Assembly: GCA_022791495.1 (NCBI GenBank)
Contig: JAAVZE010000099.1
Coordinates: 1-48,155, forward strand
Source: Eubacterium sp.
Lineage (GTDB): Bacteria; Bacillota; Clostridia; Lachnospirales; Lachnospiraceae
Length of the DNA stretch: 48,155 nucleotides
Direction of reading: 5' to 3'
Positions 1-48,155 of the stretch are shown piece by piece. How positions within the stretch are numbered: position 1 is the stretch's first letter; each line of letters starts with the position of its first letter. Made by a program: the position numbers and the translations under genes. Below the pieces are notes generated by a model that worked only from the letters and a program-made list of their open reading frames with translations, was not told where the DNA came from and did no database searches.

Positions 1-26
1 CCTCTTTATTTCCTGCAAAACTGGCA

Positions 27-126
27 GATAATAAATTATCATTCACCTTTTCTCTCCAACCATAGATAATCCTAAATTATCAACGCCTGGTCATCTATAT
101 CCCCCTCCCGATAATCATCTATTATC
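27..126. promoter_or_regulatory. Three GATAAT/ATTATC dyads upstream of pth
   Basis: Three inverted repeats share the same half-sites: GATAAT-2 bp-ATTATC at 27-40, GATAAT-5 bp-ATTATC at 65-81, and GATAAT-5 bp-ATTATC at 110-126, the last extended to CGATAAT/ATTATCG. Centres are about 40 and 45 bp apart. The half-site matches that of a Fur box, but the spacing differs from the classical Fur 19-mer, so the protein is unknown. They lie upstream of the pth promoter and could serve pth or a gene left of the window. The rest of 1-232 is C-rich on this strand, with no gene seen. Confidence 0.45.
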
Positions 127-150
127 GTTACCAGCCTACCCATTCCCCCC

Positions 151-179
151 TTGCCCCTCTTCCCTCCATATGTTAAAAT
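151..179 (+). promoter_or_regulatory. Candidate promoter of pth
   Basis: TTGCCC (151-156), a 17-bp spacer and TAAAAT (174-179) fit a sigma-A promoter. Transcription would begin near 186, downstream of the in-frame ATG at 170. This supports the ATG at 233 as the real pth start. Confidence 0.45.
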
Positions 180-232
180 ATCTTAAACAGTATCCTAAAC
201 AGAAAACCCAACGAAAGGAAACAGTATCAATC

Positions 233-805
233 ATGAAACTCATCGCAGGACTTGGAAATCCAGGAAGAGACTATGCGGGGACAAGACATAACATCGGCTT
301 TGGTGTGATAACCCGCATTTCAGACCAATATAATATACCGTTGAGCAGCAAAGAGCATAAGGCGGTGTGCGGCAAAGGATTTATCGGGGGAGAGAAAGTG
401 ATTATTGCCCAGCCCCAGACATATATGAATCTGAGCGGAGAAAGTGTCAGGAGTATTGCTGACTATTATAAGATTGAGCCGGAGGATATCATTATTGCCT
501 TTGATGACATTGATCTTGAAGTGGGGCAGCTCCGGGTGAGGAGGAAGGGAAGCGCTGGCGGGCACAATGGGATCAAGAGTATTATTCAGCACCTGGGAAC
601 GAATGAGTTTCCGCGGGTGAAGGTAGGAGTGGGAGCGAAGCCGGAGGGCAGCGACCTGGTGCGCCATGTGCTGGGGAGATTTTCCAAGGAAGATGAGAAG
701 GCTATGGGCGAGGTTCTGGATCTCGCTGTCGAAGCGGTGGAGCTGATCGTAACAGAGGGTGTGGATGCCGCGATGAATCGGTACAATGCCAGGCGGAATT
801 CTTGA
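233..805 (+). CDS. pth: Peptidyl-tRNA hydrolase
   Basis: A 190-residue Pth. It cleaves peptidyl-tRNA released from stalled ribosomes and recycles the tRNA in the cytoplasm. Family signatures are clear: the N-terminal GLGNPG (6-11), TRHNIGF with catalytic His19, the TYMNLSG segment with Asn66, the FDDIDL stretch with conserved Asp91/Asp92, and GSAGGHNG. The start at 233 is chosen because the protein begins MKLIAGLGNPG as in homologues and has an AAAGGA site at 214-219. An upstream in-frame ATG at 170 would add 21 uncharacteristic residues and lies before the likely transcription start. The next genes in the same direction are mfd and a foldase-like lipoprotein, an order I associate with clostridia. 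Length is normal. Confidence 0.96.
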   Translation: MKLIAGLGNPGRDYAGTRHNIGFGVITRISDQYNIPLSSKEHKAVCGKGFIGGEKVIIAQPQTYMNLSGESVRSIADYYKIEPEDIIIAFDDIDLEVGQLRVRRKGSAGGHNGIKSIIQHLGTNEFPRVKVGVGAKPEGSDLVRHVLGRFSKEDEKAMGEVLDLAVEAVELIVTEGVDAAMNRYNARRNS

Positions 806-831
806 TTTTTCCAGGGAAATAATATATAATA

Positions 832-1039
832 ATGATGTTGGGGTCAATAGGTATTTTGCCCCCAACGGATGCTACGGATTGCTCCGTTGTTTCACAACTT
901 CCGCAATCCTTCAAACATTCGAAATCCGCTGATTTACTGTGTAAATCGCTCCTTTCTCATGTTTGGCGGGTCCCAAGTTCAAATGCCTTATCATGCAAGC
1001 ATGAACGGCATTTTGACCTTTTGACCCTGGCATCATCAT
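832..1039. repeat. Palindromic MITE-like element, about 205 bp
   Basis: The ends form an imperfect terminal inverted repeat: ATGATGTTGGGGTCA (832-846) against TGACCCTGGCATCAT (1022-1036), 12 of 15 positions pairing. Inside are three further hairpins: CAACGGA/TCCGTTG (863-889), GATTTAC/GTAAATC (931-947) and a long one at 981-1013 (AAATGCC/GGCATTT enclosing TCATGC/GCATGA). A shorter relative with the same end sequence lies at 18670-18707. No convincing gene is encoded. It occupies most of the pth-mfd gap. It could be a non-autonomous mobile element or a structured RNA; I favour the former. Confidence 0.6.
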
Positions 1040-1111
1040 AATAAGGAAAATAAACCACGGGCGTTACGCTCTGCGGGACTGCTCGAATACTTTCGCACAA
1101 ATGAAAAAGGA

Positions 1112-1140
1112 CGCACAATGAAAAATTGTGCGCTTCTTTT
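1112..1140 (+). terminator. Intrinsic terminator upstream of mfd
   Basis: A perfect 8-bp stem CGCACAAT/ATTGTGCG with a GAAAA loop is followed by CTTCTTTT. It probably ends transcription from pth before mfd. About 80 bp remain before the mfd start for a promoter; I see only a weak candidate there. Confidence 0.6.
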
Positions 1141-1222
1141 GTGCACGGAAATGACACAGAATGGAAATGATATGTATTAAGACTAGACAGGCAGAAGCAC
1201 AGTCAGAAAGGCAGAAGGGAAC

Positions 1223-4200
1223 ATGAACACATTACTCGCACCCCTCCGGGAACTGGAGGAATTTGATCAACTGAATACTTCCATGAAAAAGGGTGAGTTC
1301 CCGGTTCAGTTGGTGGGCTGTATGGATACCCAGAAGAGTCATATGATCGCCGGGGCGGGAGCGGACTGTCGGTTTCGGCTGATCATCACCCACAATGAGG
1401 TCAGGGCGAAAGAACTGGTGGAAGATCTGAAACTGTATGAAGGCAGGGGCAGCGCCGGCGAAGACGGTGAGATTCCGGATACTATGTATTATCCGGCGAA
1501 AGATTTCATTTTTTACAGCGCGGATGTGCACGGACAGGCGATTGTGAAGGAGCGGCTGAAGGTGATCAAAAGATTGATGGAAAAGAAGCCGACTACCATT
1601 GTAACCACTATAGATGGGGGGATGGACTACTGCCTGCCATTTTCCATGTACAAGGATCATAGTATGGAGGTTAAGATCGGGGATGTGCTGGAGCTGGAAG
1701 CCTTCCGCAGCGGTCTGGTTTACATTGGCTACGAAAATGTATCCCAGGTGAGCAAAGAGGGAGAATTTTCCGTGCGGGGCGGCATTATTGATGTATTTCC
1801 ACTGACGGAGGACTGCCCATGCCGTATCGAGCTCTGGGGAGATGAGGTGGACAATATCCGGCGGATCGATGTGGAGAGCCAGAGGTCCGTGGAAAATATC
1901 GAAGAGGTCAGTATCTATCCGGCGACGGAGATATTTCTGGAAGAGGATCAGGTGCTGGAGGGGATGCGCAGGATAGAAGGGGAATTGAAAGAATGCGTGG
2001 CCAAATTTAAGGAAGAGGGAAAAGTAGAAGAAGCTGCCAGGCTGCGGGAAAATGTAGAGAACTTCCGGGAAAATTATCAGATTTATCATGGACTGGTAAA
2101 TCTGGAAAGCTATGTGAGTTATTTTACCGGGGAGGTACAGTCCTTTTTTGACTATTTTGCCGGGGAGGACGTGCGGGTGTTTGTGGATGAGCCCAGCCGG
2201 TGTGTGGAAAAGGGCGAGGCGGTGGAGTTTGAATTTCGTGAGAGCATGGTGAGCCGGCTCGAAAAGGGATATATTCTGCCGACCCAGATGGAAGTTTTAT
2301 TTTCACTGCCCATCGTGCTCAAAAAGCTGGGAGATCTGCCGGTGCTTCTGCTCACCACTCTGGATATGGCAGTAAAAGAATTTGCAGTGAGGCGAAAATT
2401 CAATTTTCAGGTGCAGTCGGCGCCTTCCTATAATAACAATTTCTCACTGCTGGCGAAGGATATCCAGCGGTTGAAAAAAAATGGATACCGGATACTGGTG
2501 TTGTCCGGCTCCAGGACGCGGGGCGAGAGACTGTGCCAAGATCTGCAGGATTTCGAGGTGGTCGCATTTTATGGCAGGGATATGGAACATGAACTGCTTC
2601 CGGGAGAGGTCATGATTGCCAAGGGGAACCTGCGGAAGGGGTTTGAGTACCCCAATCTTCGTTTTGTGGTACTTACGGAGGGAGATATTTTTGGCGGGAC
2701 AAAAAAGCCCCGCAAAAGAAAGCCGAAAAAGTATGAGGGTGCAGCGATCCACAGCTTTAATGATTTAAAGATTGGAGATTACGTGGTTCACGAAAATCAC
2801 GGACTTGGTATATATGAGGGCATCGAAAAGATTGAGGTAGACCATATTACAAAGGATTATCTGAAAGTGTCCTATGCCGGTGGGAGCAACCTGTACATTC
2901 CCGCTACTTCCCTGGAACTTTTGCAAAAATATGCTGGAGGCGACGCGGAAAAGGTACCAAAACTTAACCGTTTGAATTCTCCGGAGTGGAAAAAGACCAA
3001 ATCGCGGGTAAAGGGTGCGGTGAAAGAGATTGCCGAAGAGCTGGTGGAACTGTATGCCAGGAGGCAGGCGAGACAGGGACACGCATTTGAAAAGGATACG
3101 GTGTGGCAGAAGGAATTTGAAGAGTTGTTTCCCTACGAAGAGACGGAGGACCAGCTGCGTGCCATCGAGGCGGCGAAGCAGGATATGGAGAGTTCAAGGA
3201 TCATGGACCGTCTGATCTGCGGGGATGTGGGATATGGCAAGACGGAGATCGCTATCCGCGCTGCCTTTAAGGCAGTAATGGATGGAAAGCAGGTGGCGCT
3301 TCTGGTGCCCACGACCATACTTGCGGGACAGCATTACAATACCTTTGTACAGCGGATGCGGGATTTCAGCGTTGAGGTGGGTATGCTGTCCAGACTCAGG
3401 ACGCCAAAGGAAAACCGGGAGACCATCGAAAAGCTGAAAAAGGGCAGGGTGGACATCGTTATCGGAACCCACAAACTTCTTGGGAAAAATGTGGGTTACA
3501 AGGATCTGGGGCTGCTGATCGTGGACGAGGAACAGCGGTTCGGTGTGACCCACAAAGAAAAATTGAAACAGCTGAAAAATGATATCGATGTTCTGACTCT
3601 TACCGCTACGCCGATTCCCCGGACTCTCCATATGAGCCTGGTGGGGATCCGGGATATGAGTGTGCTGGAGGAGGCGCCGGTGGACCGTATGCCGATCCAG
3701 ACCTTTGTCATGGAGAAAAATGGTGAGATCGTCAGAGAGGCAATTCTGAGGGAGATCGGACGGGGCGGCCAGGTATATTATGTATATAACCGGGTTGCCA
3801 ATATGGATATCATTGCCGGAGAGGTGGCGAAGCTGGTGCCGGAGGCAGTGGTCAGCTACGCCCACGGGCAGATGAATGAGCGGGAACTGGAAAATACAAT
3901 GTTTTCCTTCGTCAATGGTGAGATTGATGTCCTTGTATCAACTACAATTGTAGAAACGGGTCTGGATATCCCCAATGTCAATACAATTATAATAGACGAA
4001 GCTGATAAACTGGGGCTTTCCCAGCTGTATCAGCTGAGAGGGCGGGTGGGGCGCTCGAACCGGACTGCTTACGCCTTTTTGATGTATAAACGGGATAAAA
4101 TGCTCAAAGAAGTAGCGGAAAAGCGTCTGGCTGCAATAAAAGAGTTTACAGAACTGGGCTCAGGGTTTAAGATATCTATGAGGGACCTGGAAATCCGGGG

Positions 4201-4807
4201 AGCCGGAAACCTTCTGGGGGCTAAACAGCATGGACATATGGAGGCAGTGGGGTACGACTTGTACTGCAAGATGCTGAATGAAGCAGTCAAGCGGCTAAAA
4301 GGCGAGAAGGTGGAGAGTGATGAATTCGAAACTAATATCGATGTAAAGGTAGACGGTTATATTCCGCCGGACTATATTCCGAATGAGTTTCAGAAACTGG
4401 ATGTATATAAGCGGATCGCGGACATTGAGACGATGGCAGAGAAAGACGATATTCTGGATGAATTGATTGACCGCTTTGGGGAGCCGCCCCAGAGTGTGTG
4501 CAATCTGCTGGATATAGCCCTGCTTAAAGTGAAGGCCCATGAAAATTTCATTACTGCTGTGGCAGAGAAGCCAGGCGGAGTACGGATCACGATGTATCCC
4601 CAGGCTGAAGTGGCGCCGGAAAAAATACCGTCTCTTGTGGGCGAATTTGGAAAGCGGCTTCGCTTTGTTCCGGATACAACGCCATATTTTGTATACATTC
4701 CCCAGGAGGACGGAGAACTTTTGGTTCAACTGGATTATGTAATTGATAAAATCGGAGAGATCAAGCGACAGGATAAACAAATGGAGGAGACGCACAATGA
4801 AGAATAG
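1223..4807 (+). CDS. mfd: Transcription-repair coupling factor Mfd
   Basis: A 1194-residue Mfd, the ATP-driven translocase that removes RNA polymerase stalled at DNA lesions and recruits UvrA. The N-terminal third is UvrB-like. An RNA-polymerase-interacting CarD-like domain spans roughly 517-560 (IGDYVVHENHGLGIYEG). The SF2 helicase module follows, with Walker A GDVGYGKT at 667-674 and the DEEQ box at 768-771. Motif TATPIPRTL, the QLRGRVGRS motif and the C-terminal TRCF domain complete the usual architecture. Length is normal. The ATG at 1223 has GAAGGGA just upstream. Its 3' end overlaps the next gene by 11 bp, so the genes downstream are probably translated from the same transcript. Confidence 0.97.
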   Translation: MNTLLAPLRELEEFDQLNTSMKKGEFPVQLVGCMDTQKSHMIAGAGADCRFRLIITHNEVRAKELVEDLKLYEGRGSAGEDGEIPDTMYYPAKDFIFYSADVHGQAIVKERLKVIKRLMEKKPTTIVTTIDGGMDYCLPFSMYKDHSMEVKIGDVLELEAFRSGLVYIGYENVSQVSKEGEFSVRGGIIDVFPLTEDCPCRIELWGDEVDNIRRIDVESQRSVENIEEVSIYPATEIFLEEDQVLEGMRRIEGELKECVAKFKEEGKVEEAARLRENVENFRENYQIYHGLVNLESYVSYFTGEVQSFFDYFAGEDVRVFVDEPSRCVEKGEAVEFEFRESMVSRLEKGYILPTQMEVLFSLPIVLKKLGDLPVLLLTTLDMAVKEFAVRRKFNFQVQSAPSYNNNFSLLAKDIQRLKKNGYRILVLSGSRTRGERLCQDLQDFEVVAFYGRDMEHELLPGEVMIAKGNLRKGFEYPNLRFVVLTEGDIFGGTKKPRKRKPKKYEGAAIHSFNDLKIGDYVVHENHGLGIYEGIEKIEVDHITKDYLKVSYAGGSNLYIPATSLELLQKYAGGDAEKVPKLNRLNSPEWKKTKSRVKGAVKEIAEELVELYARRQARQGHAFEKDTVWQKEFEELFPYEETEDQLRAIEAAKQDMESSRIMDRLICGDVGYGKTEIAIRAAFKAVMDGKQVALLVPTTILAGQHYNTFVQRMRDFSVEVGMLSRLRTPKENRETIEKLKKGRVDIVIGTHKLLGKNVGYKDLGLLIVDEEQRFGVTHKEKLKQLKNDIDVLTLTATPIPRTLHMSLVGIRDMSVLEEAPVDRMPIQTFVMEKNGEIVREAILREIGRGGQVYYVYNRVANMDIIAGEVAKLVPEAVVSYAHGQMNERELENTMFSFVNGEIDVLVSTTIVETGLDIPNVNTIIIDEADKLGLSQLYQLRGRVGRSNRTAYAFLMYKRDKMLKEVAEKRLAAIKEFTELGSGFKISMRDLEIRGAGNLLGAKQHGHMEAVGYDLYCKMLNEAVKRLKGEKVESDEFETNIDVKVDGYIPPDYIPNEFQKLDVYKRIADIETMAEKDDILDELIDRFGEPPQSVCNLLDIALLKVKAHENFITAVAEKPGGVRITMYPQAEVAPEKIPSLVGEFGKRLRFVPDTTPYFVYIPQEDGELLVQLDYVIDKIGEIKRQDKQMEETHNEE

Positions 4808-5798
4808 GTTAAACAGAAGATTTGGTACGGTCTGCAGGAAAATAATCTGCGGAATCGCAGTGGCGGCAGTAGCTTTGGGGACGGCAGCCTGCTCCGATGA
4901 AGGAGAAAACAAGGAGATCGAGGTGCCAAAGGCAGAAAAGGCAGCCGCTGTCACCAATGGAGATCTGAAAAGTGACTCTACAGTGATCGGTGTGGGAGAC
5001 GCTTCGGTAAGTTATGATGAGTACCGGGTATACAGCTGGTTCCTGAAGAACCAGTACGAGGGCGTTCTTTCGGCAGAGGTGTGGGATTATAAACTGGGAG
5101 ATGCCACCGTTGGACAAGCTGCTATCGAGGATATCCTGCGTCTGATCATTCAGATCAAGGTAATGAACAAGGCGGCAGCAGAGCAGGGAGTCGGTCTGGG
5201 GATTGATGAAAAAGAGGACATCGACCACAAGGCAGATCAGTATCTGGCGACAATTCCGCCAGAGGTTCAGCAGGCAAATGGCATCACGAGAGACATCATG
5301 TACCGTATTTTCGAGGAGAATGAAGTGGCAAGGAAGGTATATGATGTGACAACTTCGGCGGCAATTGACAGGAAAGACGTTCAGGCGGCAAAGGTTTTGC
5401 TGCTTCATCTGGAGGCAGATGATACAAACCGGGAGCAGGTCAGAAACCAGGCAAATGCCCTGTCGGCAGAGCTGGGTCAGTACACTGGGAATTTTACTTC
5501 TTTTGTTAAGGACAAAACAGGAAAAGCACCGAAAGAAGTTATTCTTGGCAGCCTGGACAGCCGGACCGGTCTCGCCAGTACCGCTCTTTCCATGCAGCGT
5601 TATACTACCAGCGGTGTGGTGGAGGAAAAAGATGGTTTTTACATCATGTACTGCCTGAAAACAAGTACAGAGAGATTGAACAATACTTATTGGGAGCAGT
5701 ACATTACAGAAGAACAGAACCGGATTTTTCAGACAGCTTATGAGAACTGGGCAGAAAAATATGAGGTGAAGGTAAGCAAGTCACTTCTGGCAAAATAG
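4797..5798 (+). CDS. SurA/PrsA-like foldase lipoprotein
   Basis: A 333-residue exported protein. The N-terminus is basic (MKNRLNRRF), then hydrophobic, ending at Cys32 in a lipobox-like GTAAC, so it is probably a lipoprotein on the outer face of the membrane. The body resembles the SurA_N/parvulin chaperone family: a helical N-terminal region and a C-terminal part (about 195-300) reminiscent of a degenerate parvulin fold. I cannot confirm isomerase residues. It would help fold exported proteins. The start at 4797 is preferred over the in-frame ATG at 4743 because it gives a proper signal peptide and has GGAGGA at 4782-4787. It overlaps mfd by 11 bp and precedes malQ by 19 bp. Confidence 0.72.
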   Translation: MKNRLNRRFGTVCRKIICGIAVAAVALGTAACSDEGENKEIEVPKAEKAAAVTNGDLKSDSTVIGVGDASVSYDEYRVYSWFLKNQYEGVLSAEVWDYKLGDATVGQAAIEDILRLIIQIKVMNKAAAEQGVGLGIDEKEDIDHKADQYLATIPPEVQQANGITRDIMYRIFEENEVARKVYDVTTSAAIDRKDVQAAKVLLLHLEADDTNREQVRNQANALSAELGQYTGNFTSFVKDKTGKAPKEVILGSLDSRTGLASTALSMQRYTTSGVVEEKDGFYIMYCLKTSTERLNNTYWEQYITEEQNRIFQTAYENWAEKYEVKVSKSLLAK

Positions 5799-5817
5799 AG
5801 AAAGAAAAGAGGAGTAA

Positions 5818-7329
5818 ATGATGAGAGCGAGCGGAATACTGCTTCCGGTTTCCAGTCTTCCATCGGAATATGGAATCGGGGCATTTGACAGAAGCGCCTT
5901 TGATTTTGTGGATACACTGGTGAGCGCTGGTCAGAGATACTGGCAGATCCTTCCTATGGGTCCTACCGGTTTTGGGGATTCCCCCTACCAGTCCTTTTCC
6001 ACTTTTGCGGGAAACCCTTACTATATCGCGCTGGATGAACTGGTGCGCAAAGGGTATCTTGCCAAAAGGGATCTAGAGCAGTCTGGACTTTGGGACGATG
6101 GAAAATATGTGGATTATGAAGCTCTTTACAACAAGCGCTTTCCTCTTCTGCGAAGAGCCTATAAAAATAGCGGAATCAAGGAAGATAAAAGCTTTTTGGA
6201 ATTTGTGGAAGCCAATGGAGAATGGCTGCCGGATTATGCGCTTTTTATGGCAGTAAAGGACAGCAAGGGAGGGCAGAGCTTTCTGGAATGGGAGGAAGAA
6301 CTCAAGCGGCGTAAGCCGGAGACGCTGACCCGATATCAGGACGAATACGAAAATGACGTGTATTTTTATATGTTTCTACAGTACGAATTTGATGAGCAGT
6401 GGAGACGGCTGAAGACTTATGCCAATGAAAAAGGGGTGCAGATCATCGGCGATATACCGATTTATGTGGCGCTGGACAGCGCCGACGCCTGGTCACATCC
6501 GGAGCTGTTTCAGTTTACGGAGGATCTGGTACCCAAGGCGGTAGCAGGATGTCCGCCGGACGCTTTTTCGGAGACAGGCCAGCTCTGGGGCAATCCGTTG
6601 TATGACTGGAAGTACCACGAAGAAACAGGATTTGACTGGTGGCTGAAACGGATTGCCCATTGTTTCAAATGGTATGATATGGTACGTATCGATCATTTCC
6701 GGGGGTTTGATGAATATTATGCTATCCCCTATGGAGAACCCACCGCAGTCAATGGCGCATGGAAGCCGGGACCGGGGCTTCGTCTTTTTGAAGTGATGGA
6801 AGAGAAGCTGGGAAAGAGGGAGATTATCGCGGAGGATCTCGGTTTTTTGACAGACAGCGTGCGGAAACTTTTAAAGGATACCGGTTATCCGGGGATGAAA
6901 GTGCTGCAGTTTGCATTTGATTCCAGAGAAGAAAGCGATTATATGCCTCATAATTATACATCGAACTGTGTAGTATACACAGGGACTCATGACAATCAGA
7001 CAACATACGGCTGGTGGGAGGAGATGGCGAAGGAGGACCGGGATGTGGCGCTTCGGTATATGAATCTGCCCACCCGCTTTCTGACGAAGAAAAAGCTCAC
7101 CTGGCAGCTGATCACCATGGCACAGCGCAGCGTGGCAGATCTTTGTGTTATCCCGGCACAGGATTATCTGTGCCTTCCGGCAGAAGCCCGCATCAATACA
7201 CCTTCTACCCTGGGGCAAAACTGGCAGTGGCGCATGGAAAAGGGAGCATTTACAGATGGTTTATGTGAGAAGATCCGGAATATGACCCGACTTTATGGCA
7301 GAATGGGAGCAGGGGAGAAAGAGGTGTGA
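5818..7329 (+). CDS. malQ: 4-alpha-glucanotransferase (amylomaltase, GH77)
   Basis: A 503-residue GH77 enzyme that transfers alpha-1,4-glucan segments between maltodextrins in glycogen or maltose metabolism. Hallmarks, numbered from 5818: the N-terminal SLPSEYGIGAFD, DIPIYVALDSADAW (loop region), the nucleophile Asp292 in RIDHFRGF, the acid/base Glu339 in AEDLGFL, and the transition-state Asp392 in THDNQTTYGWW. Length is typical. The start is one of two adjacent ATGs (5818 or 5821) after GAGGAG. It sits inside the mfd-led operon, between a foldase and two cyclic-di-GMP genes. No functional link to those is obvious, so co-transcription may be a matter of position. Confidence 0.95.
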   Translation: MMRASGILLPVSSLPSEYGIGAFDRSAFDFVDTLVSAGQRYWQILPMGPTGFGDSPYQSFSTFAGNPYYIALDELVRKGYLAKRDLEQSGLWDDGKYVDYEALYNKRFPLLRRAYKNSGIKEDKSFLEFVEANGEWLPDYALFMAVKDSKGGQSFLEWEEELKRRKPETLTRYQDEYENDVYFYMFLQYEFDEQWRRLKTYANEKGVQIIGDIPIYVALDSADAWSHPELFQFTEDLVPKAVAGCPPDAFSETGQLWGNPLYDWKYHEETGFDWWLKRIAHCFKWYDMVRIDHFRGFDEYYAIPYGEPTAVNGAWKPGPGLRLFEVMEEKLGKREIIAEDLGFLTDSVRKLLKDTGYPGMKVLQFAFDSREESDYMPHNYTSNCVVYTGTHDNQTTYGWWEEMAKEDRDVALRYMNLPTRFLTKKKLTWQLITMAQRSVADLCVIPAQDYLCLPAEARINTPSTLGQNWQWRMEKGAFTDGLCEKIRNMTRLYGRMGAGEKEV

Positions 7330-7361
7330 GACGGGATTAGGAAAGGTTGGAAGGTGATAGC

Positions 7362-9008
7362 GTGAGTGACATTTTCAATAATGAACTGTTTGAAGCGTTT
7401 GGGGCGGCATCGGATCATGTTTACATCTATGTATGTGATATGAAGACGAATATTTCCCGCTGGTCCAGGGCTGCCGTGGATTATTTCGGGCTGGCAGGAG
7501 AGTACCTGGAAGATGCGGCGAATGTGTGGGCGCAGCATGTACATCCGGATGACTTGAAAGTTTACACGGAAGATATTGAGGGTGTGTTTTCCGGCAAAAA
7601 CCAATATCATGACTGCCAGTACAGGGCACGAAATGCATCGGGAGGATATGTGTGGGTAGAATGCAAGGGTAGTGTGATCCGGGATGGGGAAGGAAATCCT
7701 ATCATTTTTGCAGGACTTATGACAAGAATAGATGGGCAGAGCAAATACGATTCTCTGACCGGGCTTCTGACGACGCAGGAAATACACCATTTCGATTTTT
7801 CTTCACAGTCCGGAATTGCTCTGTTGATCGGTATGGACGGATTCCGGAAAATTATAAGCAACTACGGATATAACAACGGGGACGAGATTTTAATCAGATT
7901 TTCGCGAGAGATAAGCGATCTGTGCAGGCCCGGATGGAAAGTGCTGCGGTTTAGCGGCGATGAATTTCTTGTTATTGCCTTTGCCTCCAATCTACAGGAA
8001 GTGACGGATTTTTATGAGGAACTATGCCGGAAAACGGATATGATGATTTTGGAAGACGGGCGGAGGGTCGGAATTTCCATATCGGCAGGCGGAGTGCTTT
8101 TTCCCCAGGATGCGGATATCAGAGAAATTTTGATTAATAAACTGGAACACTCGCTGGAGTATGCCAAGAATAACCAGAGGGGAAGTATGGTGTTTTTTTC
8201 GGAGGAGATTGCCAGAAAACATGAGAGGGGGCTGGTTTTACGGGAAGATTTAAAACAGTGTATGAAAAATGATTTTAAAGGGTTTGAATTGTTCTTTCAG
8301 CCATTTATCGATCCAGTGTCCGGCACGATTGCAGGCGGTGAATCTCTTCTGCGTTGGAAAGGAGAGCGGATTAAAGATTCCTATCCGATGGAGTTTGTTA
8401 AGGTTTTAGAGGATTACGGGGATATAAATGAAGTAGGTTTCTGGGTCATGGAGCAGGCCATCAAACAGCAGGCAGCATGGCGCAGTACATATGGAGAGCT
8501 GCAGATAAGCTTTAACGTATCTTATCAGCAGTTTTTAAATGATACTTTTGAGGAAAAGGCGATTTCCTGTGTGGAAAAATATGGGGCAAATCCGAACTAT
8601 ATTATTATAGAGCTTACGGAAAGCTGCCAGGTAGAAGCTCCCCAAGAGCTTGCGGCTATGTTTGGCAGGCTGCGGGAGCGGGGCTTTAAAATGGCGCTGG
8701 ACGATTTTGGAACGGCGTATGCCTCCATGGAGATGTTAAAATGGCTCCCTGTGGATTATATTAAAGTGGAACATTCTTTTATCAGTGAGCTTGCCCAGCC
8801 GGGACACGACATAGATTATGTGATCGTTGACAGTCTGTTGGAAATGTGCAGGCGCCTGGGATATAATTCTATTATAGAAGGCGTGGAGAACAGCAAAGTG
8901 GCGGATATCGTGGGAGAGATGAATGCCACGCTGCTGCAGGGATACCATTATTCCCATCCTGTCTGCCGGAAAGATTTTGAAAAGCTGCTGGTTAGGGACA
9001 GAAAATAG
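7362..9008 (+). CDS. PAS-GGDEF-EAL protein (c-di-GMP turnover)
   Basis: A 548-residue cytoplasmic signalling protein with no membrane segment. A PAS_3-type sensor occupies about 15-120. The GGDEF domain carries SGDEF at 198-202, a single change from the consensus, so synthase activity is uncertain. The EAL domain starts near 300; its signature reads ESLLRW (Glu327), and FNVS, ELTES, DDFG (Asp447, Asp448), EGVE and QGYHYS are kept. The usual KxD is KVE at 468-470. The balance suggests a phosphodiesterase, possibly with altered activity. The GTG at 7362 is preferred because GGAAGG lies 7-8 bases upstream; an in-frame TTG at 7347 has poor spacing. It is 32 bp after malQ and 32 bp before another GGDEF gene. 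Confidence 0.85.
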   Translation: MSDIFNNELFEAFGAASDHVYIYVCDMKTNISRWSRAAVDYFGLAGEYLEDAANVWAQHVHPDDLKVYTEDIEGVFSGKNQYHDCQYRARNASGGYVWVECKGSVIRDGEGNPIIFAGLMTRIDGQSKYDSLTGLLTTQEIHHFDFSSQSGIALLIGMDGFRKIISNYGYNNGDEILIRFSREISDLCRPGWKVLRFSGDEFLVIAFASNLQEVTDFYEELCRKTDMMILEDGRRVGISISAGGVLFPQDADIREILINKLEHSLEYAKNNQRGSMVFFSEEIARKHERGLVLREDLKQCMKNDFKGFELFFQPFIDPVSGTIAGGESLLRWKGERIKDSYPMEFVKVLEDYGDINEVGFWVMEQAIKQQAAWRSTYGELQISFNVSYQQFLNDTFEEKAISCVEKYGANPNYIIIELTESCQVEAPQELAAMFGRLRERGFKMALDDFGTAYASMEMLKWLPVDYIKVEHSFISELAQPGHDIDYVIVDSLLEMCRRLGYNSIIEGVENSKVADIVGEMNATLLQGYHYSHPVCRKDFEKLLVRDRK

Positions 9009-9040
9009 CACATACATAGCTCCACGAAAGGAAGTGCAGA

Positions 9041-10267
9041 ATGAATCAAACAAAAATGAAAAAGAACCTGCTTTTTATTGATAATGGGAAGACATATGAA
9101 GAACTTTGCCAAATTCTTGATGACGAATACAATGTAAAGATTGTAACAGATATGAAGGCGGCAAAGGATATCCTTAAAAACAGTAAGGCAGATATACAGG
9201 CGCTTCTGATCCATGCGGATCTGCAGGAAGATATCCGAAAAGCTGTGGAATTCATGAAAGACAGTGAAAGGCTTATCTCTATACCAATTCTTATTTATAC
9301 CGATAAAGAGAACGCGACGGATGGGTTTGCATGTCTTGGATCCGGCGTTATTGACTGCATTACCAAACCATTTATCAGTAAAATTATTAAAAACAGGATT
9401 TCAAATGCTATGGCATTTGCGGATTCCTTGACCTTTTATGGAATAGAAAAAATGCTCAAACAGCTTCCTTCTAACATTTTCCTAAAGGATAATGAGTGCC
9501 GGTACGTCTTTGCGACAAAGTATTGGCATCATCTGAAAAAGCCGGATGATACCAATTGGTCGATCAGGGGAAAGACGGATCCGGAGATACGAAAAGATAA
9601 ACAAAACGCTATAGAAGCGCAAAAAAAGGATTTAGAAATCATTGAAACCGGCAGGGGTACGACATACACGATTGAAATCAATGCGGATGGGATACAGGAA
9701 TTTCTCCAAATTATAAAACAGCCTCTTTTCAATGAAGAGGGAGCTGTTACCGGCATCGTTGGTCTCATCAACAATGTGACGGAGTACGAATTGCTGAAAA
9801 AGAAGCTCCGGGAACAAGCAATAACGGATGCGCTGACAGGTCTGTATAACAGGGCGTATCTGGATGAATTTATCAAAACCCACAAGGATGACTGCTATCC
9901 ACTCGCCATTATCTCTGCTGACTGTGACGGCCTCAAGGAAATAAACGATACATATGGGCATACTGCGGGGGATGAATATATTAAAGCAACGGTAAGTCTT
10001 TTCAAAATGGTTCTGCCCCAGGAGTGCATATTGTTCCGCATGGGCGGGGATGAATTTCTCGCTTTATTACCATCTGTTTCAGAGGAAGAAGCCCTTCTCC
10101 TTGTAAAGCAGCTGAAAGATAATCAAAAGCAGTTCCGTATAGAGAATCGGCCGTTAAGTATCTCATTTGGTGTATCCGTCGTAAACAGCAGGGCGGACAG
10201 CATTTATATGTGCATTACCGATTCAGATAGAAATATGTATTATGAAAAAAGAAAGAAACAGCGATAG
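9041..10267 (+). CDS. Receiver-like, PAS and GGDEF diguanylate cyclase
   Basis: A 408-residue protein with three domains. Residues about 1-125 look like a response-regulator receiver. The conserved Thr (IYTDKE) and Lys (ITKPF) are present, but the phospho-acceptor region reads ALLIHADL, with His where Asp is expected, so normal phosphorylation may be lost. A PAS domain follows at about 135-250 (LPSNIFLKDNECRYVFATK). The GGDEF domain, from about 262, has DALTGLYNR, DCDGLKEINDTYGH and an intact GGDEF at 335-339. It probably makes cyclic-di-GMP. The ATG has GAAAGGAAG upstream. It is last in the operon, before a strong terminator, and paired with the EAL-containing gene upstream. Confidence 0.87.
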   Translation: MNQTKMKKNLLFIDNGKTYEELCQILDDEYNVKIVTDMKAAKDILKNSKADIQALLIHADLQEDIRKAVEFMKDSERLISIPILIYTDKENATDGFACLGSGVIDCITKPFISKIIKNRISNAMAFADSLTFYGIEKMLKQLPSNIFLKDNECRYVFATKYWHHLKKPDDTNWSIRGKTDPEIRKDKQNAIEAQKKDLEIIETGRGTTYTIEINADGIQEFLQIIKQPLFNEEGAVTGIVGLINNVTEYELLKKKLREQAITDALTGLYNRAYLDEFIKTHKDDCYPLAIISADCDGLKEINDTYGHTAGDEYIKATVSLFKMVLPQECILFRMGGDEFLALLPSVSEEEALLLVKQLKDNQKQFRIENRPLSISFGVSVVNSRADSIYMCITDSDRNMYYEKRKKQR

Positions 10268-10332
10268 GAAACAGCTTCTCTCTACGGCTTTGCAATCAGC
10301 TAGTATGATTAAATTGTTAATATTGTTTAAAC

Positions 10333-10375
10333 AGCCCCTTGGTTTTAAAAAGAAATCAAGGGGCTATTTCTTTTT
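10333..10375 (+). terminator. Rho-independent terminator ending the mfd operon
   Basis: A perfect 9-bp stem AGCCCCTTG/CAAGGGGCT is followed by ATTTCTTTTT. It lies 66 bp after the diguanylate cyclase. From here to 10563 the sequence is AT-rich and I see no gene. Confidence 0.9.
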
Positions 10376-10563
10376 AAATGGACTAAATCAGTTAGTATTT
10401 CTTTGTTTATAAATATTTAAAATTTTTGAATGAGAGCTTGTCGAATAATGTTGAAATATGTGATATTTTCTTGGGGGAAATGAAGCCTCTTCTATATACT
10501 TTATGATATAAATATAATATAATGAAAACAACTTACTAAAGAAGATAGAGGGGATAAGAAGTT

Positions 10564-10976
10564 ATGAGAAAAGAGCTGCCAGTTACAACAGAACCCTGGG
10601 TGAAAACATATTCCTATTATGCTTTACCAATGTGTGTAATTATGGCGGATGAAAGAATTGGGAAGCGGGTTGCGGAGTACGAGATTTTGAATGGCAGTGG
10701 AAGTGAATGGAAAAGTATACATATGAAGAGGGGGGAAGGGGACAGCTGGTGCTATGAGTCCAAAGATGATATTTCACTGCGGATAAAACCATCGATATCT
10801 CAAAGCTTTCCAAGCTGGAAGATTTTCAGACTTTAAAATCTGTAAAAGCAAAAGCAAAGTCAAGCTGGGTCCGTAAGACATTCAAGAAGAAAAAGAGGGG
10901 TTGTGCTGTTGTAAAAAGTGGGAAATTTATGAAAAAGATAAAGGCTTGGAAGAAAAAGAAATATACTATAATTTGA
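10564..10976 (+). pseudogene. Frameshifted remnant of an unknown protein
   Basis: An ORF of 90 codons starts at the ATG at 10564 after an AGGGGAT site. It loses coherence around residue 73. The reading frame two bases on then becomes coherent (DKTIDISKLSKLEDFQTL, from 10782) and continues to a stop at 10974-10976. Its end is Lys-rich, like the tails of nearby surface proteins. A stop at 10767 blocks that second frame upstream, so a one-base loss (or two-base gain) between about 10767 and 10785 is the simplest explanation. There is no signal peptide, so the 5' end may be missing too. I do not recognise the family. It may be a remnant related to the LRR gene downstream. Confidence 0.4.
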
Positions 10977-11059
10977 ATATAAAATGGGAATTTACTATGA
11001 AAGCAGATATGGCGGTTTAGGAAGGTTACATCATGTATTTTTGAGGCGGTATGAATAAT

Positions 11060-12229
11060 ATGAAGAAGATAAAAGTTTGCAGTTTATTGGGTATGCTTGT
11101 GTGTTTCTTTCTCTTTTGCCTGGTGGCGAAGGATACAAGGGCAGCAGTTAATGCAGATGGTAGTGTGCCAATCACCGAGGAAAATTTTCCGGATGAGAGA
11201 TTCCGGTGTTTAGCAGCCCGGTATGATACTGACAACAATAATATATTGTCACTAAAGGAGAGAAGTGTATTAAAACATCTGTATATTAACTATATTAATC
11301 CGGTGTATTATCAGGATACTACGGATTATGATTTGGTTGAACCTCTTTTTCCTGATGTTCGGCCGGAGATAGAGACGTTGTCCTGGAGATCGGGGAGAGA
11401 AAGCCAACAGACTCTGTCGGTAAAGGGAATAGAATATTTCCCGGAATTAAAGTCCTATTCTGTTAATGCATATGATAAGACCCGGGGATCACTGAAGAAA
11501 AATGCAAAATTGAAAGAAATTTGTATCAATGACGATGGACGCGGAAGAGATGATCCATGGTTCTGCAGATGGACAGATTGTTCCAGGCTGGAGCAGGACT
11601 TCCCAATGAAGCAGTTAAAGGTTTTAGAAATTGGTTCCGGTTTTGAATGCTCTGATTTTTCGTTGAAGAAGGCGGTGAATTTGGAAGAACTTCGGATTGG
11701 AGTAACCGATAGTTATTATATAGCACGTTCTTCAAAACTTGGTAAAGTGGATCTCACTGCGAATAAAAAATTAAAAAAATTGTGGTTTCAGAGTGTTAGT
11801 GTAAAGTCTCTTGACTTACGAAAGAATACGAAGATTCAGAAGGTGAAAATAGTAGGGGACAGATATTATTATGATTATGACAAGGACATGGTTAGAAAAA
11901 TGTACGCGTCTGCGGCGAATGCCTGTACCTTGAAACTTCCGAAAAATAATTCATTGAAAGAACTGGTATACATGACCAAGAATGAGAATCTGGATCTGAC
12001 GTCCTGCAAAAAGCTCTCGTTTCTGCAGGTTTATTCCGGGGTGGAACTTAAATTCAATTCAAATTGGTATAAGACCTATGCAAAGAAGAAACTAACACTT
12101 TATACGCGGGGAGTGAAAACTAAAAAGTCCATTCAAAGGAAAACTAAAAAGTATGTGTATATAAAAACGAAGACTTATCCAACGGACTACGATATATCTG
12201 GTGAGGATCAGCCATTTACACATGGATAA
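11060..12229 (+). CDS. Secreted leucine-rich-repeat protein
   Basis: About 389 residues with a clear signal peptide (MKKIKVCSLLGMLVCFFLFC, cleavage probably after DTRA). After it comes ITEENFPDERFR followed by a DTDNNN calcium-loop-like segment, a leader I know from clostridial LRR surface proteins. Irregular leucine-rich repeats cover about 90-330 (LKVLEIGSG, NLEELRIGV, KKLKKLWFQSV, KSLDLRKNTKIQKV). The C-terminus is Lys-rich, with no LPXTG motif or membrane anchor. Role unknown; adhesion or ligand binding is the family-level guess. The ATG at 11060 suits the GAGGCGG at 11043-11049 better than the ATG at 11051. Confidence 0.72.
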   Translation: MKKIKVCSLLGMLVCFFLFCLVAKDTRAAVNADGSVPITEENFPDERFRCLAARYDTDNNNILSLKERSVLKHLYINYINPVYYQDTTDYDLVEPLFPDVRPEIETLSWRSGRESQQTLSVKGIEYFPELKSYSVNAYDKTRGSLKKNAKLKEICINDDGRGRDDPWFCRWTDCSRLEQDFPMKQLKVLEIGSGFECSDFSLKKAVNLEELRIGVTDSYYIARSSKLGKVDLTANKKLKKLWFQSVSVKSLDLRKNTKIQKVKIVGDRYYYDYDKDMVRKMYASAANACTLKLPKNNSLKELVYMTKNENLDLTSCKKLSFLQVYSGVELKFNSNWYKTYAKKKLTLYTRGVKTKKSIQRKTKKYVYIKTKTYPTDYDISGEDQPFTHG

Positions 12230-12256
12230 AAACCGACGCTGTTTTATATGATCGTG

Positions 12257-12288
12257 CTGGAGATTTATGCAAAACAGGCATTCTCCAG
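12257..12288 (+). terminator. Weak hairpin after the LRR gene
   Basis: CTGGAGA and TCTCCAG form a 7-bp stem around an 18-base loop. A T-rich run follows about 6 bases later. It could terminate the LRR transcript before the copper promoter. Confidence 0.3.
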
Positions 12289-12331
12289 CCGGTCATTTTT
12301 CTTTTGCGCGAAGAGCAACGCTCGTGGGCTC

Positions 12332-12360
12332 TTGACATATACCCCATAGGGGTATATAAT
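12332..12360 (+). promoter_or_regulatory. Promoter of the csoR-copA operon
   Basis: Consensus TTGACA (12332-12337) and TATAAT (12355-12360) are separated by exactly 17 bp. This is a fully consensus sigma-A promoter. The CsoR palindrome occupies the whole spacer, so repressor binding would exclude RNA polymerase. Confidence 0.92.
12338..12356. promoter_or_regulatory. CsoR operator
   Basis: TATACCCCATAGGGGTATA is a perfect 8-3-8 inverted repeat with the C-run/G-run core typical of CsoR-family sites. It fills the spacer and overlaps the first two bases of the -10 box. CsoR encoded just downstream is the obvious ligand, giving copper-relieved autorepression. Confidence 0.85.
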
Positions 12361-12408
12361 ATCTGTAAATCAACAGAAAAAACGATAACATAAAATCATG
12401 TTTGAACC

Positions 12409-12429
12409 GCAGAACCGCCCTGGTTCTGC
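12409..12429 (+). other. Stem-loop in the csoR leader
   Basis: A perfect 8-bp stem GCAGAACC/GGTTCTGC with a 5-base loop lies in the roughly 90-nt leader between the promoter and csoR. There is no T-run, so it is not a terminator. Role unknown; RNA stability is one possibility. Confidence 0.4.
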
Positions 12430-12458
12430 ATACAGGCAGACAGAATGGAGAATAATAA

Positions 12459-12761
12459 ATGAACCAAAAGGAATGTTGTTCCAATAAAAAAAAAGAGCGG
12501 GATGAAAAGGAATATAAGGATCTTCTGAACCGTCTCAGGCGCATCGAAGGGCAGGTGCGCGGAGTGGAGAAAATGGTGGAAAACGATGCCTACTGCGTAG
12601 ACATTCTCACCCAGGTATCCGCAGTCACTGCGGCGCTGAACAGTTTTAATAAAGTGCTGCTGGCAAACCACATCCGCACCTGTGTGGCAGAGGATATCCG
12701 GGAGGGAAAGGACGAGACCATTGATGAACTGGTGACTGCCTTACAGAAACTAATGAGGTAG
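12459..12761 (+). CDS. csoR: Copper-sensing repressor CsoR
   Basis: A 100-residue all-helical repressor of the CsoR/RcnR family. It binds operator DNA when metal-free and releases it on binding Cu(I). The Cu(I) ligand triad is present as Cys46, His71 and Cys75 (DAYCVDIL and NHIRTC). LNRLRRIEGQVRGVEKMV is the family's first helix. An extra Cys pair (Cys6, Cys7) sits near the N-terminus. It is followed 46 bp later by copA, and both should be driven by the promoter at 12332-12360. The ligand triad supports copper rather than nickel/cobalt or persulfide sensing. Confidence 0.93.
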   Translation: MNQKECCSNKKKERDEKEYKDLLNRLRRIEGQVRGVEKMVENDAYCVDILTQVSAVTAALNSFNKVLLANHIRTCVAEDIREGKDETIDELVTALQKLMR

Positions 12762-12807
12762 AGAGCAGATGTTTTAGAGAAGGTTTGTTGTTGAAAAGGA
12801 GGAAATC

Positions 12808-15375
12808 ATGGAACAGTATAAAGTGACAGGCATGAGCTGTGCTGCCTGCAGTGCAAGGGTAGAGAAAGCAGTGTGCAAAGTGCCGGGGGTAGAATCCGTG
12901 TCGGTGAGCCTTCTGACCAATTCCATGGCAGTGGAAGGAAACGCCGCGAATCAGGACATCGTAAAAGCGGTAGAAGAGGCGGGATACCATGCGGAACAAA
13001 AGGAAAACGGCGGGTCGGAGCCTGCGGATTCTCCAGCGGATGCGTTGGAAGACCGGGAAACTCCTAAACTTAAGCTGAGGCTGCTGGCCTCGGTGGGGTT
13101 TCTCGTGGTGCTGATGTATATTTCCATGGGAAGCATGATGTGGGGGTGGTGGCTGCCGGAAGTATTGGAGAAAAATCATCTGGCGCTGGCTCTGATCCAG
13201 CTGCTGCTGACTACAGTGATCATGGTGATCAATCAGCGCTTTTTTATCAGCGGGTTCCGAGGGCTCTGGCACCGCGCCCCCAATATGGATACGCTGGTGG
13301 CACTGGGAGCAGGCGCGGCGTATGTCTACAGCCTCTATGCCCTCTTTGGCATGTCCTACGCCCTGCTTGACGGAAACATGAATGAGATGCACAGATACAT
13401 GCACGAGTTATACTTCGAGTCGGCGGCGACGATCCTCACGCTGATCACGGTGGGAAAAATGCTGGAGGCCCATTCCAAGGGGAGGACTACCGATGCGTTG
13501 AAAAGCCTGATGCGCCTTGCGCCAAAGACGGCAGTCATTGTCCTGGAGGGTAAGGAGCAGGAGGTGCCTGTATCCCAGGTGAAAAAGGGAGATGTCTTTG
13601 TGGTCCGTCCCGGAGAGAGCATACCGGTGGATGGCATCGTTCTGGAGGGAAACGGCTCTGTCAATGAGGCGGCGTTGACCGGAGAGAGCATTCCGGTGGA
13701 CAAAGCCGAAGGAGACATAGTGTCCGCCGCCACCATCAACCAGAATGGCTTTCTCAAATGTGTAGCTGACCGGGTGGGAGAGGACACCACATTGTCCCAG
13801 ATCATCCAGATGGTCAGCGATGCTGCCGCTACCAAGGCGCCTATCGCCAAGGTGGCAGACAAGGTATCCGGGGTATTTGTGCCGGTGGTGATCGGCATCG
13901 CAGCCGTGACGATCCTTGTCTGGATGTTTGCCGGTGAAAGCTTTGGATATGCCCTTGCCAGAGGAATCTCCGTACTTGTCATCAGCTGTCCCTGTGCCCT
14001 GGGACTGGCGACGCCGGTGGCGATCATGGTAGGAAATGGCATGGGAGCAAAAAACGGAATTTTGTTCAAGACGGCAGTGTCCCTGGAAACGACGGGGAAG
14101 ACAGAGATTGTTGTACTGGATAAAACAGGAACCATAACTCTTGGGGAACCGAAAGTTACGGATATATTTCCGGCAGAAGGAGTCTCTAAGAAGGAACTGA
14201 TTCACACCGCTTACCTGTTGGAAGGAAAAAGTGAGCATCCGCTGGCAAAGGCTATCGTGGAGTACGTAAGCCAGGGGGGGACAGAGAAAGAAATCTCTGG
14301 GGAAAATGCTTCCAATGATATTTCTCCTGTCAACGGCAGCCTTGAGGTAACAGAATTTATGGAGATACCTGGAAATGGTGTCCGGGGGCAGTTGGCCGGC
14401 AAACTGGTTTGTGGCGGAAAGCTGGAATACATTGGAGGCGAGGCTGAGATTCCTCAGCAGATCCGGGAAGAAGGGGAGCGGCTGGCAGGCTCTGGGAAAA
14501 CCCCCTTATATTTTGCGGAGGAAAAACGCTTCCTCGGCTGTATCGCGGTAGCAGATGTGATCAAAGAGGACAGCCCGCAGGCGATCCGGGAATTAAAAAA
14601 TATGGGTATCCGGGTGGTGATGCTCACCGGTGACAATGAAAAGACGGCAGAGGCCATTGGAGCCCAGGCAGGGGTGGATGAGATCATTGCCGGCGTTCTG
14701 CCAGAGGGCAAAGAAGAACAGGTACGTCGTTTTGCCTCCCAGGGGAAGGTGGCGATGGTGGGAGACGGCATCAACGATGCTCCGGCGCTCACCAGGGCGG
14801 ATATCGGAATTGCCATCGGGGCAGGCACGGATGTGGCAGTGGATGCGGCGGATGTGGTGCTGATGAAAAGCCGGCTCTCAGATGTGACGGCGGCGATCCG
14901 GCTGAGCCGGGGAGTGCTTCGGAATATTCATGAGAATCTGTTCTGGGCATTTATTTATAACATCATCGGGATTCCGCTGGCAGCGGGAGTCTGGATCCCC
15001 CTGTTTGGATGGCAGCTGAATCCGATGTTCGGGGCAGCAGCCATGGGTCTCTCCAGTTTTTGTGTGGTCAGCAACGCATTGCGGCTGAATCTGCTGGATC
15101 TTAGAAACCCGAAACGAGACAAGAAGCAAAGATCTAAAAAAAGTATGGTAAAGGAGAATGTTGAGATGAAAAAGACAATGACGATCGAAGGAATGATGTG
15201 TGGACACTGTGAGGCGAGAGTGAAAAAATGCCTGGAGGCGCTGGATGGTGTGGAGAGCGCTGAAGTGAGCCACGAGAAGGGAACAGCTGTTGTGACACTG
15301 GCATCGGAGGTTGCAGATGAGGTCCTAAAAAAAGCGGTAGAAGAGCAGGATTATGTGGTAAAGGAAATACAGTGA
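12808..15375 (+). CDS. copA: Copper-exporting P1B ATPase with fused C-terminal CopZ-like domain
   Basis: An 855-residue membrane ATPase that exports Cu(I). An N-terminal heavy-metal-associated domain carries CAAC at 11-14. The membrane copper site is CPC at 394-396. TGES (actuator), the phosphorylated Asp438 in DKTGT, SEHPLAKA and GDGINDAP (from 652) are all intact. After the last membrane helices comes a basic linker, then a second metal-binding domain with CGHC (798-801) that resembles a stand-alone CopZ chaperone. In relatives I know, CopZ is usually a separate gene. An internal ribosome binding site precedes the domain. The start at 12808 has AAAAGGAGG upstream. Confidence 0.94.
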   Translation: MEQYKVTGMSCAACSARVEKAVCKVPGVESVSVSLLTNSMAVEGNAANQDIVKAVEEAGYHAEQKENGGSEPADSPADALEDRETPKLKLRLLASVGFLVVLMYISMGSMMWGWWLPEVLEKNHLALALIQLLLTTVIMVINQRFFISGFRGLWHRAPNMDTLVALGAGAAYVYSLYALFGMSYALLDGNMNEMHRYMHELYFESAATILTLITVGKMLEAHSKGRTTDALKSLMRLAPKTAVIVLEGKEQEVPVSQVKKGDVFVVRPGESIPVDGIVLEGNGSVNEAALTGESIPVDKAEGDIVSAATINQNGFLKCVADRVGEDTTLSQIIQMVSDAAATKAPIAKVADKVSGVFVPVVIGIAAVTILVWMFAGESFGYALARGISVLVISCPCALGLATPVAIMVGNGMGAKNGILFKTAVSLETTGKTEIVVLDKTGTITLGEPKVTDIFPAEGVSKKELIHTAYLLEGKSEHPLAKAIVEYVSQGGTEKEISGENASNDISPVNGSLEVTEFMEIPGNGVRGQLAGKLVCGGKLEYIGGEAEIPQQIREEGERLAGSGKTPLYFAEEKRFLGCIAVADVIKEDSPQAIRELKNMGIRVVMLTGDNEKTAEAIGAQAGVDEIIAGVLPEGKEEQVRRFASQGKVAMVGDGINDAPALTRADIGIAIGAGTDVAVDAADVVLMKSRLSDVTAAIRLSRGVLRNIHENLFWAFIYNIIGIPLAAGVWIPLFGWQLNPMFGAAAMGLSSFCVVSNALRLNLLDLRNPKRDKKQRSKKSMVKENVEMKKTMTIEGMMCGHCEARVKKCLEALDGVESAEVSHEKGTAVVTLASEVADEVLKKAVEEQDYVVKEIQ
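15150..15168 (+). promoter_or_regulatory. Internal ribosome binding site and ATG for a CopZ-like product
   Basis: AAAGGAG (15150-15156) stands 9 bases before an ATG at 15166 that is in frame with copA (residue 787). Initiation here would give a 69-residue CopZ-sized chaperone (15166-15375) starting MKKTMTIEGMMCGHC. No stop separates it from copA. Either two products are made or this is a relic of a once-separate copZ. Confidence 0.55.
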
Positions 15376-15435
15376 GCCCTTTCCTCAGTCAGATACCGTT
15401 AAGCTGCCTCTGAAGTGCAGGAAGATAAGAAAAAC

Positions 15436-15474
15436 AAAAGACTCCAGATGCAGGTCCTGCGTGTGAAGTCTTTT
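15436..15474. terminator. Bidirectional terminator between copA and a convergent gene
   Basis: AAAAGACT and AGTCTTTT form the outer stem, and GCAGG/CCTGC an inner one. The flanking A-run and T-run suit termination from both sides, as expected between the convergent copA and the Big2 gene. Confidence 0.6.
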
Positions 15475-15547
15475 GCAATGAAAAAAACTGGAAAATTTGT
15501 TTTTTAATCAGCGGTTAACGTTGTCAAACTAGCTTATAGAAAGAATC

Positions 15548-16207
15548 CTAATGTTTTCTATCAGAAGAATTATTCTGAACAGGAGCTGGGGTGACAGGAT
15601 CTTCATCGAGTACGACCACCCTGCATTCTACTTTTTGGCTGTTGGAAATAAGCGTCGCTTTGATTACGGCTTCCCCCGGTGCCACGGCGGTGATCATTCC
15701 CTTTGAATTTACCGTCACAACATCCGGATCTGTGGTTTCATACAGTGGAATCTCCTGAGATGTGCTTGGTTTGATGATGACGGAAAGTTTCATCGTATCA
15801 TCGACATTTAGTTTGACTTTCCGGTGGGTAAATTTTATACTAATGGCAAGAGGTGTGACTTGAATCTTTGTTTTCAGGGTACGCATAAGCCTGCCTTTGG
15901 CAGAATAGATATTGGCGCGCACCACCGTACTGCCTGTACCTATAGCATTGATTTCCGCATTTTTGGATCGAGGTTTCTGAGGGCTGACAGACACCACGGC
16001 CTCATTATCCGAGACAAAACGGACCGTCTGTTTCTTTTTCATGTTATAGGTTCGGAGTGTATAGGAGCTGCCCTTGGAAAGAGTCAGCTTTTTCACATTT
16101 AATTTTACTTTTTTCGGTGCACAGCTGCCGGTGGTAGACTGTGTCAGTACGGCTCCGGAAAAAATAAAGGTGAAGAAAAGTAATACAAAAAACATTTTAC
16201 GTTTCAT
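15548..16207 (-). CDS. Secreted protein with Big2-type Ig-like domains
   Basis: About 219 residues with a signal peptide (MKRKMFFVLLFFTFIFSGAV). The mature part has two bacterial Ig-like (Big2) repeats, roughly 40-125 and 126-205. The second is clearer, with TTDPDVVTVNSKGMITAVAPG followed by EAVIKATL (positions about 160-190). The C-terminus is short and Ser/Asn-rich, with no LPXTG anchor or catalytic domain. It is probably a secreted or loosely cell-associated structural protein. The start is placed at 16207 because AGAAAGG lies about 9 bases upstream and the signal peptide begins there; the in-frame ATG at 16246 adds 13 residues. It is divergent from the two-component system. Confidence 0.7.
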   Translation of the reverse strand: MKRKMFFVLLFFTFIFSGAVLTQSTTGSCAPKKVKLNVKKLTLSKGSSYTLRTYNMKKKQTVRFVSDNEAVVSVSPQKPRSKNAEINAIGTGSTVVRANIYSAKGRLMRTLKTKIQVTPLAISIKFTHRKVKLNVDDTMKLSVIIKPSTSQEIPLYETTDPDVVTVNSKGMITAVAPGEAVIKATLISNSQKVECRVVVLDEDPVTPAPVQNNSSDRKH

Positions 16208-16405
16208 GGCAATCAACCTTTCTAGGAAGCTGGTGTGCTGTACCATGGTACATTACACTAGATAAACCTCCAGCTTTTTGTAAATTTTATCAATAAGCTA
16301 TGGCATAAAAGTGTCATGTGAAATGCGCCGTCTGCCACAGAAAAAACATAAAAATCCGTTATATAGTAGATAAAAATATTTTTTAGCCAGAAAGGAGAGC
16401 AGAAG

Positions 16406-17095
16406 ATGCAGCATATACTGATCGCAGATGACAATGAAGATATTACGGAGGTTCTCGGAACCTATGTCGTAAAGGAAGGCTTTGAGCCGGTGGTGGCAAA
16501 GGATGGCATCGAGGCCTTTGAGATGTTTAAAAAATGTAATCCGGCGGTGGTATTACTGGATATCATGATGCCGGGGATGGATGGCTATAAGGTTTGCAAA
16601 AAGATTCGGGAGATATCGGATGTACCGATCATACTCATCACCGCAAAAGGAGAGGATTATGAGCGGGTGATGGGATTGGATATTGGCGCCGATGATTATG
16701 TGGTGAAGCCCTTCAGCCCCAGTGAGGTGATGGCACGGGTGCGTGCGGTACTGCGACGAATCGGGCGAGGGGAGGAGAACTCTGGGAAAAAGGTACTGAC
16801 TATTGGAGATCTCACTATAAATATTGAGGCATATACGGTATTTATCGGGGCGGAGAAGGTGCCGATGACGAAAAAAGAAGTAGAGACCATGTGGATTCTT
16901 GCGGAGAACCCCAGCAAGGTATTTACGAGGGACAATCTTCTCGACAGCCTCTGGGGACAGGACTATTTTGGAGACAGCCGCACTGTAGACTCCCACATAA
17001 AGCGCCTTCGGGCGAAGCTGGATAAGGTGGAGCATCCAGACTGGGAGATCAAGACGATCTGGGGACTGGGATACAAGTTTGAGATTAACGTGTAG
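16406..17095 (+). CDS. OmpR/PhoB-family response regulator
   Basis: A 229-residue regulator. The receiver domain has the acidic pair Asp8/Asp9, the phospho-acceptor Asp52 (LLDIMMPG), Thr79 and Lys101 (VKPF). A winged-helix DNA-binding domain covers about 130-229 (SRTVDSHIKRLRAKL, WGLGYKF). AAGGAGAG precedes the ATG. The sensor kinase follows 63 bp downstream, so they form a pair. Its target is unknown; the hydrogenase after the kinase and the divergent Big2 gene are candidates by position only. Confidence 0.93.
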   Translation: MQHILIADDNEDITEVLGTYVVKEGFEPVVAKDGIEAFEMFKKCNPAVVLLDIMMPGMDGYKVCKKIREISDVPIILITAKGEDYERVMGLDIGADDYVVKPFSPSEVMARVRAVLRRIGRGEENSGKKVLTIGDLTINIEAYTVFIGAEKVPMTKKEVETMWILAENPSKVFTRDNLLDSLWGQDYFGDSRTVDSHIKRLRAKLDKVEHPDWEIKTIWGLGYKFEINV

Positions 17096-17158
17096 CCTGT
17101 CGCCATCGAACCAGCTCATATATTTCACAAAGAGCGTGGGCAGAAATGAGGAATTCGT

Positions 17159-18625
17159 GTGAAAAAGATTTTTTGGAGAGTGGGGATTTATTTTGCCTTG
17201 GCGCTTGTCATCATGACTGCTGTGACAGGACTTGCCTTTACCAGATTTAACCGCAGAAATATCATGAATGTGTACAAGGGCGAACTTAAGAGTATGGCGC
17301 GCAGTATCTCAGAACAGGTGACAGAAGCAATGGTGGACAACAACAGCGAAGATTTTTCGACGTATTTGAGTGCACTCAAAGATTTTGGTGAGCTGAGGGA
17401 TACGGATATCTGGATCTTGGCCAATCCGTCGGCGGAGGAGCCTCTGGGTGAAGCTTATACCAATGTGAATGTAAGCAGCATTAACGTTCAGGAAGAAAAC
17501 ACCAGAGCTATGATCAATGCTGCTTTTCAGGGAAAGACGAAGAGTTATAGTGGCTATGACAGCATTTATGATAAAGATATGATGCATCTTGCTACCCCGG
17601 TCAAAAATGCAAAGGGTGACAATGTAGGGGTTGTCATGGTCAATGGAGAGATGGATTACCGGGAGAATTCAGTGTCACAGTATCAGCATTACATGTTCCT
17701 CAGCGTTATTATCGCATTGTTCATATCCCTGGTGATCGCCGCCTTTTTCTCCCGGCAGCTGGTGAGACCTATCATACGCATCAAGGAGATTGCACTGCGG
17801 ATGGCGGCAGGTGAGTATGCCCAGCGCACACAGATTCGTCGAAGGGACGAGCTGGGCAGGCTGGCGGACAGCATGGATATCTTATCCCGGAAGCTGGTGG
17901 AGGCAGAAGATTTTCGGAACCAGCTGGAACAGAGCAGAAGAGACTTTTTTTCCAATGTGTCCCACGAGCTGAGAACGCCTATTACGGTTGTCAAAGGTTA
18001 TGCGGAGACGCTGGTGGACGGTTATGTGGAGGATGAGGAAAAACAGAAGGATTATTTTGAACGGATCATTAAAGAATGTGCGGGCATGGAACGTCTGGTA
18101 TCGGATCTTCTCATCCTTTCCAAGATGGAAAATCCGGATTTTCAACTGGATTACGAGCTACTGAATGTGATCGCAGTGATGCAGGATGCCATGAGGAGCA
18201 TGCGGGTTCTCATGGGAGAAAAACGGATTGTGGGCGAGCTGGAATATGAGGATGAGTGTTCATTGATCAGTGGTGATTATGACCGGATCCGTCAGTTGTT
18301 TCTTATACTTTTGCAGAACGCTGTCAAATATGCGGATGAAGACACGAAGATCCAGGTCAATATCAGGAAAAAAGAACAGAAGATACTGGTATCTGTAGAA
18401 GATACGGGGATCGCAGTGCCAAAGGAAGAATGGGAGAATATATTTGAAAAATTTTACCGGGGCAGTGACCACGGGAACAAGGACGGTTCCGGGCTCGGAC
18501 TTATGGTGGCAAAACAGATCACCCAACGCCATTCAGGGAAAATATGGGTTGCCAGCGACGAAAAAAGCATCACCTGCTTTTACGTGGAACTTCCAGAGGC
18601 CACGGAGGATATGGAAAATCTTTAA
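17159..18625 (+). CDS. Membrane sensor histidine kinase
   Basis: A 488-residue kinase. One membrane segment lies at about 8-26, an extracytoplasmic sensor of about 150 residues follows, and a second membrane segment is at about 178-200. Then come a HAMP linker, a HisKA domain with His269 (SNVSHELRTP), and the ATPase domain with LLQNAVKYAD (N box), EDTGIAVP (G1, with Ala where Gly is usual) and GSGLGLMVAK (G2). The start is GTG at 17159, with GAGG about 7 bases upstream. It should phosphorylate the regulator encoded just before it. The signal is unknown. Confidence 0.92.
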   Translation: MKKIFWRVGIYFALALVIMTAVTGLAFTRFNRRNIMNVYKGELKSMARSISEQVTEAMVDNNSEDFSTYLSALKDFGELRDTDIWILANPSAEEPLGEAYTNVNVSSINVQEENTRAMINAAFQGKTKSYSGYDSIYDKDMMHLATPVKNAKGDNVGVVMVNGEMDYRENSVSQYQHYMFLSVIIALFISLVIAAFFSRQLVRPIIRIKEIALRMAAGEYAQRTQIRRRDELGRLADSMDILSRKLVEAEDFRNQLEQSRRDFFSNVSHELRTPITVVKGYAETLVDGYVEDEEKQKDYFERIIKECAGMERLVSDLLILSKMENPDFQLDYELLNVIAVMQDAMRSMRVLMGEKRIVGELEYEDECSLISGDYDRIRQLFLILLQNAVKYADEDTKIQVNIRKKEQKILVSVEDTGIAVPKEEWENIFEKFYRGSDHGNKDGSGLGLMVAKQITQRHSGKIWVASDEKSITCFYVELPEATEDMENL

Positions 18626-18644
18626 GATGGTAATTTTATCAGAC

Positions 18645-18673
18645 TGGACAATACGGTTCATTTATGTTATGAT
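18645..18673 (+). promoter_or_regulatory. Promoter of the [FeFe] hydrogenase gene
   Basis: TGGACA (18645-18650) and TATGAT (18668-18673) are separated by 17 bp, each one mismatch from consensus. The -10 box overlaps the first bases of the palindromic repeat at 18670-18707, so the repeat may supply part of the promoter. Confidence 0.6.
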
Positions 18674-18707
18674 GTTGGGGTCAAAAAGTGTTTTGTCCCT
18701 AGCATCA
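18670..18707. repeat. Short palindromic repeat, relative of the 832-1039 element
   Basis: TGATGTTGGGGTCAAAA and TTTTGTCCCTAGCATCA pair at 14 of 17 positions around a 4-base loop. The left arm matches the left end of the larger element near pth over ATGATGTTGGGGTCA. It would form a hairpin at the very 5' end of the hydrogenase mRNA. There is no T-run, so it is not an ordinary terminator. Confidence 0.6.
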
Positions 18708-18760
18708 TGTTATTCTAAGACCAGCTATGAATATTATTTATAAATAAAGGAGAGAACGTT

Positions 18761-20266
18761 ATGAGAGGTATTGAAACCCCGATCACTAAATTACGAAGAC
18801 AGGTTTTTACAGAGGTTGCCAGGGTAGCCTTTGAATCAGACAATATCAACGACGATATTGAGGCGATACCTTATAAAATAACACCTTCCGATGTGCCGCT
18901 GTACCGTGACAGTATTTACCGTGAGCGTGCCATCGCCGGAGAGCGTGTGCGGCTTGCCATGGGTATGTCTCTTCGCCCGGAGAGCCAGCCGGTACATATA
19001 ACCAGTGGGTTGAATGAAAGTAATATTTCCGATAAATATTATGAGCCGCCGTTGATGCAGGTGATTCCTTCGGCCTGTGCCATGTGCGAAGATAATGTAT
19101 ACGAGGTTTCGGACCAGTGCCGCGGATGTGTGGCACATCCCTGTCAGGAAGTTTGCCCAAAGGACGCCATCAGTATGGTGAATGGGCGCTCCGTCATTGA
19201 CAAGGATAAGTGTGTCAAATGTGGAAAATGTAAGGCGATCTGTCCCTATGATGCCATTGCCAAGAAACAGCGTCCATGTGCAGCAGCCTGTGGCGTGCGT
19301 GCCATCGACAGCGATGAGCACGGACGTGCCAGAATCAACGACAAGATCTGTGTCAAATGCGGACAGTGTATGGTGAGCTGCCCCTTTGGCGCAATTGCAG
19401 ATAAATCCCAGATCTTTCAGCTTGCCCAGGCGCTGAAGAAAGGGGATGAGGTTATTGTGGAGCTCGCCCCGGCAGTGATCGGGCAGTTTGGTACCGATGT
19501 ACGTCTCTGGAAGATCAAATCAGCGCTGAAAGAGATCGGTTTTGCCGAGGTATACGAGGTGGCACTGGGAGCGGATATAGGAGCGATCACAGAGGCAAGA
19601 CATTATGTGCATGAGGTAAAGACCGGCAAACTGCCATTCCTTCTGACATCCTGTTGTCCGGCGTGGTCGGTACTTGCCAAGAGAACTCTGCCAGAGGAGA
19701 TGGTGGAAGCAGTGTCCAGTGCCCTCACTCCGATGGTAGCTACCGCGCGTTCCATCAAACAGAAACATCCGAATTCACGAGTGGTATTTGTGGGTCCCTG
19801 TGCGGCCAAGAAGCTGGAGGCTTCCCGTGAGGGAGTGCGGAGTGATGTGGATTTTGTCATCACCTTTGAAGAGCTGGCTGCGATCTTTGAGGCAAAGGGC
19901 ATCGACATGGAGACCTATGAGGCGGAAGAGCCGATCCATGATGCTACCGGGGCCGGTCGTGGTTATGCTGTTGCCGGCGGTGTTGCCAATGCCATCGAGG
20001 AGTGTATCAATGAATACTATCCAGGGACAGAAGTGCTCATCGAGCATGTCGAGGGACTCAGTGAGTGCCAGAAGATGCTGCTTATGGCAAAGGCAGGAAA
20101 GAAGGATGGTTGTCTGATCGAGGGCATGGGATGTCCGGGTGGCTGTGTCGCAGGAGCGGGAACGAATATCCCTGTGGCGAGAGGAGCCCAGGCAGTGCGT
20201 AAGTTTGTGAAGGATTCCACTAAATCCCTGCCTCCGAAAGAGTATTCTGAGATCGAATTACCGTAA
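18761..20266 (+). CDS. [FeFe] hydrogenase, monomeric ferredoxin-type (group B-like)
   Basis: A 501-residue enzyme that reduces protons or oxidises H2. The N-terminal region (about 95-215) holds Cys-rich motifs for several [4Fe-4S] clusters (CRGCVAHPCQEVCP, CVKCGKCKAICP, CVKCGQCMVSCP). All three H-cluster motifs are intact: TSCCPAW with Cys298/Cys299, GPCAAKK with Cys347, and GMGCPGGC with Cys458/Cys462. The N-terminal layout resembles group B enzymes rather than the classical Clostridium type; this assignment is from memory of the family. No maturation genes (hydE/F/G) lie in the window. The ATG follows AAAGGAGAG. A terminator follows, so the gene is probably monocistronic. Confidence 0.9.
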   Translation: MRGIETPITKLRRQVFTEVARVAFESDNINDDIEAIPYKITPSDVPLYRDSIYRERAIAGERVRLAMGMSLRPESQPVHITSGLNESNISDKYYEPPLMQVIPSACAMCEDNVYEVSDQCRGCVAHPCQEVCPKDAISMVNGRSVIDKDKCVKCGKCKAICPYDAIAKKQRPCAAACGVRAIDSDEHGRARINDKICVKCGQCMVSCPFGAIADKSQIFQLAQALKKGDEVIVELAPAVIGQFGTDVRLWKIKSALKEIGFAEVYEVALGADIGAITEARHYVHEVKTGKLPFLLTSCCPAWSVLAKRTLPEEMVEAVSSALTPMVATARSIKQKHPNSRVVFVGPCAAKKLEASREGVRSDVDFVITFEELAAIFEAKGIDMETYEAEEPIHDATGAGRGYAVAGGVANAIEECINEYYPGTEVLIEHVEGLSECQKMLLMAKAGKKDGCLIEGMGCPGGCVAGAGTNIPVARGAQAVRKFVKDSTKSLPPKEYSEIELP

Positions 20267-20315
20267 TACACATATGGTAATTTCAAATTAGGATTACGGA
20301 GTTTGAAAAATGTAC

Positions 20316-20360
20316 AGAACCCCAAAAATGGCGTCAACACGTTGTTTATGGGGTTCTTTT
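20316..20360 (+). terminator. Terminator after the hydrogenase gene
   Basis: AGAACCCCA (20316-20324) pairs perfectly with TGGGGTTCT (20349-20357), and the T-run continues to 20360. Confidence 0.8.
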
Positions 20361-20470
20361 CAGCAAAAGACATAGCAGGGAAGTGAACAGCATTCCATCG
20401 AGCTGGGATGAATTACAGGGAGCGGAAAGGAAATGATAGACAAAATCAGAAGTTGTAGAGGTAAACAGGC

Positions 20471-21001
20471 TTGAGAAAAATAAATCTATTTATAGCAATG
20501 TCCCTAGATGGTTATATTGCGGATAATAATGGTGGTGTTGAATGGCTGCATGGACAAGGTAATGATGATGAAAATATCGATGTGTATTCTGAATTTATAA
20601 AAGATATCGACACAATTCTGATGGGTTGGAACACATATCATCAGATCGTTACGGAACTTTCACCTACAGAATGGATATATGGAAATTTAACAACTTATGT
20701 AATTACACATAACAAATGTGATTCTTCTGAACAGATTCGGTTTACAAATGAAAATCCTGCTAATTTATTAAAGAAGCTAAAGGTTGAGACGGGAAAGGGG
20801 ATTTGGATTTGTGGGGGTGCAAACCTTATTCAGCAGTTAATCCCTGAGAATTTAATTGATAAATACTATATCTCGGTGATTCCAACGATTTTGGGAAAGG
20901 GTATTCGACTTTTTGAAAATGCAGAAGATGAAATAAAACTGAAATTATGTAAAACACAAACCTATAATGGAATAACTGATTTGGTTTATGTGCATAGATA
21001 A
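20471..21001 (+). CDS. Dihydrofolate-reductase-family (RibD C-terminal-like) protein
   Basis: A 176-residue protein of the RibD_C/DHFR-like superfamily: MRKINLFIAMSLDGYIAD at the start, LMGWNTY, GKGIWICGGANL (nucleotide-binding loop) and a DLVYVHR end. Members bind NAD(P)H, but the substrate here is unknown; it is not a bona fide folA. The start is TTG at 20471, with AGAGG nine bases upstream. The gene is visibly more AT-rich than its neighbours and opens a patch of broken genes, suggesting acquired DNA. It looks intact. Confidence 0.78.
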   Translation: MRKINLFIAMSLDGYIADNNGGVEWLHGQGNDDENIDVYSEFIKDIDTILMGWNTYHQIVTELSPTEWIYGNLTTYVITHNKCDSSEQIRFTNENPANLLKKLKVETGKGIWICGGANLIQQLIPENLIDKYYISVIPTILGKGIRLFENAEDEIKLKLCKTQTYNGITDLVYVHR

Positions 21002-21142
21002 ATTTCCAGCAAAGAAGAGCGTATTGCCACAGCCAGACAAAAGACCGAGGGGCAAGATGACAGCCTCTCGGAAATTCACATTTACACTTTCGGTTCCCGA
21101 TTTTATGTTTTTGGCAAAAACACAAAGGAGTTATTTTATCTA
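21002..21142 (+). pseudogene. 3' fragment of an unidentified gene
   Basis: Directly after the DHFR-like stop codon the same frame stays open for about 46 codons to a stop near 21142. The peptide has a protein-like composition (EERIATARQKTEGQDD, then a Tyr/Phe-rich end KNTKELFYL) but no start codon or ribosome binding site. It looks like the tail of a larger gene left by a deletion or recombination. I do not recognise the family. Confidence 0.35.
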
Positions 21143-21496
21143 TAATCTGGTATCCCCAACTGTTGTGCCCAGTCCAATTTGCCCAGTAAATGTGTATGTG
21201 CACAAATGAGATAATCCGTATTGAATTCTTTTAGCCATTCTTTTGTTTTCAATACCTTGAGTAATTATATGCCTTTGCTTCAGCATATAATCCTCTCTAT
21301 TTCCTCTGAGGAAAAGACAATTATGTTTTGACTTGAAATCATACAAATAATCTAGAGTTTCTCGTGTGTATGGCGTATCTGAAACATAATCTCCAAGAAA
21401 TAAATATTCATTGCAGAAAATTGATTCCATGTATGCAGTGCAAGCTTTAAGTGCAATAATATTACTGTGTATATCTGATATAATACCAATTTTCAT
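21140..21496 (-). pseudogene. Truncated calcineurin-like metallophosphoesterase
   Basis: 118 codons encode only the N-terminal half of a metallophosphoesterase: MKIGIISDIHSN (first metal motif DxH), LFLGDYVSD (GDxxD-like) and LRGNRE (GNxE). The later His motifs (GHxH) are missing; full-length relatives are about 230-250 residues. The reading frame ends just where the preceding gene fragment ends (about 21140), a likely deletion junction. A good AGGAGG site lies before the ATG at 21496, so a short protein may still be made, but it should not be an active phosphoesterase. Confidence 0.6.
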
Positions 21497-21618
21497 ATTG
21501 AACCTCCTTGCTATTGTTCATTATGTATACACAATTTATCACAATTTCTGATTATCCTCTGTAACTACCAGTACCCACATTTAAATATCATTCTTTATGA
21601 AGATGGGAATATTGTACA

Positions 21619-21843
21619 TTAGGAAAAGCCCTGGCGAAGAGGTTGCATTTTCATTTTATAGATAATGAGGATTTGTATTTTCCTAAGACAGATTCCCATT
21701 ATATCTATGCTTCTCCACGAACTCGTGAAGAGGTGGAAAACTTGTTTTTGAGTGAGATAAGGGCATATGAAAACTTTGTTTTGCCTCTGTGCAAAAAACA
21801 TGTTGAAAAAATTTCTTATTACCCATATAATATAAATAAGTAA
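21619..21843 (+). pseudogene. Remnant of a P-loop nucleotide kinase-like ATPase
   Basis: From 21619 the frame reads LGKALAKRLHFHFIDNEDLYFPKT and on to about LSEIRAYENFV. It resembles the segment just after the P-loop in small shikimate-kinase-like ATPases. The P-loop itself (GxxGxGKST) is not recoverable upstream. Near 21780 the frame shifts: inserting one T would restore FVFASVQK, but as it stands the frame runs to an unrelated Lys/Tyr-rich end. So both ends are broken. The ATG at 21643 has no good ribosome binding site. Confidence 0.45.
21803..21831 (+). promoter_or_regulatory. Promoter of the O-antigen-ligase-like gene
   Basis: TTGAAA (21803-21808), a 17-bp spacer and TATAAT (21826-21831) form a near-perfect sigma-A promoter lying in the end of the kinase remnant. 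It would give a leader of about 130 nt for the gene at 21968. Confidence 0.72.
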
Positions 21844-21869
21844 TTGAGCTGCGAATGAGATAAATAATA

Positions 21870-21924
21870 AGAAGGGCTGTTTTGTAGTGTACACGATCAC
21901 ACCGGCAGACCCTTCTTTTCTCTT
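21870..21924 (+). terminator. Terminator-like hairpin in the leader (possible attenuator)
   Basis: AGAAGGGCTG (21870-21879) pairs with CAG-A-CCCTTCT (21906-21916), one base bulged, and TTTCTCTT follows. It lies between a strong promoter and the gene it should drive, so it may attenuate transcription. Alternatively it is part of a repeat with the GC-rich CTTCGGGGAGGGTGTCGG that follows. Confidence 0.4.
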
Positions 21925-21967
21925 CGGGGAGGGTGTCGGTGGAGGATTCAAAGGAAATGAGGTATCT

Positions 21968-23803
21968 ATGAAAAAACAAGATAAGAATTGGATAGGGGCA
22001 TTCTTGATCGTATTGGTAGTGGCATTTGTCCCACTGATTGTATCTGCCAAAAAATACAGTGTCGGACTAAGTGACCAGTTATGGTTTTCCAGCGCAGATA
22101 CATCCTATGATTTTTTTCTATACTGGAAAGGACAGGCGTTGCTGCTTTTATGTGGCCTACTGTCTCTCTATGCGGCGTTAAAGATGACAATCCAAAAGAA
22201 AGACGCAATGGTGTCCATGGACAACCGGTATATGATACCGCTGGGTGTCTATTTTCTCATGTGTCTTTTGTCGACTCTCCTGTCCCAGCACAGAAGGATG
22301 GCGGTCTGGGGCGGCTATGAACAGTGGGAGGGAATGTTGACGCTGGGAGCCTACGTGGTGATCCTGTTCTTTTCCTGTTATCTGATTCAGGGGCAGACGG
22401 AGATCCGCATCGTCATGTATGGTCTGCTGGCGGGTGTATTTATTCTGTCCCTGCTGGGGGCAAGACAGTTTCTTGGCCATGATTTTTTCCGTACCACGGC
22501 GGGAAAGGCCGCGATGAATTTTATGAGCGATGAGAAGCTGAATTTCACCTTTAATTTTGCTCCCGGACGGGTATATGCCACACTGTACAATCCGAATTAT
22601 GTAGGATCCTATGTGGTCCTTATGCTTCCGGTGATCCTTTCCATGATTTCCATCCGTAAAAGGATCGATACAGTCCTTAGGAGCATTGTGGCGGCTGCCA
22701 CGGCAGTTTTTCTCATTATGATGCTCTTTGGTTCGGAATCTGTCACAGGCTTTATAGGACTTGGGGCTGTGCTTGCACTTTTTGCCATACTGATGATCAC
22801 CAACATAAAAAAACATCCTAAGATTTTTGCTTCCCTGGCGGCTGTGTGTATTCTCGCTGTGACAGGGGCTGTGTTTTATAACAGATCCATGTTTGAGTAT
22901 GGCTGGAATAAGATCATGAATCCCACACCGAATCATTTTGTGGTGAAAAGCATGGTTTCCCATGGGGGAGCTCTGGAGATCTGCACCGCAGAAGACGATC
23001 TGCTCCGTCTGGCAGTGGATGTAAAGGATGGTGCCTATACATATGAAGCAAAGGATGTGAAGGGCAGTCCAGTGGAGGTATCCAAAGATAAGGAAGGCAG
23101 GTCTGTGAAGTTTCTGGATCAGAGGTTCGAGAAAATACAGATTCAGGAGACAAGCGTAGAAACAGAGGGGGAGAAACAGGAGGCTTTTGTGGTCAACACC
23201 CCCTCTGTGGGAAAATCCTACACCGTTGTAATGGAGACAGCCAGTTACCAAAACGGACTGAGCCAGAAAATTTACCAGATCTATAATCCCTTTAAAAAAC
23301 TTGACGGGTTGCGGGAGATACCGGCTGTGGGCTTTGAGGACAAAATGCATTTTGCCAGCCGCCGCGGCTATATCTGGTCCCGGACGTTTCCGCTTTTACC
23401 AAAGCATCTGCTACTTGGCTCCGGGCCGAATACTTTTGTGTATGAGTTCCCCAACGACGATTATGTGGGAATGAAAAATGTGGGTTATGACGGCTCCACA
23501 GTGACCAAACCCCACAATATGTTTATGCAGATATTTGTACAGACAGGGCTCATCTCCCTGCTGGCATTTTTAGCCCTATATGGGTTCTACTTCGCAGAGT
23601 GTATGAAACTATACTGGAAAAGGACCGAATATGGCTGGCTGGAGCGGTTTGGAACCGGACTCTGCCTGGGGACTTTTGGATATCTGGTGACGGGGCTTGC
23701 CAACGATTCCACGGTAGCAGTGGCACCTCTGTACTGGTGTCTTTTGGGAGCAGGGATCGCAGTGAACCGCCGGGTGGCAAAGGAGGAAGATCATTTTGAA
23801 TAA
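21968..23803 (+). CDS. O-antigen ligase/polymerase-like membrane protein
   Basis: A 611-residue polytopic membrane protein. About ten hydrophobic segments surround features of the Wzy_C/O-antigen ligase superfamily: YNPNYVGSYVVLMLPV in the central helices and, near the C-terminus, LLLGSGPNTFVYEFPN then TKPHNMFMQIFVQTGL. Between about 315 and 460 lies a soluble, probably extracytoplasmic insert rich in charged residues. The family joins or polymerises surface glycans on lipid carriers; the substrate here is unknown and no glycan cluster is nearby. The start at 21968 replaces an in-frame upstream ATG lying in the leader hairpin. It overlaps the next gene by 8 bp. Confidence 0.72.
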   Translation: MKKQDKNWIGAFLIVLVVAFVPLIVSAKKYSVGLSDQLWFSSADTSYDFFLYWKGQALLLLCGLLSLYAALKMTIQKKDAMVSMDNRYMIPLGVYFLMCLLSTLLSQHRRMAVWGGYEQWEGMLTLGAYVVILFFSCYLIQGQTEIRIVMYGLLAGVFILSLLGARQFLGHDFFRTTAGKAAMNFMSDEKLNFTFNFAPGRVYATLYNPNYVGSYVVLMLPVILSMISIRKRIDTVLRSIVAAATAVFLIMMLFGSESVTGFIGLGAVLALFAILMITNIKKHPKIFASLAAVCILAVTGAVFYNRSMFEYGWNKIMNPTPNHFVVKSMVSHGGALEICTAEDDLLRLAVDVKDGAYTYEAKDVKGSPVEVSKDKEGRSVKFLDQRFEKIQIQETSVETEGEKQEAFVVNTPSVGKSYTVVMETASYQNGLSQKIYQIYNPFKKLDGLREIPAVGFEDKMHFASRRGYIWSRTFPLLPKHLLLGSGPNTFVYEFPNDDYVGMKNVGYDGSTVTKPHNMFMQIFVQTGLISLLAFLALYGFYFAECMKLYWKRTEYGWLERFGTGLCLGTFGYLVTGLANDSTVAVAPLYWCLLGAGIAVNRRVAKEEDHFE

Positions 23804-25580
23804 GAAGATTCTATTAACAGCCATCAATGCAAAGTATATCCATTCCAATCTGGCAGTGTATTCCCTACGGGCAAATGCGGGAAAATATGCAGCACAGGTG
23901 GAGCTGGCGGAGTTTACCATTAACCACCGGAGGGAAGAGATCCTGCAGGGAATCTTTCGGGAGAAGCCGGATATGGTGGGATTTTCCTGCTATATCTGGA
24001 ATATAGAGTATGTGCTGGATGTGGCGGAAAATTTGAAAAAAATTTTGCCGGAGGTGAAGATCCTGCTGGGAGGTCCGGAGGTATCCTATGATGCCGTTCA
24101 AAGACTGGAACAGCATGAATATGTGGACATGATCATTGCCGGAGAGGGAGAGAAGACCTTTCGGGAGCTTCTGGAATGGTATTGTGAGGGGAGACCTCAC
24201 AAGGAGTTGGAGAATATCTGCGGGCTCTGTTACCGGGATAAATCAGGAGAGATTTATATGACACCGGCGAGAGAGCCTGCCAGGATGGACGAGCTTAGTT
24301 TTCCCTACTGGGATCTGGAAGATATGGAAAACCGTATTATATATTATGAGACGATCCGGGGCTGCCCATTTTCCTGTAGTTATTGTCTTTCTTCCGTGGA
24401 AAAAAGCGTGCGGCTGCGAAGCCTTTCCCTGGTCTTTGAAGAGCTGGATTTTTTCCTGAAACATCATGTGAAGCAGGTCAAATTTGTAGACCGCACCTTT
24501 AACTGCAATCATGAACATGCCTATGAGATCTGGAAATATATCCAGGAACATGATAATGGGGTGACAAATTTTCATTTTGAGATCGGTGGAGACCTTCTGC
24601 GGAAGGAAGATTTTGAACTGTTTCAAACCTTCCGGCCAGGGCTCGTCCAGTTTGAGATCGGTGTTCAGTCCACGAACCCAGAGACGGTGCGGGCGATTCG
24701 CCGCAGGGCAGATCTGGGGCAGATCCGGGAAAATGTACGGAAAGTTAAGGAAACGGGTAATATCCATCAGCATCTGGACCTCATCGCCGGACTTCCTTAT
24801 GAGGATTATAAATCTTTTCACCGTTCCTTTCTCGATGTATATGCCATGAAGCCGGACCAACTGCAGCTTGGTTTTTTGAAGGTCTTAAAAGGATCCTATA
24901 TGGATGAGGCAAAGGAAAAGTATGAGGTGGTTTACGGGAACCGTCCGCCTTATGAAGTTCTGTCTACACGGTGGCTGCCTTATGAGGACGTGATGCGTCT
25001 CAAAGGGGTGGAAGAGATGGTGGAGGTATATTACAATAGTTTTCAGTTTCCGGCATCGATGGCACTGTTGGAGTGCTGTACCGGGGATGCCTTCCGGATG
25101 TATGAGGGACTGGGAGAATTTTATGAGAAAAAAGGATATTTGGGAAGAAAACACAGCCGGGTTTCCCGCTACGAGATTTTATGGGAATATGCAAACAGCC
25201 TGTATGAAGATCTGGAGGAAGAGTTTCGTCAGGCACTGACCTATGATCTTTATCTTCGGGATTACATAAAAAATCCCCCTTCCTTTGTGAGGCCGAGGGA
25301 TCGTGAATATCTTGCCTGGGTGAGAAAATTTCTGGATGGGGAAGCAGAAAATCCCCGGATTCTTTCCGGCTATGACGGGTTTGTGACAAAACAATTGTTT
25401 AATATGGTATATATTGGCCAATTTACCCTGGATATTCAGGCACTGCTGGCAGAACAGAAGATCGACAAAAATGATCCCTGCTCTCTTGTTTTTGACTACC
25501 GGCAGAGAGATCCGCTGAATCACAGTGCCAGAGTGACACGGGTCAGGCAGGCGGGGGCAGATGGGTACCACCGGGTGTAA
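23796..25580 (+). CDS. B12-binding-domain radical SAM protein (DUF4080)
   Basis: A 594-residue radical SAM enzyme. The N-terminal part (about 1-140) resembles a B12-binding fold (LLGGPEVSYD, IIAGEGEKTF). The radical SAM core carries the cluster motif CPFSCSYC with Cys190, Cys194 and Cys197. EIGGDL and QFEIGVQSTN follow in the usual order, as in MiaB/oxygen-independent coproporphyrinogen oxidase relatives. The long C-terminal region fits DUF4080. The reaction is not known. The start is TTG at 23796, eight bases inside the previous gene, with AGGAGGAAGA ideally placed; the two are translationally coupled. Confidence 0.85.
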   Translation: MNKKILLTAINAKYIHSNLAVYSLRANAGKYAAQVELAEFTINHRREEILQGIFREKPDMVGFSCYIWNIEYVLDVAENLKKILPEVKILLGGPEVSYDAVQRLEQHEYVDMIIAGEGEKTFRELLEWYCEGRPHKELENICGLCYRDKSGEIYMTPAREPARMDELSFPYWDLEDMENRIIYYETIRGCPFSCSYCLSSVEKSVRLRSLSLVFEELDFFLKHHVKQVKFVDRTFNCNHEHAYEIWKYIQEHDNGVTNFHFEIGGDLLRKEDFELFQTFRPGLVQFEIGVQSTNPETVRAIRRRADLGQIRENVRKVKETGNIHQHLDLIAGLPYEDYKSFHRSFLDVYAMKPDQLQLGFLKVLKGSYMDEAKEKYEVVYGNRPPYEVLSTRWLPYEDVMRLKGVEEMVEVYYNSFQFPASMALLECCTGDAFRMYEGLGEFYEKKGYLGRKHSRVSRYEILWEYANSLYEDLEEEFRQALTYDLYLRDYIKNPPSFVRPRDREYLAWVRKFLDGEAENPRILSGYDGFVTKQLFNMVYIGQFTLDIQALLAEQKIDKNDPCSLVFDYRQRDPLNHSARVTRVRQAGADGYHRV

Positions 25581-25601
25581 CGTAAATAAACTTAGTATTC
25601 A

Positions 25602-26219
25602 TTACACCAGTTTCCGCAATTCCTGACTGAGAATCTCCCGACGGGGAAGCTCTGAACGCAGCACTTCCTCTGCGAGAGAAGATAATTCTCTTCTTGCGCC
25701 CATTGCGGCATAGATCTCCGCAAGGGCCCGGTAATCCGTGGATTTATCAGAACCAGAGTCCAGGCAGCAACGGTATACAGCGGCAGCTTCTTCCAGAAGT
25801 TCCCCTTTATGGTAGGCTTTACCAAGATTTGACATATTCATTAAGAAATCATTAAAATTTTCGTCATATTGGGATAAAGTCTTGAAATTTCCAACGCCAT
25901 ATGCTAACTTTAAATCTGTGTTGGAATATTCAGACAGATCCATCATCGTGAGTTTACTCTGTTCTATCACCCGGTTCTGATAATAGCAGATATTCTCATC
26001 GCTGCTTTCCGGCATAGGGATCTGCTTCATATCAGGCTCAAATACAGGCAGTTTGGAAATATCTTTGTTTCTGGCACAGTTAGCAGCCTCTTCCCGCTGC
26101 CAGAACTCCTCTGACAGTTTTTTTTCTTCCCGGCTGCTTTTTCGCTTCTCATAGTGAAGCCAGAGTATAAAGATCAGAAAGCATACAAAGAGTGAAGGAA
26201 ATGGTAAATTATCAAACAT
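25602..26219 (-). CDS. Membrane-anchored TPR-like protein, unknown function
   Basis: About 205 residues. One N-terminal membrane helix (LPFSLFVCFLIFILWLHY, approximately 4-22) is followed by a charged coiled-coil-like stretch and a helical C-terminal half. That half resembles tetratricopeptide repeats (NLGKAYHKGELLEEAAAVYR; DYRALAEIYAAMGARRELSS). The start at 26219 follows GAAAGG; in-frame ATGs at 26228 and 26267 are less well placed. It converges on the radical SAM gene and is divergent from a tiny membrane protein. No close family is recognised. Confidence 0.55.
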   Translation of the reverse strand: MFDNLPFPSLFVCFLIFILWLHYEKRKSSREEKKLSEEFWQREEAANCARNKDISKLPVFEPDMKQIPMPESSDENICYYQNRVIEQSKLTMMDLSEYSNTDLKLAYGVGNFKTLSQYDENFNDFLMNMSNLGKAYHKGELLEEAAAVYRCCLDSGSDKSTDYRALAEIYAAMGARRELSSLAEEVLRSELPRREILSQELRKLV

Positions 26220-26270
26220 TTTATTCATCCTTTCAGTATAAAATAATATCAACAAGGAGGTTAACATATC

Positions 26271-26381
26271 ATGATGAACCGTAAAAAACAGCGTATGGTC
26301 GCTGCGATCATATGCGTGGCACTGATAATAGCAATGCTGGCAGGGATTGTACTGCCCTACGTATTGCCAGGGGTTGAATAA
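26271..26381 (+). CDS. 36-residue single-span membrane protein
   Basis: A very short gene with a perfect AAGGAGG (26254-26260) ten bases before ATGATG. The product begins MMNRKKQRMVAAI, continues as one hydrophobic helix of about 20 residues and ends YVLPGVE. The basic KKxR start plus a single helix is reminiscent of Prli42-like miniproteins that tether stressosomes in Firmicutes, but the resemblance is general and I do not assign it. A small hairpin (CTGTAT/ATACAG, about 26384-26403) follows. The VanW gene starts 54 bp downstream. Confidence 0.6.
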   Translation: MMNRKKQRMVAAIICVALIIAMLAGIVLPYVLPGVE

Positions 26382-26434
26382 ACCCTGTATATATTTTAAT
26401 ACAGCTTAGGTAAATGTGCAAGGGAGGACTTTTT

Positions 26435-28054
26435 TTGAAACGAAGAGGGATTATGGCAGCGTTCGCTGTTATTATTGTTATGTTTGCGATCATCGGGGTC
26501 TATGTGTATGCCAGTTACAGCCGGATCAAGCCAGATAAGGACAAAATATGTAACGGGATAAAAGTAGGTTCCATTGATATCAGTGGTATGACAAAAGAGG
26601 AAGCATCCGTGGCGGTAAATTCTCATATAACCCAGCTGGGGAGCCGCAGTCTCGTGCTGGATATAAATGGAAAGACTGTCACCAGCCGTCTGGATGAGGC
26701 GGGATATTCATTCTCAGCCGGAGATTTTCTCGATGAGGCAATGAAGATCGGAAAAAGTGGAAATATGATAGAAAATTACCGACAGATCAAAGCGGCCGCC
26801 CAGGGAAAATACTCGTATAAGGTCACGATGACCCTGGATGAGGAAAAATTAAAAAAATTTATTAAAAAAAACAGCAAAAAAATGTGTGTCGGAGCGAAAA
26901 ATTCAGAAATTAAAATGGAAGATGGCAAGTTCGTATACACGAAAGCCAAGGAAGGAATCAGCATTGATACAGACCGCACTCTTCAGCTGGTAAAAGAAGC
27001 AGTGGAGGCCTCCGGGGGCAATGAGACTCAGATTTCGGTGGCTGCCGAGGTCAAAGTTCAGCAGCCGGAGATCACAGAAGAGACAGCGGCAAGATGTAAG
27101 GATAAGATTGGTACGTTTACTACTACTTTTAATGCAGGCAATGTCAACCGAACAAAAAACCTTGCCAATGCGGCACGTCTCATAAGCGGGACGGTGATCT
27201 ATCCGGGGGATACTTTCTCGGTACATGACACGATTTCACCTCTCACAGAGGAAAACGGCTATTATGAGGCGGCATCTTATAACAATGGCAAGGTGGAGGA
27301 CAGTCTGGGAGGCGGTGTCTGTCAGGTGTCTACTACCTTATATAATGCCGTACTCAGGGCAGAATTGGAGATCACGGAGAGAAGCCCTCACTCCATGGTA
27401 GTGAGTTATGTAAAACCATCTATGGATGCCGCCATCGCTGGCGATTACAAGGACTTTAAATTTAAGAATGATACATCTGTTCCCGTTTACATTCAGGGGG
27501 GAACCTATGGAAGCAGCATTTATTTCACTCTGTATGGAGAAGAGACCAGGAGTCCGGACCGGACGATCCGTTTTGAGTCCGAGGTGACGGATACGATTCA
27601 GCCGGGGGCTGACAAGGTTACCTTTGACAAGACCAAACCCGAATCCTATATGACGGTAACCCAGGAGGCGCACACAGGGTACAAAGCCAAACTTTGGAAA
27701 ATCGTAAAGGAAAATGGAAAAGAAACAAAAACCCAGATAAACAGCAGTACCTACTCTGCTTCTCCCCGTTATGTGATCAGAGGTGCAAAAAAAGAGCCAA
27801 AACCGACACCGAAACCGACCAGGAAGCCATCGAACTCGGATAAAGAAAATGATACCAGTGAAGGAAGAAGCGGAAGAAGTACCGGGCGCTCTTCGGGAGG
27901 TACTACGGGAGGCAGTACAGCGGGTAATGCGGGATCGAACAGTGCGGGAAATTCAGCCGGCGGGGCAGCGCCTACCCAGCAGCCAGCCAATCCTACCCAG
28001 GATGCAGCTATGGGGAACCCATCCCAGACGGATCCACAGCAGCCGGTTCAATGA
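26435..28054 (+). CDS. VanW-family exported protein
   Basis: About 539 residues. One N-terminal membrane segment (GIMAAFAVIIVMFAIIGVYV) leaves the rest outside the cell. A YoaR-like putative peptidoglycan-binding region covers about 40-220 (VGSIDISGMTKEEA). The VanW domain follows at about 225-370 (TTFNAGNVNRTKNL; SLGGGVCQVSTTLYNA). The C-terminal 80 residues are low-complexity: Pro/Lys, then Gly/Ser/Thr, then Pro/Gln. The biochemical role of VanW is unknown, and its presence does not imply vancomycin resistance. The start is taken as TTG at 26435, with AAGGGAGGA about 6 bases upstream; the ATG at 26414 has no suitable site. Confidence 0.85.
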   Translation: MKRRGIMAAFAVIIVMFAIIGVYVYASYSRIKPDKDKICNGIKVGSIDISGMTKEEASVAVNSHITQLGSRSLVLDINGKTVTSRLDEAGYSFSAGDFLDEAMKIGKSGNMIENYRQIKAAAQGKYSYKVTMTLDEEKLKKFIKKNSKKMCVGAKNSEIKMEDGKFVYTKAKEGISIDTDRTLQLVKEAVEASGGNETQISVAAEVKVQQPEITEETAARCKDKIGTFTTTFNAGNVNRTKNLANAARLISGTVIYPGDTFSVHDTISPLTEENGYYEAASYNNGKVEDSLGGGVCQVSTTLYNAVLRAELEITERSPHSMVVSYVKPSMDAAIAGDYKDFKFKNDTSVPVYIQGGTYGSSIYFTLYGEETRSPDRTIRFESEVTDTIQPGADKVTFDKTKPESYMTVTQEAHTGYKAKLWKIVKENGKETKTQINSSTYSASPRYVIRGAKKEPKPTPKPTRKPSNSDKENDTSEGRSGRSTGRSSGGTTGGSTAGNAGSNSAGNSAGGAAPTQQPANPTQDAAMGNPSQTDPQQPVQ

Positions 28055-28121
28055 CCAGGGACAAAATATTAGCCAGACGACGTCACCGAGCTGGGAAAAA
28101 TCAGGAGAGACAGGTGGATTT

Positions 28122-29096
28122 ATGCGCTTAGGAAAAGTGCCGGAGAGGATATTAAATAGATCTGTACGAAAGAAGATTACATATAAAAGCAGGTTCCTTG
28201 CCATGCCACCGGCACCGGGAAGGGATAGCAGCGTATACTATCCCGGGGGTGGGGTGCCCATGGCATTTAGTACCAATCCGGTCACTGGTGATCCGGACAC
28301 CATAGGGTACCGGGCATTTTTCCGCATGGCAAATGATATCTGTTGTGCCGGAGCAGATCCGTCGGGTATGATGCTGAACATCCTTCTTCCAGAAGGAAGT
28401 GAGGAACAGGAACTCAGGCAGATCATGGATCAGATCGGCAGTCTGGCAGAGGAATATAAAGTGGATATTTTAGGCGGGCACACAGAAGTTACCCCGGTAG
28501 TAGCCGGTCCGGTGATCACCGTGACGGGAGTTGGCCTGTGCAGAGAAAATGTCAAGACTGCAGAGAAAAAAAACAGGCAGGGTATGGATCTGGTAATGAC
28601 AAAGTGGGCTGGAGCTTCTGGGACAACAGATTTGGTGGTAAAAGGAAGAGAGGAACTGGGGAGGCGGTTTAGCAGGGATTTTTTGGAGCAGGCGGAAAGC
28701 CATGGCAGGGACATAAGCTGTCTGCCTGAGGCGGCCATAGCCTGGAAAAACGGTGCAGCAGCCCTTCACAATGCTTCTGCCGAGGGAATCTTTGGTGCTT
28801 TCTGGGAACTGGGAGAGCTGTGTGGAACCGGTCTGGAAGTGGATCTTAAAAAGATACCGATACGTCAGGAGACAGTGGAGATCTGTGAATATTATGATGA
28901 AAATCCCTATATGATACCGTCAGAGGGGGTGCTTCTGATTGTCACATCCACTGGTTCCCGCCTGGTTCGTCAGTGTGAAGCTGCCGGTATCCCGGCAGCG
29001 GTGATCGGACAGATCCGGGAGGACCAGGACAGAATTGTAAAAAATGGAGAGGAAAGACGTTTTCTGGTTCCTCCAGGAAATGGATCCGCAGTGTAG
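28122..29096 (+). CDS. AIR-synthase (PurM/HypE)-like protein
   Basis: 324 residues of the PurM/HypE ATP-binding superfamily: an N-terminal half with DICCAGADPSGMMLNILLP and LGGHTEVTP, and a C-terminal half with NGAAALHNASAEGIFGAFWEL. It lacks the HypE C-terminal Cys that is carbamoylated (the end is GNGSAV), so it is not HypE, and no [NiFe] genes are nearby. Substrate unknown. The ATG at 28122 follows AGGTGG; the frame is open far upstream, but that part merely shadows the VanW gene. It leads a tight trio with an Lrp-type regulator and an aminotransferase, so amino-acid-related metabolism is plausible. Confidence 0.75.
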   Translation: MRLGKVPERILNRSVRKKITYKSRFLAMPPAPGRDSSVYYPGGGVPMAFSTNPVTGDPDTIGYRAFFRMANDICCAGADPSGMMLNILLPEGSEEQELRQIMDQIGSLAEEYKVDILGGHTEVTPVVAGPVITVTGVGLCRENVKTAEKKNRQGMDLVMTKWAGASGTTDLVVKGREELGRRFSRDFLEQAESHGRDISCLPEAAIAWKNGAAALHNASAEGIFGAFWELGELCGTGLEVDLKKIPIRQETVEICEYYDENPYMIPSEGVLLIVTSTGSRLVRQCEAAGIPAAVIGQIREDQDRIVKNGEERRFLVPPGNGSAV

Positions 29097-29108
29097 GAGG
29101 AAAAATAA

Positions 29109-29597
29109 ATGCTTCAGGAAGAGATACTCAATATCATATCAAAGAATGCGAAGGTGACTATAGGGGATCTGGCGGCGATGCTGGCTTCCACGCCGGATCA
29201 GGTGGAGAGATGCCTGAAGGAAATGGAAGAGAAGGGCATCATCTGTGGTTATCCGGCATTGATCAACTGGGATAAGACGGATAATGAAATCGTGACAGCA
29301 CTGATCGAGGTAAAGGTGGCACCCCAGAGAGGGCGTGGATTTGACAAGGTGGCAGAGCGGATCTATCAGTTTGACGAGGTGGAAAGTGTATATCTAATGA
29401 GCGGAGGGTTTGACCTCACGGTAATCATTGAGGGAAAGAGCATGAAGGAGGTGTCACGCTTCGTCTCCACAAAGCTCTCACCGATGGATTCCATCATCAG
29501 CACAGCGACCTATTTTGTTCTGAAAAAATATAAGGAGCATGGCCTTCCCCTTACCAAAAACACAAATGAAGACGAGAGGATGTTGATCACACCATGA
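29109..29597 (+). CDS. Lrp/AsnC-family transcriptional regulator
   Basis: 162 residues. An N-terminal winged helix-turn-helix (about 1-50, LASTPDQVERCLKEMEEKGI) is followed by a RAM-type ligand-binding domain (about 65-140, ALIEVKVAPQRG; LMSGGFDLTVIIEGKS). The family binds amino acids and controls their metabolism. GTAGGAGG precedes the ATG. Its stop overlaps the aminotransferase start by 4 bp (ATGA), so the two are translationally coupled and it may regulate this operon. Confidence 0.88.
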   Translation: MLQEEILNIISKNAKVTIGDLAAMLASTPDQVERCLKEMEEKGIICGYPALINWDKTDNEIVTALIEVKVAPQRGRGFDKVAERIYQFDEVESVYLMSGGFDLTVIIEGKSMKEVSRFVSTKLSPMDSIISTATYFVLKKYKEHGLPLTKNTNEDERMLITP

Positions 29598-30751
29598 GAA
29601 ACCCAATATCGAAGACTATTATGGAACTTCAACCCTCTGGTATCCGGCGTTTTTTTGATGCGGCGAGCACCATGGAAAATGTCATATCCCTGGGCGTGGG
29701 AGAACCAGATTTTGATACGCCCTGGCATATTCGGGAAGAAGGCATATATTCTCTTGAACAGGGAAGGACCTATTATACCTCCAATGCGGGGCTGCTTCCC
29801 TTGAGGCAGGAGATCAGCCGTTATCTCGGGGAGCGTTTTGACCTGACCTATACTTCGGAGGAGATCCTGGTAACCGTAGGAGGAAGTGAAGGCATCGATG
29901 TGGCATTTCGTGCCATGCTGGATCCGGGAGATGAAGTGATCATCCCAGAACCCTGTTTTGTGTCTTATCTTCCCTGTGTAAAAATGGCGGGCGGTGTTCC
30001 TGTAGAGATCGCGCTGGAAGAAAAGGATCAGTTCAAGCTTACTCCACAAAAGCTGAGAGAGGCAGTTACAGACAAGACGAAGATGGTGGTACTGCCATTT
30101 CCCAATAATCCTACGGGAGCCATAATGACAGCACAGGAGCTGCAGGCTGTGGCAGATATCATCAGGGAAAAGGATCTGTTTGTCCTTTCTGATGAGATTT
30201 ATTCGGAACTCAGTTATCACGGCCAGCATGTATCGATCGCCAGTCTTCCGGGAATGGCAGAGCGAACAGTAGTGATCAACGGCTTTTCTAAATCTTTTGC
30301 CATGACGGGCTGGCGGCTGGGATATGCAGCGGCTCCCAGGGAGATCATCAGGCAGATGGTAAAGATTCATCAGTATATCATCATGAGTTCTCCTACTACC
30401 AGCCAGTATGCGGCCATAGAGGCACTCAAAAACGGTATGGAAGATGTGGGACGGATGCGGGAAGCCTATAACCAGCGGAGGAGGTTTCTTGTAAAAGAAC
30501 TGAATGAGATGGGACTTCCTTGTTTTGAGCCCTATGGAGCATTTTATGTATTTCCCAATATCAGCCGGTTTGGGATGACCAGTGAGGAATTTGCCAGGAG
30601 GCTTCTACAGGAACAGCGGGTAGCTGTTGTCCCAGGAGATGCCTTTGGAAAATGCGGAGAAGGGTTCCTTCGGATCTCCTACGCATATTCCATCGAAAAC
30701 CTAAAAGTGGCATTGGAAAAGATACAGAAATTTATAGACACTCTGTCGTAA
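29594..30751 (+). CDS. PLP-dependent aminotransferase, class I/II
   Basis: 385 residues of the fold-type I aminotransferases. The PLP Lys is Lys233 in NGFSKSFAMTGWRLGY. Also visible are GVGEPDFDTP (substrate binding), PFPNNPTGAI, SDEIYSELSY and the C-terminal Arg in GEGFLRISYA. The family transfers amino groups between amino acids and 2-oxo acids; the sequence alone does not fix the substrate (aspartate, aromatic or branched chain). It is the last of a three-gene coupled operon. Confidence 0.9.
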   Translation: MRNPISKTIMELQPSGIRRFFDAASTMENVISLGVGEPDFDTPWHIREEGIYSLEQGRTYYTSNAGLLPLRQEISRYLGERFDLTYTSEEILVTVGGSEGIDVAFRAMLDPGDEVIIPEPCFVSYLPCVKMAGGVPVEIALEEKDQFKLTPQKLREAVTDKTKMVVLPFPNNPTGAIMTAQELQAVADIIREKDLFVLSDEIYSELSYHGQHVSIASLPGMAERTVVINGFSKSFAMTGWRLGYAAAPREIIRQMVKIHQYIIMSSPTTSQYAAIEALKNGMEDVGRMREAYNQRRRFLVKELNEMGLPCFEPYGAFYVFPNISRFGMTSEEFARRLLQEQRVAVVPGDAFGKCGEGFLRISYAYSIENLKVALEKIQKFIDTLS

Positions 30752-30763
30752 TTATGATATACT
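30735..30763 (+). promoter_or_regulatory. Candidate promoter of cheX
   Basis: TAGACA (30735-30740), a 17-bp spacer and TATACT (30758-30763) each differ from consensus at one position. The -35 box lies within the end of the aminotransferase gene. Confidence 0.5.
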
Positions 30764-30869
30764 AAAAAATAGCCAAAAGGTTGTGCAAATGGTGTCAATC
30801 AGAGCCATAGACCTGTTGGGGGAGAGTTAGTCAGGCGGAAGTTTTTTGTCTGGAAAGGAGAAAGGAAAT

Positions 30870-31337
30870 ATGGCTACACTGAATGCAGAACATATTAATC
30901 CTTTTTTGATAGCGGCTAAAAAAGTGATTCAGGATATGTGTTTCGTCGATGTATCCATACAGAAGCCAGGTTTAAAGGAAGCTGATTTCGGACCGGATAC
31001 ATGGGTTATAATAATTGGTGTTACGGGTGAGATGAGAGGTCAGGTTCTTCTTGCTATGGTAGAAAAAGACGCTTGTAATATTGCTTCAAAGATGTGTATG
31101 ACGGAGGTAAAGAGCATTGATGATTTTTCAGCAAGTGCACTCAGTGAGCTTGGCAATATGATCATGGGAAATGCAGCCACCGTGTTTTCCTCGAGCGGAG
31201 TAGGGATCGACATTACGCCTCCGGCATTATCCCATGGTAAAGTGAGTTTTACCAGCACATATGCAAAGAGTCTCTGCGTCCCATTAACCTTTGAAGGATC
31301 GGTAGTGGAACTGTATTTGGCATTGAGACAGGAATAA
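30870..31337 (+). CDS. cheX: CheY-P phosphatase CheX
   Basis: 155 residues. CheX removes phosphate from CheY in chemotaxis. The catalytic ExxN motif is Glu93-Leu-Gly-Asn96 in SELGNMIMGNAA. The overall pattern (AEHINPFLIAAKKVI at the start, GVTGEMRGQVLL) fits the family. The ATG at 30870 has AAAGGAGAAAGG upstream; an earlier in-frame TTG is unlikely. A chemoreceptor lies two genes downstream. No flagellar genes or cheA/cheY are in the window. Confidence 0.9.
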   Translation: MATLNAEHINPFLIAAKKVIQDMCFVDVSIQKPGLKEADFGPDTWVIIIGVTGEMRGQVLLAMVEKDACNIASKMCMTEVKSIDDFSASALSELGNMIMGNAATVFSSSGVGIDITPPALSHGKVSFTSTYAKSLCVPLTFEGSVVELYLALRQE

Positions 31338-31435
31338 CATAGGATCTGCGGTAAAAATGTTATGTGTTACATAGCATTTTTTCATCTTTTTGGGTGAAAA
31401 AAGAAATTTTTGGCAGAGAAGGAAAGGGGTTTCAG

Positions 31436-31939
31436 ATGTTCAATATCGTTCTGCTGGAACCGGAAATACCAGCGAATACTGGAAATATTGGGAGAACCTG
31501 TGTTGCTGCAGGAGCAAGGCTTCACCTGATCGAGCCAATGGGGTTTCAGATATCAGAGAAGCAGGTAAAGCGGGCAGGACTTGATTATTGGGATAAGCTG
31601 GATGTGACGATTTATGATAGTTATCGTGATTTTATGGAGAAGAATCCAGCGATCAAAATTTATATGGCGACCACAAAGGCGAGGAAGATTTATACAGAGG
31701 CAGTCTTTGAGGAAGACTGCTATATTATGTTCGGAAAAGAGAGCAGAGGAATTCCGGAGGAAATTCTTGTGGAGAATGAAGAGAACACGATACGGATACC
31801 AATGTATGAGGACATTCGTTCGCTGAATCTTGGAAATTCTGTGGCAGTTGTTTTGTATGAAGCATTGAGACAGCAGGGGTTTGCACATTTGAATACAAAA
31901 GGAGATCTGCACAGGCTCTCATGGGCAGCAGATCAATAA
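31436..31939 (+). CDS. trmL: tRNA (cytidine/uridine-2'-O-)-methyltransferase TrmL-like
   Basis: 167 residues of the SPOUT family. TrmL methylates the ribose at the wobble position 34 of certain leucine tRNAs using SAM. The signatures [37 protein letters not shown] and [22 protein letters not shown] (knot region, positions about 125-146) are all present. The ATG at 31436 follows GAAAGGGG. It lies between cheX and a chemoreceptor, 16 bp before the latter. Length is normal. Confidence 0.93.
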
Positions 31940-31955
31940 AGGAGGTATTTCTAAT

Positions 31956-33677
31956 ATGATGAGTAAGCGGGGTTCAGACAGGAGTAGAAACAAGAAGGTA
32001 TCCATGCCGTTGAAGATCAAAGGATTGATTTTTGTGGCGGTCATGATCACACTTGTGATCCTTATCACGATCATTGTTGCCATGCCGCAGGTTCGGCAGA
32101 CAATGAGCGCTACAGTGCAGGGATACATTCACGATGTGGTGGTTTCCAATGGAGAGATTTTGGGTACAGAGGTATCTGCCCGCGGCAGGAGCGCGCTGTC
32201 GAAGGATAAACTGAGAACGCTTTTCGAGGATCTGAAGATTCAGAACGTAGAGTCCAGTTATGCTTATGTAGTAGATGCAGATGGAACCATGCTGTATCAT
32301 CCGACGGCCGAAAAGATCGGTCAGCCGGTGGAAAATGAAGTGATTACCAAAGTTGTTGAGGAGATTAGTTCCGGTAAAGTACCAGAGCCTGGTATTGTCA
32401 CCTATAATTTTGATGGTGAGGTAAAGTACGCGGGATATTATGTGAATCCAGAAGCAGACTTTATCCTTGTTATCAGTGCGGATGAATCCGATGTTTTTTC
32501 CTCGGTGAACCATGTTGTGACAGTGATGGCGGTTTCTGGTGGAATTGCCGAGGTAGTCTGCCTGATCATTGCCTTTATCGGTTTCCATATACTGATCGAT
32601 CCGTTGAGAAAGATTGCACAGATCGTTGCAAGGATGGGAGAGCTTGACTTTACAAAGGATCCGGGGCTGAATAAGCTTCTTAAAAGCAGGGATGAGACAG
32701 GGCTTATGGCACATTCCGTATGTGAAGTACAGGAAAAGCTTGGCGAAGTGGTGGCAGAATTGAAGGGACAGAGCGAGAGATTGTATACGTCCTCAGATAA
32801 TCTTAGTAAAAATGCCTCTGTGACAGCGGGAACCATCAGTCAGATCAACAGTGCGGTCCGTGATATGGCGGAGGGAGCCTCTTCCCAGGCACAGGATACC
32901 CAGACAGCTACGGAAAGCGTTATTGTTATTGGAAATATGGTGGAGGAGACCAATGAAGAGGTTTCCAGGCTCCGCAGTAACGTTGAGCGGATGAAGGAAT
33001 CCGGGGAAGCGGCAAACGATAACCTGAAGGAACTGGAGGAGATCAATACAGAGGTAAAAGAATCCATCGAAGAAATATACCATCAGACGAACACCACAAA
33101 TGAGTCTGCTATGAAAATCAAAGATGCCATAGCACTGATTACATCTATCGCAGAGGAGACTAACCTGTTGTCACTGAATGCTTCGATCGAAGCAGCCAGG
33201 GCTGGAGAACAGGGGAAAGGATTTGCCGTTGTGGCAAATCAGATTCAGAAGCTTGCAGAGCAGTCCAATGATTCTGCCATGAAGGTTCAGGGGATCACTA
33301 ACATGCTGATGGAGGATTCTGAAAAGGCAGTGGTCACTATGGATAAAGTGAAGAAGATTATGGATACCCAGATGCAGAAGGTGGATATGACGGGAAGTAT
33401 GTTTTCAGAAGTCCAGGAGGCAATCGAGCATTCTATGCATGGGATAACCTCTATTTCAGAGAAAACGCAGAATATGGATCAGGCAAGAGTGAATGTGGTA
33501 GACATCGTACAAAACCTGACCGCTATCGCAGAGGAGAATGCTGCGGGAACAGAAGAAGCCTCTGCTTCTGTGACAGAGGTAAGTACAGTAGTGGATGATA
33601 TTTCTAACAACGCAAAGCAGCTTCTTGATGTGGCGCATGTGATCGATCAGCATATGAAGAAGTTCAGTGTAGATTGA
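31956..33677 (+). CDS. Methyl-accepting chemotaxis protein
   Basis: 573 residues. A first membrane helix at about 24-43 and a second at about 187-212 flank a periplasmic-type Cache sensor ([30 protein letters not shown]). A HAMP region follows ([12 protein letters not shown]). The cytoplasmic domain has the conserved signalling tip [20 protein letters not shown] with GKGFAVVA, at about 403-430. The attractant or repellent is unknown. There is no C-terminal CheR-docking pentapeptide. AAAGGAGG precedes the ATG. Confidence 0.94.
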
Positions 33678-33725
33678 TGTGATTGATCCATCAGCGAATC
33701 ATTAAAAAGGTATATAAGTTTATAC

Positions 33726-33772
33726 AAAAAGGGTGTATTCTTCCGAGGATTCGGAGGAGTACACTCTTTTTT
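33726..33772. terminator. Strong bidirectional terminator
   Basis: GGGTGTATTCTTCCGA and TCGGAGGAGTACACTC form a long stem with few G-T pairs, flanked by AAAAA and TTTTTT. It separates the chemoreceptor from the convergent histidine kinase and should work in both directions. Confidence 0.88.
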
Positions 33773-33793
33773 AACGACTCTAAGTCGGATTAC

Positions 33794-34888
33794 TTACTCT
33801 TTCCCCTTCTTTAGAGTAAAGATAAATTCTGTCCCGACACCCTCTGTACTAACGACGTTTATAGTCTGGTTGTGGGAATTGATGATCTCCTTGGAGATCG
33901 ACAGGCCAAGTCCTGTTCCCTTTTTATCCTTCCCCCGGGAAAGGTCAGTTTTATAAAAGCGGTCAAATACTTTGCCAATACTGTTCTTAGGAATACCAAT
34001 ACCAGAGTCTTTCACGGAGACAAAGATCTTATCTCCTTTTTTACGGGCGCCGATCTTTACTTCAGAGTTGGAATGACTGAATTTTACAGCATTGTCAATA
34101 AGATTATAGAGCACCTGGTGGATCTTTCCCTCATCGGCGTTGACTATCAGTTCTTTTTTTGCGTTGAAATCCAGTATAAAGGTAATTCCCTTTTTGGCGG
34201 CGGTTCCCTCCAGAGTATTGACAGTCTGGATGATCGTTTCATGGACATTGAAATTGGTCAGGTCCAAAAGAACACTTTCACGGTTAAAGGAATTCAGTTC
34301 CAGCAGGTTCGATGTGAGGTTGGTGAGGCGGTCTGTCTCTGAAAGGATGATATTGAGATATTTTTCCTGGGTTTCATAGGGGATCGTGCCATCTAACATC
34401 GCCTGTGCATAACCCCGTATTGAAGTGAGAGGAGATCGGAAGTCATGGGAAATATTTGAGATGAAAGCCCTCTGGTATTCATCGAAGTTATTCAGATCCT
34501 TCCCAATGAGATTTAGTGCATCCGCCAGATCCTGGTACTCATCATGAGTATGGAAAATAATAGGGGGATTGTACCGGCTGACAGAAAAAGATTTTGCTGC
34601 CTGACAGAGCCTGCGCAGAGGAACTACATTCATGACATAGATCAATAAAAAGGAAAGTCCCAGCACGGCTGCCATGAGAAAAAAGGTGGTATCCAGCAGA
34701 TTAAAATAATATCGGATCCGGGCGGGAACCACAGAGGTATCCAGGTCTGGATTGCTCATGATCTCCGCCAGCACCCGGTTTTTGATAACTGTGAAACCTA
34801 AGGTGTGGGTCATATAGTAGGAACCTGCAAAAATAAACAGGTATAACAGCGCCAGTTTTCTGCCAAAAGTCAGTCGAAATCTTCTCAT
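33794..34888 (-). CDS. Membrane sensor histidine kinase
   Basis: About 364 residues. Two membrane helices (about 12-31 and 68-90) enclose a short external loop. A HAMP-like linker is followed by HisKA with His148 (SNISHDFRSPLTSIRGY). The ATPase domain has LIDNAVKFSH, KDSGIGIP and GTGLGLSISK, all intact. The ATG at 34888 is preferred because AAAGGGG lies about 11 bases before it. A GTG at 34900 overlapping the regulator's stop is the alternative. It forms a pair with the upstream regulator and probably an operon with mutS2. Confidence 0.92.
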   Translation of the reverse strand: MRRFRLTFGRKLALLYLFIFAGSYYMTHTLGFTVIKNRVLAEIMSNPDLDTSVVPARIRYYFNLLDTTFFLMAAVLGLSFLLIYVMNVVPLRRLCQAAKSFSVSRYNPPIIFHTHDEYQDLADALNLIGKDLNNFDEYQRAFISNISHDFRSPLTSIRGYAQAMLDGTIPYETQEKYLNIILSETDRLTNLTSNLLELNSFNRESVLLDLTNFNVHETIIQTVNTLEGTAAKKGITFILDFNAKKELIVNADEGKIHQVLYNLIDNAVKFSHSNSEVKIGARKKGDKIFVSVKDSGIGIPKNSIGKVFDRFYKTDLSRGKDKKGTGLGLSISKEIINSHNQTINVVSTEGVGTEFIFTLKKGKE

Positions 34889-34896
34889 GAGCAGTG

Positions 34897-35619
34897 TCAC
34901 CCCTTTATTGTCTCAAATTTGTAACCAATCCCCCACACGGTGGCGATGCGCCATTCAGTGTGATCCTTGATTTTTTCCCGGAGACGCTTGATATGGACAT
35001 CCACAGTGCGGGTGTCCACTACGTATTCATAGCCCCAGATGCGGTCCAGAAGCTGTTCCCTTGTAAATACCTGATTGGGGTGAGTAGTAAGAAAATATAA
35101 AAGTTCCAACTCCTTTGGGGGCATCTCAATGGCATTACCCATATAGGTGACAGAATAATTGGAGAGACTAACGGTAAGATCTTTATACTGTATGGATTCT
35201 GTCCCGTTATCTTCTGGTTCCTCAGTGTCTATCACTTCATCCAGTCTGGGCTTGTATCGTCTAAGTACTGCTTTTACTCTCGCCACCAGCTCTTTGGAGT
35301 CAAAGGGTTTAATGATATAGTCATCCGCTCCCAGCTCCAGGCCCAGCACCTTATCAAAGACCTCCCCCTTTGCTGAGAGCATGATGATTGGCACGGAGGA
35401 TGTTTTTCGTATCTCCCGGCATACGTCATAGCCATCTATTCCAGGGAGCATGATATCCAGCAGGATCAGATCTGGCCTGAAAGAAGAATGTTTTTTCAAT
35501 GCCTCTTCTCCGTCATGCGCCTGCTGGCACTGAAAACATTCCTTCGTCAGATAGAGCTCGATCAGTTCCGCGATATTGGTATCATCATCTACGATAAGAA
35601 TTTTCTGTTTGTCCGCCAT
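34897..35619 (-). CDS. OmpR/PhoB-family response regulator
   Basis: 240 residues. The receiver has Asp11-13 and the phospho-acceptor Asp55 (LLDIMLPG), with KPFDSKELV for the conserved Lys. The C-terminal winged helix has VDTRTVDVHIKRLREKI and WGIGYKFE. AAAGGACG precedes the ATG. It starts 47 bp after the mutS2 stop and overlaps or abuts the kinase gene. Targets are unknown. Confidence 0.93.
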   Translation of the reverse strand: MADKQKILIVDDDTNIAELIELYLTKECFQCQQAHDGEEALKKHSSFRPDLILLDIMLPGIDGYDVCREIRKTSSVPIIMLSAKGEVFDKVLGLELGADDYIIKPFDSKELVARVKAVLRRYKPRLDEVIDTEEPEDNGTESIQYKDLTVSLSNYSVTYMGNAIEMPPKELELLYFLTTHPNQVFTREQLLDRIWGYEYVVDTRTVDVHIKRLREKIKDHTEWRIATVWGIGYKFETIKG

Positions 35620-35666
35620 AATGTGTTCGTCCTTTCTGAATTTTTAGGGTGGCTCAATGGCAGGGG

Positions 35667-38033
35667 CTATTTAAAATCTACCACAGTCACACCATATCCA
35701 CCTTCTCCGTATTCACCCATGCGATAGGATTGGATATAGTTCGTCTTTCTGCAGTGGGCCTGTACCGCGTTTTTGAGGGCGCCGGTGCCTACACCATGTA
35801 TGATTGTGACCTGGTGAAGTCTGGCAAGATAGGCATCATCCAGATATTTATCCAGTACTGCGATGGCTTCATCTACGGTTTTTCCGATCAGGTTTATACT
35901 GGAAGAGATGTTCATGGATTTGGACATCTTGATTTTGCCTGCATTGGAGCGCTCCCGGATCTTTTCTTTTCGGATCTGCAGGGTCTCTTCTTCCAGAAGC
36001 TCAAGATCCTTTATATCCACTTCAGAACGCAGGATCCCCATCTGGACAAAAAGCTTTCCCTTATTGTTTGGGAGGGAGCTGACAGTTCCCTTGACTCCCA
36101 TGGAATGGACCATGACCAGATCACCGATACTTAGCTTATCTGGAGCATTGGTATTATGACGCTTTTTCTTGCCGGAATCTAATTTTTCCCCAGTTCTTCG
36201 CAGTTCTTCCCGAATGGAAGAGCGCTGTTTTTCCATATCCCTAACAGCACCGCCACCCTCCATCCATTTATTGTATTTGCGAATGGATTCATCTGCAATA
36301 TTCTTTGCATTTTGAAGGATCTCATTTGCCTCTTCATTGGCGCGGCGCATTATCTTGTCTCTGGCTTTGTCGATGCGCTCGTTCTTTTCCTCCAATTTTC
36401 GTTTCTGACGTTCGATCTCTTCCCGGTATGAGGCGGCTTTTTGTTGTTCTGCCTCTAGTTCTTTTCTCGTCTGTTCCAGGCCTGTTACCACATCCTCAAA
36501 AGAGCGGGCATCTTCATCTACCAGAGAATTGGCCTTGTCAATAATCTCCTTTGGCAGTCCCAGCTTGCTCGAGATCGCAAAAGCATTACTTTTGCCCGGA
36601 ACGCCGATTAGAAGACGGTAGGTCGGCTGCAGTGACTCCACGTCAAATTCACAGGAAGCATTTTCAACCTGTTCTGTAGAAAGGGCATATATCTTAAGTT
36701 CGCTGTAGTGAGTGGTAGCCATGGCTGTGACCTGCCGGTTCAGGAGATTGTCCAGAATAGAAATCGCCAGCGCTGCTCCCTCCACAGGATCGGTTCCCGC
36801 TCCCAGCTCATCAAAAAGTGCCAGTGTATTTTTGTTTGCTCTCTTTAAAATAGAGATGGTATTGGTCATATGGGAAGAGAAGGTACTGAGACTCTGTTCT
36901 ATACTCTGTTCATCGCCAATATCTGCATATACCTCTTCAAATACCCGCAGATGTGAGCCGTCAAATGCTGGGATATGAAGGCCTGCCTGTCCCATCAGGG
37001 TAAAGAGTCCCACCGTTTTCAGGGAAACTGTCTTTCCGCCGGTATTTGGTCCAGTGATAATTAACAGGCGGTAATCCTGCCCCAGAGTAACATCAATTGG
37101 CACGACCCGGTCTCTTGGTATCAGCGGATGGCGCCCTCTTTTTATCTCTATAAAATTATCTGAAAAATCTGGCTCGCTTCCCTGCATTTTTTTTGAAAGT
37201 TTTGCCTTTGCAAAGATAAAATCAAGTTCAGCAAGCAAAATAACATTTCTTTCCAGCCCTTCTGCTTCAGGGGCGCACAGACTACTTATAGAAGCAAGGA
37301 TCTTCTCGATCTCTTCCTGCTCCTTCATGGCGAGCTCTGCCAGTTCGTTATTGAGCTTCACGATGGCCATTGGTTCCATAAAAAAGGTTGAGCCGGTGGC
37401 ACTCTGGTCATGGATCATTCCTTGAAAAGAGGATTTATACTCTTGTTTTACCGGAAGGCAGTAGCGCCCGTTCCGCATGGTGACCAGGTTGTCCCGGAGC
37501 ATTTCTGAGGATGAATTTACGGTGGCATTCAGCTGTTCCCGCACTTTGTCATTGGTATTTTTTATGGTACGGCGAATACGACGTAATTCACTGCTGGCAT
37601 CATCGCTGATCTCATCTTCTGAGAGAATGCAACGGCGGATCTCCCGGAGGATCTCCGGAAAGGTCTGCAGGCCGGAAAAACGGCCGGAGAGAAAGTCCGT
37701 CTCTTCATCTTTCGCCTCATACTTTACAGCCCTCTCTGCCACATCCAGGAGGGCGCCGATCCGAAGAAGCTCTCCGGCTCCCAGTGTACCACCTTTGGAA
37801 AGGGGTACCAGTCCTGGACGGATATCTGTCAGTCCATGGAAAGACAAAGGTCCGTGATGGAAGATTCTAGTAAGGGCGTGGGTGGTCTCTGCCTGTAGGG
37901 CGGTGATTTCGTCCCGGTCAGACAGCGGGCGAAGCCGTCTTGCGCTATCCTTTCCAAGGGCAGAATCAGCTTCATCTACCAGCATATCTATAATTTTATC
38001 AAATTCTAAAGTTTTGCATACTTTCTTATTCAC
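35667..38033 (-). CDS. mutS2: Endonuclease MutS2
   Basis: 788 residues when started at the GTG at 38033. MutS2 is a MutS-family ATPase linked to suppression of recombination and, in Bacillus, to rescue of collided ribosomes. Walker A GPNTGGKT is at 328-335 and Walker B DELGAGTDP begins at 408. A long coiled coil follows (about 510-620), then a C-terminal Smr nuclease domain (about 710-788, HGVGTGALK). The frame extends in phase 53 codons further to another GTG at 38192 with an identical ribosome binding site. That extension is encoded by an inserted palindromic element, so two N-termini are possible. Response regulator and kinase genes follow. Confidence 0.93.
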   Translation of the reverse strand: MNKKVCKTLEFDKIIDMLVDEADSALGKDSARRLRPLSDRDEITALQAETTHALTRIFHHGPLSFHGLTDIRPGLVPLSKGGTLGAGELLRIGALLDVAERAVKYEAKDEETDFLSGRFSGLQTFPEILREIRRCILSEDEISDDASSELRRIRRTIKNTNDKVREQLNATVNSSSEMLRDNLVTMRNGRYCLPVKQEYKSSFQGMIHDQSATGSTFFMEPMAIVKLNNELAELAMKEQEEIEKILASISSLCAPEAEGLERNVILLAELDFIFAKAKLSKKMQGSEPDFSDNFIEIKRGRHPLIPRDRVVPIDVTLGQDYRLLIITGPNTGGKTVSLKTVGLFTLMGQAGLHIPAFDGSHLRVFEEVYADIGDEQSIEQSLSTFSSHMTNTISILKRANKNTLALFDELGAGTDPVEGAALAISILDNLLNRQVTAMATTHYSELKIYALSTEQVENASCEFDVESLQPTYRLLIGVPGKSNAFAISSKLGLPKEIIDKANSLVDEDARSFEDVVTGLEQTRKELEAEQQKAASYREEIERQKRKLEEKNERIDKARDKIMRRANEEANEILQNAKNIADESIRKYNKWMEGGGAVRDMEKQRSSIREELRRTGEKLDSGKKKRHNTNAPDKLSIGDLVMVHSMGVKGTVSSLPNNKGKLFVQMGILRSEVDIKDLELLEEETLQIRKEKIRERSNAGKIKMSKSMNISSSINLIGKTVDEAIAVLDKYLDDAYLARLHQVTIIHGVGTGALKNAVQAHCRKTNYIQSYRMGEYGEGGYGVTVVDFK

Positions 38034-38203
38034 ATTATTCCTCCATTCCGGAGCATATGCGACGGGACGACGAGAAATTCGCGAAGGCGATTTCTCGTCT
38101 GTCATAATTGCTATTTGTGAGCGCTCCAAAGAACCAGAGGTTCTACTCACAAATAGTTGTGTGGAAAATAAACTATCGAGCTTATTTTTCACATTATTCC
38201 TCC
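38029..38203 (-). repeat. Palindromic element inserted in frame at the mutS2 start
   Basis: GGAGGAATAATGTGAA (minus strand), carrying the ribosome binding site and GTG start, occurs twice: 38029-38044 and 38188-38203, exactly 159 bp apart. Between the copies are strong hairpins: CTATTTGTGAG/CTCACAAATAG (38111-38156, with inner AGAACC/GGTTCT) and GACGAGAAAT/ATTTCTCGTC (38069-38099). The 159 bp are open in the mutS2 frame (53 codons). This looks like insertion of a small structured element with duplication of the target. Confidence 0.7.
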
Positions 38204-38223
38204 AAAAAGCTAAAGATGAAATT

Positions 38224-38252
38224 ATTTTACCACAGAAAAACGGGGCTTACAA
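38224..38252 (-). promoter_or_regulatory. Candidate promoter of mutS2
   Basis: On the minus strand, TTGTAA (38252-38247), a 17-bp spacer and TAAAAT (38229-38224) precede the distal GTG copy. Transcripts from here would contain the whole palindromic element. Confidence 0.5.
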
Positions 38253-38302
38253 CGAAATTAGCAAAAAAACTGCCTGATTCCTGCCACAAAACGAATCTAT
38301 AC

Positions 38303-38331
38303 TTGATTTTATCCACAAAACTCTGTAAAAT
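38303..38331 (+). promoter_or_regulatory. Candidate promoter of the Fn3-protein gene
   Basis: TTGATT (38303-38308), a 17-bp spacer and TAAAAT (38326-38331) lie 58 bp before the chosen start. It is divergent from the mutS2 promoter. Confidence 0.5.
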
Positions 38332-38388
38332 GAGAAAGGATAAATGAAATTCCGGTATCAAACCCGGGGAGGAAAGGATGAAGAGAGA

Positions 38389-39507
38389 ATGAAGAGATGG
38401 ATATGTTCCATTCTGTGTCTGTCGATGGTTGCAGGACTGGCATCCATAGAGGTGAAGGCTTCAACAGAGACTGACACAATCGAGGGTGAAATAGAAATCA
38501 TGAGTGTACAGGTGCCGGTGACAGAGACAGCAGCGGTGGAGACTTCAAAAACAGAGGTACCTCTGCCCTCACTGCCTGTATTTATTGGAAATTATACCGT
38601 AAAGGATGAAAATGCTTTTCAGACAGCGTTTAATGTGGCGGACAAGACATGGACGATCACAGGTTATGTGGGAAATAAATCAGCTACAACGATCTATATT
38701 CCAGAGAAGATTAATGGAATCAAGGTGACAGCTGTGGCGGACAAGGTGTTTGAAGGCTGTCCGTATCTGAAAAATGTGGTGTTTATGGCAGACATGGAGA
38801 TTCAGGGAAACAGCTTGTTTTTCCAGGGGCAGCAGGGGAACGGCGTATCCCATGCGGCTGCCAGACCGGAGATCTGGGGAAAAGCGAATGGGAAAGCGGC
38901 TGCTTTTGCAATGGGAGCGGGTCTGGTGTTCCATCCGTTGGATGGTTCCGCTCAGATTTCTTCAAAGAAGGATGCCGGACTTACGAAAGCAACCATTAAC
39001 TGGAGTGCTGTAAATGGAGCTGGTTCCTATAATGTATACCGTAAATCCGGCAAGGGTCAGTATACCCTGCGCGGCATATCAGCGGGTCTTTCTTTTACTG
39101 ATACTGGATTAAAAGCCGGCACTACTTACAAATATAAGGTAACACCGGTGTTCGCTGCTTCAGATGGCGAGACCATCGAAGGGTATGCTTCTAAGGAAGT
39201 CTCTGTGGCGATGGTGCCTGCCAAGCTCAAGGGTGTTAATGCTAAAGGAGTGAGAGGCGGCGTTCAGGTCAGATGGAAACGCAATAAAAATGTTTCCGGT
39301 TATCAGGTTTATATGAAAGTTCATGTAAAGGGCTTTAAGACGAAATTTAACCGCGTAAAGACTATTAAGAAAAATAAGATCACAGGTTATCGTTATAAAA
39401 TGGCTGTCCGGGGAATGAAATATAGTTTTAAGGTCAGATCGTTTAAAAAGATTAAAGGAAAGAAGATATTCGGTCCCTATGTGACAGTATCAGCGAAAGC
39501 GAAATAG
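38389..39507 (+). CDS. Secreted protein with LRR-like and fibronectin type III domains
   Basis: About 372 residues. The signal peptide is MKRWICSILCLSMVAGLASI, with likely cleavage after VKA. A Thr/Val-rich linker follows. A short BspA/LRR_5-like stretch (about 75-140) contains TTIYIPEKINGIKVTAVAD and FEGCPYLKNVVF. Two fibronectin type III-like domains follow at about 180-275 and 280-372 (SGYQVYMKV; YSFKVRSFKKI), ending Lys-rich with no LPXTG. Probably a surface or secreted binding protein. The in-frame ATG at 38344 would add 15 residues before the signal peptide; the ATG at 38389 gives the better export signal. Confidence 0.7.
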   Translation: MKRWICSILCLSMVAGLASIEVKASTETDTIEGEIEIMSVQVPVTETAAVETSKTEVPLPSLPVFIGNYTVKDENAFQTAFNVADKTWTITGYVGNKSATTIYIPEKINGIKVTAVADKVFEGCPYLKNVVFMADMEIQGNSLFFQGQQGNGVSHAAARPEIWGKANGKAAAFAMGAGLVFHPLDGSAQISSKKDAGLTKATINWSAVNGAGSYNVYRKSGKGQYTLRGISAGLSFTDTGLKAGTTYKYKVTPVFAASDGETIEGYASKEVSVAMVPAKLKGVNAKGVRGGVQVRWKRNKNVSGYQVYMKVHVKGFKTKFNRVKTIKKNKITGYRYKMAVRGMKYSFKVRSFKKIKGKKIFGPYVTVSAKAK

Positions 39508-39528
39508 AAAGGCTGAAAGGAAATTGAA

Positions 39529-40479
39529 ATGTATTATTTAAAGGATTACCGGGAAGGACAGAAACTGACAGGGACGTATCTGTGCAAATCAAAACAGATC
39601 CTGAAGACAAAGGCGGGAAAAACATACTATTCCCTGATCCTGCAGGATAAGACTGGAACAGCGGATGCTAAGATCTGGGAGTTGAATAATGGCATCGCCA
39701 GTTTTGAGGCGATGGACTATATCTATTGTGAAGGGATGGTGACCAGCTTTCAGGGAAATATCCAGATGAATATTTCGAGACTCCGTAAAAGTGAGGAAGG
39801 AGAATACGATCCTGCGGACTATATCCCCACCACCCAAAAAGATGTAGGGGAAATGTTTGAGCAGGTCCTATCCTACATACGCAGTGTGAAAAATCCATAT
39901 CTCAGTCAGCTCTTAAAGAAATTTTTCCTGGAAGATAAGGCATTTGTGGAGAAATTTAAAAAGCATTCCGCCGCAAAGAGCGTCCACCATGGATTTATGG
40001 GCGGACTTCTGGAACACACACTCAGCGTTACAAATATGTGCGAGTATTTTGCCGGAGCGTACCCAAATATCCAAAGGGATCTTTTGATCACTGCGTCATT
40101 GTTCCATGATATGGGGAAGATCGATGAGATTGCAGCTTTTCCACGAAATGATTATACCGATGCAGGACAGCTTCTGGGGCATATTTATATCGGGGCTCAG
40201 AAACTGTCTGCCGTGATTGCAGAGATCAGCGGTTTTCCAAAAAAGCTGGAAAATGAGCTGCTGCACTGTATTTTATCCCATCACGGCAAGCTGGAGTTTG
40301 GCTCGCCCAAAGTACCGGCTCTTTTAGAAGCTATGGCGCTTCATCTTGCGGACAATGCAGACGCCAAACTTCAGACGCTGACGGAGATCTTTGGACAGGC
40401 AGATGATAACATGGACTGGCTGGGATATAACCGCATGTTCGAGAGCAATCTGCGGCAGACTTCCGAAGGCGGGCTGTGA
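39529..40479 (+). CDS. YhaM-like 3'-5' exoribonuclease (OB-fold plus HD domain)
   Basis: 316 residues. An N-terminal OB-fold (about 10-90, YSLILQDKTGTADAKIWE) is followed by an HD-superfamily metal-dependent domain: HHGFMGGLLEHTLSV and LFHDMGKIDE, with later His residues in LSHHGKLEFGSPK. This arrangement matches YhaM/CBF1 exonucleases that degrade short RNA or single-stranded DNA from the 3' end. GAAAGGAAA precedes the ATG. A terminator follows about 50 bp downstream. Length matches the family. Confidence 0.88.
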   Translation: MYYLKDYREGQKLTGTYLCKSKQILKTKAGKTYYSLILQDKTGTADAKIWELNNGIASFEAMDYIYCEGMVTSFQGNIQMNISRLRKSEEGEYDPADYIPTTQKDVGEMFEQVLSYIRSVKNPYLSQLLKKFFLEDKAFVEKFKKHSAAKSVHHGFMGGLLEHTLSVTNMCEYFAGAYPNIQRDLLITASLFHDMGKIDEIAAFPRNDYTDAGQLLGHIYIGAQKLSAVIAEISGFPKKLENELLHCILSHHGKLEFGSPKVPALLEAMALHLADNADAKLQTLTEIFGQADDNMDWLGYNRMFESNLRQTSEGGL

Positions 40480-40525
40480 TAGTTGTAAGTCTGAGCTGTA
40501 AATACAAATTATAACAAAATATCAA

Positions 40526-40578
40526 AAACCTCAAAATATCTGTTTTTTATTGGACGATGTTTTGGGGTTTCGTTTTTT
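40526..40578 (+). terminator. Terminator after the YhaM-like gene
   Basis: AAACCTCAAAA (40526-40536) pairs with TTTTGGGGTTT (40560-40570) across a long loop, and CGTTTTTT follows. A TATAAT (40646-40651) for the next gene lies downstream, without a clear -35 partner. Confidence 0.6.
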
Positions 40579-40700
40579 AAAGAAAAATTATTATTTCATA
40601 AAAAAATTACAAATAATTTTGTAGCCATCTGCCTGTGCAATAGTGTATAATAAGTAAAAGTACCAAAATGACTACGATCAAAATTGGAGGAGGATGGCGG

Positions 40701-43700
40701 ATGAAAAAAATAAGAATTGTAGTTGCGGCGGTGTTTATGATGATGGGGATAATTTTCCCTTCTTTTATCTCTTCGGCTGCCACCGTTGGAGAAACGGTGG
40801 GTCAGAACACGGAAGCGGCCCTGAAAGCAGTGGATTATTATAAGGACGAAAAAATAGCCAGTCTGCTGGCTCCTACCAGGTATACAATGGCAGATAAGCT
40901 GAATAAAAAGCTGGAGATCTCAAAGCGTGATGGAAGAAATATTGCGGATATCACGGATGAAGAGGCGATCCTGGAGCTGAACCTGGATAACGTAAAGGTC
41001 GTCTCTTATGGAGAGGTGTTTGAAAAAGTACAGGGAGAGATCGGACAGATCATTCAGAGGATCGTGGACAGTACCGCTGGTGCCCAGGATCAAGGAGCGG
41101 CTTTTTATACAGAAAAAATATTACAGAATAAAGAAAAACTGTTGCTGGGCCTGTCCTATTTGGAGCGGCTGTATAATTTTGATATGGGAGAGAAAAATAT
41201 CCGGGATGTCCTCCTTTATGAGCCAGGCACTTATGGGATCTCGGTAAATGTGCTGGACTGGCTGATCAAGATCGGTGGTTCAGGTGGTGATACGTTAAAA
41301 ATATCCAATTGTAACAAAGTATTCGGCTATAATAAACTTTTCTGGAGTGTCACTGCTTCTGCGAATCTGGGAGCCTTTCTGGAGCAGAACAGGCAGAAAT
41401 GGATACCGGATACGACATTAGATGAGTGGCTCTTACAGGAGAGCCATGCCTATATTGTGGATGATTCCACATCGGAATCGGCAGCAGGTGCCGGGCTGTA
41501 CAGCAGAATGTACGCTGACACGTTGCTGCAGTCCCATATTCTTCCGCTGCTCAATGTTTCAGAAGACAGTATTTACGTTATTGCCAACTCTGCTACCATT
41601 ACATATGGTATCGTGGATTGTTATGTGGATAGGAATTTGAAAAGCTCCGATCCTGCCCAATATGCGGTTAAACGGGAGGAGTTCCGACAGGATCTGGAGC
41701 AGAGCGCCAGGCAGCAGAAGGCATTTATTGACCTCTGGCACCGGATCACAAAACCGGAGAACCGGGGACTGCTTACTTCAAACAGGCTTGTACTGGACAG
41801 TCTGCGGATCTATGCGGATAACACCACCAGTGCCCAGACAGAATGGTCGGCGAAATTTGGTGACGCTGCTTCCTGCGGAGTGAGGGAATTTTTTACTCCC
41901 CTGGATCTGTATGATAATTTCATGTTCTCAGACGGTATGGCGGCAGGTACCGGCGTCCGTTATTATCTGTCAAAGGCGCTGTCGGAGCGGGGACTTGCGA
42001 CCTATGCCCATGAACTGACCCATCTTCTGGTCTCTCCGGTTATGTTGAACCAGTATGGTATAAGAGACGGAATGCAGGCAGAAGTATATACCAGGGGAAT
42101 GTTTGAACCCTATGAAGTGAACGATCCTCCTGCATTTAACCTGAATCTGATCTACGGTCGCCAGGACTATAATGAAAGATTCCATAATGCGGTGCCAGAG
42201 CGTTTTCAGAATGAAAAAGACCTGCAGTCTTATATGAGCGGTCTTCTGGATGTCGTCTATACACTGGATTATGCGGAAGCAGATATTATGTTCTCGAAGA
42301 CACCAGAGGAAAAGAAGAAGTGGTTTCATAAGCTTGAACAGATTGAGGATACAAAGACAAGAAGCAATCAGGGGGACGCCGGATCCAAACACTGTCTGGA
42401 TTCTGTGAGGGAGTTGTCGCTTGAGGAGGCAAAAGAACTGAATACCATCGATGATCTGATCCAGGACAGCATTATCGTATCCCGATATGAAGTGAATGGA
42501 ACGCAGACCACGGGGACGATGGCAAGCAACGGTTATTATGTGGTACCGCTGTTTAGCGCCAATTATGCCGGGGTACAGAATGACATTGGTGTCAGCGGTG
42601 ATGTTATGATACGCCGTCAGGCGTTTGAGCTGCTTGCCGAATACGGATATTATGAGGGTATGGTGCCATATATTTCCAATCAGTATAAAGCAGCTGCCCA
42701 GTCCGATCAGACCATACTATCAGATACTTATATCCTGAGGAACATTTTTGGCAGCACCTACGGAACAATGGCAGATTTTAAAAAAGCGATGTTTCAAAAA
42801 AGAATAGATAAAGTCAAAGAGTTAAAACCTGTGACCATTCAGTGGAAAAATCAGACGGTGACCATTAGAAATTTTGAGTCTCTTAAGCAGCTCATGAAAG
42901 AGGCGGTAGAGTACGATTTAATTAATGTAAATGTGACTTCAGGCGGATTCAATAATATCCGCGCGCAGGCCACCCAGGTAGAGCAGCTGAAAGCACAGAT
43001 ATTCCGGGCATATTTACTTCAGACAAAGGATTTCCAGGAACCCATCTATGGAGATGGCAAGGAACCGGTGGAGCCCACAGCGACGCCGGAAGTAAAGCCA
43101 ACGGCAGCGCCGACAGCAACACCAGAGGTAAAACCAACGGCAGTGCCGACAGCAACACCGACGTTGACACCGGAAGTAAAGCCAACGGCAGTACCGACAG
43201 AGACGCCAGGAGCAAAGCCGGATGTAACACCTGGGGCGACGGAAAAACCGGGGGTGACACCGGATGTGAAACCAACAGCAGTACCGACAGAGACGCCAGG
43301 AGCAAAGCCGGATGTAACACCTGGGGCGACGGAAAAACCGGGGGTGACACCGGATGTAAAACCAACAGCAGCACCGACAGAGACGCCAGGAGCAAAGCCG
43401 GATGTAACACCTGGGGCGACGGAAAAGCCGGGGGTGACACCAGAGGTAAAGCCAACCACAACACCATCTGACAAACCGTCAGTCCAGCCACCGGCAGACA
43501 CAGATCCTGGCATGTCAGATAAGGACGATCTTTTGCCGGAAGAGGATGACGACAGTATTCTGGATGAAGGAGCACTTAAATCGGAACTGCTTATAGCCAA
43601 AGTTTCTGCGTCTAAAAAGTCACAGGTCATCCGCTGGAATTCGGTCAAATCCGCAGATGGGTATTATATTTACGGGGCAAAGGCCAATGGTAAGTATAAG

Positions 43701-44120
43701 TGTCTGCGAACAGTGAGTAAAAAGGTTCTCAGATGGAAACGAACAGGATTGAAAAAGGGAACACAGTATAGATATTATGTGATGGCTTATAAGGTCATTG
43801 ACGGCAAGCGGGTGTCCCTATCCAAATCTTTGCCTGCCTATAGTACGACAAAGGGTGGAAAGTACGGCAATCCTGTGAAATTGCAGACAAAACGGTCCCT
43901 TGTAAGCGTAAAAGCCGGTAAAAAGATGAAGCTGACAGTAAAGGCAGCCGGTAAAAAGATGAATAAAGCCAGTAAAAAGGTGCGCTATATCTCTGCAAAT
44001 CCATCCATAGCAAAGGTATCAAAGAAGGGAATCGTTACCGGTGGCAGACGTGGAACATGTTATATCTATTGTGTAGCATGGAATGGTCTGTCTAAGAAGA
44101 TCAAAGTCAGGGTGATATAA
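40701..44120 (+). CDS. Secreted M26/ZmpB-type zinc metallopeptidase
   Basis: 1139 residues. The signal peptide is MKKIRIVVAAVFMMMGIIF onward, cleaved near SSAA. A peptidase region of about 760 residues has the zinc motif HELTH (His437, Glu438, His441) and a likely third ligand Glu461 (GMQAEVYTRG). The surrounding FFTPLDLYDNFMFSDGMAAG and YYLSKALSERGL resemble the C-terminal part of pneumococcal Zmp/IgA1 proteases. Then come a Pro/Thr-rich repeat linker (about 790-930), an Fn3-like domain (about 965-1050) and a Big2-like domain (about 1056-1139). There is no LPXTG. The substrate is unknown; IgA cleavage should not be assumed. The ATG at 40701 follows GGAGGAGG. Confidence 0.8.
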   Translation: MKKIRIVVAAVFMMMGIIFPSFISSAATVGETVGQNTEAALKAVDYYKDEKIASLLAPTRYTMADKLNKKLEISKRDGRNIADITDEEAILELNLDNVKVVSYGEVFEKVQGEIGQIIQRIVDSTAGAQDQGAAFYTEKILQNKEKLLLGLSYLERLYNFDMGEKNIRDVLLYEPGTYGISVNVLDWLIKIGGSGGDTLKISNCNKVFGYNKLFWSVTASANLGAFLEQNRQKWIPDTTLDEWLLQESHAYIVDDSTSESAAGAGLYSRMYADTLLQSHILPLLNVSEDSIYVIANSATITYGIVDCYVDRNLKSSDPAQYAVKREEFRQDLEQSARQQKAFIDLWHRITKPENRGLLTSNRLVLDSLRIYADNTTSAQTEWSAKFGDAASCGVREFFTPLDLYDNFMFSDGMAAGTGVRYYLSKALSERGLATYAHELTHLLVSPVMLNQYGIRDGMQAEVYTRGMFEPYEVNDPPAFNLNLIYGRQDYNERFHNAVPERFQNEKDLQSYMSGLLDVVYTLDYAEADIMFSKTPEEKKKWFHKLEQIEDTKTRSNQGDAGSKHCLDSVRELSLEEAKELNTIDDLIQDSIIVSRYEVNGTQTTGTMASNGYYVVPLFSANYAGVQNDIGVSGDVMIRRQAFELLAEYGYYEGMVPYISNQYKAAAQSDQTILSDTYILRNIFGSTYGTMADFKKAMFQKRIDKVKELKPVTIQWKNQTVTIRNFESLKQLMKEAVEYDLINVNVTSGGFNNIRAQATQVEQLKAQIFRAYLLQTKDFQEPIYGDGKEPVEPTATPEVKPTAAPTATPEVKPTAVPTATPTLTPEVKPTAVPTETPGAKPDVTPGATEKPGVTPDVKPTAVPTETPGAKPDVTPGATEKPGVTPDVKPTAAPTETPGAKPDVTPGATEKPGVTPEVKPTTTPSDKPSVQPPADTDPGMSDKDDLLPEEDDDSILDEGALKSELLIAKVSASKKSQVIRWNSVKSADGYYIYGAKANGKYKCLRTVSKKVLRWKRTGLKKGTQYRYYVMAYKVIDGKRVSLSKSLPAYSTTKGGKYGNPVKLQTKRSLVSVKAGKKMKLTVKAAGKKMNKASKKVRYISANPSIAKVSKKGIVTGGRRGTCYIYCVAWNGLSKKIKVRVI
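43170..43439 (+). repeat. Three tandem 90-bp repeats in the peptidase linker
   Basis: Units at 43170-43259, 43260-43349 and 43350-43439 are almost identical and each encodes 30 residues (P[ED]VKPTA[VA]PTETPGAKP, then DVTPGATEKPGVT). A shorter related Pro/Thr/Lys stretch precedes them and a partial unit follows at 43440. Such arrays expand and contract easily, and the linker would space the catalytic part from the Fn3/Big2 domains. Confidence 0.93.
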
Positions 44121-44526
44121 TTGAAGAAAACTTTTAACTCTATGAGAGTGATACTTAGTCTTAGCTCGACGGCACCAATTTGAACCCTGTTTTTTACTGC
44201 GCTAGCAGCAAAATAGCGTTGTTGCTTTCATTCGATGATACCACCGCAGCCGTACTTTTTGTCGGCTGCGGTGGTGAGTATAGCGGCTTTTCAGAGAATA
44301 GCAGTGTTTCTGGCGGAGTAGTATCGGCTTCTTCTGTGAGTGGACAGGCAGTGTCAGACCCCGGCGGATATAGCAGATATACATACTGCAGCGACCAGAA
44401 TCTATATTATATCAAGGGTTGCTATTCTGAGGCTGCCAGGTGACCCCGGAGAATTTTTTGCAGCCTATGATCTGTGCGACAGGATGCCTAACAATTATGA
44501 TTCTTTTGAAGAAAACGGGAAGGGCT
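44121..44526 (+). pseudogene. Decayed lipoprotein gene
   Basis: Right after the peptidase stop, a TTG (44121) with AGGGTG upstream begins LKKTFNSMRVILSLS, a signal-peptide start. After 44167 comes an apparent 74-bp insertion (44168-44241) with a stop codon. Removing it rejoins the frame as SLSSTAAVLFVGCGGEYSG, a textbook lipobox with Cys. The frame runs to about 44430, where a shift moves the rest (PGEFFAAYDLCDRMPNNYDSF) into another frame ending at 44526. So there are at least two lesions. It was probably a small lipoprotein expressed with the peptidase; the family is not recognised. Confidence 0.6.
44168..44241. repeat. 74-bp insertion in the lipoprotein signal sequence
   Basis: The segment interrupts a lipoprotein signal peptide. 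It contains small inverted repeats (CGCTA/TAGCG around GCAGCAAAA). The left junction TCGACGGCACCA and the sequence near the right junction TCGATGATACCA match at 9 of 12 positions, suggesting an imperfect duplication at the site. It does not resemble the other two repeat families in the window. Confidence 0.4.
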
Positions 44527-44552
44527 GACTGTATTATATTTATAAAAAGATA

Positions 44553-44581
44553 TTGTATCTGACAGCCGATTGAGGTATGAT
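44553..44581 (+). promoter_or_regulatory. Candidate promoter of rlmD
   Basis: TTGTAT (44553-44558), a 17-bp spacer and TATGAT (44576-44581) lie about 45 bp before the rlmD start. The -35 match is poor. Confidence 0.3.
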
Positions 44582-44624
44582 AGATTCGTCGATATCGTGC
44601 AGAAGATTTGAAATGAGGCTAATT

Positions 44625-46397
44625 ATGGAGTTAAAGAAGAATCAGGAAATAACATTGAGAATAGATGATCTGGGTAATAACGGAGAGGGCATCGGCCATG
44701 TGGACGGCTATGCCCTTTTTGTCAAAGATGCGCTTCCTGGAGAAACCATTCGTGCTAAGGTTATGAAATGTAAGAAAAAGTACGGTTTTGCGAGAATGAT
44801 AGAGGTGCTAAAATGTTCGGGTTCCGGTCGTGTGGAGCCAAGATGTCCGGTGGCAAGGCAGTGTGGCGGCTGTACCCTGCAGCATCTTTCTTATGAAAAA
44901 CAGCTTGCCTACAAGGAGAAAAAAGTCAGGGACTGCCTGGTGAGGATCGGCGGCGTGGACGCAGACGAAGTGGAGTGGCTGCCGGTCATAGGTATGAAAA
45001 CACCATGGCATTACCGGAATAAGGCTCAATTTCCCGTCAGAATGCAGAAGGATGACAATGGTGTGCTCCGCCCGGTGGCGGGGTTCTATGCGGGGCGCAC
45101 TCACAGTATCATCCCGGTGACAGATTGTGCGATCCAGCATCCCTGCATGAAAGGGATTTTGGAAGCGGTGCTTTCCTGGATGCAGGAACAGCATGTGCCA
45201 GCCTATGATGAAGTCAGCCACAGAGGACTGATCCGCCATATTTATATCAGGCGCGCTTATATTACGGGTCAGATCATGGTATGTCTTGTCATAAACAGCC
45301 ACCGGATCAGTGAGGACCTGCAGAAAACTTTAATAGAAAAATTGAGTGGAATTCCAGGAATGACAGGCATTTTACTGAGTATAAACACCGATCAGACTAA
45401 TGTTATACTTGGGGAGAAAATGCTGCTTCTCTGGGGACAGGATTATATCGAGGACAGCATTGGTGGGATTCGTTACCACATTTCTCCCCAGTCCTTTTAT
45501 CAGGTCAACCCGGTCCAGACGGAAAAACTTTACCAGACCGCTCTGGAGTTTGCCGGTTTAACCGGAAAGGAAACGGTGTGGGATCTCTACTGTGGAATTG
45601 GAACGATATCTCTGTTTCTGGCTAAAAATGCAAAAAAGGTATACGGGGTGGAAATTGTTCCGGAGGCAGTTAAAAATGCCAGGGAGAATGCCCTCCTGAA
45701 CGGAATCCAAAATGTGGAGTTTTTCTGCGGCGCTGCTGAGGAAGTTGTCCCAAGGCTGGCGGAGGAGCTGGAGGGTATCCGAAAACTCTCGGCAGAAGAA
45801 GGAGATGAAAAAGCGAGTGAGACAGTAAAGGTGGCGAATCTGTCGGACGTGGTTGTGGTGGATCCGCCGAGGAAAGGCTGTGATGGTGTTCTGCTGGACA
45901 CCATCGTGAAGATGGCTCCGGAGAGAATCGTCTATGTGAGCTGTGATCCGGCGACGCTGGCAAGGGATGTAAAGCTGCTGGGGGAGAAAGGGTACGAGGT
46001 GAGGAAGGTTAGGGCGTGTGATATGTTTGGGCAGGGGGGGCACGTGGAGACGGTTGTACAGCTTTCCCACAAAAAACCCGACAGCGTAATCAACGTAAAA
46101 GTGGAGTTTGGCGAGGGTGAGGGTAAAGTGCCGCTTGATAATATCGCCAAGAGAGCCGCAGCGTATAAGCCCAAAGAGCGGGTTACATACAAGATGATTA
46201 AGGAGTACATAGAAGCGAAGTATGGCTTCAAGGTACATACCGCATATATCGCAGAGGTAAAGAGGGAGTTAGGATTGCCGATGTATGATGCTCCTAATGC
46301 GGTAGAGGAATTGAAACAGCCGAGGAAACATCCGACAGCGGAGAAAGTAGAAGCAATTAAAGATGCGTTGAAGTATTTTAAGATATTGCGAGGTTAA
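44625..46397 (+). CDS. rlmD: 23S rRNA (uracil-5-)-methyltransferase RlmD-like with C-terminal extension
   Basis: 590 residues, about 120 longer than a normal RlmD. It methylates uracil C5 in 23S rRNA. An N-terminal TRAM domain (about 1-58), [4Fe-4S]-type cysteines (RCPVARQCGGC), the SAM motif DLYCGIGT, VVVDPPRKGCD and the catalytic Cys440 in YVSCDPATLARD are intact. The enzyme proper ends near VETVVQLSHK (about 485). A further 105 residues (VKVEFGEGEGKVPLDN; TYKMIKEYIEAKYGFKVHTA; a Lys-rich end) form a separate helical domain of unknown role. The ATG at 44625 follows GAGG. The next gene's ribosome binding site lies in its last codons. Confidence 0.88.
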   Translation: MELKKNQEITLRIDDLGNNGEGIGHVDGYALFVKDALPGETIRAKVMKCKKKYGFARMIEVLKCSGSGRVEPRCPVARQCGGCTLQHLSYEKQLAYKEKKVRDCLVRIGGVDADEVEWLPVIGMKTPWHYRNKAQFPVRMQKDDNGVLRPVAGFYAGRTHSIIPVTDCAIQHPCMKGILEAVLSWMQEQHVPAYDEVSHRGLIRHIYIRRAYITGQIMVCLVINSHRISEDLQKTLIEKLSGIPGMTGILLSINTDQTNVILGEKMLLLWGQDYIEDSIGGIRYHISPQSFYQVNPVQTEKLYQTALEFAGLTGKETVWDLYCGIGTISLFLAKNAKKVYGVEIVPEAVKNARENALLNGIQNVEFFCGAAEEVVPRLAEELEGIRKLSAEEGDEKASETVKVANLSDVVVVDPPRKGCDGVLLDTIVKMAPERIVYVSCDPATLARDVKLLGEKGYEVRKVRACDMFGQGGHVETVVQLSHKKPDSVINVKVEFGEGEGKVPLDNIAKRAAAYKPKERVTYKMIKEYIEAKYGFKVHTAYIAEVKRELGLPMYDAPNAVEELKQPRKHPTAEKVEAIKDALKYFKILRG

Positions 46398-46400
46398 AAT

Positions 46401-47153
46401 ATGGAAAGTTTTGCAGAAATGAAAGATATAGTCCAATTCATTTTACGGACAGATGAAATAGAGCGCGATGGGAGTAATGGTTCGGATATAAATATTCCTA
46501 TATATGATATTTCATCTGAAGAATTTTTAGAATTTGCGGAAAATGCAATTGCATCTGAAACAAAAGAAGGAATTGTAAATGCTGTTTCAAATCTAAAAAG
46601 AGCATTAGATTGTGAAATGGATATGTTTTTTGAGAGCATAAATCTAAAAAGAATTTTTGATAAGAAAAATTTGAAGTTTGAAAAGAAAACTCAATTTTTA
46701 GCTAATATAGGGTTGTTTCCAATCCAGACAATTAACAAATTAAACTTTATGAGAAATAAGCTGGAACATGAATATAAAACTCCAGAGATACATGATTTAT
46801 ATACATATTATGAACTGGTATGGAGTGTTATAAAAATATTGGATTTATATCTTGAATTGTTATATATAAATGGGGAGATTAATTTAGTACTTTATATCGA
46901 AAATACTGAGCATCATTTTACGATGAAACATGATATAAAAGAGTGTGCATTTGAATTTCAAATAATAGATTGGACTAAAGGAAAAGAGAGGGAACAGAAA
47001 ACGTTAAATGCAAGTTTGAAAAATCAAGAGGATGTAGATAATTTTGTTATGGCATTTAATATATATTTGTTATCTATTCAATACTTTGATTACGGAAATC
47101 TTAATTTATACAAGAAAAAATTAAGGAGGCTGATAGAAACAGAAAGAGTATAG
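46401..47153 (+). CDS. HEPN-like protein of unknown function
   Basis: 250 residues, visibly AT-rich compared with the genes before it. The central helical part contains FMRNKLEHEYKTPEIHDLY. Within it, R-x4-H (RNKLEH) fits the RNase motif of HEPN domains, and the following helices (YTYYELVWSVIKILDLYLELLY) fit that fold. The N-terminal 60 residues and the beta-rich C-terminal part (about 160-215) are not recognised. The start is 3 bp after the rlmD stop, with GAGG inside rlmD's last codons, so translation is coupled. A DUF1016 nuclease gene follows after 45 bp. HEPN proteins often act in defence or toxin systems; here that is inference. Confidence 0.5.
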   Translation: MESFAEMKDIVQFILRTDEIERDGSNGSDINIPIYDISSEEFLEFAENAIASETKEGIVNAVSNLKRALDCEMDMFFESINLKRIFDKKNLKFEKKTQFLANIGLFPIQTINKLNFMRNKLEHEYKTPEIHDLYTYYELVWSVIKILDLYLELLYINGEINLVLYIENTEHHFTMKHDIKECAFEFQIIDWTKGKEREQKTLNASLKNQEDVDNFVMAFNIYLLSIQYFDYGNLNLYKKKLRRLIETERV

Positions 47154-47198
47154 ATGTCTGCAATGCAAAGAATTATATAGCCAAATGGGAGATGCTAA

Positions 47199-48155
47199 AT
47201 GAATGAGAAATTTTATAATGAAATTAAAAGTATATTGAATATAGCAAGAAGTAAGGTCTATAAAACAGCCAATTTTGCAATGGTTGAAGCCTACTGGAAT
47301 ATAGGAAAATCAATTATTGAAGAACAAGGCGGTAATGAAAAGGCGGAGTATGGGATAGGTTTATTAAAAGAATTATCAAAGCAAATGACGAAAGACTTTG
47401 GAAAAGGTTTCACAGTGACCAATTTAAAATATATGAGGCAGTTTTATTTGACGTTTCCAAATGGTCACTCATTGCGTGACGAATTGAGTTGGACTCATTA
47501 TAGACTTTTAATTAAAGTGGAAAATGATAAAGCACGGGAATTTTATATGAAGGAAGCTGTAAAATCACAATGGAGTACTAGACAGCTTGAGAGGCAGATA
47601 AATTCATTTTTTTATGAAAGGTTATTATCTAGTAAAAATAAAAAGCAAGTTGCAGAGGAAATAGAAACATTAGAGCCAGCGAAGAAACCAGAAGATGTTA
47701 TCCGCGACCCATATGTGTTGGAATTTCTTGGATTAGCACCTAATGATGATTTTTATGAAAGTGATTTAGAACAAGCATTAATTACGCATTTGCAGAAATT
47801 CCTTTTGGAACTTGGAAGAGGTTTTTCCTTTGTTGCTAGACAGAAGAGAATCACTTTTGATGGACGACACTTTAGAATTGACCTTGTATTTTATAATTAT
47901 ATTTTGAAATGCTTTGTATTGATTGATTTAAAGGTTGGAGATTTAACACATCAAGATTTAGGGCAAATGCAGATGTATGTCCACTATTATGAAAGAGAGT
48001 TGATGTATGAGGGCGATAATCCACCGATAGGTATTGTTTTGTGTGCTGATAAGAGCGAGTCTATTGTTAAATTTACGTTGCCAGAAAACGAAACGCAAAT
48101 TTTTGCTTCAAAGTATAAACTGTATCTACCGAGTGAGGAAGAATTATTGAGAGAA
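47199..48155 (+). CDS. DUF1016 (YhcG-like) PDDEXK nuclease, 3' end outside window
   Basis: 319 codons, open to the last base of the window. The N-terminal DUF1016_N region (about 1-150) has YWNIGKSIIEEQ, MRQFYLTFP, SWTHYRLLIKVE and WSTRQLERQINSFFYERLL. The C-terminal DUF1016/PDDEXK region (about 165-319) has DPYVLEFLGL, FVARQKRITFDGRHFRIDLVFY and VLIDLKVG, giving Asp and DxK of the nuclease core. The family is frequently found beside restriction-modification and other defence genes; its substrate is not settled. GGGAG lies 7 bases before the ATG. The gene is AT-rich and looks laterally acquired with its upstream partner. About 20-40 residues are probably missing at the end. Confidence 0.85.
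   Translation, partial: MNEKFYNEIKSILNIARSKVYKTANFAMVEAYWNIGKSIIEEQGGNEKAEYGIGLLKELSKQMTKDFGKGFTVTNLKYMRQFYLTFPNGHSLRDELSWTHYRLLIKVENDKAREFYMKEAVKSQWSTRQLERQINSFFYERLLSSKNKKQVAEEIETLEPAKKPEDVIRDPYVLEFLGLAPNDDFYESDLEQALITHLQKFLLELGRGFSFVARQKRITFDGRHFRIDLVFYNYILKCFVLIDLKVGDLTHQDLGQMQMYVHYYERELMYEGDNPPIGIVLCADKSESIVKFTLPENETQIFASKYKLYLPSEEELLRE

Follow-up and report, generated by a model that had tools for sequence, protein, structure and literature searches.

Upstream of the native start of mutS2 in a Eubacterium sp. (Lachnospiraceae) lies a compact, strongly folding segment that, on comparison across genomes, proves to be one member of a family of non-autonomous mobile elements with dispersed copies. 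Judged by the sequences around its copies, the family inserts in one orientation between the Shine-Dalgarno sequence (SD) and the start codon of ordinary genes. A mobile element of SD/start sites, with a covarying fold, a role in the mRNA leader, and an enzyme that would move it in trans, is the best explanation as a whole, and we give it a probability of about three in four. The whole stretch analyzed (contig JAAVZE010000099.1 of assembly GCA_022791495.1, 48,155 nucleotides) is hereafter called the window.

The element at the mutS2 start

Two copies of GGAGGAATAATGTGAA, each with an SD and a GTG, lie 159 bp apart on the minus strand and flank the folding segment (Table 1); pattern matching agrees here with the first-pass annotation of this DNA. 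With up to two mismatches allowed, TTCACATTATTCCTCC (sense GGAGGAATAATGTGAA) finds two matches against 0.04 expected, which, together with empty sites at mutS2, a second gene, and argS, rules out a chance repeat. The frame between the distal and the proximal GTG is open across 53 codons, as had also been claimed, and runs into mutS2, so that the two GTGs would allow two possible MutS2 forms, of 788 and 841 residues. As the MutS2 equivalog model covers residues 55-840 of the 841-residue reading, and close relatives of the window genome begin mutS2 at the proximal GTG, the latter is the native start. The 53 extension residues have no family match in Pfam or NCBIfam. Because an in-frame reading into the gene exists in only 6 of 104 other copies, the in-frame extension is incidental and the 841-residue reading a by-product. 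An open frame with its own SD and GTG might suggest that these codons encode a genuine and conserved N-terminus of MutS2, yet this is very unlikely indeed: such an extension was ruled out by the MutS2 model, which begins only at residue 55, by the blank family searches, and by its absence from close relatives with an empty site, and the frame closes inside the element in most copies (84/104). The earlier interpretation of a small palindromic mobile element at the mutS2 start, with the ribosome-binding site (RBS) duplicated, stands in the main. Its analogy to in-frame elements inside proteins misleads: the copies occupy SD/start sites, and a frame begun at the distal GTG rarely continues into the gene.

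Table 1. Features of the mutS2 start region in window coordinates
Feature	Position	Strand	Basis
Body of the element, with a GTGTG-type end (here ATGTG) and a CCGGAAT end; limits accurate to within a few bases	38045..38194	-	Covariance model match 38046-38194, family comparison
Hairpin P1, 5'-terminal palindrome	38159..38194	-	Pattern match, fold
Hairpin P2, 11-bp stem; loop contains an extra small hairpin at 38130-38144	38111..38156	-	Sequence, fold, family covariation
Hairpin P3	38069..38099	-	Sequence, fold, family covariation
Arm of the pseudoknot within the P2 loop (sense GGAGC), pairing with 38050-38054	38123..38127	-	Sequence; family loop/3'-end covariation
3' arm (sense GCTCC), with two possible partners: the P2 loop and GGAG of the SD just downstream	38050..38054	-	Sequence, fold
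Upstream repeat copy: SD and distal GTG; partly overlaps the element's own 5' end	38188..38203	-	G021 has the sequence once
Downstream repeat copy: SD and native proximal GTG of mutS2	38029..38044	-	Sequence, relatives
mutS2 as read from its native, proximal GTG (788 codons)	35667..38033	-	ORF, relatives, MutS2 model
In-frame 53-codon extension inside the element	38034..38192	-	Open frame; no Pfam/NCBIfam match

Elsewhere in the window, Rfam at gathering scores places a Clostridiales-1 RNA (RF01699; 867-1035, minus strand, 128 bits, well above the gathering score), and it places nothing on the element. Five element loci searched against Rfam at E up to 5 likewise gave no match, and a described RNA family, riboswitches and RNA thermometers included, was rejected as the identity of the element.

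Dispersal, empty sites, and target preference

The scattered copies that the first-pass annotation had proposed to seek are present in the own genome, the genus, and the wider Lachnospiraceae. In its own draft genome, the element has two further places by DNA search and five matches by covariance model, with one of the first three places being a remnant that the model missed; a short pattern search of the same genome gave 16 and 16 matches and barely outperformed the reversed control, which gave 14 and 8. DNA matches occur in 21 of 39 genomes of the genus, the own one included. A palindrome scan of species genomes returned at least 120 stretches, all labeled Lachnospiraceae or its genera or carrying broader or different Clostridia labels (for example Clostridiaceae, Eubacteriaceae, Eubacterium). 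The covariance model matches 35 of 200 genomes from the window's bacterial family, 11 of them with at least 16 scored places, and across the class it matches only 2 of 291, namely the own genome and one weak hit. From the record titles we infer that the family is nearly confined to Lachnospiraceae. Plasmids, phages, and viral contigs gave no blastn match and no exact match to two patterns, and cargo of a phage, plasmid, or virus was rejected on these blank searches. Family copies are mostly ~120-155 bp long; the intact copies examined are below ~250 bp and have no transposase gene, and no autonomous relative was found among the 122 P1 matches examined.

Mobility is visible at three loci with an empty counterpart. 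At mutS2, where ten genomes were compared, the relatives do not all keep the extension: G021 is empty and has exactly one copy of the 16-bp repeat, providing the empty site that had been suggested as a check, G022 is likewise empty but differs in its spacer, shortened remnants persist in G026, G027, and G036 (L189, L185, and L187, respectively), and four more distant genomes lack the element. That three relatives have let the element decay speaks against its being needed there. These remnants resemble the products of deletion between two TTTGGAG copies, one upstream and the other in the P2 loop. Ten genomes were also compared at the second gene: G000, G027, G036, and G021 carry the element, with GGAGATA duplicated (7 bp), whereas G026, G022, and four distant genomes do not. 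At argS (seven genomes), G000 and G027 have the element and a 14-bp duplication, GAATGGAGAGTAGT; G036, G021, and G026 do not have it, in G022, which is also without it, the upstream stretch is a different one, and G010 is a distant genome. The filled argS copies of G000 and G027 (L268, L272) have in common a changed second codon beside the insertion, AGA for AAA, which suggests a single shared insertion. Identity of the duplication thus extends over 7, 14, and 16 bp at the three loci. In each case the downstream SD matches the original, the second copy lies upstream, and the GTGTG end stands at the original place of the start codon; since the duplication spans the SD, the gene keeps an RBS.

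The sense order in copies is SD - GTGTG...element...GGAA - SD - start codon - gene. This order was examined in an SD-blind test, with orientation and 3' end set by P2 and loop/end pairing alone; of the 122 P1 matches, 40 could not be oriented and one lay at a contig end, leaving 81. In 66 of these 81, an SD, a start codon, and an ORF no shorter than 40 codons follow within 28 nt, against 147 of 5989 random positions passing the same criteria (2.5%) and 0/81 when the opposite strand past the 5' end is examined. Among the 15 misses, several do have an SD and an ATG, with the ORF too short or the end misplaced. A purine-run rule for the 3' end, which is not SD-blind, gave 89/109 versus 100/5987 random positions. 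A set of 104 copies, the window copy not among them, was drawn from the 122 P1 matches in the at least 120 loci by a rule demanding an SD-like purine run and a start codon, so that counts on it are conditional on that rule; 93 of the 104 have an ORF of at least 50 residues. The 18 excluded matches comprise six that are too short, one that is N-filled, and 11 with unusual ends, among them L061 and four with an SD and no adjoining start codon (L057, L080, L104, L115). In L061, P1 is joined straight to the 3' end, with P2 and P3 deleted.

Within the set of 104, the left and right flanks of the same copy share a mean run of 5.35 versus 4.59 when permuted (sd 0.11, 0/5000). Runs of at least 7 occur in 27 copies (permuted mean 9.6, at most 19 in 2000 permutations), 25 of them with a junction spacing of 8-10 bp; CGGAGGTTA and TGGAGAATA are clear flank duplications, and in the other 77 the sides are eroded or different. 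The left flanks of L124, L076, L110, and L249 end like the 3' end of an element (CGCTCCGGAATGGAG or CGCTTCGGAATGGAG), as though the SD that one insertion left behind had become the target of the next. The right SD also follows the element class: it is TGAG or CGAG in 12 of 19 copies of the CTCA subclass versus 5 of 60 of the CTCC class (p = 3.6e-6), whereas the left flanks do not differ (3/19 versus 6/60, p = 0.44). Plain duplication does not predict this pattern; either the element sometimes carries the right SD, or the SD evolves to keep its pairing with the 3' arm.

The genes downstream are diverse, related elements in other gut bacteria likewise lying before many unrelated genes. The 88 downstream proteins scanned match 121 Pfam families, led by response regulators with four, and no functional theme was found among them, at most four sharing one Pfam family. 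The SD beside elements is of a special type, GG(A/G)GnTT in 46/93 versus 19/249 other genes. GAA precedes the SD in 33/104 left flanks, which is not significant (p = 0.12). After the start codon, host genes resemble the element 5' end more closely than other genes do (4.04 versus 3.45 of 8 positions, p = 3e-4), perhaps partly because host genes are slightly A+T-richer (0.71 versus 0.67). At argS, the native ATGAAAAAG and the element's GTGAAAAAT occupy the same place; at mutS2, the start reads GTGAATAAG natively.

At orthologous sites, element sequences diverge more slowly than their flanks. G000, G027, and G036 share 152 identical bp of element at the second gene, against a difference of ~12% in the adjoining coding sequence, where 48 and 46 of 200 third positions differ; G021 has an element there with a different P2 loop and two substitutions. 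Another orthologous pair shows 3/152 element differences versus 9-11% in the flanks, the argS element 0/155 versus 2-6%, and the pair L125/L147 0/126 versus 3-6%. Selection, conversion between copies, or renewed insertion could each account for this.

Fold of the element and access to the SD

As had been noted from the sequence, pairing is perfect in the 11-bp stem (38111-38121 paired to 38146-38156) and in the 10-bp stem (38069-38078 paired to 38090-38099); the first hairpin of the window copy has one mismatch. The sense-strand fold of the window segment reaches -64.2 kcal/mol (z = -6.6), and 0/200 shuffles were as good. Across 42 aligned copies, 97.2% of the cells pair versus 85.6% in shuffles, and 138 cells are changed on both sides versus 39.7; neither level was attained in any of 500 shuffles. 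The conservation of P1 in alignment A1 is partly the product of selection by the scan itself, and compensated P1 variants are seen in loci chosen without P1 (L016, L025, L031). The P2 loop and the 3' end are also matched, with a mean Watson-Crick run of 6.78 versus 4.90 permuted (0/5000; 59 different combinations of loop and end, drawn from the 89 copies whose loop is simple), and they covary, CCGGAGCGT occurring with ACGCTCCGG, CCGAAGCGT with ACGCTTCGG, and CTGAGCGA with TCGCTCAG. This pattern of compensated change shows, at the level of sequence, that P2, P3, and the pseudoknot between the P2 loop and the 3' end have been selected as a folded single strand. The excess of G-U over A-C cells (18 versus 10) leans weakly toward sense-strand RNA as the folded form. 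Two structural variants stand apart: in L016 an unrelated hairpin replaces P1 with the GTGT/ACAC base kept, and in L055, L089, and L120 (Clostridium sp. MCC353) short palindrome-like repeat runs (such as GCAAAATTTGCGT) lie between P3 and the 3' end.

The 3' end carries CTCC or CTCA, able to pair with the adjoining downstream SD. In folding models of 97 copies, the regained SD has a mean unpaired probability of 0.29 under nested folding and 0.46 with the 3' arm held, the pseudoknot being imposed as a constraint rather than predicted freely; the empty-site mimic gives 0.47, and the window copy 0.01 and 0.48, respectively. The 3' arm (CTCC) is thus predicted to mask the regained SD without the pseudoknot, and access with the pseudoknot is predicted to return to the empty-site level. 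The fold would act in the mRNA leader, where the last arm (of the CTCC type) could mask the regained SD and the pseudoknot could tie that arm up, so that the gene stays translatable. By sequestering the masking arm, the pseudoknot would make the insertion tolerable and potentially switchable.

Movement of the element and comparison with known systems

Strong covariation, a plausible predicted SD-masking arm, and slow divergence at orthologous sites would all suit a conserved cis-regulatory RNA leader, riboswitch-like or an attenuator, inherited with its genes rather than mobile. Such a leader is nonetheless improbable: empty sites and duplications contradict it as the sole account, and the lack of a functional theme in the 88 downstream proteins, the several hosts with at least 16 copies, and the blank Rfam searches also stand against it. 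A regulatory role may still exist alongside mobility, in second place. An enzyme acting in trans would move the element, and short similarity to gene starts at both of its ends may help its integration. Resident candidates were sought in 14 element-rich draft genomes. RVT_1 is present in seven and absent from seven, Y1_Tnp is absent from ten (loss or gaps being possible), IS110 has no match over the cut-off in six, and the drafts G132, G080, and G145 have no RVT_1, no Y1, and no IS110 over the cut-off. Each being missing from many element-rich drafts, Y1, reverse transcriptase (RT), and IS110 were rejected as obligatory resident partners.

Among the possible routes, a derivative of a DNA transposon, using a DDE-type or other transposase and making a duplication of ~9 bp, is somewhat doubtful: it would explain the predominant junction spacing of 8-10 bp in copies with long shared runs, but there are no terminal inverted repeats, the right SD can differ by element class, and the identities at mutS2 and argS are longer. 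The class-dependent right SD speaks for a SINE-like retroelement. An RT supplied in trans would reverse transcribe the RNA of such an element, with the element's 3' SD serving for priming at nicked SD sites. The asymmetry of the ends, an RNA-like fold, variable lengths of duplication, and the resemblance of host gene starts to the element 5' end likewise favor this route, which is still fairly unlikely, RVT_1 being absent from half of the element-rich genomes (these are drafts, and the RT could have been lost) and few 5'-truncated copies appearing among the partial matches examined. Hairpin-rich single-strand structure beside a fixed short sequence recalls a passenger of an IS200/IS605-type (Y1) system or of an IS110-type system with a structured RNA; we consider this highly improbable in view of the distribution of Y1_Tnp and IS110 given above. 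Duplicated target sites, found at three loci, would not be expected from the IS200/IS605 route. A broader conception, offered as tentative and probably not correct in full, is that of a self-targeting nucleic acid, in which the 3' SD and a 5' mimic of the start codon (GTG AAA AAT) would steer the element to RBSs throughout the genome and the pseudoknot would govern whether the regained SD is exposed, so that a portable translation controller would spread to unrelated genes. Whatever the route, a mobile element of SD/start sites moved in trans remains the preferred reading.

Site-preferring elements usually choose tRNA genes, terminators, or other repeats. The present family homes to the RBS itself and leaves one behind through duplication, so that it can sit before housekeeping genes such as argS and mutS2 without removing their RBS. 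If the pseudoknot controls access to the SD, these copies would amount to a naturally occurring collection of leader switches, numerous and alike but each placed before a different gene. There is also a consequence for gene annotation, as annotated starts may fall on the upstream GTG and extend the protein by residues that derive from the element (53 here). No earlier description of the family was found in the literature searched, most subscription journals and all preprints being outside its scope.

Dispersed short copies, empty sites, and target duplication all place the family in the broad class of small non-autonomous bacterial mobile repeats. RUP, ERIC, and Correia/NEMIS are, in the parts of the source drawn upon, non-autonomous MITEs of 100-200 bp with long stem-loop transcripts, target duplication, terminal inverted repeats, and mostly TA termini (PMC2229807). 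The likeness to them extends to size, non-autonomy, repetition, stem-loops, and target duplication; however, as its ends are unrelated and do not form terminal inverted repeats, the present family is not a classical MITE. REP elements, as partially described in PMC3733652, are also palindromes adjoining a short fixed sequence, but they are far shorter (20-40 bp), and the Y1 family linked to them is absent from 10/14 element-rich genomes here. The Rickettsia palindromic elements (105-146 bp) are similarly small and palindromic and can add in-frame residues to a conserved protein (PMC2229807, in the portion cited). These carry open frames fused inside proteins, whereas the present elements lie before the start codon with the frame closed in 84/104 copies.

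The nearest known system, by description, is YPAL / RU-2 of Yersinia. According to the sections of PMC2229807 used here, it is ~168 bp long with internal inverted repeats and no TA at its termini, makes target duplications of 3-26 bp, shows filled and empty sites and some in-frame fusions, and has targets that span or adjoin dyad symmetry. Internal palindromes, termini without TA, and variable duplication are all found in the present family, which is likened to it on that description. The two differ in host group and in target, which is dyad symmetry in YPAL and the SD before a start codon here, and those sections (PMC2229807) do not mention a pseudoknot for YPAL. As far as these descriptions reach, what distinguishes the present family from YPAL is its targeting of the SD, the SD that is regained, and a pseudoknot that covaries.
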